Shown in pieces: positions 1-35,790 of a stretch of 35,790 nt of DNA (positions are counted from its first letter, which is position 1; the number at the start of each line of letters is the position of its first letter). The notes under the pieces were generated by a model. It was not told the origin of the DNA, ran no database searches, and saw only the letters and a program-made list of their open reading frames with translations. The stretch comes from Polyangiaceae bacterium (GTDB taxonomy: Bacteria; Myxococcota_A; Polyangia; Polyangiales; Polyangiaceae), in assembly GCA_020849655.1 (NCBI GenBank), contig JADLFU010000272.1, positions 1-35,790 of the forward strand, given 5' to 3'. A program made the position numbers and the translations under genes.

Positions 1-299
1 ACCGCAAGGACGACATCATCGCCGCTGCCCGCCCGGATGAAGTCAGCTCCAGGACCCGCGGAGATGAGGTTGCCAGACCCGCCACCCGCGACGCACTGGG
101 GACGTGGCCCGCCGAAGAAGCACTCGGAACCGGTCACGGTGACGTGGGTCGCACCGGCGGGGCAGCACGCAGGAGACTCCGGATCGTAGCGGCAGACGGA
201 CTTCGACGTGTCGGGCACCGCGGCGGCCGGGCTCGCGACGCCCAGGGCCGCGAGTGACGCAAGAAGTACCGCGATCAGCCGCCGTCGGAGAATCGACAT
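1..299 (-). CDS. Secreted RTX-like (hemolysin-type calcium-binding repeat) protein, N-terminal part
   Basis: The gene runs off the left edge of the window; 99 codons are visible, reading leftwards from an ATG at 299. The first ~27 residues form a classic Sec signal peptide: MSILRRR, a hydrophobic stretch, then a likely signal peptidase I site at SPAAA/VPD. The mature part has several cysteines (CRYDPESPACC, ECFFGG, QCVAGGG). It then enters glycine/aspartate nonapeptides (GSGNLISAG, PGADFIRAG, SGDDVVLA), which resemble the GGxGxDxUx calcium-binding beta-roll repeats of RTX proteins. The visible repeats suggest a secreted or surface calcium-binding protein, but the catalytic or adhesive part, if any, lies outside the window. 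The Cys-rich N-terminus together with a Sec signal argues for Sec export rather than type I secretion. Confidence 0.72.
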   Translation of the reverse strand, partial: MSILRRRLIAVLLASLAALGVASPAAAVPDTSKSVCRYDPESPACCPAGATHVTVTGSECFFGGPRPQCVAGGGSGNLISAGPGADFIRAGSGDDVVLA

Positions 300-398
300 C
301 TTCCAGCGAAGCTCACCGCACGAACCTCACTGTGTCAACGGGCGTTCACCGTTCTGGTGCAGCGCGGTGATCTTCCGGCGGCTGCGCCAGCGCGCCGC

Positions 399-482
399 CT
401 GGCGCGTGAGGGCGCGCGACGGATGCTGGAGCAGGCGCTGGAGGCGGAGGTCGAGGAGCACATCGAACGGCACCGCGCGCGA
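399..482 (+). pseudogene. IS256-family (mutator-type) transposase, N-terminal fragment
   Basis: The frame reads LAREGARRMLEQALEAEVE followed by EHIERHRAR. This matches the conserved N-terminal block of IS256/mutator transposases (consensus roughly REGARxxLxxALEAEVxxxLERH). Only this block of about 28 residues is recognisable. The expected downstream parts, including the DDE catalytic core of a ~400-residue transposase, are absent, and the reading frame becomes unrelated low-complexity Arg/Ala sequence straight afterwards. It is a relic, not a functional gene. No terminal inverted repeats could be assigned. Confidence 0.6.
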
Positions 483-704
483 TCACTCGATCCGGGGCCG
501 CCGCGAGCCTCGGCGCGACCACCTGAAATCACTGAACAGCGAGGCCGCCGCGAACAGAAGCCCCGCGCGGACGCCCACGGCCGCGGCGGCGCCCCACGCG
601 CGCAGCGCCGCGACCGTAGAGGAGCGCCGTCGCGAGCGCGACCGGCAGCGCGAGCGGCCTCTCCGTCGCGCCGAGCGCGACGGGCGCCGCGAAGGCGCGG
701 AGGT

Positions 705-740
705 GTGGACACGTCCAGTCGAGCGGTGGACACCGTCCAG
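705..740. repeat. Imperfect 14/15-bp direct repeat pair upstream of the IS91 fragment
   Basis: gtggacacgtccag (705-718) recurs as gtggacaccgtccag (726-740), differing by one inserted base. Each copy is also nearly palindromic (tggac...gtcca). The pair lies 72 bp upstream of the IS91-type transposase start and could belong to the element's end or be a binding site, but nothing in the sequence decides this. Confidence 0.45.
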
Positions 741-811
741 GGTTGACGCCCGCGAAGTGGCGCGAGTCCCGACGCAGGAAGCTGGCACGACCTTCGCCAA
801 CCGGGTCGGGC

Positions 812-1048
812 ATGGCCATCCCGCTCGTCGCTCGCGCGCAGCCGCTGTCGCGCACGTACACACGGCGCCGCCCCGAGGCGACGGCGCTGTACGAGGTCGT
901 GCGCGACAACCTCGAGACGCTCTACGGCGCCATCGACGACGGCGCGCTCGCGGTGAAGATCCCGAAGCACGCGAGGAAGGAGCTCGAGGCGTACCTCGAC
1001 TGCGGGCTGCTGTGCCGGGCCACCGCTTCGTCGGGGCTCGGCTTGTAG
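812..1048 (+). pseudogene. IS91-family transposase, truncated N-terminal fragment
   Basis: From the ATG at 812 the frame reads MAIPLVARAQPLSRTYTRRR, then PEATALYEVVRDNLETLYGA, then IPKHARKELEAYLDCGLLCR. This is the start of IS91-type (Y2, HUH) transposases: the YxxRxPExTxLYxVVxxxLxT block followed by the RxELxxYLxCGxLxxGF block that leads into the zinc-binding domain. Here the frame leaves the family right after CGLLCR and stops at 1046-1048, so the zinc-binding cysteines, the HUH motif and the two catalytic tyrosines are missing. The break at about 1016-1020 abuts an unrelated possible coding remnant on the other strand, consistent with a deletion or insertion junction. It cannot encode an active transposase. 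Confidence 0.66.
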
Positions 1049-1225
1049 CTCGCAAGCCCGACGGTGCGCAGCGTCGCGCCCGGGTAGACCTCGATGACCT
1101 CCTCTGCTTCTTCGCCCGCTCTGCCGCGGCGGCGCGGGCCATCGCACGGGAGGGTGCCAGCAGCGGCCCGGCTCGACCCTGATCACGGCGAGCGCGCCGC
1201 TTTGACGCCGCCGTCGCCCTCGACG

Positions 1226-2359
1226 ATGGATCGCCCCCACGCCGTGACGCGCGCCGCTGTCGCCCTCTGCCTCCTCGCCGCGGGCTGCTCGCGCGCCGAT
1301 CCGCCGGATCCCGCCCCGCCCGCCGCTTCCATCGCGTGGCAGAGCCCGACCGCGCCTCGGCCATCGACCCCGACCGCGCCGCGGTCGTCGAGCTCGTCGC
1401 CTGGCGCGAGCGCGTCACCGCCGCCCTTGGCCGCCGCGTCGCTCACGCTGCTCGATCCGGCGCGGCCGCTCGTCGCGACGACGCGGGAGGAGCTGCTCGC
1501 GATGTTCCCGGTGCGCGCGTTCAGCGAGCGCGAGATCAAGATGCGCGGGTCGCCGAGCCTCTTCCTCGAGAAGAACTTCGGCCCCGGCACCCAGGCGCGC
1601 ATCAACCAGGGCAACCCCGAGCTCGCCCACCACGACCTCGATCGCGCGGCGTGCCTGCGCGGCCTCGAGGGCGTCGTCCTGCAGACCGAGGAGGACGCGC
1701 GGATCTGCGGCGCGCCGCTGATGGTGCCCCTCCGCAAGGGCAAGCGGCGCCCGAAGGCGTGCATCGACGTGTTCGAGTTCCCCAACCAGCCGTGCGAGCT
1801 GCCCTTCGTCTGGGTCGCGCCCACGCAGGCCGCCGCGGTGTGCGAGCTGCAAGGCAAGCGCCTCTGCAACCAGGACGAGTGGATCGCCGCGTGCCGCGGC
1901 GATCCCGAGGGCGGCAAGGACTCGGTCTACGCGTACGGCGACGAGCTCGATCTCGACGCGTGCAACACCAACAAGCCCGGCCGCAAGTACGGGGGCGTCG
2001 TCTGCGACGCCGACTCGGCGAAGAGCGCGTGGGCCACGTGCGGCACGAACACGGAGCCCGCAGGAGCCTTCCCCCGCTGCCGCTCGCGGATGGGCGTCTA
2101 CGATCTGCACGGCAACGTCGCCGAGATCATGACGCGCATGGACGCCGAGGAGGGCGGCTGGGTGAGCCAGCTGAAGGGGAGCGCGTTCTTCTATGTGGAC
2201 GTACATAGAAAGCACGACGAGCGCCCCCACAAGGACGACAAGCGCGAGACGTACCCGGATCACTGTGCCCACGATCCGCGGTGGCACGTCGAGCCGATGA
2301 ACAACGCCTGGCACGTGAACTACCACCTCGGGATGCGCTGCTGCAAGACGGTGAAATGA
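1226..2359 (+). CDS. SUMF1/FGE-sulfatase-fold lipoprotein
   Basis: 377 residues from an ATG at 1226; this start puts a signal sequence (MDRPHAVTRAAVALCLLAAG) directly before Cys21, a lipobox-like site. Then comes a long Pro/Ser/Ala linker to ~75. The C-terminal half shows hallmarks of the formylglycine-generating-enzyme (SUMF1) fold: FEFPN followed by PFVWVAPTQAAAVCELQGKR, LCNQDEWIAACRG, YAYGD followed by CNTN, GVYDLHGNVAEIM, and the closing GMRCC. The usual RGGSW catalytic segment is replaced by LKGSAFF, so formylglycine formation is not predicted; a binding or structural role at the membrane is more likely, as for many lipoproteins of this fold. The next gene starts 28 bp downstream on the same strand, suggesting co-transcription with 2388-4842. 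Confidence 0.8.
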   Translation: MDRPHAVTRAAVALCLLAAGCSRADPPDPAPPAASIAWQSPTAPRPSTPTAPRSSSSSPGASASPPPLAAASLTLLDPARPLVATTREELLAMFPVRAFSEREIKMRGSPSLFLEKNFGPGTQARINQGNPELAHHDLDRAACLRGLEGVVLQTEEDARICGAPLMVPLRKGKRRPKACIDVFEFPNQPCELPFVWVAPTQAAAVCELQGKRLCNQDEWIAACRGDPEGGKDSVYAYGDELDLDACNTNKPGRKYGGVVCDADSAKSAWATCGTNTEPAGAFPRCRSRMGVYDLHGNVAEIMTRMDAEEGGWVSQLKGSAFFYVDVHRKHDERPHKDDKRETYPDHCAHDPRWHVEPMNNAWHVNYHLGMRCCKTVK

Positions 2360-2373
2360 GGCGCGATCTCGCG

Positions 2374-2379
2374 TAGCGT
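2374..2379 (+). promoter_or_regulatory. -10-like box (TAGCGT) 8 nt before a GTG start
   Basis: TAGCGT fits the TAnnnT form of a housekeeping -10 element and ends 8 nt before the GTG at 2388. No Shine-Dalgarno sequence is visible. If the box is used, transcription would begin essentially at the start codon (leaderless mRNA). No convincing -35 was seen. Confidence 0.3.
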
Positions 2380-2387
2380 GACGGCCC

Positions 2388-3713
2388 GTGCGCCGCCGTC
2401 GCCTCCTCCTCGCTTCGCTCTCGATCGCCGTCGCCTCGGCCTGCGCGTCCGAGTCCTCCGACGGCCCCACCACCGCCACCGGCACGCCGCCGGGCGCGTC
2501 CGCCGCGGGGACGCCGCTGCCGTGCGACGTGTCCCTCGCGCTGACGCGCTGCCACGACTGCCACTCTTCGCCCACGAAGTACGGCGCCCCGATGTCGCTC
2601 GTCACCTACGAAGACCTGGTGCGCGACGCGCCGTCGACGCCCGGAGTCTCGACGCTGCAGCGGGCGCTCGAGCGCATGAAGAGCACGACCGATCCGATGC
2701 CGCCCGTGCCGCGCGAGCGCGCGAGCTTCAAGGAGTACGGCCCGCTCGACGCGTGGCTCGAGCGAGGGTTCCCGCCCGGCGACGCGGCCGAGAAGTGCGC
2801 GCCCGCGGCGCCGGACGCCGGCGTGGTGACCCCGGCGTGCGAGCCCGATCTGGTCGTGCGCGCCGAGTCCGCGTACTCGCTCCCGGAGGGCACGGCGGAC
2901 GTCTACGTCTGCTACGGCCTCGACGTGCCGGCGACCGCCGGCAAGCGCCAGGTGACGGCCATCGCGCCGCGCGTCGACGACACAGCCGTCGTGCACCACA
3001 TCGTCGTGTTCCAGGCCGACAAGACCGAGAGCCCCAAGCCTCACAAGTGCAAGGACATCTTCCCGATCGACTGGAAGGCCATCTACGCGTGGGCGCCGGG
3101 CGGACCGCCGTTCGTGATGCCCGAGGAGGCGGGGCTGCCGATGCAGGAGGGCGGGCCGACGCACCTGGTCGTGCAGGTCCACTACAGCAACCTGAAGCAC
3201 GAGGCCGGGCACGTCGACCGGACGGGCGTCGATCTCTGCACGACCGACGCGCCGCGCAAGTACGACGCCGACATCCTGTGGGTCGGGGGGTTCGACTTCG
3301 CCGTGCCGCCGCACAAGACGGCCACGGTCGAGTGCAAGTTCGACTGGGGCCAGAACTGGACCAAGTACCTGCCGCTCCAGGTCGTGCAGTCGTGGCCCCA
3401 CATGCACCAGCTCGGGCGCAAGCTGACGACGGACCTCGTGCGCGCCGACGGCTCGCAGACGCCGCTCGGGCACGCCGATCCGTTCTCCTTCTTCGATCAG
3501 GCGGCGTACCCGGTCGACGTCACCGTCTCGAACGGCGACAAGTTCGTCACGCGCTGCACCTGGGAGAACACGACCGACAAGACGGTCACCTGGGGAGAGG
3601 AGACGAGCCAGGAGATGTGCTTCAACCTGCTCACGTACTACCCGCGCATCCCGCTGCCGCAGTTCAGCGGCCCGGCGGCGTCGTACCTCTCGGACTGCAA
3701 GATGCAGCCATGA
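2388..3713 (+). CDS. Lipoprotein with CxxCH motif and copper type II ascorbate-dependent monooxygenase-like fold
   Basis: 441 residues from a GTG at 2388. A basic N-terminus and hydrophobic core precede Cys19 (AVASAC), so it is probably lipidated. Residues 55-59 are CHDCH, a c-type haem attachment motif within a short cytochrome-like segment. Residues ~150-430 match the peptidylglycine alpha-hydroxylating/dopamine beta-monooxygenase fold, and all six copper ligands are recognisable: His203-His204 (VVHHIVVF) and His265 (VQVHYSN) for CuH; His338 and His340 (PHMHQLG) and Met410 (SQEMCFN) for CuM. A cupredoxin-type oxygenase with a covalently attached haem as electron donor is a reasonable inference; the substrate is unknown. 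The 3' end overlaps the next start (ATGA), so the two are translationally coupled. Confidence 0.85.
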   Translation: MRRRRLLLASLSIAVASACASESSDGPTTATGTPPGASAAGTPLPCDVSLALTRCHDCHSSPTKYGAPMSLVTYEDLVRDAPSTPGVSTLQRALERMKSTTDPMPPVPRERASFKEYGPLDAWLERGFPPGDAAEKCAPAAPDAGVVTPACEPDLVVRAESAYSLPEGTADVYVCYGLDVPATAGKRQVTAIAPRVDDTAVVHHIVVFQADKTESPKPHKCKDIFPIDWKAIYAWAPGGPPFVMPEEAGLPMQEGGPTHLVVQVHYSNLKHEAGHVDRTGVDLCTTDAPRKYDADILWVGGFDFAVPPHKTATVECKFDWGQNWTKYLPLQVVQSWPHMHQLGRKLTTDLVRADGSQTPLGHADPFSFFDQAAYPVDVTVSNGDKFVTRCTWENTTDKTVTWGEETSQEMCFNLLTYYPRIPLPQFSGPAASYLSDCKMQP

Positions 3714-4333
3714 CGCCGCTCCCCGTGCTCGCCGTCGTCGCGAGGCTGATGATGATGCCGCCGCCGCCGCCCCCGGTGCCGGTGATGCAGCTCGATCTGC
3801 GGCAGGTGTTCCCGGAGCACCCGATGGTGCAGCGGGTCGCGAGGGACGGGCGCCTCGGCCCGGCGGCGCTGGAGTTCCTGCTGCGCGAGGCCGAGCCGCT
3901 CGACGCGCGCCTCGCGGTCGCGTCGCCGCACGCGCTCGCCGACGTCGCCGCGGCCGGAGATGAGTTCTCGCGCGCGGCCTTCGGCGGCCTCCCGCTCGCG
4001 AAGATCACCGGCAAGACCGGCGCGCGCGCCGACCTCCTGCTCCTCGCCGCGTACCTGTCTGCGGCGCGCGCGGGCGGCAGCTCCCCGCACGCGCGATCGC
4101 TCGCGGCCGCCGCGGTGTCGCGCGCGCCGAAGAGCTTCGTCACCGCGATGCTCGCCGCGATGATGCGCGCCGACGTCGGGCCGAGCGCGCGGCCGTGCGA
4201 CGCTGCGCGCCTCTTGCTCGCGCCGCTGCGCGATCCCGCGCTCGTGACGGACGTCGAGGACAGAGCCCTGTTCGCGCTCGCCGACGTCGCGTATCCACCT
4301 GACGACGCTTGCAGGGCGCAGACCCCACGATGA
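3710..4333 (+). CDS. Conserved-context hypothetical protein with poly-Pro N-terminus
   Basis: 207 residues. The ATG at 3710 overlaps the upstream stop (ATGA), and its own stop overlaps the next start the same way, which fixes both ends within a coupled operon. The N-terminus (MTPLPVLAVVARLMMMPPPP) is a short hydrophobic segment followed by a run of prolines and could be a weak signal or anchor. The rest is Ala/Leu-rich and predicted helical, with one potential helical-repeat pattern (ARADLLLLAAYLSAARAGG, SFVTAMLAAMM) and a C-terminal cysteine pair region (RPCDAARLLL, DDACRA). I do not recognise the family. Its place between a copper monooxygenase-like lipoprotein and a TerB-like protein suggests an accessory role to one of them. 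Confidence 0.75.
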   Translation: MTPLPVLAVVARLMMMPPPPPPVPVMQLDLRQVFPEHPMVQRVARDGRLGPAALEFLLREAEPLDARLAVASPHALADVAAAGDEFSRAAFGGLPLAKITGKTGARADLLLLAAYLSAARAGGSSPHARSLAAAAVSRAPKSFVTAMLAAMMRADVGPSARPCDAARLLLAPLRDPALVTDVEDRALFALADVAYPPDDACRAQTPR

Positions 4334-4842
4334 CGACCCCCCTCGAGGCCGCGACCGCGGCGCTGCCCGATCACCACCGCGACGCGCTCTTCGGCGCCAT
4401 CCCGACGCTGATCGCCGCCGTCGCGGGCGCCGATCGCGAGTTCGACGACGCGGAGATGCTCGCGGTCGTCGACGAGCTGCTCGCCTCCGAGCGGACGCTC
4501 GGCGCGGCGTTCCGTCACTCGCCCGCGGCCGAGGCGGCGTTCGACGCGCTGTCACGCCGCGCGCGGGAGGGCGACAGGCTCGAGCTGGCGAGCGCGCTCG
4601 CGCGCATCCGGCCCGCGCTCGCGGAGCTGCCCGACGAGCTCGCCGACCTGTTCCGGCGGTTCGTCAAGCGGATGGCGCTGCACATCGCGTCGGCGTCCGG
4701 GGGGTTCCTCGGGTTCGGCGATCCCATCAGCGACGAGGAGCGCGCCGTCCTGCACCGGCTCGTCATCGCGCTCGATCTGCCCCTCGAGGACGCCGAGCGC
4801 GCGTCCTTCGGGATGGCGCCGCCGCCCGGCGACGACGGCTGA
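4330..4842 (+). CDS. TerB-like (tellurite-resistance B fold) protein
   Basis: 170 residues, cytoplasmic, no signal or membrane segment. The start is the ATG at 4330 overlapping the upstream stop; an upstream in-frame ATG at 4309 is less likely because it would lengthen the overlap. The protein is all-helical. The segment ALFGAIPTLIAAVAGADREF with following DDAEMLAVVDELL and the C-terminal ISDEERAVLHRLVIALDL resemble the acidic repeated motifs of TerB-fold proteins, which bind divalent metal and often accompany membrane-associated stress or signalling modules. It closes the four-gene operon that begins at 1226. The stop codon TGA at 4840-4842 lies at the very edge of the inverted-repeat element that follows. 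Confidence 0.68.
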   Translation: MTTPLEAATAALPDHHRDALFGAIPTLIAAVAGADREFDDAEMLAVVDELLASERTLGAAFRHSPAAEAAFDALSRRAREGDRLELASALARIRPALAELPDELADLFRRFVKRMALHIASASGGFLGFGDPISDEERAVLHRLVIALDLPLEDAERASFGMAPPPGDDG

Positions 4843-5019
4843 GCATGGATTTCGGGAGCCCAAAGAGCGGGTGTCGGAGTCCGCAGCGGAATTCGAGCCG
4901 AATTGGGCTGAAGCCGCGCGCAGGCGTGGCCGTGCCACGTCGAGCACGGTTTCACCCAAGGCGGCCGAAGGACGCAAGGAATCCGGCGCTCGCGACGAAG
5001 GGCCCCCGAAATCCATGCT
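4842..5019. mobile_element. MITE-like 178-bp element with terminal inverted repeats
   Basis: The segment is bounded by gcatggatttcggg (4843-4856) and its exact reverse complement cccgaaatccatgc (5005-5018). Adding flanking bases, the arms match over 19 of 20 positions (4842-4861 against 5000-5019). The triplet tga occurs immediately outside each 14-bp arm (4840-4842 and 5019-5021), compatible with a 3-bp target duplication, although on the left it is also the stop codon of the TerB-like gene. The inside has no start-to-stop gene but contains smaller dyads (gtggc-cgt-gccac; ccgtgc...gcacgg). It fills the whole gap between two convergent genes, so a role as a large bidirectional terminator is the alternative. 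Confidence 0.55.
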
Positions 5020-5026
5020 GAGGCGA

Positions 5027-7147
5027 TCACGCCGCGCGCGTGCCGCGCGCAGGGCTCCACACGGTCACGCGGTCCCGGCCGCCGCGCTTCGACGCGTACA
5101 GCGCCTCGTCGGCCGACTTGAAGAGCGCGTCCCAGTCGCGGCCCGCCTCGGGGTACGTCGCGACGCCGAGCGAGCAGTTGACCTGCAGCGGGCCCTGGGG
5201 CGTCTGGAACACCGTCTTCGCGAGATCCTCGCGGATGCGCTCGGCGACGAGGCGCGCGCCCTCCGCGTCCGTCTCCTCGCAGAGCATCACGAACTCCTCG
5301 CCGCCGAACCGCGCGACCGCGTCGGTCGAGCGCTTCTTCTGCTTCAGGATCTCGCCGAGCCCCTTGATCACCTGGTCGCCGATGTCGTGGCCGTAGGTGT
5401 CGTTCACGCGCTTGAAGAAGTCGATGTCCGTCACCAGCACCGAGAGCTTGCGGCGGAACCGGTGGGCGGCGGCGATCTTCTCGGCCGCCGTGTCGATGAG
5501 CGCGCGCTTGTTGAGGAGGCCCGTGAGGCCGTCGGTGGTCGCCAGATCCTCGAGCTTCTTCATCATCCGCGCGTTCGCGAGGCTGACCGCGACGTGCCGC
5601 GCGAGCACCTCGAGCGTCGGCCGCACCGCCTCGCCGAACGCGCCCTTCCTCCGCGCCCCGAGCACCAGCGTGCCGAGCGGCTTGTCGTGCACGACGAGCG
5701 GCAGGACGAGCACGCTCGCGACCGGCGGCATCGTCACGCGCGGCGAGAACACCACCTGGCGCGGCTCGAGCTCGCCCCGGTACGGCAGCGCGTGCTTGTT
5801 CTCGACGACCATCGAGACGAGCCCGGTGCCGTGCGCGAAGCGCGCGCCGAGCAGCGGCTCCGCGCCGTCGCCCGAGACCGCGCGGATCTCGTGCTGGCGG
5901 CTCTTCGCGTCGTGCAGCGTGACGGCCGCGAAATCGAAGCTCGCGAACTCGCGCGCGCCCTTGACCGCCGCCTGCACGACGTCCGCCTCCGCGCTCGCGG
6001 CGCCGAGGGCCTCGGCCGCGCGGTAGAGCTTGCCCTGCTCGACCTTCGCGCGCTCGAGCTGCAAGAACACCCGCTCGTTCTGGATGACCCGGACGGCGTG
6101 GCGCGTCGCGGCCGTCAGCAGATCCTCCTCCTGCGCGGTGAACCCGCCCTGCCCCTTCCTGTCGGCGACGAGCAGCCCGCGCAGCTCGCCCTGCTCGAAG
6201 ATGGGCACCGCGCTCACCGAGCCGACGGGACACGCGCCCGCGTAGTACGGCAGCTTGAAGGTGGGCTTCAATTGCCCGAGCGAGACGGGCGCGCGCCGCG
6301 AGAGCGCCGCGCCGAGCACGCCGTCGCCCGCGAGGAAGGGCCCGTCGACCACGTCGCCGTCGGTCGAGAGCTCGGCGACGCGCAGGTGCGTGCCGCCGTC
6401 GTTCAGCCAGAGCAGGATGGCCGTGTGCAGGCCGAGCGAGCGGCGCACGAGCTCGAGCGAGAACATCACCGCCTGGTGGATCTCCTCGACGCTCGACCGC
6501 GCGATGCGCTCGTCGTCGACGCGCGACCGAGGACCGGCCTCGGCCGAACGAGGCGCGTCGAGCAGGCGGTAGCGGCGCGCGGCGTCGTGCAGGCGATCGA
6601 TCTCCGCCTCGACGCGCGCCTTGCCGCGCGCGCGCAGCCGCGTGACCTCGGCGCGCAGGACGACGTGGTTGAGCGCCGAGAACAGCGACGCGAAGCCCGC
6701 GTGCCACGCGATGGGCACGACGCTCGCCGCCACCGGCCCGCGCGCGAGCAGCTCGAGCGCGACCAGCGTCGCGATGCCCGCGCCGACCGCGGAGGGCCGG
6801 GTCGTCGCCGCGGCCACGCCGAGCACCACGTAGTTCGCGGCGAACAGCGAGCCGTCGAGGTGTCCCTCCACGCGCAGCGCGGCGGCCGTCGCCGCGATGA
6901 TCCCGAGCGCGACGAGCTCCGCGTCGACCACCCACGGTGTCGCCGCGGGCTTCTGCTTGCGCGCGACGAGCCGGGCGACGAACGTCCCCGCGATGACCGT
7001 GAAGAACGCGGCCGTCGCGAGCGTCGACGCCGGCGCCGCCCCCGCGAGGCCCGTGATCGCGCCGAGGCCCGCGATGAGCGCGAGCGGCACGCCTCGGATC
7101 AGCGTCTTCTGCGCCGCGTAGGCGGCGCGGACGAGCGGCGGGGTCAT
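5027..7147 (-). CDS. Membrane-bound GAF-GAF-GGDEF diguanylate cyclase
   Basis: 706 residues. Residues ~15-160 hold about four to five hydrophobic segments, followed by a charged helix (165-195). Two GAF-type sensor domains follow (about 225-355 and 385-525). The C-terminal GGDEF domain (about 535-695) has the signatures TTDGLTGLLNKRAL, VTDIDFFKRVNDTYGH and an active-site motif GGEEF at 615-619, so it should make cyclic-di-GMP from two GTP. RSTD (606-609) sits five residues before GGEEF, the spacing of the inhibitory I-site, so product feedback is expected. It is the last gene of a seven-gene minus-strand run. A 6-bp GC stem (7154-7171) lies in its 52-bp leader after the UbiA-family gene. Its own 3' end meets the inverted-repeat element. 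Confidence 0.92.
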   Translation of the reverse strand: MTPPLVRAAYAAQKTLIRGVPLALIAGLGAITGLAGAAPASTLATAAFFTVIAGTFVARLVARKQKPAATPWVVDAELVALGIIAATAAALRVEGHLDGSLFAANYVVLGVAAATTRPSAVGAGIATLVALELLARGPVAASVVPIAWHAGFASLFSALNHVVLRAEVTRLRARGKARVEAEIDRLHDAARRYRLLDAPRSAEAGPRSRVDDERIARSSVEEIHQAVMFSLELVRRSLGLHTAILLWLNDGGTHLRVAELSTDGDVVDGPFLAGDGVLGAALSRRAPVSLGQLKPTFKLPYYAGACPVGSVSAVPIFEQGELRGLLVADRKGQGGFTAQEEDLLTAATRHAVRVIQNERVFLQLERAKVEQGKLYRAAEALGAASAEADVVQAAVKGAREFASFDFAAVTLHDAKSRQHEIRAVSGDGAEPLLGARFAHGTGLVSMVVENKHALPYRGELEPRQVVFSPRVTMPPVASVLVLPLVVHDKPLGTLVLGARRKGAFGEAVRPTLEVLARHVAVSLANARMMKKLEDLATTDGLTGLLNKRALIDTAAEKIAAAHRFRRKLSVLVTDIDFFKRVNDTYGHDIGDQVIKGLGEILKQKKRSTDAVARFGGEEFVMLCEETDAEGARLVAERIREDLAKTVFQTPQGPLQVNCSLGVATYPEAGRDWDALFKSADEALYASKRGGRDRVTVWSPARGTRAA

Positions 7148-7199
7148 CGCGAGCGGCGGTAGCAGCCGCCGGCGCGCCCGGCCCAGTTTTCGGCGAGCG

Positions 7200-8183
7200 T
7201 CAGCCGGGCGCCACCGACGGGCGCAGCGCGTACACGATCGCCACCACCTCGACGACCCACACGATGAGGTTCAGCACGAAGGGCACGTCGCGCAGCATCT
7301 CCTGCGTCGGGCTCTCGGCCTTCGGGCGGCCGGTGACGAGCTGGAGGAAACGAAACATTCCGAACAATACATGCGCGGTCGTCGGCCACAGCCACGCCGT
7401 CTTGAAGAACTCCTGGGTCTTCGCGTCGAGCGTGTACGCGAGGTAGGTGCCGGCGGTCGCGACGGAGGTCAGCGCGAGCGCGAGCGTGAGCGCGCGCGGC
7501 GTGTACGCGTCGAGCGCCTCGCGCTGCTTCTTCGCCTTCTCCTCGGCCTGCGCGAGCTCGTGGCGGCGCTTGCCGAACCCGAGGAACAGCGCGAGCAGCG
7601 CCGTGCACAGGAGGAGGTACGCGGAGACCTTGATGTGGGTCGCCTGGCCGCCCGCGACGACGCGCAGCACGAAGCCCGCGGCGATGCACCCGACGTCGAT
7701 CCACGCGACCTTCTTCAGCTTGAGCGAGTACGCGACGTTCAGCGCGAAGTAGCCGGCCGCCGTCGCGGCGAACCACCTGTCGATGAGCAGGGCGCCGCCG
7801 AGCGAGCCCGCGACGAGGAGCGCGGCGATCGCCTTCGCCGCGCCGACCGGCACGCGCCCCGACGGGATGGGGCGGAACCGCTTCACCGGGTGCACGCGGT
7901 CGCCCTCGACGTCGACGATGTCGTTCATCGTGTAGACCGCCCCGGCGAGGAAGCAGAACACGGTGAACGCCGACAGCGCCGAGAGGACCAGCGGCGGGCT
8001 GAACATGTCCTTCGCGAACACGAGCGGCGCGAGCACGAAGGAGTTCTTCGCCCACTGGTGCGGCCGCAGCGTGCGCACGACGCCGCCGATCCGCCAGAGC
8101 AGCGACCCCTCGCGCGACGGGGGGAGCACGGGCACGTCGTCGTCCGACGCGCGGTCGCCAGGCTGGGGTCGCGGGTCTTCCAT
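7200..8183 (-). CDS. UbiA-family prenyltransferase, decaprenyl-phosphate phosphoribosyltransferase-like
   Basis: 327 residues with about eight to nine hydrophobic segments. The N-terminal part RPHQWAKNSFVLAPLVFA and the aspartate motif NDIVDVEGDRVHPVK (NDxxDxxxD at 87-95), then RPIPSGR, are characteristic of the branch that includes 5-phosphoribosyl-1-diphosphate:decaprenyl-phosphate phosphoribosyltransferases (Rv3806c type). A second polar loop reads YSLKLKKVAWIDVGCIAAGF and ends in LRVVAGG. In that family the enzyme transfers 5-phosphoribose to a polyprenyl phosphate at the inner membrane, feeding glycan (arabinose-type) synthesis. That exact substrate is an inference here, since related UbiA members use other acceptors. 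The gene follows the porin gene by 10 bp and is probably in the same transcript. Confidence 0.85.
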   Translation of the reverse strand: MEDPRPQPGDRASDDDVPVLPPSREGSLLWRIGGVVRTLRPHQWAKNSFVLAPLVFAKDMFSPPLVLSALSAFTVFCFLAGAVYTMNDIVDVEGDRVHPVKRFRPIPSGRVPVGAAKAIAALLVAGSLGGALLIDRWFAATAAGYFALNVAYSLKLKKVAWIDVGCIAAGFVLRVVAGGQATHIKVSAYLLLCTALLALFLGFGKRRHELAQAEEKAKKQREALDAYTPRALTLALALTSVATAGTYLAYTLDAKTQEFFKTAWLWPTTAHVLFGMFRFLQLVTGRPKAESPTQEMLRDVPFVLNLIVWVVEVVAIVYALRPSVAPG

Positions 8184-8193
8184 CAGGGCGGCG

Positions 8194-9765
8194 TCAGAAC
8201 GCGATCTGACCGCGCAGCGTCAGCTCGTGCAGGCTGTGGGCGCCGTTGTGGCACGCGGTGTTCGGGCCGACGTCGACCCTGCGCGTCGGGCACCCGAGGT
8301 TGCCGGGCGCGAGGGCCGAGTTGTCGCCGGTGTACGAGCCCGGGAGCATCACGTAGCCGTACCCGAGCGAGAGCGACGCGTGGTGGGTCGCGTAGTAGTT
8401 GACCCCCGCGCCGACGACGTCGACCGCGACGCGCTGATCGGGGCGCGCGTCGCCCGGCGCGGACGCGCGATCACCCGCAGAGTACGTCGCGCGCAGCGAC
8501 TCGCCGCGCAGCACGATCTCGAGCCCGCGGGGGGCCTTCTGCGGGTGGCCCTTCGGGAACCCGATGTGCGGCGGCGCGAAGCGGCCCGGCGCCTGTCGCA
8601 GGCTGGGGCGCCCCATCAGGAACACGCCGAGCTGCGCGTAGAACGCCGTGCCGGAGAGGTGACCGAAGCGCTCGCTCGTCGCCGCCTCGAGCCCGGCCTG
8701 TGCCTCGCGCGTGTTGCGCCGCAAGGACACGAACTCGAGCCTGAAATCGAGCCGCGAGACCGGCACGCGCACCTCGCCGGCGAACGCGGTGTCGAGCCCC
8801 GACGGCAGGATGTTCACCGTGCGACCGTCCGGCCCGCGGTAGCTGGTGGCGAAGAGCGTGGTGCCGCCGTCGGTGGTGATCGGCGCGAGCGGGTAGTGCA
8901 CGTCGCGCTTCCTGCGCATCCCGTACCGCACCGACGCGCCGATCTGGATGTCGCGCGCGATGGTGCCCGTCGTCGCGAGCGGGCGCGCGTAGACGCGGGC
9001 GACGCCGTCCACGCGCGCGTCGACGTTGGCGCGCACCGGGCCGCGCTCCTGGTTCGCGTCGCCGCCGAACGCGCCCGCCTCGTACGCGAACACGCCGCCG
9101 CGCGTGCGCCCCGAGGCCATCAGCCCGAGGTCCTTGTTCGACGGCTGGGCGAACCGGACGGCGAGCGGGCGCTCGAGCCACATCATCTGCGACTCGTCGG
9201 TGCGGTTCTCCATCGTGAAGGGCACCTGCTGCTGCCCGAGCGAGAGCGACAGCCACCGCGCGACGCGCACCTGGAGGAAGCCGTGCTCGAGGTGGGGCGT
9301 CGGGCCCGCGAGATCGCCCGAGAGGAAGAACGACCAGCGCGACAGGATCTCGCCGCCGAGATCGACGCGCGCCCGGCGCATCGTCATCTGCGGGCGCAGC
9401 GGATCGCCCGCGGGGCCCGTCACGTCGTCGACGCCGCGCCCGAGCGTCGCGCGCGTGTCGACCTGCATCAGCAGCCCGGGGTACAGGCGGAACTGATCGT
9501 GATCGTCCCGCAGGAAGAAGCGCCCGCCGTGGTACCCCGCGAGCGGGAACCCCTCGGGGCCCCTCGACGAGGGGCGACGGGTCTCCTCGAGCTCGTCGGC
9601 GCTGCGGGGCGGACGCGTCCGCACGCGCGACCGGAGGAGCGCGCGGCCCCGCGGGGGCGCGACGACGGGGGCGACGACCGGCGGTTCGTCGTCCGCCTGC
9701 GCCGTCGCCGGCGTGACGAGCGCGGCCGCAGCGGCGCACGGCGCGAGCCAACGGGAGATCGCCAT
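8194..9765 (-). CDS. Phosphate-selective porin O/P-type outer-membrane beta-barrel protein
   Basis: 523 residues. A Sec signal peptide (MAISRWLAPCAAAAALVTPA, cleavage near TAQA/DD) and a proline/arginine-rich spacer precede a barrel region with alternating polar/hydrophobic strands. The order FRLYPGLLMQVDTRATLG, then MRRARVDLGGEILSRWSFFL, then VRVARWLSLSLGQQQVPF and ENRTDESQMMWLER is the recognisable head of the OprP/OprO family (RRARxxLxG, GQxKxPFxxE). The final strand ends LTLRGQIAF, with the terminal Phe typical of BAM substrates. Selectivity for phosphate or polyphosphate is assumed from the family name only. It sits 13 bp after the DUF72 gene and 10 bp before the UbiA-family gene. Confidence 0.82.
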   Translation of the reverse strand: MAISRWLAPCAAAAALVTPATAQADDEPPVVAPVVAPPRGRALLRSRVRTRPPRSADELEETRRPSSRGPEGFPLAGYHGGRFFLRDDHDQFRLYPGLLMQVDTRATLGRGVDDVTGPAGDPLRPQMTMRRARVDLGGEILSRWSFFLSGDLAGPTPHLEHGFLQVRVARWLSLSLGQQQVPFTMENRTDESQMMWLERPLAVRFAQPSNKDLGLMASGRTRGGVFAYEAGAFGGDANQERGPVRANVDARVDGVARVYARPLATTGTIARDIQIGASVRYGMRRKRDVHYPLAPITTDGGTTLFATSYRGPDGRTVNILPSGLDTAFAGEVRVPVSRLDFRLEFVSLRRNTREAQAGLEAATSERFGHLSGTAFYAQLGVFLMGRPSLRQAPGRFAPPHIGFPKGHPQKAPRGLEIVLRGESLRATYSAGDRASAPGDARPDQRVAVDVVGAGVNYYATHHASLSLGYGYVMLPGSYTGDNSALAPGNLGCPTRRVDVGPNTACHNGAHSLHELTLRGQIAF

Positions 9766-9778
9766 CTTGTCGCGTTGC

Positions 9779-10732
9779 CTAGCCGAGATCGGGGGGGGAG
9801 TCTCGCGCCGCGAGCCGCTCGGCGAGGGCCGCGATCGTGAGCGGGCTGCACCCCTCCGCCTTGTTGTTGACGATCACGTACGCGACGCGCGACGTCGCCT
9901 CGCACAGCCGCACGAGCTCGATCACCGCCTGGCGCAGCTCGGGGTTCGGATCGACGATCCTGTCGAACGGCGCCATCTGGGCCTTCCGGTCGGCGTAGCG
10001 CGTGCCGGGGCGCATCAGCAGCCGCGTGACGACGTGGTCGGGCGCGGTGAGCACGCCCGGGAGCGCGAGCTGCTCGCCGACCGACGGCATCGCCTCCCAC
10101 GAGTTCAGGACGTGCGCGACCCCGTGCGCGCGCAGCACCTCGAGGTAGGCGGGCGAGAGGTGCGACGCCGTCCGCAGCTCGACCGAGAGCGGCAGGTCGC
10201 GAGGCACGGCGCGGAGGAACTGGTCGAGCCGCTCCGCGAACGCCGCTGCGGGCGGCGGCGCGCGGCGGATGGGCGCGAACTCGAGCACGATGGACCCCAC
10301 GTGCTCACCGAACGCGCGGCGCGCAGGATCCGCGACCTCGCGCGTGAAGGTCGCCGGGTCGAGGTAGGTGTCCCACGCCTCGCCGGTGCGCGGATCGGCG
10401 GGCGTCGTCAGCCGGCCCCACGCCTTCATCACCGCGCGGAACCCGGCCGGCAGCGCGGCCGCGTAGCGGGAGAGCTCGTCGACCGAGAGCGGCGCGTAGT
10501 ACGAGCGATCGATCCCCACGGTGCCGAACAGCGGGTAGCGCGCGTACAGCTCGAGCCCGCGCTCGCGCAGCTCCTCCTCGGTCGTGCCCCGCGGGTAGCA
10601 GATCCCGCCCCAGCCGGGGAACGTCCACGACGACGTGCCGAAGCGGACGGCGGACGGCAGCGCCGCGGCGAGCGCGGCCTCGGCGGAGAAGTCGGGCGCG
10701 GGCCCGGCGCCGAACAGCCCGAGCTGCTTCAT
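9779..10732 (-). CDS. DUF72 (YecE-like) family protein
   Basis: 317 residues, soluble. The start is the ATG at 10732, which overlaps the stop of rsmD (ATGA), so the two are translationally coupled. Recognisable family blocks are RFGTSSWTFPGWGGICYP (family GTSGWxYxxWxGxFYP), the ELYARYPLFGTVGIDRSYY region (family: FxxVExNxTFY), ADPARRAFGEHVGSIVLEFA, and the closing RVAYVIVNNKAEGCSPLT (family YVYFNNDxxGxAPxNA). The fold is a TIM barrel of unknown biochemical role; no enzymatic activity is established for the family that I can name with confidence. Confidence 0.88.
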   Translation of the reverse strand: MKQLGLFGAGPAPDFSAEAALAAALPSAVRFGTSSWTFPGWGGICYPRGTTEEELRERGLELYARYPLFGTVGIDRSYYAPLSVDELSRYAAALPAGFRAVMKAWGRLTTPADPRTGEAWDTYLDPATFTREVADPARRAFGEHVGSIVLEFAPIRRAPPPAAAFAERLDQFLRAVPRDLPLSVELRTASHLSPAYLEVLRAHGVAHVLNSWEAMPSVGEQLALPGVLTAPDHVVTRLLMRPGTRYADRKAQMAPFDRIVDPNPELRQAVIELVRLCEATSRVAYVIVNNKAEGCSPLTIAALAERLAARDSPPDLG

Positions 10733-11274
10733 GACGCGGACCGTGTGAAGAATGTGATCGATGTGTCGCCCCACGTGCGCGTCTCGTCGCGCGCGAGGCC
10801 GACGATCTCCGGCGCGGCGCTCCTCGCGGCGTGCTCGACGACGACGAGCGCGCCCTCGGCGAGCGCGGTCGTGTACCGGGCGAGGGCCTCGGCGAGCGCG
10901 CCCGAGTCGACGAGCGCGTACGGCGGATCGACGAACGCGAGATCGAACGGCCCGTGGACCGCGACGTCCCCCGCGGCGCGCTCGACGGGCCGCGGGACGA
11001 CGACCGGCGTGAGCGCGAGGGCCCGCGCGTTGCCGCGGAGCGCCGCCAGCGCGAGGCGACCGGACTCGACGCACACCGCCGCGGCCGCGCCCCTCGACAG
11101 CGCCTCGAGCGCGAGCGCGCCGGTGCCCGCGTACAGGTCGAGCACCCGGAGCCCCGCGACGTCGCCGAGCACGCTGAAGAGCGCCTCGCGCACCTTGTCG
11201 CTCGTCGGTCGCGTGCCCTCTCCGCGCGGCGCCTCGAGCCTGCGACCGCCCAGGCGACCGCCGATGATGCGCAC
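10729..11274 (-). CDS. rsmD: 16S rRNA (guanine(966)-N(2))-methyltransferase RsmD
   Basis: 181 residues, the usual length for RsmD. It starts at a GTG (11274): MRIIGGRLGGRRLEAPRGEG matches the conserved RIIGGxxxGRxLxxP opening. The substrate/SAM features are all present: RPTSDKVREALFSVL (22-36), the SAM-binding DLYAGTGALALEALSRGA (46-63), an acidic residue at the end of strand 2 (CVE, 68-70), and the catalytic DPPY at 116-119. It methylates G966 of 16S rRNA in the small subunit. The gene lies 3 bp after the rhodanese gene and overlaps the DUF72 gene by 4 bp, so it sits inside a housekeeping operon. Confidence 0.95.
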   Translation of the reverse strand: MRIIGGRLGGRRLEAPRGEGTRPTSDKVREALFSVLGDVAGLRVLDLYAGTGALALEALSRGAAAAVCVESGRLALAALRGNARALALTPVVVPRPVERAAGDVAVHGPFDLAFVDPPYALVDSGALAEALARYTTALAEGALVVVEHAARSAAPEIVGLARDETRTWGDTSITFFTRSAS

Positions 11275-11277
11275 GCG

Positions 11278-11700
11278 CTACTTGCCCGACAGCGTCGCCC
11301 AGCCGCGCGCGCCGGGCCCAGACTCGACGGGGAGCCCCGCGTCGCGCCAGCCCGCCGCGACGACGCGCCCGAACCCGTCGCGGTTGCCGTCGAACCCGGT
11401 CTGCAGATCCACGAGATCGGTGTAGCCGGCGGCGGCGAGCGCCTCGGCGGCGCGCAGCGAGCGCGCGCCCGATCGGCACCCGAGCAGGAGCCGCGCGTCG
11501 ACCGGGAAGGCCCGCTGCATGGCCGCGAGGAACTCCGGGTTCGGCGTCATCCCGCCGGGGCCGGCGTGCATCAGCGGCGCGTTGTACGCGCCCGCGGGGT
11601 GCGACTCCTCGAACTCGGGCACGCTCCGCACGTCGACGTAGACGTACCCCTCGGCGAGCAGCGACTCGGCCTCCTTCGGCATCACGCGGCGGACGCTCAT
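11278..11700 (-). CDS. Rhodanese-domain protein
   Basis: 140 residues, a single rhodanese domain without signal peptide. Seen: VYVDVRSVPEFEESHPAGAYNA (DxRxxxEFxxxHxxGAxN, 20-41) and an active-site loop CRSGARS beginning at Cys75 after LLLG; the six-residue loop that follows the Cys is typical of sulfurtransferases acting on sulfur. It probably carries a persulfide on Cys75 as a cytoplasmic sulfur carrier. A glycine/methionine insertion (HAGPGGMTPNPE, 45-56) is somewhat longer than in minimal single-domain members. The gene is in the minus-strand operon between the FtsB-like gene (38 bp upstream) and rsmD (3 bp downstream). Confidence 0.9.
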   Translation of the reverse strand: MSVRRVMPKEAESLLAEGYVYVDVRSVPEFEESHPAGAYNAPLMHAGPGGMTPNPEFLAAMQRAFPVDARLLLGCRSGARSLRAAEALAAAGYTDLVDLQTGFDGNRDGFGRVVAAGWRDAGLPVESGPGARGWATLSGK

Positions 11701-11738
11701 CGGCTCACTCTACCCACAACCCACGCGGCGCTGAAGGG

Positions 11739-12041
11739 TCAGCGCGCGGCGCCGGCCTTCTCGGGGAACTGGAACACCACCTCGCTCTTGCGCACGAGGC
11801 CGAGCTCGTCGCGCGCGATGCGCTCGACCGCGGTCGGATCGTCCTTCAAGCGCTGCACCTCGCCGCGGAGGAAGGTGATCTGGCGGCGCTGCTCGTCGTT
11901 CTCGGCGGAGACCTTGTGCAGCTCGGCGTCGAGCGTGCGCAGCCGCGGCAGCCCCTCGGACGAGAAGATCAGGTACGGCGCGCCGAGCGCGGCCGTCACG
12001 AGGACGAGGGCGGGGAGGTAGCGCTCGAGGGTGCGGGCCAT
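11739..12041 (-). CDS. Septum formation initiator family protein (FtsB/DivIC-like)
   Basis: About 100 residues. Two adjacent starts are possible, GTG at 12044 and ATG at 12041; I give the ATG. The protein has one N-terminal transmembrane helix (YLPALVLVTAALGAPYLIF), then a coiled coil (LRTLDAELHKVSAENDEQRR, QITFLRGEVQRLKDD), then the conserved DPTAVERIARDELGLVRKSE block that ends the FtsB/DivIC domain. In the family this bitopic protein joins FtsL and FtsQ in the divisome at the inner membrane. It heads the seven-gene minus-strand run and is transcribed divergently from the giant kinase-like gene at 12223 across a 181-bp gap. Confidence 0.88.
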   Translation of the reverse strand: MARTLERYLPALVLVTAALGAPYLIFSSEGLPRLRTLDAELHKVSAENDEQRRQITFLRGEVQRLKDDPTAVERIARDELGLVRKSEVVFQFPEKAGAAR

Positions 12042-12171
12042 CACGGATGTTCAGTGTGTAGCGGAACCTCGCGCCGAACACCAAGCGCGCGGCGTCGATC
12101 GCGCCGGGGCGGTGCACAATTCCGACCGTGGCGCGCGGGCGCTTTTCCGAGCCCGCGGCGCGTCGATTGTC

Positions 12172-12177
12172 TAGCAT
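12172..12177 (+). promoter_or_regulatory. Candidate -10 box (TAGCAT) for the giant kinase-like gene
   Basis: TAGCAT is followed at once by an alternating CG-rich stretch (cgcgcgcc...) and lies 45 nt before the ATG at 12223. The same layout (TAGnnT, CG-rich run, 44-50 nt, start) is seen at 21361 and 23405. No clear -35 was found, so this is a pattern-based guess. Confidence 0.35.
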
Positions 12178-12222
12178 CGCGCGCCCGCGCGCCCTTCGGC
12201 GCGCACCGAAAGCCACACAGCG

Positions 12223-15200
12223 ATGGATATCGACATTCTCCGGGGAGAGCTCGAGCGTCTGTTCAAGCTCGACGAGCTCGTCCACCTCACGCAGGAGCTG
12301 CTCGGCTGGTCCCCCGAGGAGGTCGGCGGCGCGACCTCGAGCGCCGCGTTCGCGCGAGCGCTGGTCGAGCGCTGCCGCGAGCGGGAGGCCCTCGACGCGC
12401 TCGTCGACGCGGTCGCCGCGTCGCGCACGGAGCTCGATCCGAAGCTCCGCGACCTCCTGGTGCACGGCTTCCCGGTGCTCGACGATCTGACCCAGGGCTC
12501 GCTGCTCGGCGACGTCACGGTGGGCCGGAAGATCGGCGAGGGGCCGGTGGCGCAGACGTACCTCGCGAAGCGCGACGGCAAGGAGATCGTGCTGCGCGTG
12601 CTGCGGAGCGAGGTCGCGTTCGACCGGCGCCGCGTCGCTCGCTACCAGACCGCGGTGCGGCTCGTCGGCCGCGTCTCGCACGCGGGGCTCGCGTCGGGCA
12701 CGACCGCCGGGCCGCTCGGCGATCGCGTCGCCGTCACGTACGAGCACGTCGAGGCGCAGCCGCTGTCGGCGCGGCTCGCGCGCACCGGGCCGATGCACCT
12801 GAACGAGGCCCGCCCGCTGCTGAAGGCGATCCTCGAGGTGCTCGCGGCGCTGCACGACAAGCGGCTCGTGCACGGCAACCTGAAGCTCGAGAACGTGCTG
12901 CTCGCGCGCGGCGAGGGCGGAGCGCAGCGGGTGATCGTCGTCGACGCGGGCACGGATCGGCTGCGACGCCGCGCGAGGGCGGCCGGCGACGTGCTCGGCA
13001 TGGTCGTCACCCCCAAGATCGCGGCGCCCGAGCTGCACCGGGGCAAGGGCGCGGACGTGCGCAGCGACGTGTACGCGTTCGGCGTGCTGCTGTTCGAGCT
13101 GCTCTCGGGCAAGCCGCCGTTCTCGGGCGGCACGCCCGTCGAGCTCGCGGTCGCGCACATGTCGAAGGCGCCCGAGCCGCCGTCCGCCGTCGCGCCGCGC
13201 GGCTGGGTCACGAAGGAGCTCGACACATTCGTGCTGTCGCTGCTCGAGAAGGAGCCGAGCGCCCGGCCCCGCGACGGCCGCGCGCTGCTCGAGGCGCTGG
13301 AGACGCTGGGCCGCGCGACCACCGCGCGCGCGGCGTCGAAGATCGACGAGGAGGAGCTCACCCGGCGCGTCGACGCGCTCGTCGCCGACCCCGGCGACCA
13401 CGACGCCGCGCTGAAGCTCGAGGGCGCCGTCGAGGAGGGCGCCGAGCCAGCCCGCGTCGCCGAGGCGTTCTCGGTCGCCGCTGACACGCTCGAGGTCTCG
13501 GGTGAGGACGCGCAGAAGCACAAGGAGACGAAGAAGGCGCTCCTGTTCCGCGCGGCGCGCATCTTCGAGGCCGCGAAGGCGCTCGAGGACGCCGAGACCG
13601 CGTACGCGTCGATCGTCGATCTCGGCGGCGACGACGACATCGCGATCGTCGCGCTCGAGGAGGTGCGGCGCCAGCTAGGCAAGTACGAGGAGCTCGTCGA
13701 GATGTTGCTCGTGCGCAGCGAGCGCGCGACGAGCCGCAGCGAGCGCGCCCGCGCCCTCGCCGACATCGGCAAGCTCTACGCGCACGAGCTCGACGACAAG
13801 GCGCAGGCCCTCGTCGCCTTCACGCAGGCGCTCTGCGAGGACGCCCAGGACACCGAGCTCGCCGAGGAGGTCGAGCGGCTCGCCGGCACCGATCAGGCGC
13901 TGTGGGCGGAGGTCGCGAACACCGTCGGCCAGGCGGTGCAGGGCGATCTCCCGCCCGAGGCGCGCACCGCGCTCCTCTTGCTGCTCGGCGGCTGGTACGG
14001 CGGCAAGCTCTCGCGCCCCGATCTCGCGCTGCCCTGCTACCAGACGATCGTGCAGGGCGAGCCGTCGAACGACGCCGCCCTCGCGGGGATGGCCGCCATC
14101 TATCGCGCCGCGCAGCAGTGGCCCGAGCTCGGCGCGGTGCTCCTCCGCCGCGCCGACGTGACGACGTCGCCGGTGCGCGCGCGCGACTTCAAGGCGAGCG
14201 CGGCCGAGCTGCTCGACGGCAAGCTGAACGAGCCGCACCGCGCGAAGGACATCTACGAGCAGATCCTCGCCGACGATCCGGCGCACGAGCAGGCGAGCCT
14301 CGCCCTCGCGAAGATCTACGAGCGCACGGGCGACTACGCGGCGCTCGTGAAGATCCTCGACAAGCAGGCCGACGCCCTGCGCGGCGAGGATCGCGCGCGC
14401 GCGTACTGCAAGATCGCGGAGCTCCACGAGGGGCAGCTCGACGATCTCGCCGAGGCGGTGCGGCGCTACGAGGCCGCGCTCGCGGCCGACGAGCGGCACC
14501 TCGACGCGCTGAAGGGCCTCGATCGCATCTTCAACCGCACCGGCAAGTACAAGGAGCTGCTCGCCAACCTCGACCGCCAGCTCCAGGTCGCCGCGACGCC
14601 TCGTCAGAAGATCAACCTGCTCGAGCGCATCGCGGGCATCCACGACGAGGAGTTCCTCGACCACGAGGCCGCGGCGAAGGCGTACGAGGGCATCCTCAAG
14701 ATCGACTCCGCGCACGAGAACAGCCTGACCGCGCTCGCGCGGCACTACCGCGCGCTCGATCGCTGGGAGGACGTGTCGACGCTGTACGAGCGGCACCTCA
14801 AGGTGGCGACCGACGACGCGCGCAGGCAGGAGCTGCTGCTCGCGCGCGGGCGCGTCCTCTCCGAGCAGGTCGGCAGCCCCGAGCGCGCGATGTCCTGCTA
14901 CCAGCAGGTGCTCGAGATCACGCCCGACCACTCCGGCGCGCTCGAGGCGCTCGCGCGGCTGCGCGAGCAGAGCGGCGACGCGCTCGCCGCGCTCGACGCC
15001 ATCGAGGCGCTCGCCGCGAAGGCCGCGACCGCGGAGCAGAAGGCCGAGCAGTGGATGCGCGCGGCGAAGCTCCTCGAGGCGCGCGGCGATCGCGACGGCG
15101 CCATCCAGCGCTACAAGGCCGCGCTCGACGCCGATCCCACCAACGCCGCGGCGACGGTCGCGCTCCGCTCCGCCTACGCCGCGCGCGGCGACTCCGCGAG

Positions 15201-17535
15201 CGCCGCCGACCTCATCTCGCGCGAGATCGAGGCCGCGCAGGGCAACCTCTCGAAGGCGCGCCTCTACGGCGAGCTCGCGAAGCTCGCGCGCGAGAAGCTC
15301 GGCGACAAGGCGCGCGCGCAGGACGCGGCGAAGAAGGCCATCGAGCTCGATCCGACCGCGCTCGACTCGCTGCTCATCCTCGGAGATTTCGCGTTCGAGG
15401 ACGGCAAGTTCCTCGAGGCCGCGAGGTCGTACGAGTCGCTCGCGAGCCGCACCGACGCGCTCTCCCCCGCGGACGCGCGGCGCGTGCTCGGGCAGTACGT
15501 CGACGCGCTCCTGAAGACAGGCGGCGAGGAGAAGGCGGTCGCGGCCGTCGATCGCCTGCTCGAGCTCGCCCCCGACGACCTCGCGTGCGTCGGGCGGGCG
15601 TTCCGGGTCCACGCGGCGCACGGCGACGCGAAGAAGGCCTTCGAGCTCGGCGCGCGCTACACCGGCGAGCTCGGCGGGCAGCTGCGCGGGCACGACAAGG
15701 CCGAGGCGCTCTATCGGTACGGCGAGGCCGCGCGCAAGGTCGGCGAGCTCGACAAGGCCGTCGACGCGCTCACCGAGGCCACCGAGGTCGACCCGGCGTA
15801 CCCCGCGCCGGTCGACGCGCTCGCCGAGGTCTTCGGCGACAAGGGCGACTGGGAGGAGGTCCTGCGCATCAAGAACCGCCGCCTCGACGTGCTCTCGGGC
15901 GACGAGCGCAGCGCGATGCTGGTCGAGATCGGCGACGTCATCGCCACCAAGATCGGCGACCGCACGCGCGCGGCGAAGAGCTTCGTCGCCGCCCTCGAGG
16001 ACCGCCCCGACGATCGCAAGCTGCTGACGAAGCTCATGCAGCTCTACAGCGAGGAGAAGGACTGGGCGAAGCTGGTCGAGATCGTCGTGCGCCTCGCGGA
16101 CTTCGTCGACGACAAGAAGCAGAAGGCGAAGTACCTGCTCACGGCCGCCGGCATCGTGCAGAAGGAGCTGCAGGATCTCGACCAGGCCGTCGCGCTGCTC
16201 GACCGGGTGCTCGAGCTCGAGCCGTCGCAGAAGGCGCTCACCGACGCGATCGAGGTGCGGCGCGCGCGCGCCGAGTGGCCCGAGGTCGAGAAGCTGCTGA
16301 CGCGGCAGCTCGAGATGGTGCAGGAGAGCAACGATCGCGACAAGCTCATCGCGACCTTCGACGCCCTCGGCGATCTCTACCAGCGGCACCTCGGCCAGAC
16401 GGGCGACGCCATCGACGCGTACGAGGCGGCGCAGACGCTCGACCCCGACGACCGCGAGCGCAACGAGAAGCTCGCCGACATCTACGTCTCGGATCCGGCG
16501 AAGTACCTCGACAAGGCCGTCGCGTCGCTGCGCACGACGCTCGCGCGGAACCCGCACAAGCCCGAGGGCTACAAGCTGCTCCGCAAGCTCTACACCGAGT
16601 CGAAGCGGGCCGACGCCGCGTGGTGCCTCTGCCAGGCGCTGACGTGCCTCAACCTCGCCGAGCCCGACGAGGAGCGCTTCTTCAAGCGCATGCGGGCCGA
16701 GTCGCCCGCCGCCGCGCAGGACAGGCTCTCCGAGGAGGACTGGGTGATGCGCGTCCGGCACTTCGACGCCGACCCGCTCTTGACGGCGGTGCTGTCGATC
16801 CTCGAGCCGACGATCCTCGCGGCGCGCGCGCAGCCGATCGAGACGCTCGGGTACGACGCGCGCTACGCGCTCGATCTCTCGCTGCACCCCTACCCGATGT
16901 CGCAGACGCTCTACTACGCGGCCGGCGTGCTCGGGATGACCCCGCCGCTCACGTTCCAGAACCCCAACGATCCGGGCGGCCTCTCGTTCCTCCACGCGCG
17001 CACGCCCGGCATCGTGCTCGGCCACGCGGCCCTCTCGGCCGACGTGCCGCCGCAGGCCGCCGCGTTCCTCGCCGCGCGCCATCTCGCGTATTTCCGGCCC
17101 GGGTTCTACGTGCGCCACCTCGTGCCGAGCGTGACGGGCCTGAAGACCTGGCTCTTCGCCGCCATCAAGCTCATCGCGCCGCAGTTCCCGCTGTCGGCCG
17201 ATCTCGAGGGCCCCGTGAAGGAGAACCTCGACTTCATCAGCGGCGCCCTGAAGGGCAACGCGCGCGACAACCTCGCCTCCGTCGTCACGAAGATGCTCTC
17301 CGGCGGCGGCTCGCTCGACCTGAAGAAGTGGGTGCAGGCGGTGGATCTCTCGGCCGACCGCGCGGGGTTCCTCGTCGCGCACGATCTCGAGGTCGCGACG
17401 GAGCTCGTGAAGGCGGGCGGCGACGAGCAGAGCTCGCTGCCGGTGCGCGAACGCGCGAAGGAGCTGGTGCTGTTCGCCGTGAGCGAGGAGTACTTCGACC
17501 TGCGCCGCCGCCTCGGCATCGCGATCGACTCGTGA
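12223..17535 (+). CDS. Giant protein: death-like adaptor domain, degenerate Ser/Thr kinase (pseudokinase), TPR array, degenerate M48-like C-terminus
   Basis: 1770 residues, no signal peptide. Residues ~1-75 (LRGELERLFKLDELVHLTQE onwards) resemble effector-associated/death-like adaptor domains. Residues ~95-362 are a protein-kinase fold with key changes: Gly loop G105-E-G-P-V-A, VAIK Lys replaced by Arg125 (IVLRVL), and the HRD motif reading HGN (217-219), so the catalytic Asp is Asn219. Asn224, Asp241 (DAG) and APE (268-270) are kept. Residues ~380-1470 are a long array of TPR-like helical pairs. Residues ~1500-1770 resemble an M48-type metallopeptidase core in which HExxH is replaced by ARHLAY (1618-1623) and the third-ligand block reads DLSADRAG (1708-1715). 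Both ends thus look catalytically dead, suggesting a scaffold. The stop overlaps the next start (GTGA). Confidence 0.85.
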   Translation: MDIDILRGELERLFKLDELVHLTQELLGWSPEEVGGATSSAAFARALVERCREREALDALVDAVAASRTELDPKLRDLLVHGFPVLDDLTQGSLLGDVTVGRKIGEGPVAQTYLAKRDGKEIVLRVLRSEVAFDRRRVARYQTAVRLVGRVSHAGLASGTTAGPLGDRVAVTYEHVEAQPLSARLARTGPMHLNEARPLLKAILEVLAALHDKRLVHGNLKLENVLLARGEGGAQRVIVVDAGTDRLRRRARAAGDVLGMVVTPKIAAPELHRGKGADVRSDVYAFGVLLFELLSGKPPFSGGTPVELAVAHMSKAPEPPSAVAPRGWVTKELDTFVLSLLEKEPSARPRDGRALLEALETLGRATTARAASKIDEEELTRRVDALVADPGDHDAALKLEGAVEEGAEPARVAEAFSVAADTLEVSGEDAQKHKETKKALLFRAARIFEAAKALEDAETAYASIVDLGGDDDIAIVALEEVRRQLGKYEELVEMLLVRSERATSRSERARALADIGKLYAHELDDKAQALVAFTQALCEDAQDTELAEEVERLAGTDQALWAEVANTVGQAVQGDLPPEARTALLLLLGGWYGGKLSRPDLALPCYQTIVQGEPSNDAALAGMAAIYRAAQQWPELGAVLLRRADVTTSPVRARDFKASAAELLDGKLNEPHRAKDIYEQILADDPAHEQASLALAKIYERTGDYAALVKILDKQADALRGEDRARAYCKIAELHEGQLDDLAEAVRRYEAALAADERHLDALKGLDRIFNRTGKYKELLANLDRQLQVAATPRQKINLLERIAGIHDEEFLDHEAAAKAYEGILKIDSAHENSLTALARHYRALDRWEDVSTLYERHLKVATDDARRQELLLARGRVLSEQVGSPERAMSCYQQVLEITPDHSGALEALARLREQSGDALAALDAIEALAAKAATAEQKAEQWMRAAKLLEARGDRDGAIQRYKAALDADPTNAAATVALRSAYAARGDSASAADLISREIEAAQGNLSKARLYGELAKLAREKLGDKARAQDAAKKAIELDPTALDSLLILGDFAFEDGKFLEAARSYESLASRTDALSPADARRVLGQYVDALLKTGGEEKAVAAVDRLLELAPDDLACVGRAFRVHAAHGDAKKAFELGARYTGELGGQLRGHDKAEALYRYGEAARKVGELDKAVDALTEATEVDPAYPAPVDALAEVFGDKGDWEEVLRIKNRRLDVLSGDERSAMLVEIGDVIATKIGDRTRAAKSFVAALEDRPDDRKLLTKLMQLYSEEKDWAKLVEIVVRLADFVDDKKQKAKYLLTAAGIVQKELQDLDQAVALLDRVLELEPSQKALTDAIEVRRARAEWPEVEKLLTRQLEMVQESNDRDKLIATFDALGDLYQRHLGQTGDAIDAYEAAQTLDPDDRERNEKLADIYVSDPAKYLDKAVASLRTTLARNPHKPEGYKLLRKLYTESKRADAAWCLCQALTCLNLAEPDEERFFKRMRAESPAAAQDRLSEEDWVMRVRHFDADPLLTAVLSILEPTILAARAQPIETLGYDARYALDLSLHPYPMSQTLYYAAGVLGMTPPLTFQNPNDPGGLSFLHARTPGIVLGHAALSADVPPQAAAFLAARHLAYFRPGFYVRHLVPSVTGLKTWLFAAIKLIAPQFPLSADLEGPVKENLDFISGALKGNARDNLASVVTKMLSGGGSLDLKKWVQAVDLSADRAGFLVAHDLEVATELVKAGGDEQSSLPVRERAKELVLFAVSEEYFDLRRRLGIAIDS

Positions 17536-17984
17536 GCGACGGCGCGCCCGGGCTCGTCGTCCGCTGCGGGCGCTGCGGGCAACCGAACCGCGTGCCGACG
17601 GCGCGCGTGTTCGACGGCCCGCGCTGCGGCACCTGTCGCCACGCGTTGCCGCTCGGGGGCGCGCCGCTCGCGCTGTCGGAGCGCGACTTCGACGCCGTCG
17701 TGTCCGCCGCGACGGTGCCGGTGGTCGTCGATTTCTGGGCGACGTGGTGCGGCCCGTGCAAGTCGATCGCGCCGTCGCTCGAGCACGCGGCGGCAGAGCT
17801 CGCGGGGCGCCTCCTGATCGGCAAGGTCGACGTCGACGAGTGCCCGTCGCTCGCGGCGCGGTTCGACGCGACCTCGGTGCCGCTGCTCGTCGCGTTCCGC
17901 GGCGGCGAGCCCGTCGAGCGACAGGTGGGCGCGCTGCCGACCGACGAGCTGTCGCGCTGGCTCGAGCGCCACGCGCGCGCCTGA
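17532..17984 (+). CDS. trxC: Thioredoxin with N-terminal zinc ribbon (TrxC/thioredoxin-2 type)
   Basis: 150 residues, cytoplasmic. The GTG at 17532 overlaps the stop of the giant upstream gene (GTGA) and places a zinc ribbon at the N-terminus: CGRC (12-15) and CGTC (32-35). The thioredoxin fold follows: VPVVVDFWATWCGPCKSIAP with the redox pair Cys73-Cys76, then KVDVDECPSLAARFD, and the cis-proline loop TSVPLLVAF. It is a general disulfide reductase; in the thioredoxin-2 type the zinc ribbon tunes redox behaviour and stress sensitivity. Tight coupling to a pseudokinase-TPR scaffold is unusual and suggests that the scaffold may be its client or partner, but this is inference. Confidence 0.93.
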   Translation: MSDGAPGLVVRCGRCGQPNRVPTARVFDGPRCGTCRHALPLGGAPLALSERDFDAVVSAATVPVVVDFWATWCGPCKSIAPSLEHAAAELAGRLLIGKVDVDECPSLAARFDATSVPLLVAFRGGEPVERQVGALPTDELSRWLERHARA

Positions 17985-18009
17985 CGTCGACGCCGCGCGG
18001 TGGGGGCCC

Positions 18010-18744
18010 TCAGCCCCAGCCGATCACGAAGCGCAGCTCGTACGTCGGCGTCCCGTCGACCTCGCTGTCGCGCACCGGCGCGGCGGCGTGGAACGTCGGC
18101 TCCGGCGCGCCAGCGATGCGCAGCGCCGTCATCAAGAACCCCTCGGCGAGGGGCGCCGACAGCGGCACGAGGGGCATCGGCACGCCCGTGTGGATGATCT
18201 CGTGCGTGCGCTCGTCGACGGCGCGCGAGGTCGCCTCGCCGAAGTCGAAGTACTGCATCACCGCGCGGCCGACGCGCGCGGCGATCGTCTCCGGGCTCGT
18301 GAAGTTCAGGATGACCTTGTAGAGCCCGTGGATGTCGGCCTCGGCCTGCGTCGCGGCGCGCTCGAGCATCGCCGCGTGGTGCGAGATGCCGCGCGCCTTC
18401 GCGGCGGCGAGCGAGAACGGCAGCATCGGCAGCGCGTCGTACCAGCTCGCCGTGAGGAAATGCTGCTGCAGGAACCTCGCGCACCGCGGCTCGAGCAGCT
18501 GCGCGAGCGCGTCGATCCCGCCCGGCACCGTCGCGTTGTAGTACCCGATCGACGAGCGGTAGACGTGACCCTTGACGTGGAACGGGCTCTCGCCGGGCGC
18601 GTAGCGCGACGGGGCCGCGAGCGCCGACCGCAGGAACCCGCTCGGGCGCGCCGGCGGCATCGGCGTCTTGTGCGACGGGGGCCCGCTGTCGTGCTGCCGC
18701 GGGTCGCGCGAGCCAGGCGGAGAGCTCCGAGGGCGGCGAAGCAT
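18010..18744 (-). CDS. TIGR02265/DUF2378-type protein (Myxococcota-restricted family)
   Basis: 244 residues. The first ~50 residues are Pro/Arg/Ser-rich and not conserved-looking, so the start could instead be the Met at residue 29. From FHVKGHVYRS onwards the family pattern is visible: the GGIDALAQLLEPRCARFLQQ block, WYDALPMLPF, ARGISHHAAMLERAATQAE, the LYKVILNFTSPETIAARVG block, YFDFGEATSRAV and GFLMTALRIAGAPEP. This family is expanded in myxobacteria; its biochemical role is not known to me. The gene faces the thioredoxin gene tail-to-tail with 25 bp between stops, and its upstream region is an AT-rich island unlike the surrounding DNA. Confidence 0.75.
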   Translation of the reverse strand: MLRRPRSSPPGSRDPRQHDSGPPSHKTPMPPARPSGFLRSALAAPSRYAPGESPFHVKGHVYRSSIGYYNATVPGGIDALAQLLEPRCARFLQQHFLTASWYDALPMLPFSLAAAKARGISHHAAMLERAATQAEADIHGLYKVILNFTSPETIAARVGRAVMQYFDFGEATSRAVDERTHEIIHTGVPMPLVPLSAPLAEGFLMTALRIAGAPEPTFHAAAPVRDSEVDGTPTYELRFVIGWG

Positions 18745-18824
18745 GGGGCCGAGACGTCAAATACTCGAATCTTCTACACGCCGAAGAACTTTTTGCTATG
18801 GTACCCAATTTTTTAGGTTGAGTA
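18745..18824 (-). promoter_or_regulatory. AT-rich intergenic island, probable promoter region of the TIGR02265-type gene
   Basis: This 80-bp gap is far lower in GC than anything else in the window, with runs such as aattttttagg and actttttgct. On the minus strand a TTGATA (18830-18825) lies 19 bp before a TACCAT (-10-like, 18805-18800), about 55 nt upstream of the ATG at 18744. A short dyad, atactc (18761-18766) and gagtat (18820-18825), brackets the island. The spacing is long for a standard promoter, so the assignment is tentative. Confidence 0.4.
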
Positions 18825-20693
18825 TCAAAACGGCCTCCACACGGCGCTCCCCTCCTCGTCCCGCTTCTCCTCGGGGGCCGGCGCGGCGGGCGCGGCGGGC
18901 GCGGCGCTCGGGGCCTTCGCGGGGGCGTCCTCGCCGTGGTTGTCGTCGCCGTCGTCGTCGTCGTCGCTCGCTGCGGGCGCCGCCGGGGCCGCGCCGGCGC
19001 CGCGGTCGGGCAGCGGCAGCGCGTCGAGCACCTTGTCGAGCTCGCTCTTCCATGCGCCGAACGCCTCGCGCTCGCTCGGCGGCAGCACGCGCTCGCCGTC
19101 CATCTTCAGCACCTGGAGCCCGTCGACGAACACGCCGTTCTTCTTCACCGAGAAGTGCAGGTGCGGGCCGGTGCTGCGCCCCGTCGTGCCGACGAACCCG
19201 ATGACCTGGCGCGTCTCCACCTTGTCGCCGCGCTTCAGGTTCGGCGCGAACTTCGACATGTGCGCGTAGCCCGTCTCGATGCCGTTCGAGTGCGACAGCA
19301 CGACGAGGTTGCCGCTCGGTCCGTGCGGCCCGACCCAGGTGACGGTGCCGTGGGAGACGGCGTAGATGGGCGTGCCGGTCGGCGCGCCGAAGTCGGTGCC
19401 GTTGTGCGGCGAGACGACGTGCAGCACCGGGTGCATGCGCTTCGGGTTGAACCGCGACGTCACCCTCGGGAACTTCACCGGGTAGCGCCAGCCGCCCTTG
19501 TAGGGAGCCTTGCCCGCCTCGTCGAAGTAGCCGCGGCTCTTGTCACCCTTGAAATGGTAGAGCCGCGTCGGGCGCTCGGATTTCGGCGTCCAGAACTCCA
19601 CCGCCTCGACGTCCACGTACCGCGCGAACCGCCCGAACGACCGCTGCTCCTTCGCGACCACGCGCAGCGTCGAGCCCTTGCCGAGCCTCGAGAGGGAGAT
19701 GCGATCCTCGAGCGCGTCGTTGAGGGTGTCGAGCAGGTCGTCGTCGAACCCTGCGTCGACGATGGCCTGCTTCAGGTCCTCCTTCACGAACACGCTCTTC
19801 GCGACGCGCGACGTCTCGACCTGCAGATCGAGCTTGGCGCCCGCGAGCGCGCCGTCGTCGGTCTCCTTCGCCTGCCACACGTCGACGACCGACGTGAGGT
19901 ACTCGAACGCCTTCACGCGCTTCGTGGCCTTGTCGAGCGCGACGACGTACTGGTGCTTGCGCTTCGGGCGATCGAACACCTTCGCGTCGCCGAAGGCGCG
20001 CAGGATGCGGGCGATCTGCGCGGCGGGCACCTTCTCCTCCTCGAGGGCCTCGGTGAGCGAGCGCGACCCGAGCTTGCCCGCGGCGACGCGCACGGAGTCG
20101 TCGGCCTCGAGCGACTGGACACGGAACACCTCGGGCGCGGGGGGCGGCGCCGGCTCCGACGACGCGGCGGGCGCGGAGGGCGGCGGCGTCGCCTCGGGGG
20201 ACGAGGCGCTGCGCGATCCGAGCGCCGCGGGCAGGCCGCGCCGCGGGCCGTCGATCTGGATGAGCACCGCGAGCACGGTCGCGATGGCGGCGACGCCGAG
20301 CGCGGCCCCGGCGATCGCGGCCACGCGCGGCGAGAGGCCGCGTGACTCGCCGGGGGTGGGCGGCTGCAGCGGCACGTTCGCCGCCTGCTCCGCGAGATCG
20401 ATCGCGCCCGGTGCGGAGGGCGGCGCGTGCGCGTCGATCGTCGCCGGCACGCGCCCGGTCAGCGACAGCGGCGCGTCGACGACGTCGGGGGGATCGTCGG
20501 AGACCTGGTCGACGGTGAGCGCGGCGTCCGGATCCTCGATGACGAGCCGCGCGGGCTCGGCGACGCCGGGAGGATCGTCGGAGACCTGGTCGACGGTGAG
20601 CGCGGCGTCGGGGTCCTCGATGACGAAGTCCGCGCCCATCGAGCTCGTGGTGGCCGGCGGCGGCGAGGGGGTGGCTCGTGCTCGCCCCGACAT
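18825..20693 (-). CDS. Membrane-anchored M23 (LytM-type) metalloendopeptidase
   Basis: 622 residues. The cytoplasmic N-terminus (1-122) contains a 27-residue tandem duplication; one membrane helix follows (124-146, VAAIAGAALGVAAIATVLAV), then a Pro/Ala/Ser linker. Residues ~188-395 resemble the N-terminal part of opacity-associated/M23 endopeptidases (DSVRVAAGKLGSRSLTEALE, LGKGSTLRVV, LYHFKGDKSRGYFDEAGKAP). The LytM core (about 405-525) keeps the zinc ligands: His430 and Asp434 (HNGTDFG), His478 (GYAHMS) and His511-Leu-His513. It should cut peptidoglycan cross-bridges or stems in the periplasm. The acidic, Ala/Pro-rich C-terminus (545-622) is low complexity. It lies 34 bp after the TerB-like gene and probably shares its transcript, with a strong hairpin between them. 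Confidence 0.93.
   Translation of the reverse strand: MSGRARATPSPPPATTSSMGADFVIEDPDAALTVDQVSDDPPGVAEPARLVIEDPDAALTVDQVSDDPPDVVDAPLSLTGRVPATIDAHAPPSAPGAIDLAEQAANVPLQPPTPGESRGLSPRVAAIAGAALGVAAIATVLAVLIQIDGPRRGLPAALGSRSASSPEATPPPSAPAASSEPAPPPAPEVFRVQSLEADDSVRVAAGKLGSRSLTEALEEEKVPAAQIARILRAFGDAKVFDRPKRKHQYVVALDKATKRVKAFEYLTSVVDVWQAKETDDGALAGAKLDLQVETSRVAKSVFVKEDLKQAIVDAGFDDDLLDTLNDALEDRISLSRLGKGSTLRVVAKEQRSFGRFARYVDVEAVEFWTPKSERPTRLYHFKGDKSRGYFDEAGKAPYKGGWRYPVKFPRVTSRFNPKRMHPVLHVVSPHNGTDFGAPTGTPIYAVSHGTVTWVGPHGPSGNLVVLSHSNGIETGYAHMSKFAPNLKRGDKVETRQVIGFVGTTGRSTGPHLHFSVKKNGVFVDGLQVLKMDGERVLPPSEREAFGAWKSELDKVLDALPLPDRGAGAAPAAPAASDDDDDGDDNHGEDAPAKAPSAAPAAPAAPAPEEKRDEEGSAVWRPF
20487..20624 (-). repeat. 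Tandem 27-codon duplication inside the M23 peptidase gene
   Basis: Residues 24-42 and 51-69 of the peptidase are identical (VIEDPDAALTVDQVSDDPP), with a period of 81 bp. The nucleotide copies are almost identical too (differences such as tccgga versus tcgggg), indicating a recent in-frame duplication. The repeat unit is acidic and lies in the predicted cytoplasmic tail, so it could be a docking motif present in two copies. Confidence 0.8.
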
Positions 20694-20709
20694 CAGACCG
20701 ACCTCCGGG

Positions 20710-20729
20710 GAGGCGGCGAGGGCCGCCTC
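20710..20729 (-). terminator. GC-rich 8-bp hairpin between the TerB-like and M23 genes
   Basis: gaggcggc (20710-20717) pairs perfectly with gccgcctc (20722-20729) across a 4-nt loop, overlapping the stop codon of the TerB-like gene. There is no T-run after it on the minus strand, so it is more likely an intercistronic attenuator or mRNA-stabilising stem than a classic rho-independent terminator. Confidence 0.4.
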
Positions 20730-21261
20730 ACCCCTCCTGCGTCTCGAGCTCGTCGAGCAGCGCCTCGGCGCGCTCGGCGCTGATGTCGAGGCGGTCGGCG
20801 AGATCGTTCATGATCTCGTTCTCGGCGTCGGCGATCTCGTTGTCGGCGAACGCGACGGCGGCCGACAGCACGAACGCGGCCTCGCTCGCCTCGACGCGGC
20901 CCTTCAGCACGTCGCACACCGCCGCGAGGCGCTTCGGCTGGCCCTCCTCGGTGAGGCGCTTGTCGAGCTGCGCGACGAGCTCCTCGATCTGCGCGCCGCG
21001 CATCTGGTTCGCCGTGAGCTCGCGGACGGCGCCCTTGACGACCTGGCGCTCGCTGTCCTCGATCTTCCCGTCGGCGGCGACCATCAGGTACATCGCCTCG
21101 ACCACGGCCTCGAAGTACGCGATGGCCTCGTCGTCGCCCTCGAGCGGGTGCTGGTGCTCGTAGGCCTCGGCGCCCGCGAGGAAGATGGACTTCCTGCCGC
21201 CGGTGTCGAACAGGTGATCGCGGAGACGGACGAGGGTCTTCGGGTCGAGGCCGAGAATCAT
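20728..21261 (-). CDS. TerB-like family protein
   Basis: 177 residues from the ATG at 21261; no signal or membrane segment. The central part carries the TerB-fold pattern in two copies: YFEAVVEAMYLMVAADGKIE followed by DSERQVVKGAV, and SEAAFVLSAAVAFADNEIAD followed by AENEIMNDLADRLDIS. The acidic DGxIxDxE-type turns are the metal-binding motifs of the fold. It is the first gene of a minus-strand pair with the M23 peptidase and is divergent from the minisatellite lipoprotein gene across a 155-bp gap. A role linked to envelope maintenance is suggested only by this neighbourhood. It is not closely similar by eye to the TerB-like protein at 4330-4842. Confidence 0.82.
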   Translation of the reverse strand: MILGLDPKTLVRLRDHLFDTGGRKSIFLAGAEAYEHQHPLEGDDEAIAYFEAVVEAMYLMVAADGKIEDSERQVVKGAVRELTANQMRGAQIEELVAQLDKRLTEEGQPKRLAAVCDVLKGRVEASEAAFVLSAAVAFADNEIADAENEIMNDLADRLDISAERAEALLDELETQEG

Positions 21262-21360
21262 GCGCGTCGCATGGCATCGCCGCGGGCCGAAGTCACGCCC
21301 GGAAGGATGGCACAGGGGCGGGCGCGGCACGCGTGGGCTGCGCGCGGCCTCGGGGTCGGG

Positions 21361-21366
21361 TAGGCT
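21361..21366 (+). promoter_or_regulatory. Candidate -10 box (TAGGCT)
   Basis: TAGGCT follows gtcggg and precedes ccgcgcgcgc, 50 nt upstream of the ATG at 21417; a TGGAG Shine-Dalgarno-like sequence (21405-21409) sits 7 nt before that ATG. The block closely resembles the one before the alanine dehydrogenase gene (23405). The -35 is not recognisable. Confidence 0.4.
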
Positions 21367-21416
21367 CCGCGCGCGCTCCGAACGGGGGCGGGTCACGTCG
21401 CAACTGGAGTCTCGCC

Positions 21417-23210
21417 ATGGGTCGTCGCTTCCCTCTCTTGATCGGTCTCGTCGCGCTGTTCGTCGCTTGCAGCTCGTCCGAGAGCGATCCGTTGTTCCAG
21501 CCTTCGGCGTCCGCCGGCTCCTGCGTCGAGAACCAGACGGTCGAGTGCGCGTGCCCGGGCGGGAAGAAGGCGGTGCAGGTCTGCCTCGCGACTGGCAAGT
21601 ACGGCACCTGCCCCTGCGGCGTGGCCGGCGCCGGCGGGTCGACCAGCGGCGGATCCACGAGCGGCGGGTCGACCAGCGGCGGATCCACGAGCGGCGGGTC
21701 GACCAGCGGCGGTTCGACCAGCGGCGGTTCGACCAGCGGCGGTTCGACCAGCGGGGGATCCACGAGTGGCGGGTCGACCAGCGGTGGATCCACGAGCGGC
21801 GGTTCGACCAGCGGCGGTTCGACCAGCGGCGGTTCGACCAGCGGCGGTTCGACCAGCGGCGGTTCGACCAGCGGCGGCGCGGCGGGCGGCGGCGACTGTA
21901 CGGCGGGCGACTGCGACGGCGACGGCTACCCGGCGCCCCTCGACTGCGACGACAAGAACCCACGGATCAACCCCGGCGCGGTCGACCTGCCGGAGCTCGA
22001 CGCGAGCGGCGAGCTCGCCGCGACGCAGATCGACGACGACTGCGACGGCGCGCCGGCCGTCGGCCCGCCGGCGGGCTGTGACGAGGGGCTCGGCCCGATC
22101 GCCGCGTCGCCGACCGAGGCAGCGCGCGCGATGGGTCTGTGCGCGATCGGCGCGCCCCCCGAGTCGGCGCCGCCGAGCGAGCGGCGCTGGGGCGTGATCG
22201 ACGCCAGGTGGAGCGCGGTCTCGGGGCCGATGCTCGCGTCGCCGCCGCCGCCGAGCCCGCTCACGCCCGCCCTCGACACCGGGATCGTGCCGACGTTCGG
22301 GCCGAGCACGACGCCGCGCGAGGGCACGCGCATGTTCGCGCTCTCGACCGGCGTCGCGCGCGCCCCCGGCCAGGTAGGCGCGGTGACGGGGAACCAGTGT
22401 GAGCTGGGCACGGGCGGCACCACGCCGGACACGGACAAGAAGACGACCTCGCCGTCGCCTGGCGCCTTCACGAGCCAGGTGAGCTGCGGGCAGGCCGGCA
22501 CGCCCCACGACGGCGTCGCGCTCGACCTGCGGCTGCGCGTGCCGTCCAACGCGACGAGCTTCACGGTGAACTACCGCTTCTTCTCGTGCGAGTTCCCCGA
22601 CTACACGTGCAACCAGTACAATGACGTGTTCGCGATCCTGATGGCGCCGAGCCCGTTCACCCCGGGCGATCCGATGTCGCCGAACGTCGCGTTCGAGTCG
22701 AGCACGCCGGGCGTCAAGCGCATCATCGGCGTGAACAACACGACCTTCCTCACAGCCTGTGCGCCCGGCACCCCCAGCTACACCGCGTGCGCGGGCGACG
22801 CCGAGCTCGCGGGCTCCGGGTTCGAGAAGCACGCCGCGAGCGGCTGGCTGCGCACGACGGCCCCCGTGAAGCCCGGCTCGGTGATCGATCTGCGCTTCGC
22901 CGTCTGGGACTCGGGCGACGGCCTGCTGTCGTCGACGGTGGTCGTGGACGGCTTCACCTGGGGCACCAACCCTGATTTCGGCACCGTGATCGAGCCGTCC
23001 GAGGGTCAGGGGGGCGCGGGCGGCGCGGGCGGCGCGGGCGGGGATCCCTTCGGCGGCGCGGCGGGCACGGCGGGCGCGAGCGGCGGCTTCGCGGGCGCGG
23101 GCGGCGGGGCGAGCCTCGCGTGCACCGACGGCACCTGCGCCAACCCCGGCGAGTGTTGCAAGGGGATCGGCCAGCCCTGCGGCCAGGAGCTCAGCGGGTT
23201 CTGTTTCTGA
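21417..23210 (+). CDS. Cys-rich surface lipoprotein with GGSTS repeat linker, MopE-type motif and choice-of-anchor-like domain
   Basis: 597 residues from the ATG at 21417. A short signal (MGRRFPLLIGLVALFVA) precedes Cys18, the probable lipidated residue. A small Cys-rich module follows (CVENQTVECACPGGKKAVQV to CPC, 36-67), then 16 perfect GGSTS repeats (73-152). Next is a MopE-like copper/metal-binding motif (CDGDGYPAPLDCDDKNPRIN and QIDDDCDG, about 166-212). The central region (about 330-530: VALDLRLRVPSNATSFTVNY, FFSCEFPDYTCNQYNDVF, KPGSVIDLRFAVWDSGDG, VVVDGFTW) resembles choice-of-anchor (type L) beta-sandwich domains. The C-terminus is a Gly/Ala linker and a Cys cluster (CTDGTCANPGECCKGIGQPC). 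It is probably an outer-surface binding protein; the ligand is unknown. Confidence 0.82.
   Translation: MGRRFPLLIGLVALFVACSSSESDPLFQPSASAGSCVENQTVECACPGGKKAVQVCLATGKYGTCPCGVAGAGGSTSGGSTSGGSTSGGSTSGGSTSGGSTSGGSTSGGSTSGGSTSGGSTSGGSTSGGSTSGGSTSGGSTSGGSTSGGSTSGGAAGGGDCTAGDCDGDGYPAPLDCDDKNPRINPGAVDLPELDASGELAATQIDDDCDGAPAVGPPAGCDEGLGPIAASPTEAARAMGLCAIGAPPESAPPSERRWGVIDARWSAVSGPMLASPPPPSPLTPALDTGIVPTFGPSTTPREGTRMFALSTGVARAPGQVGAVTGNQCELGTGGTTPDTDKKTTSPSPGAFTSQVSCGQAGTPHDGVALDLRLRVPSNATSFTVNYRFFSCEFPDYTCNQYNDVFAILMAPSPFTPGDPMSPNVAFESSTPGVKRIIGVNNTTFLTACAPGTPSYTACAGDAELAGSGFEKHAASGWLRTTAPVKPGSVIDLRFAVWDSGDGLLSSTVVVDGFTWGTNPDFGTVIEPSEGQGGAGGAGGAGGDPFGGAAGTAGASGGFAGAGGGASLACTDGTCANPGECCKGIGQPCGQELSGFCF
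21633..21872 (+). repeat. Coding minisatellite, 16 x 15 bp (GGSTS)
   Basis: Sixteen uninterrupted 15-bp units encode GGSTS. Three synonymous variants occur: A (ggcgggtcgaccagc), B (ggcggatccacgagc and close forms) and C (ggcggttcgaccagc). Their order is A-B-A-B-A-C-C-C-B-A-B-C-C-C-C-C. The block homogeneity of C and the alternating A/B section point to repeated slippage or unequal exchange, so copy number is probably variable between strains. All frames stay open through the array. Confidence 0.95.
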
Positions 23211-23231
23211 GGGCTTCTGACGCAGAGACCT

Positions 23232-23248
23232 GCGCCCGCTCTGGGCGC
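23232..23248 (+). terminator. Possible terminator hairpin after the minisatellite lipoprotein
   Basis: gcgccc (23232-23237) and gggcgc (23243-23248) form a perfect 6-bp stem with a 5-nt loop, 21 nt after the stop codon at 23210. It is followed only by a weak pyrimidine stretch (tctctcc), so termination efficiency is uncertain. Confidence 0.35.
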
Positions 23249-23404
23249 TCTCTCCGCGTCGATGGCTGTCATCACTTGTCAACAGTGACGTCCCCAGGCG
23301 AGCTGGGATCGGTTGGCATCCACGACACAGCGCGCATGGCACGCTGCGCCGTGGAGCTACGCAGCGCGGCATGCGAACTCCCCTGCGCTCGGGGTCGGAT
23401 CGTG

Positions 23405-23410
23405 TAGGGT
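23405..23410 (+). promoter_or_regulatory. Candidate -10 box (TAGGGT) for alanine dehydrogenase
   Basis: TAGGGT, preceded by gatcgtg and followed by ccgccgcgcgcg, lies 44 nt before the GTG at 23455. The arrangement mirrors the box at 21361. No good -35 was recognised. Confidence 0.4.
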
Positions 23411-23441
23411 CCGCCGCGCGCGCCGCGCGACCGCGGACGAC

Positions 23442-23447
23442 AAGGAG
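23442..23447 (+). promoter_or_regulatory. Shine-Dalgarno site (AAGGAG) that sets the alanine dehydrogenase start
   Basis: AAGGAG ends 7 nt before the GTG at 23455 and is one of the strongest ribosome-binding sites in the window. It decides for this GTG over the upstream in-frame starts. Confidence 0.8.
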
Positions 23448-23454
23448 ACGACCC

Positions 23455-24564
<1,110 letters not shown>

Positions 24565-24627
24565 GCGGCTTAGGGCCTCTGTGCGCGGCGCTTGCCGTGT
24601 CTGCCTGCCCATGGTTCACCCCGCGAC

Positions 24628-26130
24628 GTGAGCGGCGCGGAGCCCGACGACCCAGCCTCGGGCCGCGCCGCGGGCGGCGACGAGCTGTCCGCGGGCGAGT
24701 ACCGGCGCCGGGCGCTCATCGGCGGCGTCGCGCTCGCGCTGCGCACCGCGCTCGCGCAGCTCGTCGTGCTCGGCGGGACGATCGTGCTCGCGCGGCGCCT
24801 GTCGCCGCGTGACTTCGGCGCGTTCGCGATCATCCAGTTCGCGCTCTCCTTCCTCACCGTCTTCGGCGACGCGGGGCTCGGCGGCGCGCTCGTGCAGAAG
24901 AAGACGGCCCCCACGCGCGAGGAGCTCTCGAGCGTCTTCTGGGTGCAGCTCGCGCTCGGCGGCGCCGTGCTCCTCGTCGCCGCGATCGCCGCCGAGGGGC
25001 TGCGCCTCGTCTGGGGTGATCTGCCCCCGAGCGCGCCGTGGATCCTGCGCGCGCTCGCCGTCAACTTCGCGCTCGTCGCGGCGCGCGCGGTGCCGATGAT
25101 ATCGATGGAGCGCGAGCTGATGTTCGTGCGCCTCGCGGCGATCGATCTCGTCGGCTCCCTCTCGTTCTACCTGGTCGCCTGCGGGATGGCGCTCGCGGGG
25201 TTCGGCATGTGGTCGCTCGTCGCGGGCGTGCTCGCGCAGGGCGCGCTCGGCACCCTGCTCGCGTTCGCGATGCGCCCGGTGTTCCCGTCGCTCGTGTGGG
25301 ACGGCGCGGCGGTCCGGCGCCTCCTGCGGTTCGGCGTGCCGCACCAGCTGAAGTTCGTGGTCGGCTTCGCGGGCGGCGCGACGACGCCCCTGCTCTGCGG
25401 CGCCCTGCTCGGCGCGGAGGCGGTGGGCCTCATCCAGTGGGCGCAGACGACGGGGTTCTTCCCGATCCGCCTCGTCGAGATCGTGAGCCGCGTGAGCTTC
25501 CCCTTGTACGCGCGGCTGCAGGACGACCGCCCCGCGCTCACCCGGCAGATCGATCGCTCGGTCGCCATCTGCGCGGCGGGCGCGTTCGCGTTCGCGGCCG
25601 TCATCTTCGCGCTCGGCCCGGCGTTCGTCTCGATCGTCTACTCGTCGAAGTGGCTGCCCGCGCTGCCCATGTTGTATTTGTTCGCGGGCTCGATCACGGT
25701 CGGGAGCTTCGTGCCGCTGGTGGCGCCCGCGCTCGACGCCCTCGGCAAGCCGAAGATCATGCTCTATCAGGCGATCGTGACGATGCTCGCCGCGTGGGCG
25801 GCGGCGGTGCCGCTCGCGCTGACGCACGGGGCGGTCGGGTTCGTCGCCGGCTCGGTCGCGCTGATGGTCGCGGGCAACGTCGTGATGGCGTGGGTGGTGC
25901 GGCGCGAGCTGCCGGCGCTCAGGATCGCGCGGCCGTTCGTCGCGCCGTCGCTGATCGCGATCGGTGTCGCGTGGGCCGGGCGGCGGTGGGCGCTGCCGCG
26001 CGTCGAGGGCCCTCTCACGCTCACCGCGGCGATCGTCGGCGTGATCGTGGTGTTCGCGATCGCGCTCCTCGCCGTCGACCGCGAGCTGCTCGGCGAGGCG
26101 CGGCTCATCGCGCGCAAGCAGGCTCGGTAG
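24628..26130 (+). CDS. Oligosaccharide flippase (Wzx-like, MOP/PST superfamily)
   Basis: 500 residues from a GTG at 24628 (a TTG at 24592 is a possible longer start). About 12-14 hydrophobic segments span the protein. The N-terminal helix region reads GGTIVLARRLSPRDFGAFAI and FGDAGLGGALVQKK, the signature of polysaccharide-type flippases (LARxLxPxDFGxxA...DxGLxxALVQ). A mid-protein FGVPHQLKFVVGFAGG and the conserved SFPLYARLQDDRPALTR also fit the family. It should move undecaprenyl-linked oligosaccharide units across the inner membrane. It is followed directly, tail-to-tail (1 bp between stops), by the minus-strand methyltransferase/RgpF-like pair and a GT2 gene, which together make a small surface-glycan neighbourhood. 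Confidence 0.88.
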   Translation: MSGAEPDDPASGRAAGGDELSAGEYRRRALIGGVALALRTALAQLVVLGGTIVLARRLSPRDFGAFAIIQFALSFLTVFGDAGLGGALVQKKTAPTREELSSVFWVQLALGGAVLLVAAIAAEGLRLVWGDLPPSAPWILRALAVNFALVAARAVPMISMERELMFVRLAAIDLVGSLSFYLVACGMALAGFGMWSLVAGVLAQGALGTLLAFAMRPVFPSLVWDGAAVRRLLRFGVPHQLKFVVGFAGGATTPLLCGALLGAEAVGLIQWAQTTGFFPIRLVEIVSRVSFPLYARLQDDRPALTRQIDRSVAICAAGAFAFAAVIFALGPAFVSIVYSSKWLPALPMLYLFAGSITVGSFVPLVAPALDALGKPKIMLYQAIVTMLAAWAAAVPLALTHGAVGFVAGSVALMVAGNVVMAWVVRRELPALRIARPFVAPSLIAIGVAWAGRRWALPRVEGPLTLTAAIVGVIVVFAIALLAVDRELLGEARLIARKQAR

Positions 26131-26131
26131 G

Positions 26132-26857
26132 CTACTTCTTCCGCAGGACGGCGATGATCTCGATGCCGTTGCGCTGGATCACCTCGACCTCGAAGCCGAG
26201 CTTCAGCTCGTTGCGGGCGTACATCAACAGCTCGACGAACTCCGTCCACGTCCACGCGTGGCAGTGGATGGACGTGCCGTTCGCGATGATCTCCTCGACG
26301 CGCGCGCCGCGCTCGGCCTCGGGGAGCTTCTCGACGAAGGTGACCCACTCCTCGACGTGCGCGCGGTAGTTCTGCTCGCCGCCGCGCTCGTACTCGTCGA
26401 CGATGTGGGCGAGCGGCGTGATCGGGCGCTCGGCGTCGAAGCAGCGGCGCTTGTCGGGCACGGCGAGGAACACCACGCCGTCCTGGTGCACGACCCGCAG
26501 CCACTCCGAGAGCGCGCGCAGCGGGTTGTGCGTGTGCTCGAGGACGTGGTTCGCGATGACGAAGAGCACGCTGTGCGAGCGCACGGGCGTGAGCAGCTCG
26601 CCGTTGCAGACGATGTCCACCTCGCGCAGGATCTGGTCTCGCAGCTCCGGGTACTGCTCGCGCAGCTGCGCCGTCGGCAGGCGATCGACGTACCTCGCCG
26701 TCGCGCCCGGTGGCAGCGGCAGCGGCGCGTGGAGCCCGCCGATCTCGAGCCCCTCCCCCACCAGGTACCGGCGCGCGAGCTCGTCGCGCAGCGGCAGGGG
26801 CCTCCGGAGGCCGAGCGCCTGCTCCAGCTTCTTTCGCAGCATGCCGCCCGATATCAT
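26132..26857 (-). CDS. Class I SAM-dependent methyltransferase, probably glycan-related
   Basis: 241 residues with the ATG at 26857, chosen because it overlaps the upstream stop (ATGA); the ATG at 26842 would give 236 residues. The SAM-binding motif I is GLEIGGLHAPL (36-46). The downstream core reads NHVLEHTHNPLRAL, then LRVVHQDGVVFLAVPDKR, as in methyltransferase domains found in glycosyltransferase clusters. An inserted block with FDAERPITPLAHIVDEYERG and a C-terminal NGTSIHCHAWTWTEFVELL is typical of these glycan-associated proteins. The acceptor is unknown; methylation of a sugar is an inference from the neighbours. Confidence 0.82.
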   Translation of the reverse strand: MISGGMLRKKLEQALGLRRPLPLRDELARRYLVGEGLEIGGLHAPLPLPPGATARYVDRLPTAQLREQYPELRDQILREVDIVCNGELLTPVRSHSVLFVIANHVLEHTHNPLRALSEWLRVVHQDGVVFLAVPDKRRCFDAERPITPLAHIVDEYERGGEQNYRAHVEEWVTFVEKLPEAERGARVEEIIANGTSIHCHAWTWTEFVELLMYARNELKLGFEVEVIQRNGIEIIAVLRKK

Positions 26858-27633
26858 GTGCGACGGATGAAATCGACGAGGCCGAGATCGTACCCGCGGC
26901 GCGCCATCTCGCGGCGCACGCGGGGGAGGTCGACCTTCGCCGGGTTGTCGCGCAGCAGCTCCACCTTCACGAAGGGGCAGCCGAGGTCGAGCAGCTCGAG
27001 CGGGTGGAAGATGGTCGGGTTCGCGCGGCCGCGCCCGCGCAGCCGCGTCGTCCAGGGCAGCGGGGGCAGGCACGCGATGGGCGCGACGACGGCGCCCGGG
27101 TGCCCGCGCTCCAGCAGCCAGCTCGAGAGGCCGACCTCGTAGCTGCGGATGATCTGGCTCTTGTTGCGCATCGGCAGCACGTGCTCGAAGAACGTCGAGA
27201 CGGCGCCGCCCTCGATCGTCGGCCTGCGCAGGACGACGAAGTAGCTCATCACGTGCCACGCGATCTCGTGGCTGTCGCTCATCCCCCAGAAGTCACAGGG
27301 GACGCGCGCCATCGCGTCGAACGCGCGCGCGAGCCCGCCGGGATCGAGCGGGCCGAGGACGCTGGAGTTCGTGAGGACGAGCTCGTCGACGCCGGCGAGA
27401 TCGACGCGCTCGAGCGCGCGCTTCCACATGCCGAAATCGAGCCCGATGTTCTCCTTCAAGATGACCGTGCCCGCGTGCTCGCGCGCGCGCGCCTGCTCGC
27501 GCTCCGGCAGCGCCGAGGTCGACACGAACACCACCTCCGCCGGGAGCCGTGCGAGGCTCGCCAGCGTCTGCGAGACGTACGGCTTCACCTCGTGATCCGC
27601 GTCGTAGTGGGCGTAGACCGCGAGGCGCCGCAT
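26854..27633 (-). CDS. Rhamnan synthesis protein F (RgpF)-family protein
   Basis: 259 residues from the ATG at 27633. Family features are clear: LAVYAHYDADHEVKPYVSQT at the start, VVFVSTSALPE, the NIGLDFGMWKRAL block (family: ENxGYDFGxWK), ELVLTNSSVLGPL (NDSxxGP) and DFWGMSDSHEIAWHVMSYF (DFWGxTxS...HLQSYF). Members act in polysaccharide side-chain synthesis, probably as glycosyltransferase-like enzymes at the cytoplasmic face. There is no membrane segment. It is translationally coupled to the methyltransferase (ATGA). Its upstream region holds a 9-bp perfect inverted repeat shared with the divergent gene at 27690. Confidence 0.86.
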   Translation of the reverse strand: MRRLAVYAHYDADHEVKPYVSQTLASLARLPAEVVFVSTSALPEREQARAREHAGTVILKENIGLDFGMWKRALERVDLAGVDELVLTNSSVLGPLDPGGLARAFDAMARVPCDFWGMSDSHEIAWHVMSYFVVLRRPTIEGGAVSTFFEHVLPMRNKSQIIRSYEVGLSSWLLERGHPGAVVAPIACLPPLPWTTRLRGRGRANPTIFHPLELLDLGCPFVKVELLRDNPAKVDLPRVRREMARRGYDLGLVDFIRRT

Positions 27634-27648
27634 CCGTCTCGGCGCGCT

Positions 27649-27677
27649 CTACCACAGCCGCCGGCGAACTGTGGTAG
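27649..27677. promoter_or_regulatory. Perfect 9-bp inverted repeat in a divergent intergenic region
   Basis: ctaccacag (27649-27657) and ctgtggtag (27669-27677) are exact reverse complements separated by 11 nt, in the 56-bp gap between divergent genes. Each arm reads outward as CTGTGGTAG toward a start codon (12 nt to the ATG at 27633, measured from a TAGAGC box; 9 nt to the TTG at 27690 from TAGGCG). It may be an operator, or two back-to-back -10-like elements. Confidence 0.5.
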
Positions 27678-27689
27678 GCGACGCGCGTC

Positions 27690-28103
27690 TTGCGGAGGGT
27701 CACTGTGTTCGACGACGGCGGCGAGCACGCGGCGTACGCGCGGGCGCTCGCGGCCGGGCTCGCGGCGGCCGGCGCGACGGCGCGGAGGGTCACGCTCGTC
27801 GGGCCGCGCGCGCCCGGGGGTCGGAGCTTCGAGGGGGACGTCGAGGTGCTCTCGTGTCCGGCCTTGCTCGACGCCTCACCCCGGGCCGCCGCCGTGCTCG
27901 GGCGGCGCCTGCCGATCGCCGGCCGACTGCCGTCGGTGCAGATGTGGCGCTCCGCGCTCGCGCTCGCGCTCGCCGATCGCGTCCTCGTCGTCGGCCCGGC
28001 GACGCTGCTCGCGCGCTCGCTCCTGCGCGAGCAGCCGCGCGCCGTGGTGATCGATCCTCACGCGCTCGGCGTCGACGCCGCCGTCGCGCTCGCGCTCGCG
28101 TAG
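27690..28103 (+). CDS. Small hypothetical protein, Rossmann-like N-terminus
   Basis: 137 residues from a TTG at 27690, or 132 from a GTG at 27705 (VFDDGGEHAAYARALAAGLA). Codon bias is good (G/C thirds throughout), which supports a real gene despite the weak start. The N-terminal part, a beta strand, then EHAAYARALAAGLAAAGATA and RRVTLVGPR, looks like the opening alpha/beta unit of a glycosyltransferase (GT-B) or similar nucleotide-binding fold. The C-terminus (DRVLVVGPATLLARSLLREQ, VVIDPHALG) could be another such unit. It is too short for a full enzyme; it may be a remnant or a stand-alone domain. It lies between the RgpF-like and GT2 genes, facing the latter. Confidence 0.5.
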   Translation: MRRVTVFDDGGEHAAYARALAAGLAAAGATARRVTLVGPRAPGGRSFEGDVEVLSCPALLDASPRAAAVLGRRLPIAGRLPSVQMWRSALALALADRVLVVGPATLLARSLLREQPRAVVIDPHALGVDAAVALALA

Positions 28104-28122
28104 GTCAGCGCACGCTCGACTC

Positions 28123-29091
28123 TCAGTCGATCTTCGGCGCCGGGTTCTGCCGCTCCCGCAGGTGGATCCACCGGCGCTCGAGGCGCGCGGCGTCGATCTC
28201 GGCCCGCGCGTGCACCGCGCGCCGCTCGCGCAGCGTCGACGGGAGCCTCGCGGCGAGCGACAGGAGCGGGCGGAGGCCGCCCGTCGCGGAGATCTTCGCG
28301 ACGTCCCACGCCGTCTTCGGCGCGGAGCGCAGCAACATCCCCGGCGACGCGAGCTTCAGCAGCATCGCGATCCGGTTGACCTTGCACTGGACGGTGACGA
28401 AGCTCGCGCCGCGCCGCCCGGACGAGCCGCGGAACTTGTGCCGGACGACGGCGTCGGGGACGTACATCGCGCGCCAGCCCCCCAGCCTGCACCGCCACCC
28501 GAGGTCGACGTCCTCGTAGTACATGAAGAAGCTCCGATCGAGGTAGCCGCTGTCCATGCGCACCTGGTCGAGCATCTCGCGCCGGTAGAGCGCGGCGCCG
28601 GCGGTGGTGCAGAACGGCTCGGAGGGCTCCCGCGCGGCGTCGACGGGCTCGCCGAAGTGTCGGTCGCGGGCGCTGCCGTTGGTGAACACGACGACGCCGG
28701 ACGAATTCACCTTGTCGGGGTGCTTCGTGAACACGATGCACGGCTGGATCATCCCCACGTCGCCCGGCGCGGCGGCGGCGGCGGCGCGGAGCGCACGGAG
28801 CGCGCCCGGCTGCGAGACGGCGTCGTTGTTGAAGAGGTAGACCCACTCGGCGTCGGTGCGGAGGATGCCGCGGTTGCAGCCCTCCGCGAACCCGAGGTTC
28901 TCGCCCGTCGCGAGCACGTCGACGCCGGGGAAGCGCTCGCGGAGCGCCTCGACGGAGCCGTCCACGCTGCCGTTGTCGACGACCACGATCGGCAGCGAGG
29001 GATCGTCGGCGAGGAGGCTCGCGACGCCCGCGAGGACGTCGTCCTTCGAGTTCCAGTTGACGATGACGGCCGCGACGGTGGGGACGGACAC
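28123..29091 (-). CDS. Family 2 glycosyltransferase
   Basis: 322 residues from a GTG at 29091, which starts the domain exactly (MSVPTVAAVIVNWNSKDDVL). GT2/GT-A features: VVDNGS (37-42), NLGFAEGCNRG (65-75), the metal-binding FNNDA (87-91), a TTAGAALYRREML segment and YYEDVDLGWRCRLGGWR (191-207), which is typical of the rhamnosyltransferase-like branch; Glu193-Asp194 is the candidate catalytic pair. A short basic C-terminal region (RRGASFVTVQCKVNRIAMLL) is likely membrane-associated. It transfers a sugar from a nucleotide donor to a lipid-linked glycan at the inner membrane; donor and acceptor are unknown. A TAGAGC box lies 7 nt before the start, with no Shine-Dalgarno site. Confidence 0.93.
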   Translation of the reverse strand: MSVPTVAAVIVNWNSKDDVLAGVASLLADDPSLPIVVVDNGSVDGSVEALRERFPGVDVLATGENLGFAEGCNRGILRTDAEWVYLFNNDAVSQPGALRALRAAAAAAPGDVGMIQPCIVFTKHPDKVNSSGVVVFTNGSARDRHFGEPVDAAREPSEPFCTTAGAALYRREMLDQVRMDSGYLDRSFFMYYEDVDLGWRCRLGGWRAMYVPDAVVRHKFRGSSGRRGASFVTVQCKVNRIAMLLKLASPGMLLRSAPKTAWDVAKISATGGLRPLLSLAARLPSTLRERRAVHARAEIDAARLERRWIHLRERQNPAPKID

Positions 29092-29147
29092 GCTCGGCGC
29101 TCTACCCTGACCGGCCGCCGCGGGCGCGACAATCGGGCGCCCGCCGA

Positions 29148-32100
29148 TCACCAGGCGACGCGAGGGCGCGCCCTCGGCCACGGGATGCGCACGTCGACGT
29201 GCGCGAGCGTGGCGGCGCCGCCCGCGTGGGACGCTCGAAGCAGCGCGCCGAGGGCGCGCACCTCGACCGACAGCGGGCGAGCGTCGAGCGCGACCACACG
29301 GTACGTCCCGCTCGTCAGCGGCACGGTGAGCTCGCCCTCTCCCACGGACGTCGAGGTCCACGGAGAGCTGACGCGGCCCGCCGGGGAGACGATCGCGACA
29401 CCAGAACATTCTTCACATCTCCAGCCCACGCGCAACCCCTCGGTCGCGTCGGGAGAGAGCCTCGCGCGCTCGCCGCGACGGCACGCCGCCGCCGCCTCCG
29501 CGTACCTGCCGGGCTTCAGATCACCGAGGGCGCGGAGGTGCGCGCACGCGCGGGTGTCGTCCCGCTCCGCGAGCGCGGCGCGCGCCGCGACGAGCTGGCG
29601 CGTGACGGCGCGAGGATCGAGCGCGGCCGCCATCGCGCTCGCCCGCGCGGCCTCCGCGCCTCGCCCGAGCGCCGCGAGCGCCTCGGCGAGCGCCTCCTGT
29701 GCCTCGGGGAGATCGGGGTCGAGCGCCACGAGCTTCGCGGCGGCCTCGCGCGCGCCCCCGAACCTCCCGCGCGCGAGGGACGCGCGGACGAGGTCGAGGT
29801 GCGCGCGTCGGCGCGCGGGATCTCTCGCGACCGCGTCGGCGAGCGACGCGAGCCGGGCCGCGTCGCCGTCACGCCACCGCTCGTCGCCCGCGCGGAGCAG
29901 CACCGTCGGCAGCTCGCGCGCGGGAGGCGCGACGTCGGGTGGGTTGAGCGCGGAGTTCCAGGGGAGGCGCTCCGTGAGGCCGAAGTGCGCGCGTGGCGCT
30001 GGAGGGGCGGCGTCGCGCTGCCTGGCCTCGGGGCGGGCCTCCTCGCTCGCGTCGGCGGGCACGAAGACCAGCGGGTACACGACGGTGATCACGCCGTGCT
30101 CGGGCGCGGGGAAGCTCATCCCCAGGAACGCCGCGCGCACGCACGCCAGCATCGCGGGATCGTCGAGGTCGGAGCCGCCGTCGGACGCCGACGTGACGCT
30201 CCCGTCGCGCGCGATCACGAAGCGCGTGACGGCGCGCCCGGCGAGCGTCGGGCGGCGGCGAAGCGCGGCCTCGTAGCAGGCGCGGAAGCTCCCGAAGCGC
30301 TGCCGCACCACCCGCTGGATGACCTCCGTCGCGATCCGCCCGCTGACCTGGGTCGCGCCCATCCGCAGGCTCGGCGCGCGCGGGACGTGAGCGCCGGTGA
30401 GGCGCCCGGGCGCGGCGAGGGCGGCGTCGGGCGAGCGCGTCACCGCGGCGGAGGCCGCGGCGGGGCGCGTCCTCGCGACGCCGAACTCCGCGAACATCCC
30501 GTCGCTCTCGAGCACGAGGAGCGCCGTCGCCTTTGACAACAAGTGATGCTTCACTGACAGCTTCACGAGCTCGCGGTCGTCGGCGTCGCCCTGCGCCTCG
30601 AGCTCGGAGACGCGCCGCTGCGCCCAGAGCCTCGTGATCGGGGCGGAGGTCGGGCGCGCGCCTGCCACCTCGCCGCGGCCGAGCGTGATCACCTCGTCGC
30701 CCGCGCGCGCCCACGGGCGACGGGCGGCATCGGGCGCCCCCTCCGCGCGCTGCGGGGCGACCTTGGGCCGGCGTCGGGACGCCGCGAGCGCGCGCACGCG
30801 GCCGAGGATCGGCGCGCCGTCGGCGACCGGATCGTACGTGGCGCCGAGTCCCGCGGCGAGCGCCGAGAGGGAGGCGTGATCGATCGCGCGACCGGCGCCG
30901 AACACGCGCACGTCGACGCCCTCCCCCGCGCGCCCGACGTGCGCGAGCGCGGCGTCCACCGACAGCTCACCCGCGGTCGCGGTGCCGTCCGACATCCAGA
31001 GCACCTGCCCCCGCCGCCCAGGGTCGAGCCGCGCCATCGCCGCGAGCACCGCGCCGGCTGGATCGGACGCCCCGGACGGCGCGAGCGAGGTGAGGAATGT
31101 GCGCGCCGCGATCCTCGAGTCCTCGGTGGGCGCGGCGAGCCCCCGCTCGGGGTAGCTCGCGCACGCGGTGTCGCAGGCGAGCAGCGCGAAGGACTCACCG
31201 TGCGCGAGGCCGTCGAGCACCGCCGCGGCGAGGTGGGCCTGCGCGGCGAGCGACGCCGCCGACTGGCGATCGGAGGTGTCGATCGCCACGACGACGTCGC
31301 CGGCGGAGGACGCCGCGCCCGGGGCAGCCTCCGCGGTCGACCGCGCGAGCCACGTCTGCCCGCCCCCAGGCTCGGCGGCGACCACGAGCGCGGGGAGCAC
31401 GCCGTCGAGCGGCACGACGAGATCCTCCGTCGGGGTCGCGTCGCGCTGATCGAGCGCCACGCGCCCGTTCACGGTGACGCGCAACGAGTCGATCGACGTC
31501 GCGCGCGCGGCGCCGAGCGACAGAGGGTGTACGTAACGAGCCTCACCCTCCTTCGCACGCAGCACCTCGTCGTACGCGAACACCACCTTGCGCGAGCCGC
31601 GCGCGGGCAACGGGAAGATCTTGAGGGACAGCTCGCCTCCGGAGACGACCTCGAGCAGCGCCGGATCGCGAGGGCGCACCGTGTCGTCGACGATCCCCCG
31701 GAAGATCCGCGCTGCCCGGTCGCGCGCGACGACCTCGCCCTCGACGAGCTGGTCGCCCACCCACAGCGCGAGCCGGGACAGCGCCGCGCCCGACGGCACG
31801 GGGAGGCGGAGGCGCCCCTCGAGCACGCGGTCGGTGTCGTTGCGAAACTCCTCCTCGACCTCGGTGTGCGCGGTCCCGTCGACGACCGTGACCGTCGCGT
31901 GGTGCGACGCGAGGCGCACGCCGCCGACCGTCTCGGTCGTCCCCGGGGCGCGCGCGGTCATCGATCCGAGCCCGCGCGGCGGATCGTGGAGCGGCGGCAG
32001 CGGCGGCAGCGGCGCGGGCGCGATCGAGGCGACCGGCGGGGCGACCTCGGGCGCGGGGGCAGGCAGGTGCGCCGAGCGGGGATCGCCGCACCCCTGGGCG

Positions 32101-32159
32101 AGCAGACAGACGGCCGCCGCCGCGCGCGCGGCGCGGTCGAGGCGTGCATGAGCTGGCAC
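29148..32159 (-). CDS. Lipoprotein with VIT, VWA-like, AgmX/PglI-type C-terminal and TPR domains
   Basis: 1003 residues from a GTG at 32159, fixed by a GGAGGT site 5 nt upstream. The signal ends at Cys24 (VCLLAQGC), so it is a lipoprotein. Residues ~80-200 form a VIT domain (VEEEFRNDTDRVLEGRLRLP, AARIFRGIVDDTVRPRDPAL). Residues ~287-450 are VWA-like, but the metal site reads DTSDR (294-298) instead of DxSxS, so metal binding may be weakened. Residues ~608-702 match the AgmX/PglI C-terminal domain linked to gliding motility proteins (VIQRVVRQRFGSFRACYEAA, VTRFVIARDGSVTSA). Residues ~757-870 are TPR-like. A beta-rich tail ends the protein. Joining these parts in one lipoprotein suggests an envelope assembly or motility-complex component. 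Confidence 0.88.
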   Translation of the reverse strand: MPAHARLDRAARAAAAVCLLAQGCGDPRSAHLPAPAPEVAPPVASIAPAPLPPLPPLHDPPRGLGSMTARAPGTTETVGGVRLASHHATVTVVDGTAHTEVEEEFRNDTDRVLEGRLRLPVPSGAALSRLALWVGDQLVEGEVVARDRAARIFRGIVDDTVRPRDPALLEVVSGGELSLKIFPLPARGSRKVVFAYDEVLRAKEGEARYVHPLSLGAARATSIDSLRVTVNGRVALDQRDATPTEDLVVPLDGVLPALVVAAEPGGGQTWLARSTAEAAPGAASSAGDVVVAIDTSDRQSAASLAAQAHLAAAVLDGLAHGESFALLACDTACASYPERGLAAPTEDSRIAARTFLTSLAPSGASDPAGAVLAAMARLDPGRRGQVLWMSDGTATAGELSVDAALAHVGRAGEGVDVRVFGAGRAIDHASLSALAAGLGATYDPVADGAPILGRVRALAASRRRPKVAPQRAEGAPDAARRPWARAGDEVITLGRGEVAGARPTSAPITRLWAQRRVSELEAQGDADDRELVKLSVKHHLLSKATALLVLESDGMFAEFGVARTRPAAASAAVTRSPDAALAAPGRLTGAHVPRAPSLRMGATQVSGRIATEVIQRVVRQRFGSFRACYEAALRRRPTLAGRAVTRFVIARDGSVTSASDGGSDLDDPAMLACVRAAFLGMSFPAPEHGVITVVYPLVFVPADASEEARPEARQRDAAPPAPRAHFGLTERLPWNSALNPPDVAPPARELPTVLLRAGDERWRDGDAARLASLADAVARDPARRRAHLDLVRASLARGRFGGAREAAAKLVALDPDLPEAQEALAEALAALGRGAEAARASAMAAALDPRAVTRQLVAARAALAERDDTRACAHLRALGDLKPGRYAEAAAACRRGERARLSPDATEGLRVGWRCEECSGVAIVSPAGRVSSPWTSTSVGEGELTVPLTSGTYRVVALDARPLSVEVRALGALLRASHAGGAATLAHVDVRIPWPRARPRVAW

Positions 32160-32164
32160 GTGGG

Positions 32165-32170
32165 ACCTCC
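32165..32170 (-). promoter_or_regulatory. Strong Shine-Dalgarno site (GGAGGT)
   Basis: On the minus strand GGAGGT ends 5 nt before the GTG at 32159. It settles the start of the VIT/AgmX lipoprotein at this GTG rather than at the upstream in-frame starts. Confidence 0.8.
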
Positions 32171-32348
32171 GTTGGGGCGCGAGCGCCGCGCAGAGTGACA
32201 GCGCGCGGGCGCGCGGGTTCCGCGTCGACGGCGGTTCGCGCCGCAGCGGACCTCTACCGTCGCGCGGCACGCGTCGCCCTCGGCTCGGGCGCACCGCGAA
32301 GAAGTGCGAAGTCTCGGCGCGCGCGCGGGACATCCCCGCGCCCGTCGC

Positions 32349-32354
32349 TACCGT
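32349..32354 (+). promoter_or_regulatory. -10-like box (TACCGT) 8 nt before an ATG start
   Basis: TACCGT fits TAnnnT and ends 8 nt before the ATG at 32363; no Shine-Dalgarno sequence is visible. The layout matches 2374-2388 and would give a leaderless message if used. Confidence 0.3.
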
Positions 32355-32362
32355 GGGCTCAC

Positions 32363-33283
32363 ATGTCGAGCGCTCACCTGAACAAAGCCCACGTCATCCT
32401 CTCCCGCCACCTCGCCCGCACGCTGGTCGTCGCGGCGGGCGTCGCCGCGCTCGCGGGCTGCGGAGGCAACCCGCGCGAGTCCCCGAGAGATCTGTCGGCG
32501 TCGAGCGAGCCCGCCGTCGAGGCCGCGGCGGTCGAGGTGCCGGCCGACGACATCGAGGTGGAGGATCGGCCCGAGCGCGCCCCGGCGCCGCGGGTGCTCG
32601 CCCTCGTGCGTGAGCTCGATCTGCGAGACGATCAGCGCGCGGCCGTCGACGCGATCGAGCGGCGCCTCGTGGACGGCGCGGAGCCCGCGAAGGGCTCCGT
32701 CCGCGCGCTCGCGGGCCTGCTCGCCGACGGCCTCGCGCATGGCCGCGTGGACGAGGCCGCCGTCGCGGCGAAGCGCGCGCGGCTCGAGTCGGATCTCCGC
32801 GCGGCGCGGGCGGCGTTCGTCGCGTCCGCGAACGAGCTCCACGCGACGCTCGACGCCGATCAGCGCCTGGAGCTCGTGCTGTCGCTCCGCGCGCGCCGCG
32901 CCGGGGAGCCCACGCCGCGTGAGGCGCGGGACGCCGACGTCACGCACGTCCACGGAGAGCGGCGCATCGTCGAGGAGCTCGGCCTCACGCGCGAGCAGCG
33001 GGACGCCCTGCGCGACGGCGCGCGCGCCATCGTCGACGCCGCCTTCCCCGACAGGAGGGCGCGGCGCGAGCGCGCGGTGGCCGAGCGCGAGGCCGCCCTC
33101 GACGCGTTCGTGTCCGAGACGTTCGACGCGGCCGCGTACTCGTTCGGGGAGCAGGCCGCGGGGACGCTCACGAGGGCGACGGGAGGCGCGGCGCAGCTGA
33201 CCGAGCTCGCCGCGAAGGTGCTGACGCAGAGCCAGCGCGAGCAGCTCGCGGCAAGGATGCGAGAGGTGTCCGCGCGGCGGTGA
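32363..33283 (+). CDS. Spy/CpxP-like periplasmic lipoprotein (LTxxQ-type)
   Basis: 306 residues from the ATG at 32363. The signal sequence is LVVAAGVAALAGC, with the lipidated Cys at about residue 33. The rest is almost entirely helical and highly charged, with repeated helix-turn blocks that include LDLRDDQRAAVDAI, LDADQRLELVLSL, LGLTREQRDALRDG and LTQSQREQLAARM. The LTxxQ-type motifs are those of the Spy/CpxP/ZraP group of periplasmic chaperones and metal-stress proteins. Chaperone or sensor-modulating function is an inference from that motif. It precedes the LemA gene by 33 bp on the same strand, so it may be part of the same unit. Confidence 0.7.
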   Translation: MSSAHLNKAHVILSRHLARTLVVAAGVAALAGCGGNPRESPRDLSASSEPAVEAAAVEVPADDIEVEDRPERAPAPRVLALVRELDLRDDQRAAVDAIERRLVDGAEPAKGSVRALAGLLADGLAHGRVDEAAVAAKRARLESDLRAARAAFVASANELHATLDADQRLELVLSLRARRAGEPTPREARDADVTHVHGERRIVEELGLTREQRDALRDGARAIVDAAFPDRRARRERAVAEREAALDAFVSETFDAAAYSFGEQAAGTLTRATGGAAQLTELAAKVLTQSQREQLAARMREVSARR

Positions 33284-33316
33284 GCTCGCCCCTTGGCGGC
33301 CCGGCCGCGACGACAC

Positions 33317-33967
33317 ATGTTGCGCGCCATGATCCAGACGCTCCGTGGCCTCGCCGTGCGCCTCGCGCTCGGCGGAGCGCCCGCCGCCGCCCTCCCCCTC
33401 ACCCTCGCCGCCGCCGCCGTGGCGCTCCCCGGCTGCCAGAAGTACGACCAGCTCATCGAGGCCGACGCGACGGCCGATCAGCGCTGGGCCAACGTCGAGG
33501 CGCAGCTGCAGCGCCGCTACGATCTCGTGCCCAACCTCGTCTCCACCGTGAAGGCGTCGGCGAAGCACGAGCAGGAGACGCTGACGAAGGTGATGGAAGC
33601 GCGCGCCGCGGCCACGCAGCTCAAGCTCTCCGCCGACGATCTCTCCGATCCCGCGAAGGTCGCCGCGTTCCAGAAGGCGCAGGACAACCTGAAGGGCTCG
33701 CTGTCGCGCCTGCTCGTCGCGCAGGAGGCGTACCCGGAGCTCAAGGCGAACCAGGGCTACCGCGACCTGCAGACCCAGCTCGAGGGCACCGAGAACCGCA
33801 TCCTGCGCGCGCGCGAGGAGTACAACGCCGCGGTCAAGACGTTCAACGCGGAGCTCGGCAAGGTCGGCGGACAGGTGGTCAACAAGGTCACCGGCAAGCC
33901 CTTCAAGCCGCGCGTGTACTTCAGCGCGTCGACCGAGGCCCAGGCCGCGCCGAAGGTCAGCTTCTGA
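33317..33967 (+). CDS. LemA family lipoprotein
   Basis: 216 residues from the ATG at 33317 (an ATG at 33329 is also possible). The signal peptide ends in a lipobox (VALPGC), so it is lipid-anchored. The family's core is plain: YDQLIEADATADQRWANVEA, QLQRRYDLVPNLVSTVKASA (the conserved QLQRRxDLIPNLVxTVKG block), AQDNLKGSLSRLLVAQEAYP, LQTQLEGTENRILRAREEYN and the closing VNKVTGKPFKPRVYF (family: FP...F...YF). LemA proteins form long helical bundles at membranes and very commonly stand next to a TPM-domain (YgcG-like) gene, as here. The stop TGA overlaps the proposed CTG start of that gene. Confidence 0.95.
   Translation: MLRAMIQTLRGLAVRLALGGAPAAALPLTLAAAAVALPGCQKYDQLIEADATADQRWANVEAQLQRRYDLVPNLVSTVKASAKHEQETLTKVMEARAAATQLKLSADDLSDPAKVAAFQKAQDNLKGSLSRLLVAQEAYPELKANQGYRDLQTQLEGTENRILRAREEYNAAVKTFNAELGKVGGQVVNKVTGKPFKPRVYFSASTEAQAAPKVSF
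33952..33956 (+). promoter_or_regulatory. Shine-Dalgarno-like GAAGG before a proposed CTG start
   Basis: gaagg ends 7 nt before the CTG at 33964, an ordinary Shine-Dalgarno spacing, within the last codons of the LemA gene. It supports initiation at or next to that codon. Confidence 0.45.
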
Positions 33968-34761
33968 TCGCGCTCACGTCACTCGCGGGCGGGCGCGCGC
34001 GGGGCGGGCTCCTGTGGTCGTTTGTCGCGCTCGCGCTCGCGTGGATAGCGCTCTGGTCGGCGCCCCTGTGGGCAGAGGGCGCCGCGCTGCCGCGGCTCGA
34101 GGGCTACGTCGTCGACGCGACGGGGCAGCTCACCGCGGCGGAGGTGCGCGCGCTCGACGACAAGCTCGACGCGGCCCGCAGGCGCACGGGCTTCTCCGTC
34201 GTCGCGTACGCGACGCCGAGCCTCCGCGGCGAGCCGATCGAGGATCTCGCGTACCGCGCGTTCAACACGTGGGGCGTCGGCGCGAAGGGCGCCGACACGG
34301 GCGTCTTGCTCGTCATCGCGACCGGCGAGCGGAAGATCCGCATGGAGACTGGCAAGGGCGTCGGCGGCGCGCTGACGGACGTGCAGTCCGCCCGCATCAT
34401 CCGCGAGATCATCGCGCCGCGCATGAGCCAGGGCCGCCTGCGCGACGCCGTCGACGCCGGCACCGACGCGATCCTCCGCGAGCTCATCGCGGGCAGCACG
34501 CCCGAGGAGCGCGCGGCCGCGAGCAAGCGGCCCCCGCCGCCCCGGGCAGCGCCTGCGTCACGCGTGTCGCCGCTCGCCGCGGCGGCCGGCGTCGTGCTGG
34601 TGCTCGTGCTGCTCGTCGTCAGCCCGACGTTCCGCCAGATCTTCTTCTTCTTCCTGTTCTTCGGCCGCGGGGGAGGTGGTGGCGGTGGCGGTGGTGGCGG
34701 CCGGGGCAGCGGCGGTGGCGGCGGATCGTCGGGCGGAGGAGGCGCGTCGGGGGACTACTGA
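33964..34761 (+). CDS. TPM-domain (YgcG-like) membrane protein, probable CTG start
   Basis: About 265 residues. The reading frame has no ATG, GTG or TTG between the LemA gene end and the domain; the only sensible start is a CTG at 33964 overlapping the LemA stop (CTGA), 7 nt after GAAGG. Translation then gives a signal peptide (LLIALTSL...LLWSFVALALAWIALWSAPL), followed by the TPM domain: VVDATGQLTAAEVRALDDKL, AFNTWGVGAKGADTGVLLVI, IRMETGKGVGGALTDVQSAR and RMSQGRLRDAVDAGTDAI. A second membrane helix (VLVLVLLVVSPTFRQIFFFF) and a glycine-rich tail end the protein, as usual in this family. It is probably the partner of LemA in the inner membrane. Its last 204 bp overlap a gene on the other strand. 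Confidence 0.82.
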   Translation: MIALTSLAGGRARGGLLWSFVALALAWIALWSAPLWAEGAALPRLEGYVVDATGQLTAAEVRALDDKLDAARRRTGFSVVAYATPSLRGEPIEDLAYRAFNTWGVGAKGADTGVLLVIATGERKIRMETGKGVGGALTDVQSARIIREIIAPRMSQGRLRDAVDAGTDAILRELIAGSTPEERAAASKRPPPPRAAPASRVSPLAAAAGVVLVLVLLVVSPTFRQIFFFFLFFGRGGGGGGGGGGGRGSGGGGGSSGGGGASGDY

Positions 34762-35319
34762 GCCGCGCCGCGCGACCCGGAACGAGACGGCGCCCTCGTC
34801 GTCGACGTCCATCGCCACGGTGTCCGAGCGCTCGACCGCGAGCGACGTCAACAGCTCGTCGGCCTCGCGCTCCGAGACCCGGAGCGCCCGCGAGACCCCG
34901 CCGACCGTCAGCCTGCCGTGCTGCCGCGCGGCGAGCGCGTACAGGGCCTTCTCCTTGACGGCGCGGTCGGCGCTCGTGCCCGCGGCGACGAGGTTCTTGC
35001 CACCACGCAGCAGCGCGAACGCGAGCAGCACGGTGACGAGCGTGAGCCCGCCGCCCACCAGGTACCCGAGGACGCCGGCGGGCCACAGCCACTTGAAGAA
35101 CAACCCCAACACCAGCGCGGCGAACAGCCCGGCCGCGAGCACGACCCACCCGACGCCTCGGGTCACGGTGCCGCCGAACCTGGCGCGCTTGCCGGGCGCG
35201 ACGAGCGCGCGCTGCGACATGGGGCTCAGCTCGGCGCCGCAGCCCGCGCAGCGCGGTCGCGTGCCGAGGTAGACGGGGACGGCAGAGAGACCGCAGCGCG
35301 GACACATCGGCGAGACCAT
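34558..35319 (-). CDS. Zinc-ribbon membrane protein
   Basis: 253 residues from the ATG at 35319 (GTG 35325 and ATG 35307 are alternatives). The N-terminus carries a rubredoxin-like zinc ribbon, CPRCG at 5-9 and CAGCG about 15 residues later. Two membrane helices follow (VGWVVLAAGLFAALVLGLFF; VLGYLVGGGLTLVTVLLAFA). Residues ~120-180 (KEKALYALAARQHGRLTVGG, VSRALRVSEREADELLTSLA) look like a winged-helix unit. The C-terminal ~70 residues are low-complexity Ala/Thr/Arg/Glu because they are antisense to the 3' part of the TPM gene; no earlier stop exists. I know of no defined function; the neighbouring LemA/TPM genes hint at envelope quality control. Confidence 0.72.
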   Translation of the reverse strand: MVSPMCPRCGLSAVPVYLGTRPRCAGCGAELSPMSQRALVAPGKRARFGGTVTRGVGWVVLAAGLFAALVLGLFFKWLWPAGVLGYLVGGGLTLVTVLLAFALLRGGKNLVAAGTSADRAVKEKALYALAARQHGRLTVGGVSRALRVSEREADELLTSLAVERSDTVAMDVDDEGAVSFRVARRGSVVPRRASSARRSAATAAAPAATTATATTSPAAEEQEEEEDLAERRADDEQHEHQHDAGRRGERRHA

Positions 35320-35398
35320 GACCACGAACCCGCGCGACGTCGAGCCGCGCGTTCGCGCTCGACGACGGGGCCGAACGGCGCTACCTCCCGCGCCGCTT

Positions 35399-35475
35399 GG
35401 GCTGATAGCTCAGTTGGTCAGAGCTGCGGACTTTTAATCCGTAGGTCCCGGGTTCGAGTCCCGGTCGGCCCACCA
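35399..35475 (+). tRNA. tRNA-Lys (anticodon UUU)
   Basis: 77 nt with encoded CCA. The acceptor stem gggctga/tcggccc pairs fully (one G-U), the D arm contains agctcagttggtcagagc, and the anticodon arm is gcgga-cttttaa-tccgt, giving anticodon TTT for lysine. The T arm reads ccggg-ttcgagt-cccgg, with discriminator A before CCA. Lys tRNAs of this kind read AAA and AAG. Confidence 0.98.
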
Positions 35476-35616
35476 GGCGACGCGCCCCTCGCGCGCCACT
35501 TCCCGGCCCCGCCGCCCGCGCGAAGGCGGCACCAGACTTGTGAGCCATCAAGTTGCGTGGTGTTGCCCTGCGCCCATTTCGATCGACATTGTTCGCCGTC
35601 GTGTTCTTATGGCCTC
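35476..35616. other. Intergenic region after tRNA-Lys
   Basis: No gene is supported. The last ~70 bases are less GC-rich than the surroundings (attgttcgccgtcgtgttct, then tatggcc) and probably contain the promoter of the lipoprotein gene at 35617; a tcttat box lies a few bases before its ATG. tRNA 3' regions are common integration sites, but no duplicated tRNA end is visible inside the window. Confidence 0.4.
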
Positions 35617-35790
35617 ATGACGAATCTCCGACGCTCCCTCGCGGTTCTCCTCGGCCCCATGGTCGCGTTCGCCTGTGCAGGCGGAGAGCTGGACGCAGGT
35701 CCCGGCTCCGGCACGATCCCGTGCAACGCAGGCGCTGGAGGCGGCGCCGCCGGCACCAACAACGGCTGGGCCAGCGGCGGCGCGGGCGGG
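35617..35790 (+). CDS. Gly-rich lipoprotein, N-terminal part
   Basis: 58 codons are visible before the window ends. The ATG at 35617 opens a signal sequence (MTNLRRSLAVLLGPMVAFAC) with a lipobox-like AFAC, Cys20 being the likely lipidated residue. The mature part begins AGGELDAGPGSGTIPCNAGA and enters a Gly/Ala/Ser linker (GGGAAGTNNGWASGGAGG). This is the same architecture, in outline, as the start of the minisatellite lipoprotein at 21417, with a Cys-containing stretch and a Gly-rich linker before any folded domain. The function lies beyond the window. Confidence 0.7.
   Translation, partial: MTNLRRSLAVLLGPMVAFACAGGELDAGPGSGTIPCNAGAGGGAAGTNNGWASGGAGG

Follow-up and report, generated by a model that had tools for sequence, protein, structure and literature searches.

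The LemA–TPM locus

The stretch of DNA analysed here, hereafter the window, comprises 35,790 nt from an uncultured member of the Myxococcota, a Polyangiaceae bacterium, and contains the start region of a gene for a TPM-domain protein. The gene immediately upstream encodes LemA and lies on the forward strand at 33317..33967. Its open reading frame runs from ATG 33317 or ATG 33329 to the TGA at 33965-33967 and matches PF04011 in a Pfam profile search (E 3.5e-50). The N-terminus of LemA contains a lipobox, LPGC (33425-33436, cysteine codon 33434-33436), from which the protein is probably a lipoprotein. Its C-terminus is APKVSF*, the 3' end of the gene reading GCG CCG AAG GTC AGC TTC TGA TCGCGC, and the assembled sequence at the junction with the TPM gene is TTCTGATC.

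The TPM gene is read from the same strand in the -1 frame relative to LemA. Counted from a CTG at 33964, it would occupy 33964..34761 (265 codons and a stop) and begin with a predicted Sec-type signal peptide of 37 residues, (M)IALTSLAGGRARGGLLWSFVALALAWIALWSAPLWA (33964..34074, forward strand), with cleavage expected, by eye, before Glu-Gly-Ala-Ala. The TPM domain follows at 34108..34476 on the forward strand (PF04536, TPM_phosphatase; E 5.2e-33, 114 bits against a cut-off of 22.1 in the Pfam profile search), and the protein ends with a hydrophobic segment and a Gly-rich tail. A tRNA-Lys gene (anticodon ttt) is present at 35399-35475.

Several forward-strand features bear on the position of the start. 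The likeliest start codon, as judged from the coding onset and the orthologues, is CTG 33964..33966, which together with the LemA stop forms the 4-nt overlap CTGA. The adjacent ATC (33967..33969) is a rival near-cognate start at the site where many relatives carry the ATG of a TGATG junction, and a second CTG (34012..34014), aligned with a GTG in the sister genome G001, is a less likely alternative. A weak Shine-Dalgarno (SD)-like motif, GAAGG (33952..33956), is encoded by the Pro-Lys-Val codons of LemA and lies 7 nt from CTG 33964 and 10 nt from ATC 33967. In a preliminary description of this DNA the overlap with TGA and the 7-nt spacing of GAAGG had been recorded, together with ATGA and GTGA junctions elsewhere in the window; the sequence agrees on the former, and the latter are found in frame at 3710 and 4330 (ATGA) and 17532 (GTGA).

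Absence of a canonical start codon

Downstream of the LemA stop, a scan of the TPM frame found the first canonical codon (ATG, GTG or TTG) at GTG 34144, which bears out the earlier statement that none lies between this stop and the TPM domain. Further canonical codons follow in this frame at TTG 34306, ATG 34342 and beyond. Because the TPM domain begins at 34108, GTG 34144 is of no use for the signal peptide, and a start there would leave out this peptide as well as 12 residues at the beginning of the domain. The nearest upstream canonical codon in the frame is GTG 33280, which precedes LemA and itself sits in a GTGA overlap with the gene upstream. It opens a reading frame of 493 amino acids (33280-34761) that crosses LemA in the -1 frame and extends into TPM, and that a gene caller might wrongly select.

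That the TPM frame is open throughout LemA would also suit programmed -1 ribosomal frameshifting to a LemA–TPM fusion protein, the alternative raised in the preliminary description. An open -1 frame is, however, trivial here, because its codons begin with the LemA wobble bases and 95.6% of third positions are G or C. In one genome (G019, locus L013, contig C432) both genes are read as a single frame, TTC TTA GCG replacing the stop, which represents either a natural fusion or an indel error of the metagenome-assembled genome (MAG). Against frameshifting, neither an X XXY YYZ heptamer nor another re-pairing slip was seen by eye in GCG CCG AAG GTC AGC TTC TGA, the F-stop end of LemA is conserved, and fusion to a periplasmic LemA lipoprotein would be expected to misplace the TPM domain across the membrane. 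We regard this alternative as very improbable.

The CTGA overlap and the GAAGG motif had been offered as signs of initiation. Both are present, but they are weak evidence for it because they are by-products of the LemA protein sequence. In relatives the C-terminus of LemA is nearly always PKV[ST]F* or PEVKF*; the Lys-Val codons generate GAAGG or AAGG, and TTC TGA generates CTGA regardless of the downstream gene. Among 967 TGA-ending genes of this genome, the base before the stop is C in 400 and G in 396. The duplex energy of GAAGG (-3.3 kcal/mol) leaves CTG 33964 below the strength of typical junctions, the medians being -5.8 for GTGA, -4.15 for ATGA and -2.4 for C-TGA stops generally. These energies assume the standard anti-SD sequence, since a pattern search of this genome did not find the 16S 3' end; rRNA is frequently absent from MAGs.

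Junctions of this kind are rare in the genome. Across 1.50 Mb, 6 of 562 adjacent same-strand pairs have no canonical start near the coding onset, and three of these six are CTGA junctions, one of them within a broken gene. This is a TrkA-type potassium channel gene (L170:8282-9373, contig C60 of G000, the window's genome) whose TrkA_N domain is split between frames at 8888, by a MAG indel or a real break, and which was rejected as a false positive. With three of 562 pairs, one of them broken, there is no statistical enrichment of CTGA starts genome-wide. In this genome no more than about 0.5% of pairs can have CTG starts, consistent with the known rarity of such starts.

Coding signal and selection

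Comparison within the genus relied on G001, the independent MAG KLAP97 (locus L032) and the sole same-genus genome compared, in which TPM is 81% identical. When codon usage was modelled from 0.96-1.50 Mb of G000, the best coding onset of TPM fell exactly at 33964; immediately upstream, the frame scored -22. For codons 0-16 the score is +5.4 in G000 and +7.4 in G001, compared with a mean of 5.9 for true N-termini at 4-nt overlaps (n=205); among intergenic windows matched for GC content, only 5.1% and 2.6%, respectively, attain such scores. Differences between the two genomes within the TPM domain are distributed 15/5/40 over codon positions 1/2/3. The domain is thus under purifying selection, and the gene is clearly functional, not a relic. 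In the first 17 codons the corresponding differences are 5/6/7, with 1 synonymous and 9 nonsynonymous codons, so that they show no purifying selection against G001 and lend no positive support to a start there. Unconstrained divergence is common in the n-regions of signal peptides.

This apparently neutral divergence of codons 1-17 is one reason to consider CTG 34012, at codon 17, as the start, the preceding 48 nt then being an untranslated spacer. The G001 junction reads CTG ACC, a CTGA without ATG, followed 48 nt downstream of the CTG by a GTG, to which CTG 34012 of the window aligns; a G-rich SD-like stretch (-6.5 kcal/mol) also accompanies CTG 34012. Yet the window would still require a CTG start, codons 0-16 look coding by codon usage in both genomes, and the GTG of G001 has a poor SD (-2.6 kcal/mol). 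Both genus members retain the positive n-region RAR; it precedes CTG 34012, and a start at this codon would leave the signal peptide without it, with a net charge of 0 instead of +2. Moreover, no indel occurs across 51 nt at the TPM start although 18/51 bases differ; synteny with G001 spans only 3.2 kb, too short for an estimate of the indel rate. A start at CTG 34012 appears quite improbable.

LemA–TPM junctions in related genomes

An assembly or sequencing error could in principle conceal an ordinary start codon, and the TrkA gene (L170:8888) shows at least one place in the assembly where the reading frame is probably in error or genuinely broken. An isolated base error is nevertheless very unlikely because ATG is absent at the junction in both genus members, the sister MAG included. 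Four other genera likewise have CTG-only junctions. We give this explanation hardly any credence.

A strict-profile table of junctions missed distant pairs, and the counts given here come from a wider survey, which comprised 67 distinct LemA–TPM junctions. In 31 of them LemA ends in TGA and TPM lies in the same frame as in the window. TGATG accounts for 13 of these 31 and CTGA with a later canonical start for nine; in five more the CTGA is not followed by any canonical start ahead of the hydrophobic core, three have TTGA and one has GTGA. A fourth TTGA case (L292, from G278), lying on a short stretch, scored below the survey cut and is left out of the count of three. Among the nine CTGA pairs with a later start, L061 also has stops in frame, so that the gene there really begins at the later ATG.

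The orthologues, those of other families included, differ in the codon that occupies the position of CTG 33964, the point at which the preliminary description had proposed to check its reading. TTG is found exactly there in a Kofleriaceae MAG (L071/L280), where it is the sole canonical start, the next in-frame canonical codon being at +102, as well as in G278 (L292), G096 (L311) and G264 (L297), and GTG is found there in L057. In all four cases with TTG the last Phe codon of LemA is TTT, which suggests that the wobble base of this codon determines whether TTG or CTG results.

The five CTG-only pairs are those of the window, of G137 (same family, other genus) and of G172, G281 and G282 (other families); the last four span three families and represent four genera besides that of the window. 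In each of these four a complete signal peptide starts directly at the CTG: LRLFFCFAWLFGAWLLLLPASAFA in G137, LIRARPSALFLVGALLAAAAARA in G172, LISRALLVVAALAWLAAPARA in G281 and LIRNSALAIALLAGSLAHA in G282.

In the commonest class, the junction TTC TGA TG reads CTG ATG in the TPM frame, the ATG overlapping the LemA stop by one base; examples are L004, L005, L007, L011 and L024 in the same family, and L052, L059 and L060 in Myxococcaceae and Pyxidicoccus. The window has ATC at this site, one base away from TGATG. Its start might accordingly be ATC 33967, an ancestral ATG mutated at the third base (to ATT in G172) and retained as a weak re-initiation start. The codon after CTG is ATC or ATT in 4/5 CTG-only pairs. 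The corresponding figures are 0/9 where CTGA precedes a later canonical start (Fisher p 0.005) and 13.5% for CTGA stops across this genome (p 0.0015, from genome base frequencies), and compared with random loss of ATG the p value is 0.010. These counts are small, and phylogenetic inertia, TGAT being a remnant of TGATG, explains part of the enrichment. ATC is also the next codon in the TTG-only orthologue L071, and its 10-nt spacing from the SD-like motif equals that of the ATG in TGATG relatives. On the other hand, the TTG and GTG orthologues show use of the codon before the ATC site, and this site is occupied by ACC in G001 and by AGA in G137, whose junction, CTG AGA, leaves no ATC to start from. 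A start at ATC is judged unlikely, though it is the main rival to CTG 33964. Between the products of CTG 33964 and ATC 33967 the difference would be a single residue, lost when the signal peptide is cleaved off.

A second pair in the same genome

The other intact CTGA junction without a canonical start lies at L141:14680 on the minus strand (contig C37 of G000). It belongs to a pair (L141:13313-14932, minus strand) consisting of an 83-aa protein ending in YAES* and a lipoprotein with a Big_5 domain. The pair is conserved in Polyangiaceae, with orthologous loci L185-L249, in which the upstream protein ends in YAES* or YSDS*. Among 45 Polyangiaceae junctions the lipobox of the Big_5 lipoprotein lies in the -1 frame wherever it is recognised, and 27/45 have no ATG, GTG or TTG from 120 nt upstream to the lipobox.

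A junction CTG start for all Big_5 pairs was ruled out. In several genomes a mere 11-14 codons separate the junction from the lipobox cysteine, and in L212, L238 and L241 the stop is TAG, so that the junction contains no XTG (that of L238 is GTAG); L238 has no canonical start at all. The Big_5 lipoprotein may begin at an upstream CTG or arise by frameshift fusion, and the pair may be more unusual than LemA–TPM.

Proposed start and mechanism

Comparison places the start of the TPM gene, on present sequence evidence, at the LemA junction, where no canonical start is available and where orthologues have TTG or GTG. That the gene starts at the junction CTG had already been put forward in the preliminary description; the proposal now draws support from the TTG and GTG orthologues, four further CTG-only pairs, G001 and the coding onset. 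We consider it probable that coupled re-initiation at CTG 33964 starts the gene. A ribosome would end LemA at TGA 33965 and, assisted by the GAAGG inside LemA, re-initiate with fMet-tRNA at the overlapping near-cognate CTG 33964 (CTGA, 4-nt overlap). The product would consist of the 37-residue Sec signal peptide, the TPM domain, the C-terminal hydrophobic segment and the Gly-rich tail. As LemA ends TTY TGA, the wobble base of Phe would set the start, TTT yielding TTG and TTC yielding CTG, and in high-GC genomes, which favour TTC, CTG starts would result.

Overlapping stop/start pairs couple translation in the bacteria tested (PMC6728339). Here too the proposed start overlaps the upstream stop, and the LemA–TPM partnership is conserved across the 67 distinct junctions. 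We infer that TPM translation is coupled to LemA by termination-reinitiation and that CTG is used rather than the adjacent ATC. In E. coli, CUG gives 0.86% of the yield of AUG, and its share among initiation codons in bacteria is 0.024% (cited in PMC11497404); protein yield from the TPM gene would likewise be low, as for other CUG starts. Reconstructed switches from AUG to CUG starts are very rare (2/61,358; PMC5622118). Sequence context alone is no proof of use, because a CUG start of Caulobacter dnaA, seen in vitro by toeprinting, is unused in vivo (PMC8443254).

Significance and comparison with known systems

Gene callers normally accept ATG, GTG and TTG only. Genes with CTG-only starts would be expected to lose their signal peptide or to vanish in annotation, and genes of this kind are probably mis-annotated. 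The LemA–TPM junction offers natural variants of one site across related genomes (TGATG, GTGA, TTGA, CTGA and TGATC), so that one could measure directly how strong near-cognate starts are when translation is coupled, and it suggests an origin for CTG starts in the wobble base of an upstream codon under GC pressure. It is conceivable, if somewhat doubtful, that near-cognate starts (CUG or tandem CUG-AUC) at stop-overlapping junctions constitute a recurrent functional class in Myxococcota, set by the wobble base and driven by GC content from TTG to CTG, whose N-termini gene callers systematically miss. The LemA–TPM pair would exemplify this class in five genera, and the Big_5 pair is without any canonical start in 27/45 Polyangiaceae junctions.

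The protein itself resembles other TPM-domain proteins (PF04536; solved relatives 7tbr, 5anp and 2kw7) in its signal peptide, C-terminal hydrophobic segment, Gly-rich tail and adjoining LemA gene; the start codon alone is unusual. With ATGA and TGATG pairs (PMC6728339) the junction shares the geometry of the stop/start overlap, an SD-like motif inside the upstream gene and a conserved operon partner. It differs from them in that the start is a near-cognate CTG (or ATC) and that coupling is deduced; CTGA goes unmentioned in that study.

A canonical start is also missing from sigR of Streptomyces, likewise a high-GC bacterium, which starts at GTC (PMC5472188). This near-cognate codon limits the yield and is sensed by IF3, and the junction of the sigR-rsrA operon overlaps (PMC5472188). 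The sigR case demonstrates that a non-canonical start can be functional and regulatory (PMC5472188). In the sigR-rsrA operon, however, the first gene carries the odd start, which mutation has proved, whereas that of TPM is on the downstream gene and is supported by comparison only.

A literature search for CTG starts in Myxococcus yielded no paper. Rare CUG starts described in bacteria (PMC11497404, PMC5622118) are comparable to that of TPM in codon and in low frequency; the LemA–TPM site differs in that its codon follows the upstream wobble base, several lineages having CTG and others TTG. CTG starts themselves are known but rare, and a recurrent CTG start set by a wobble base is a modest novelty beside them.
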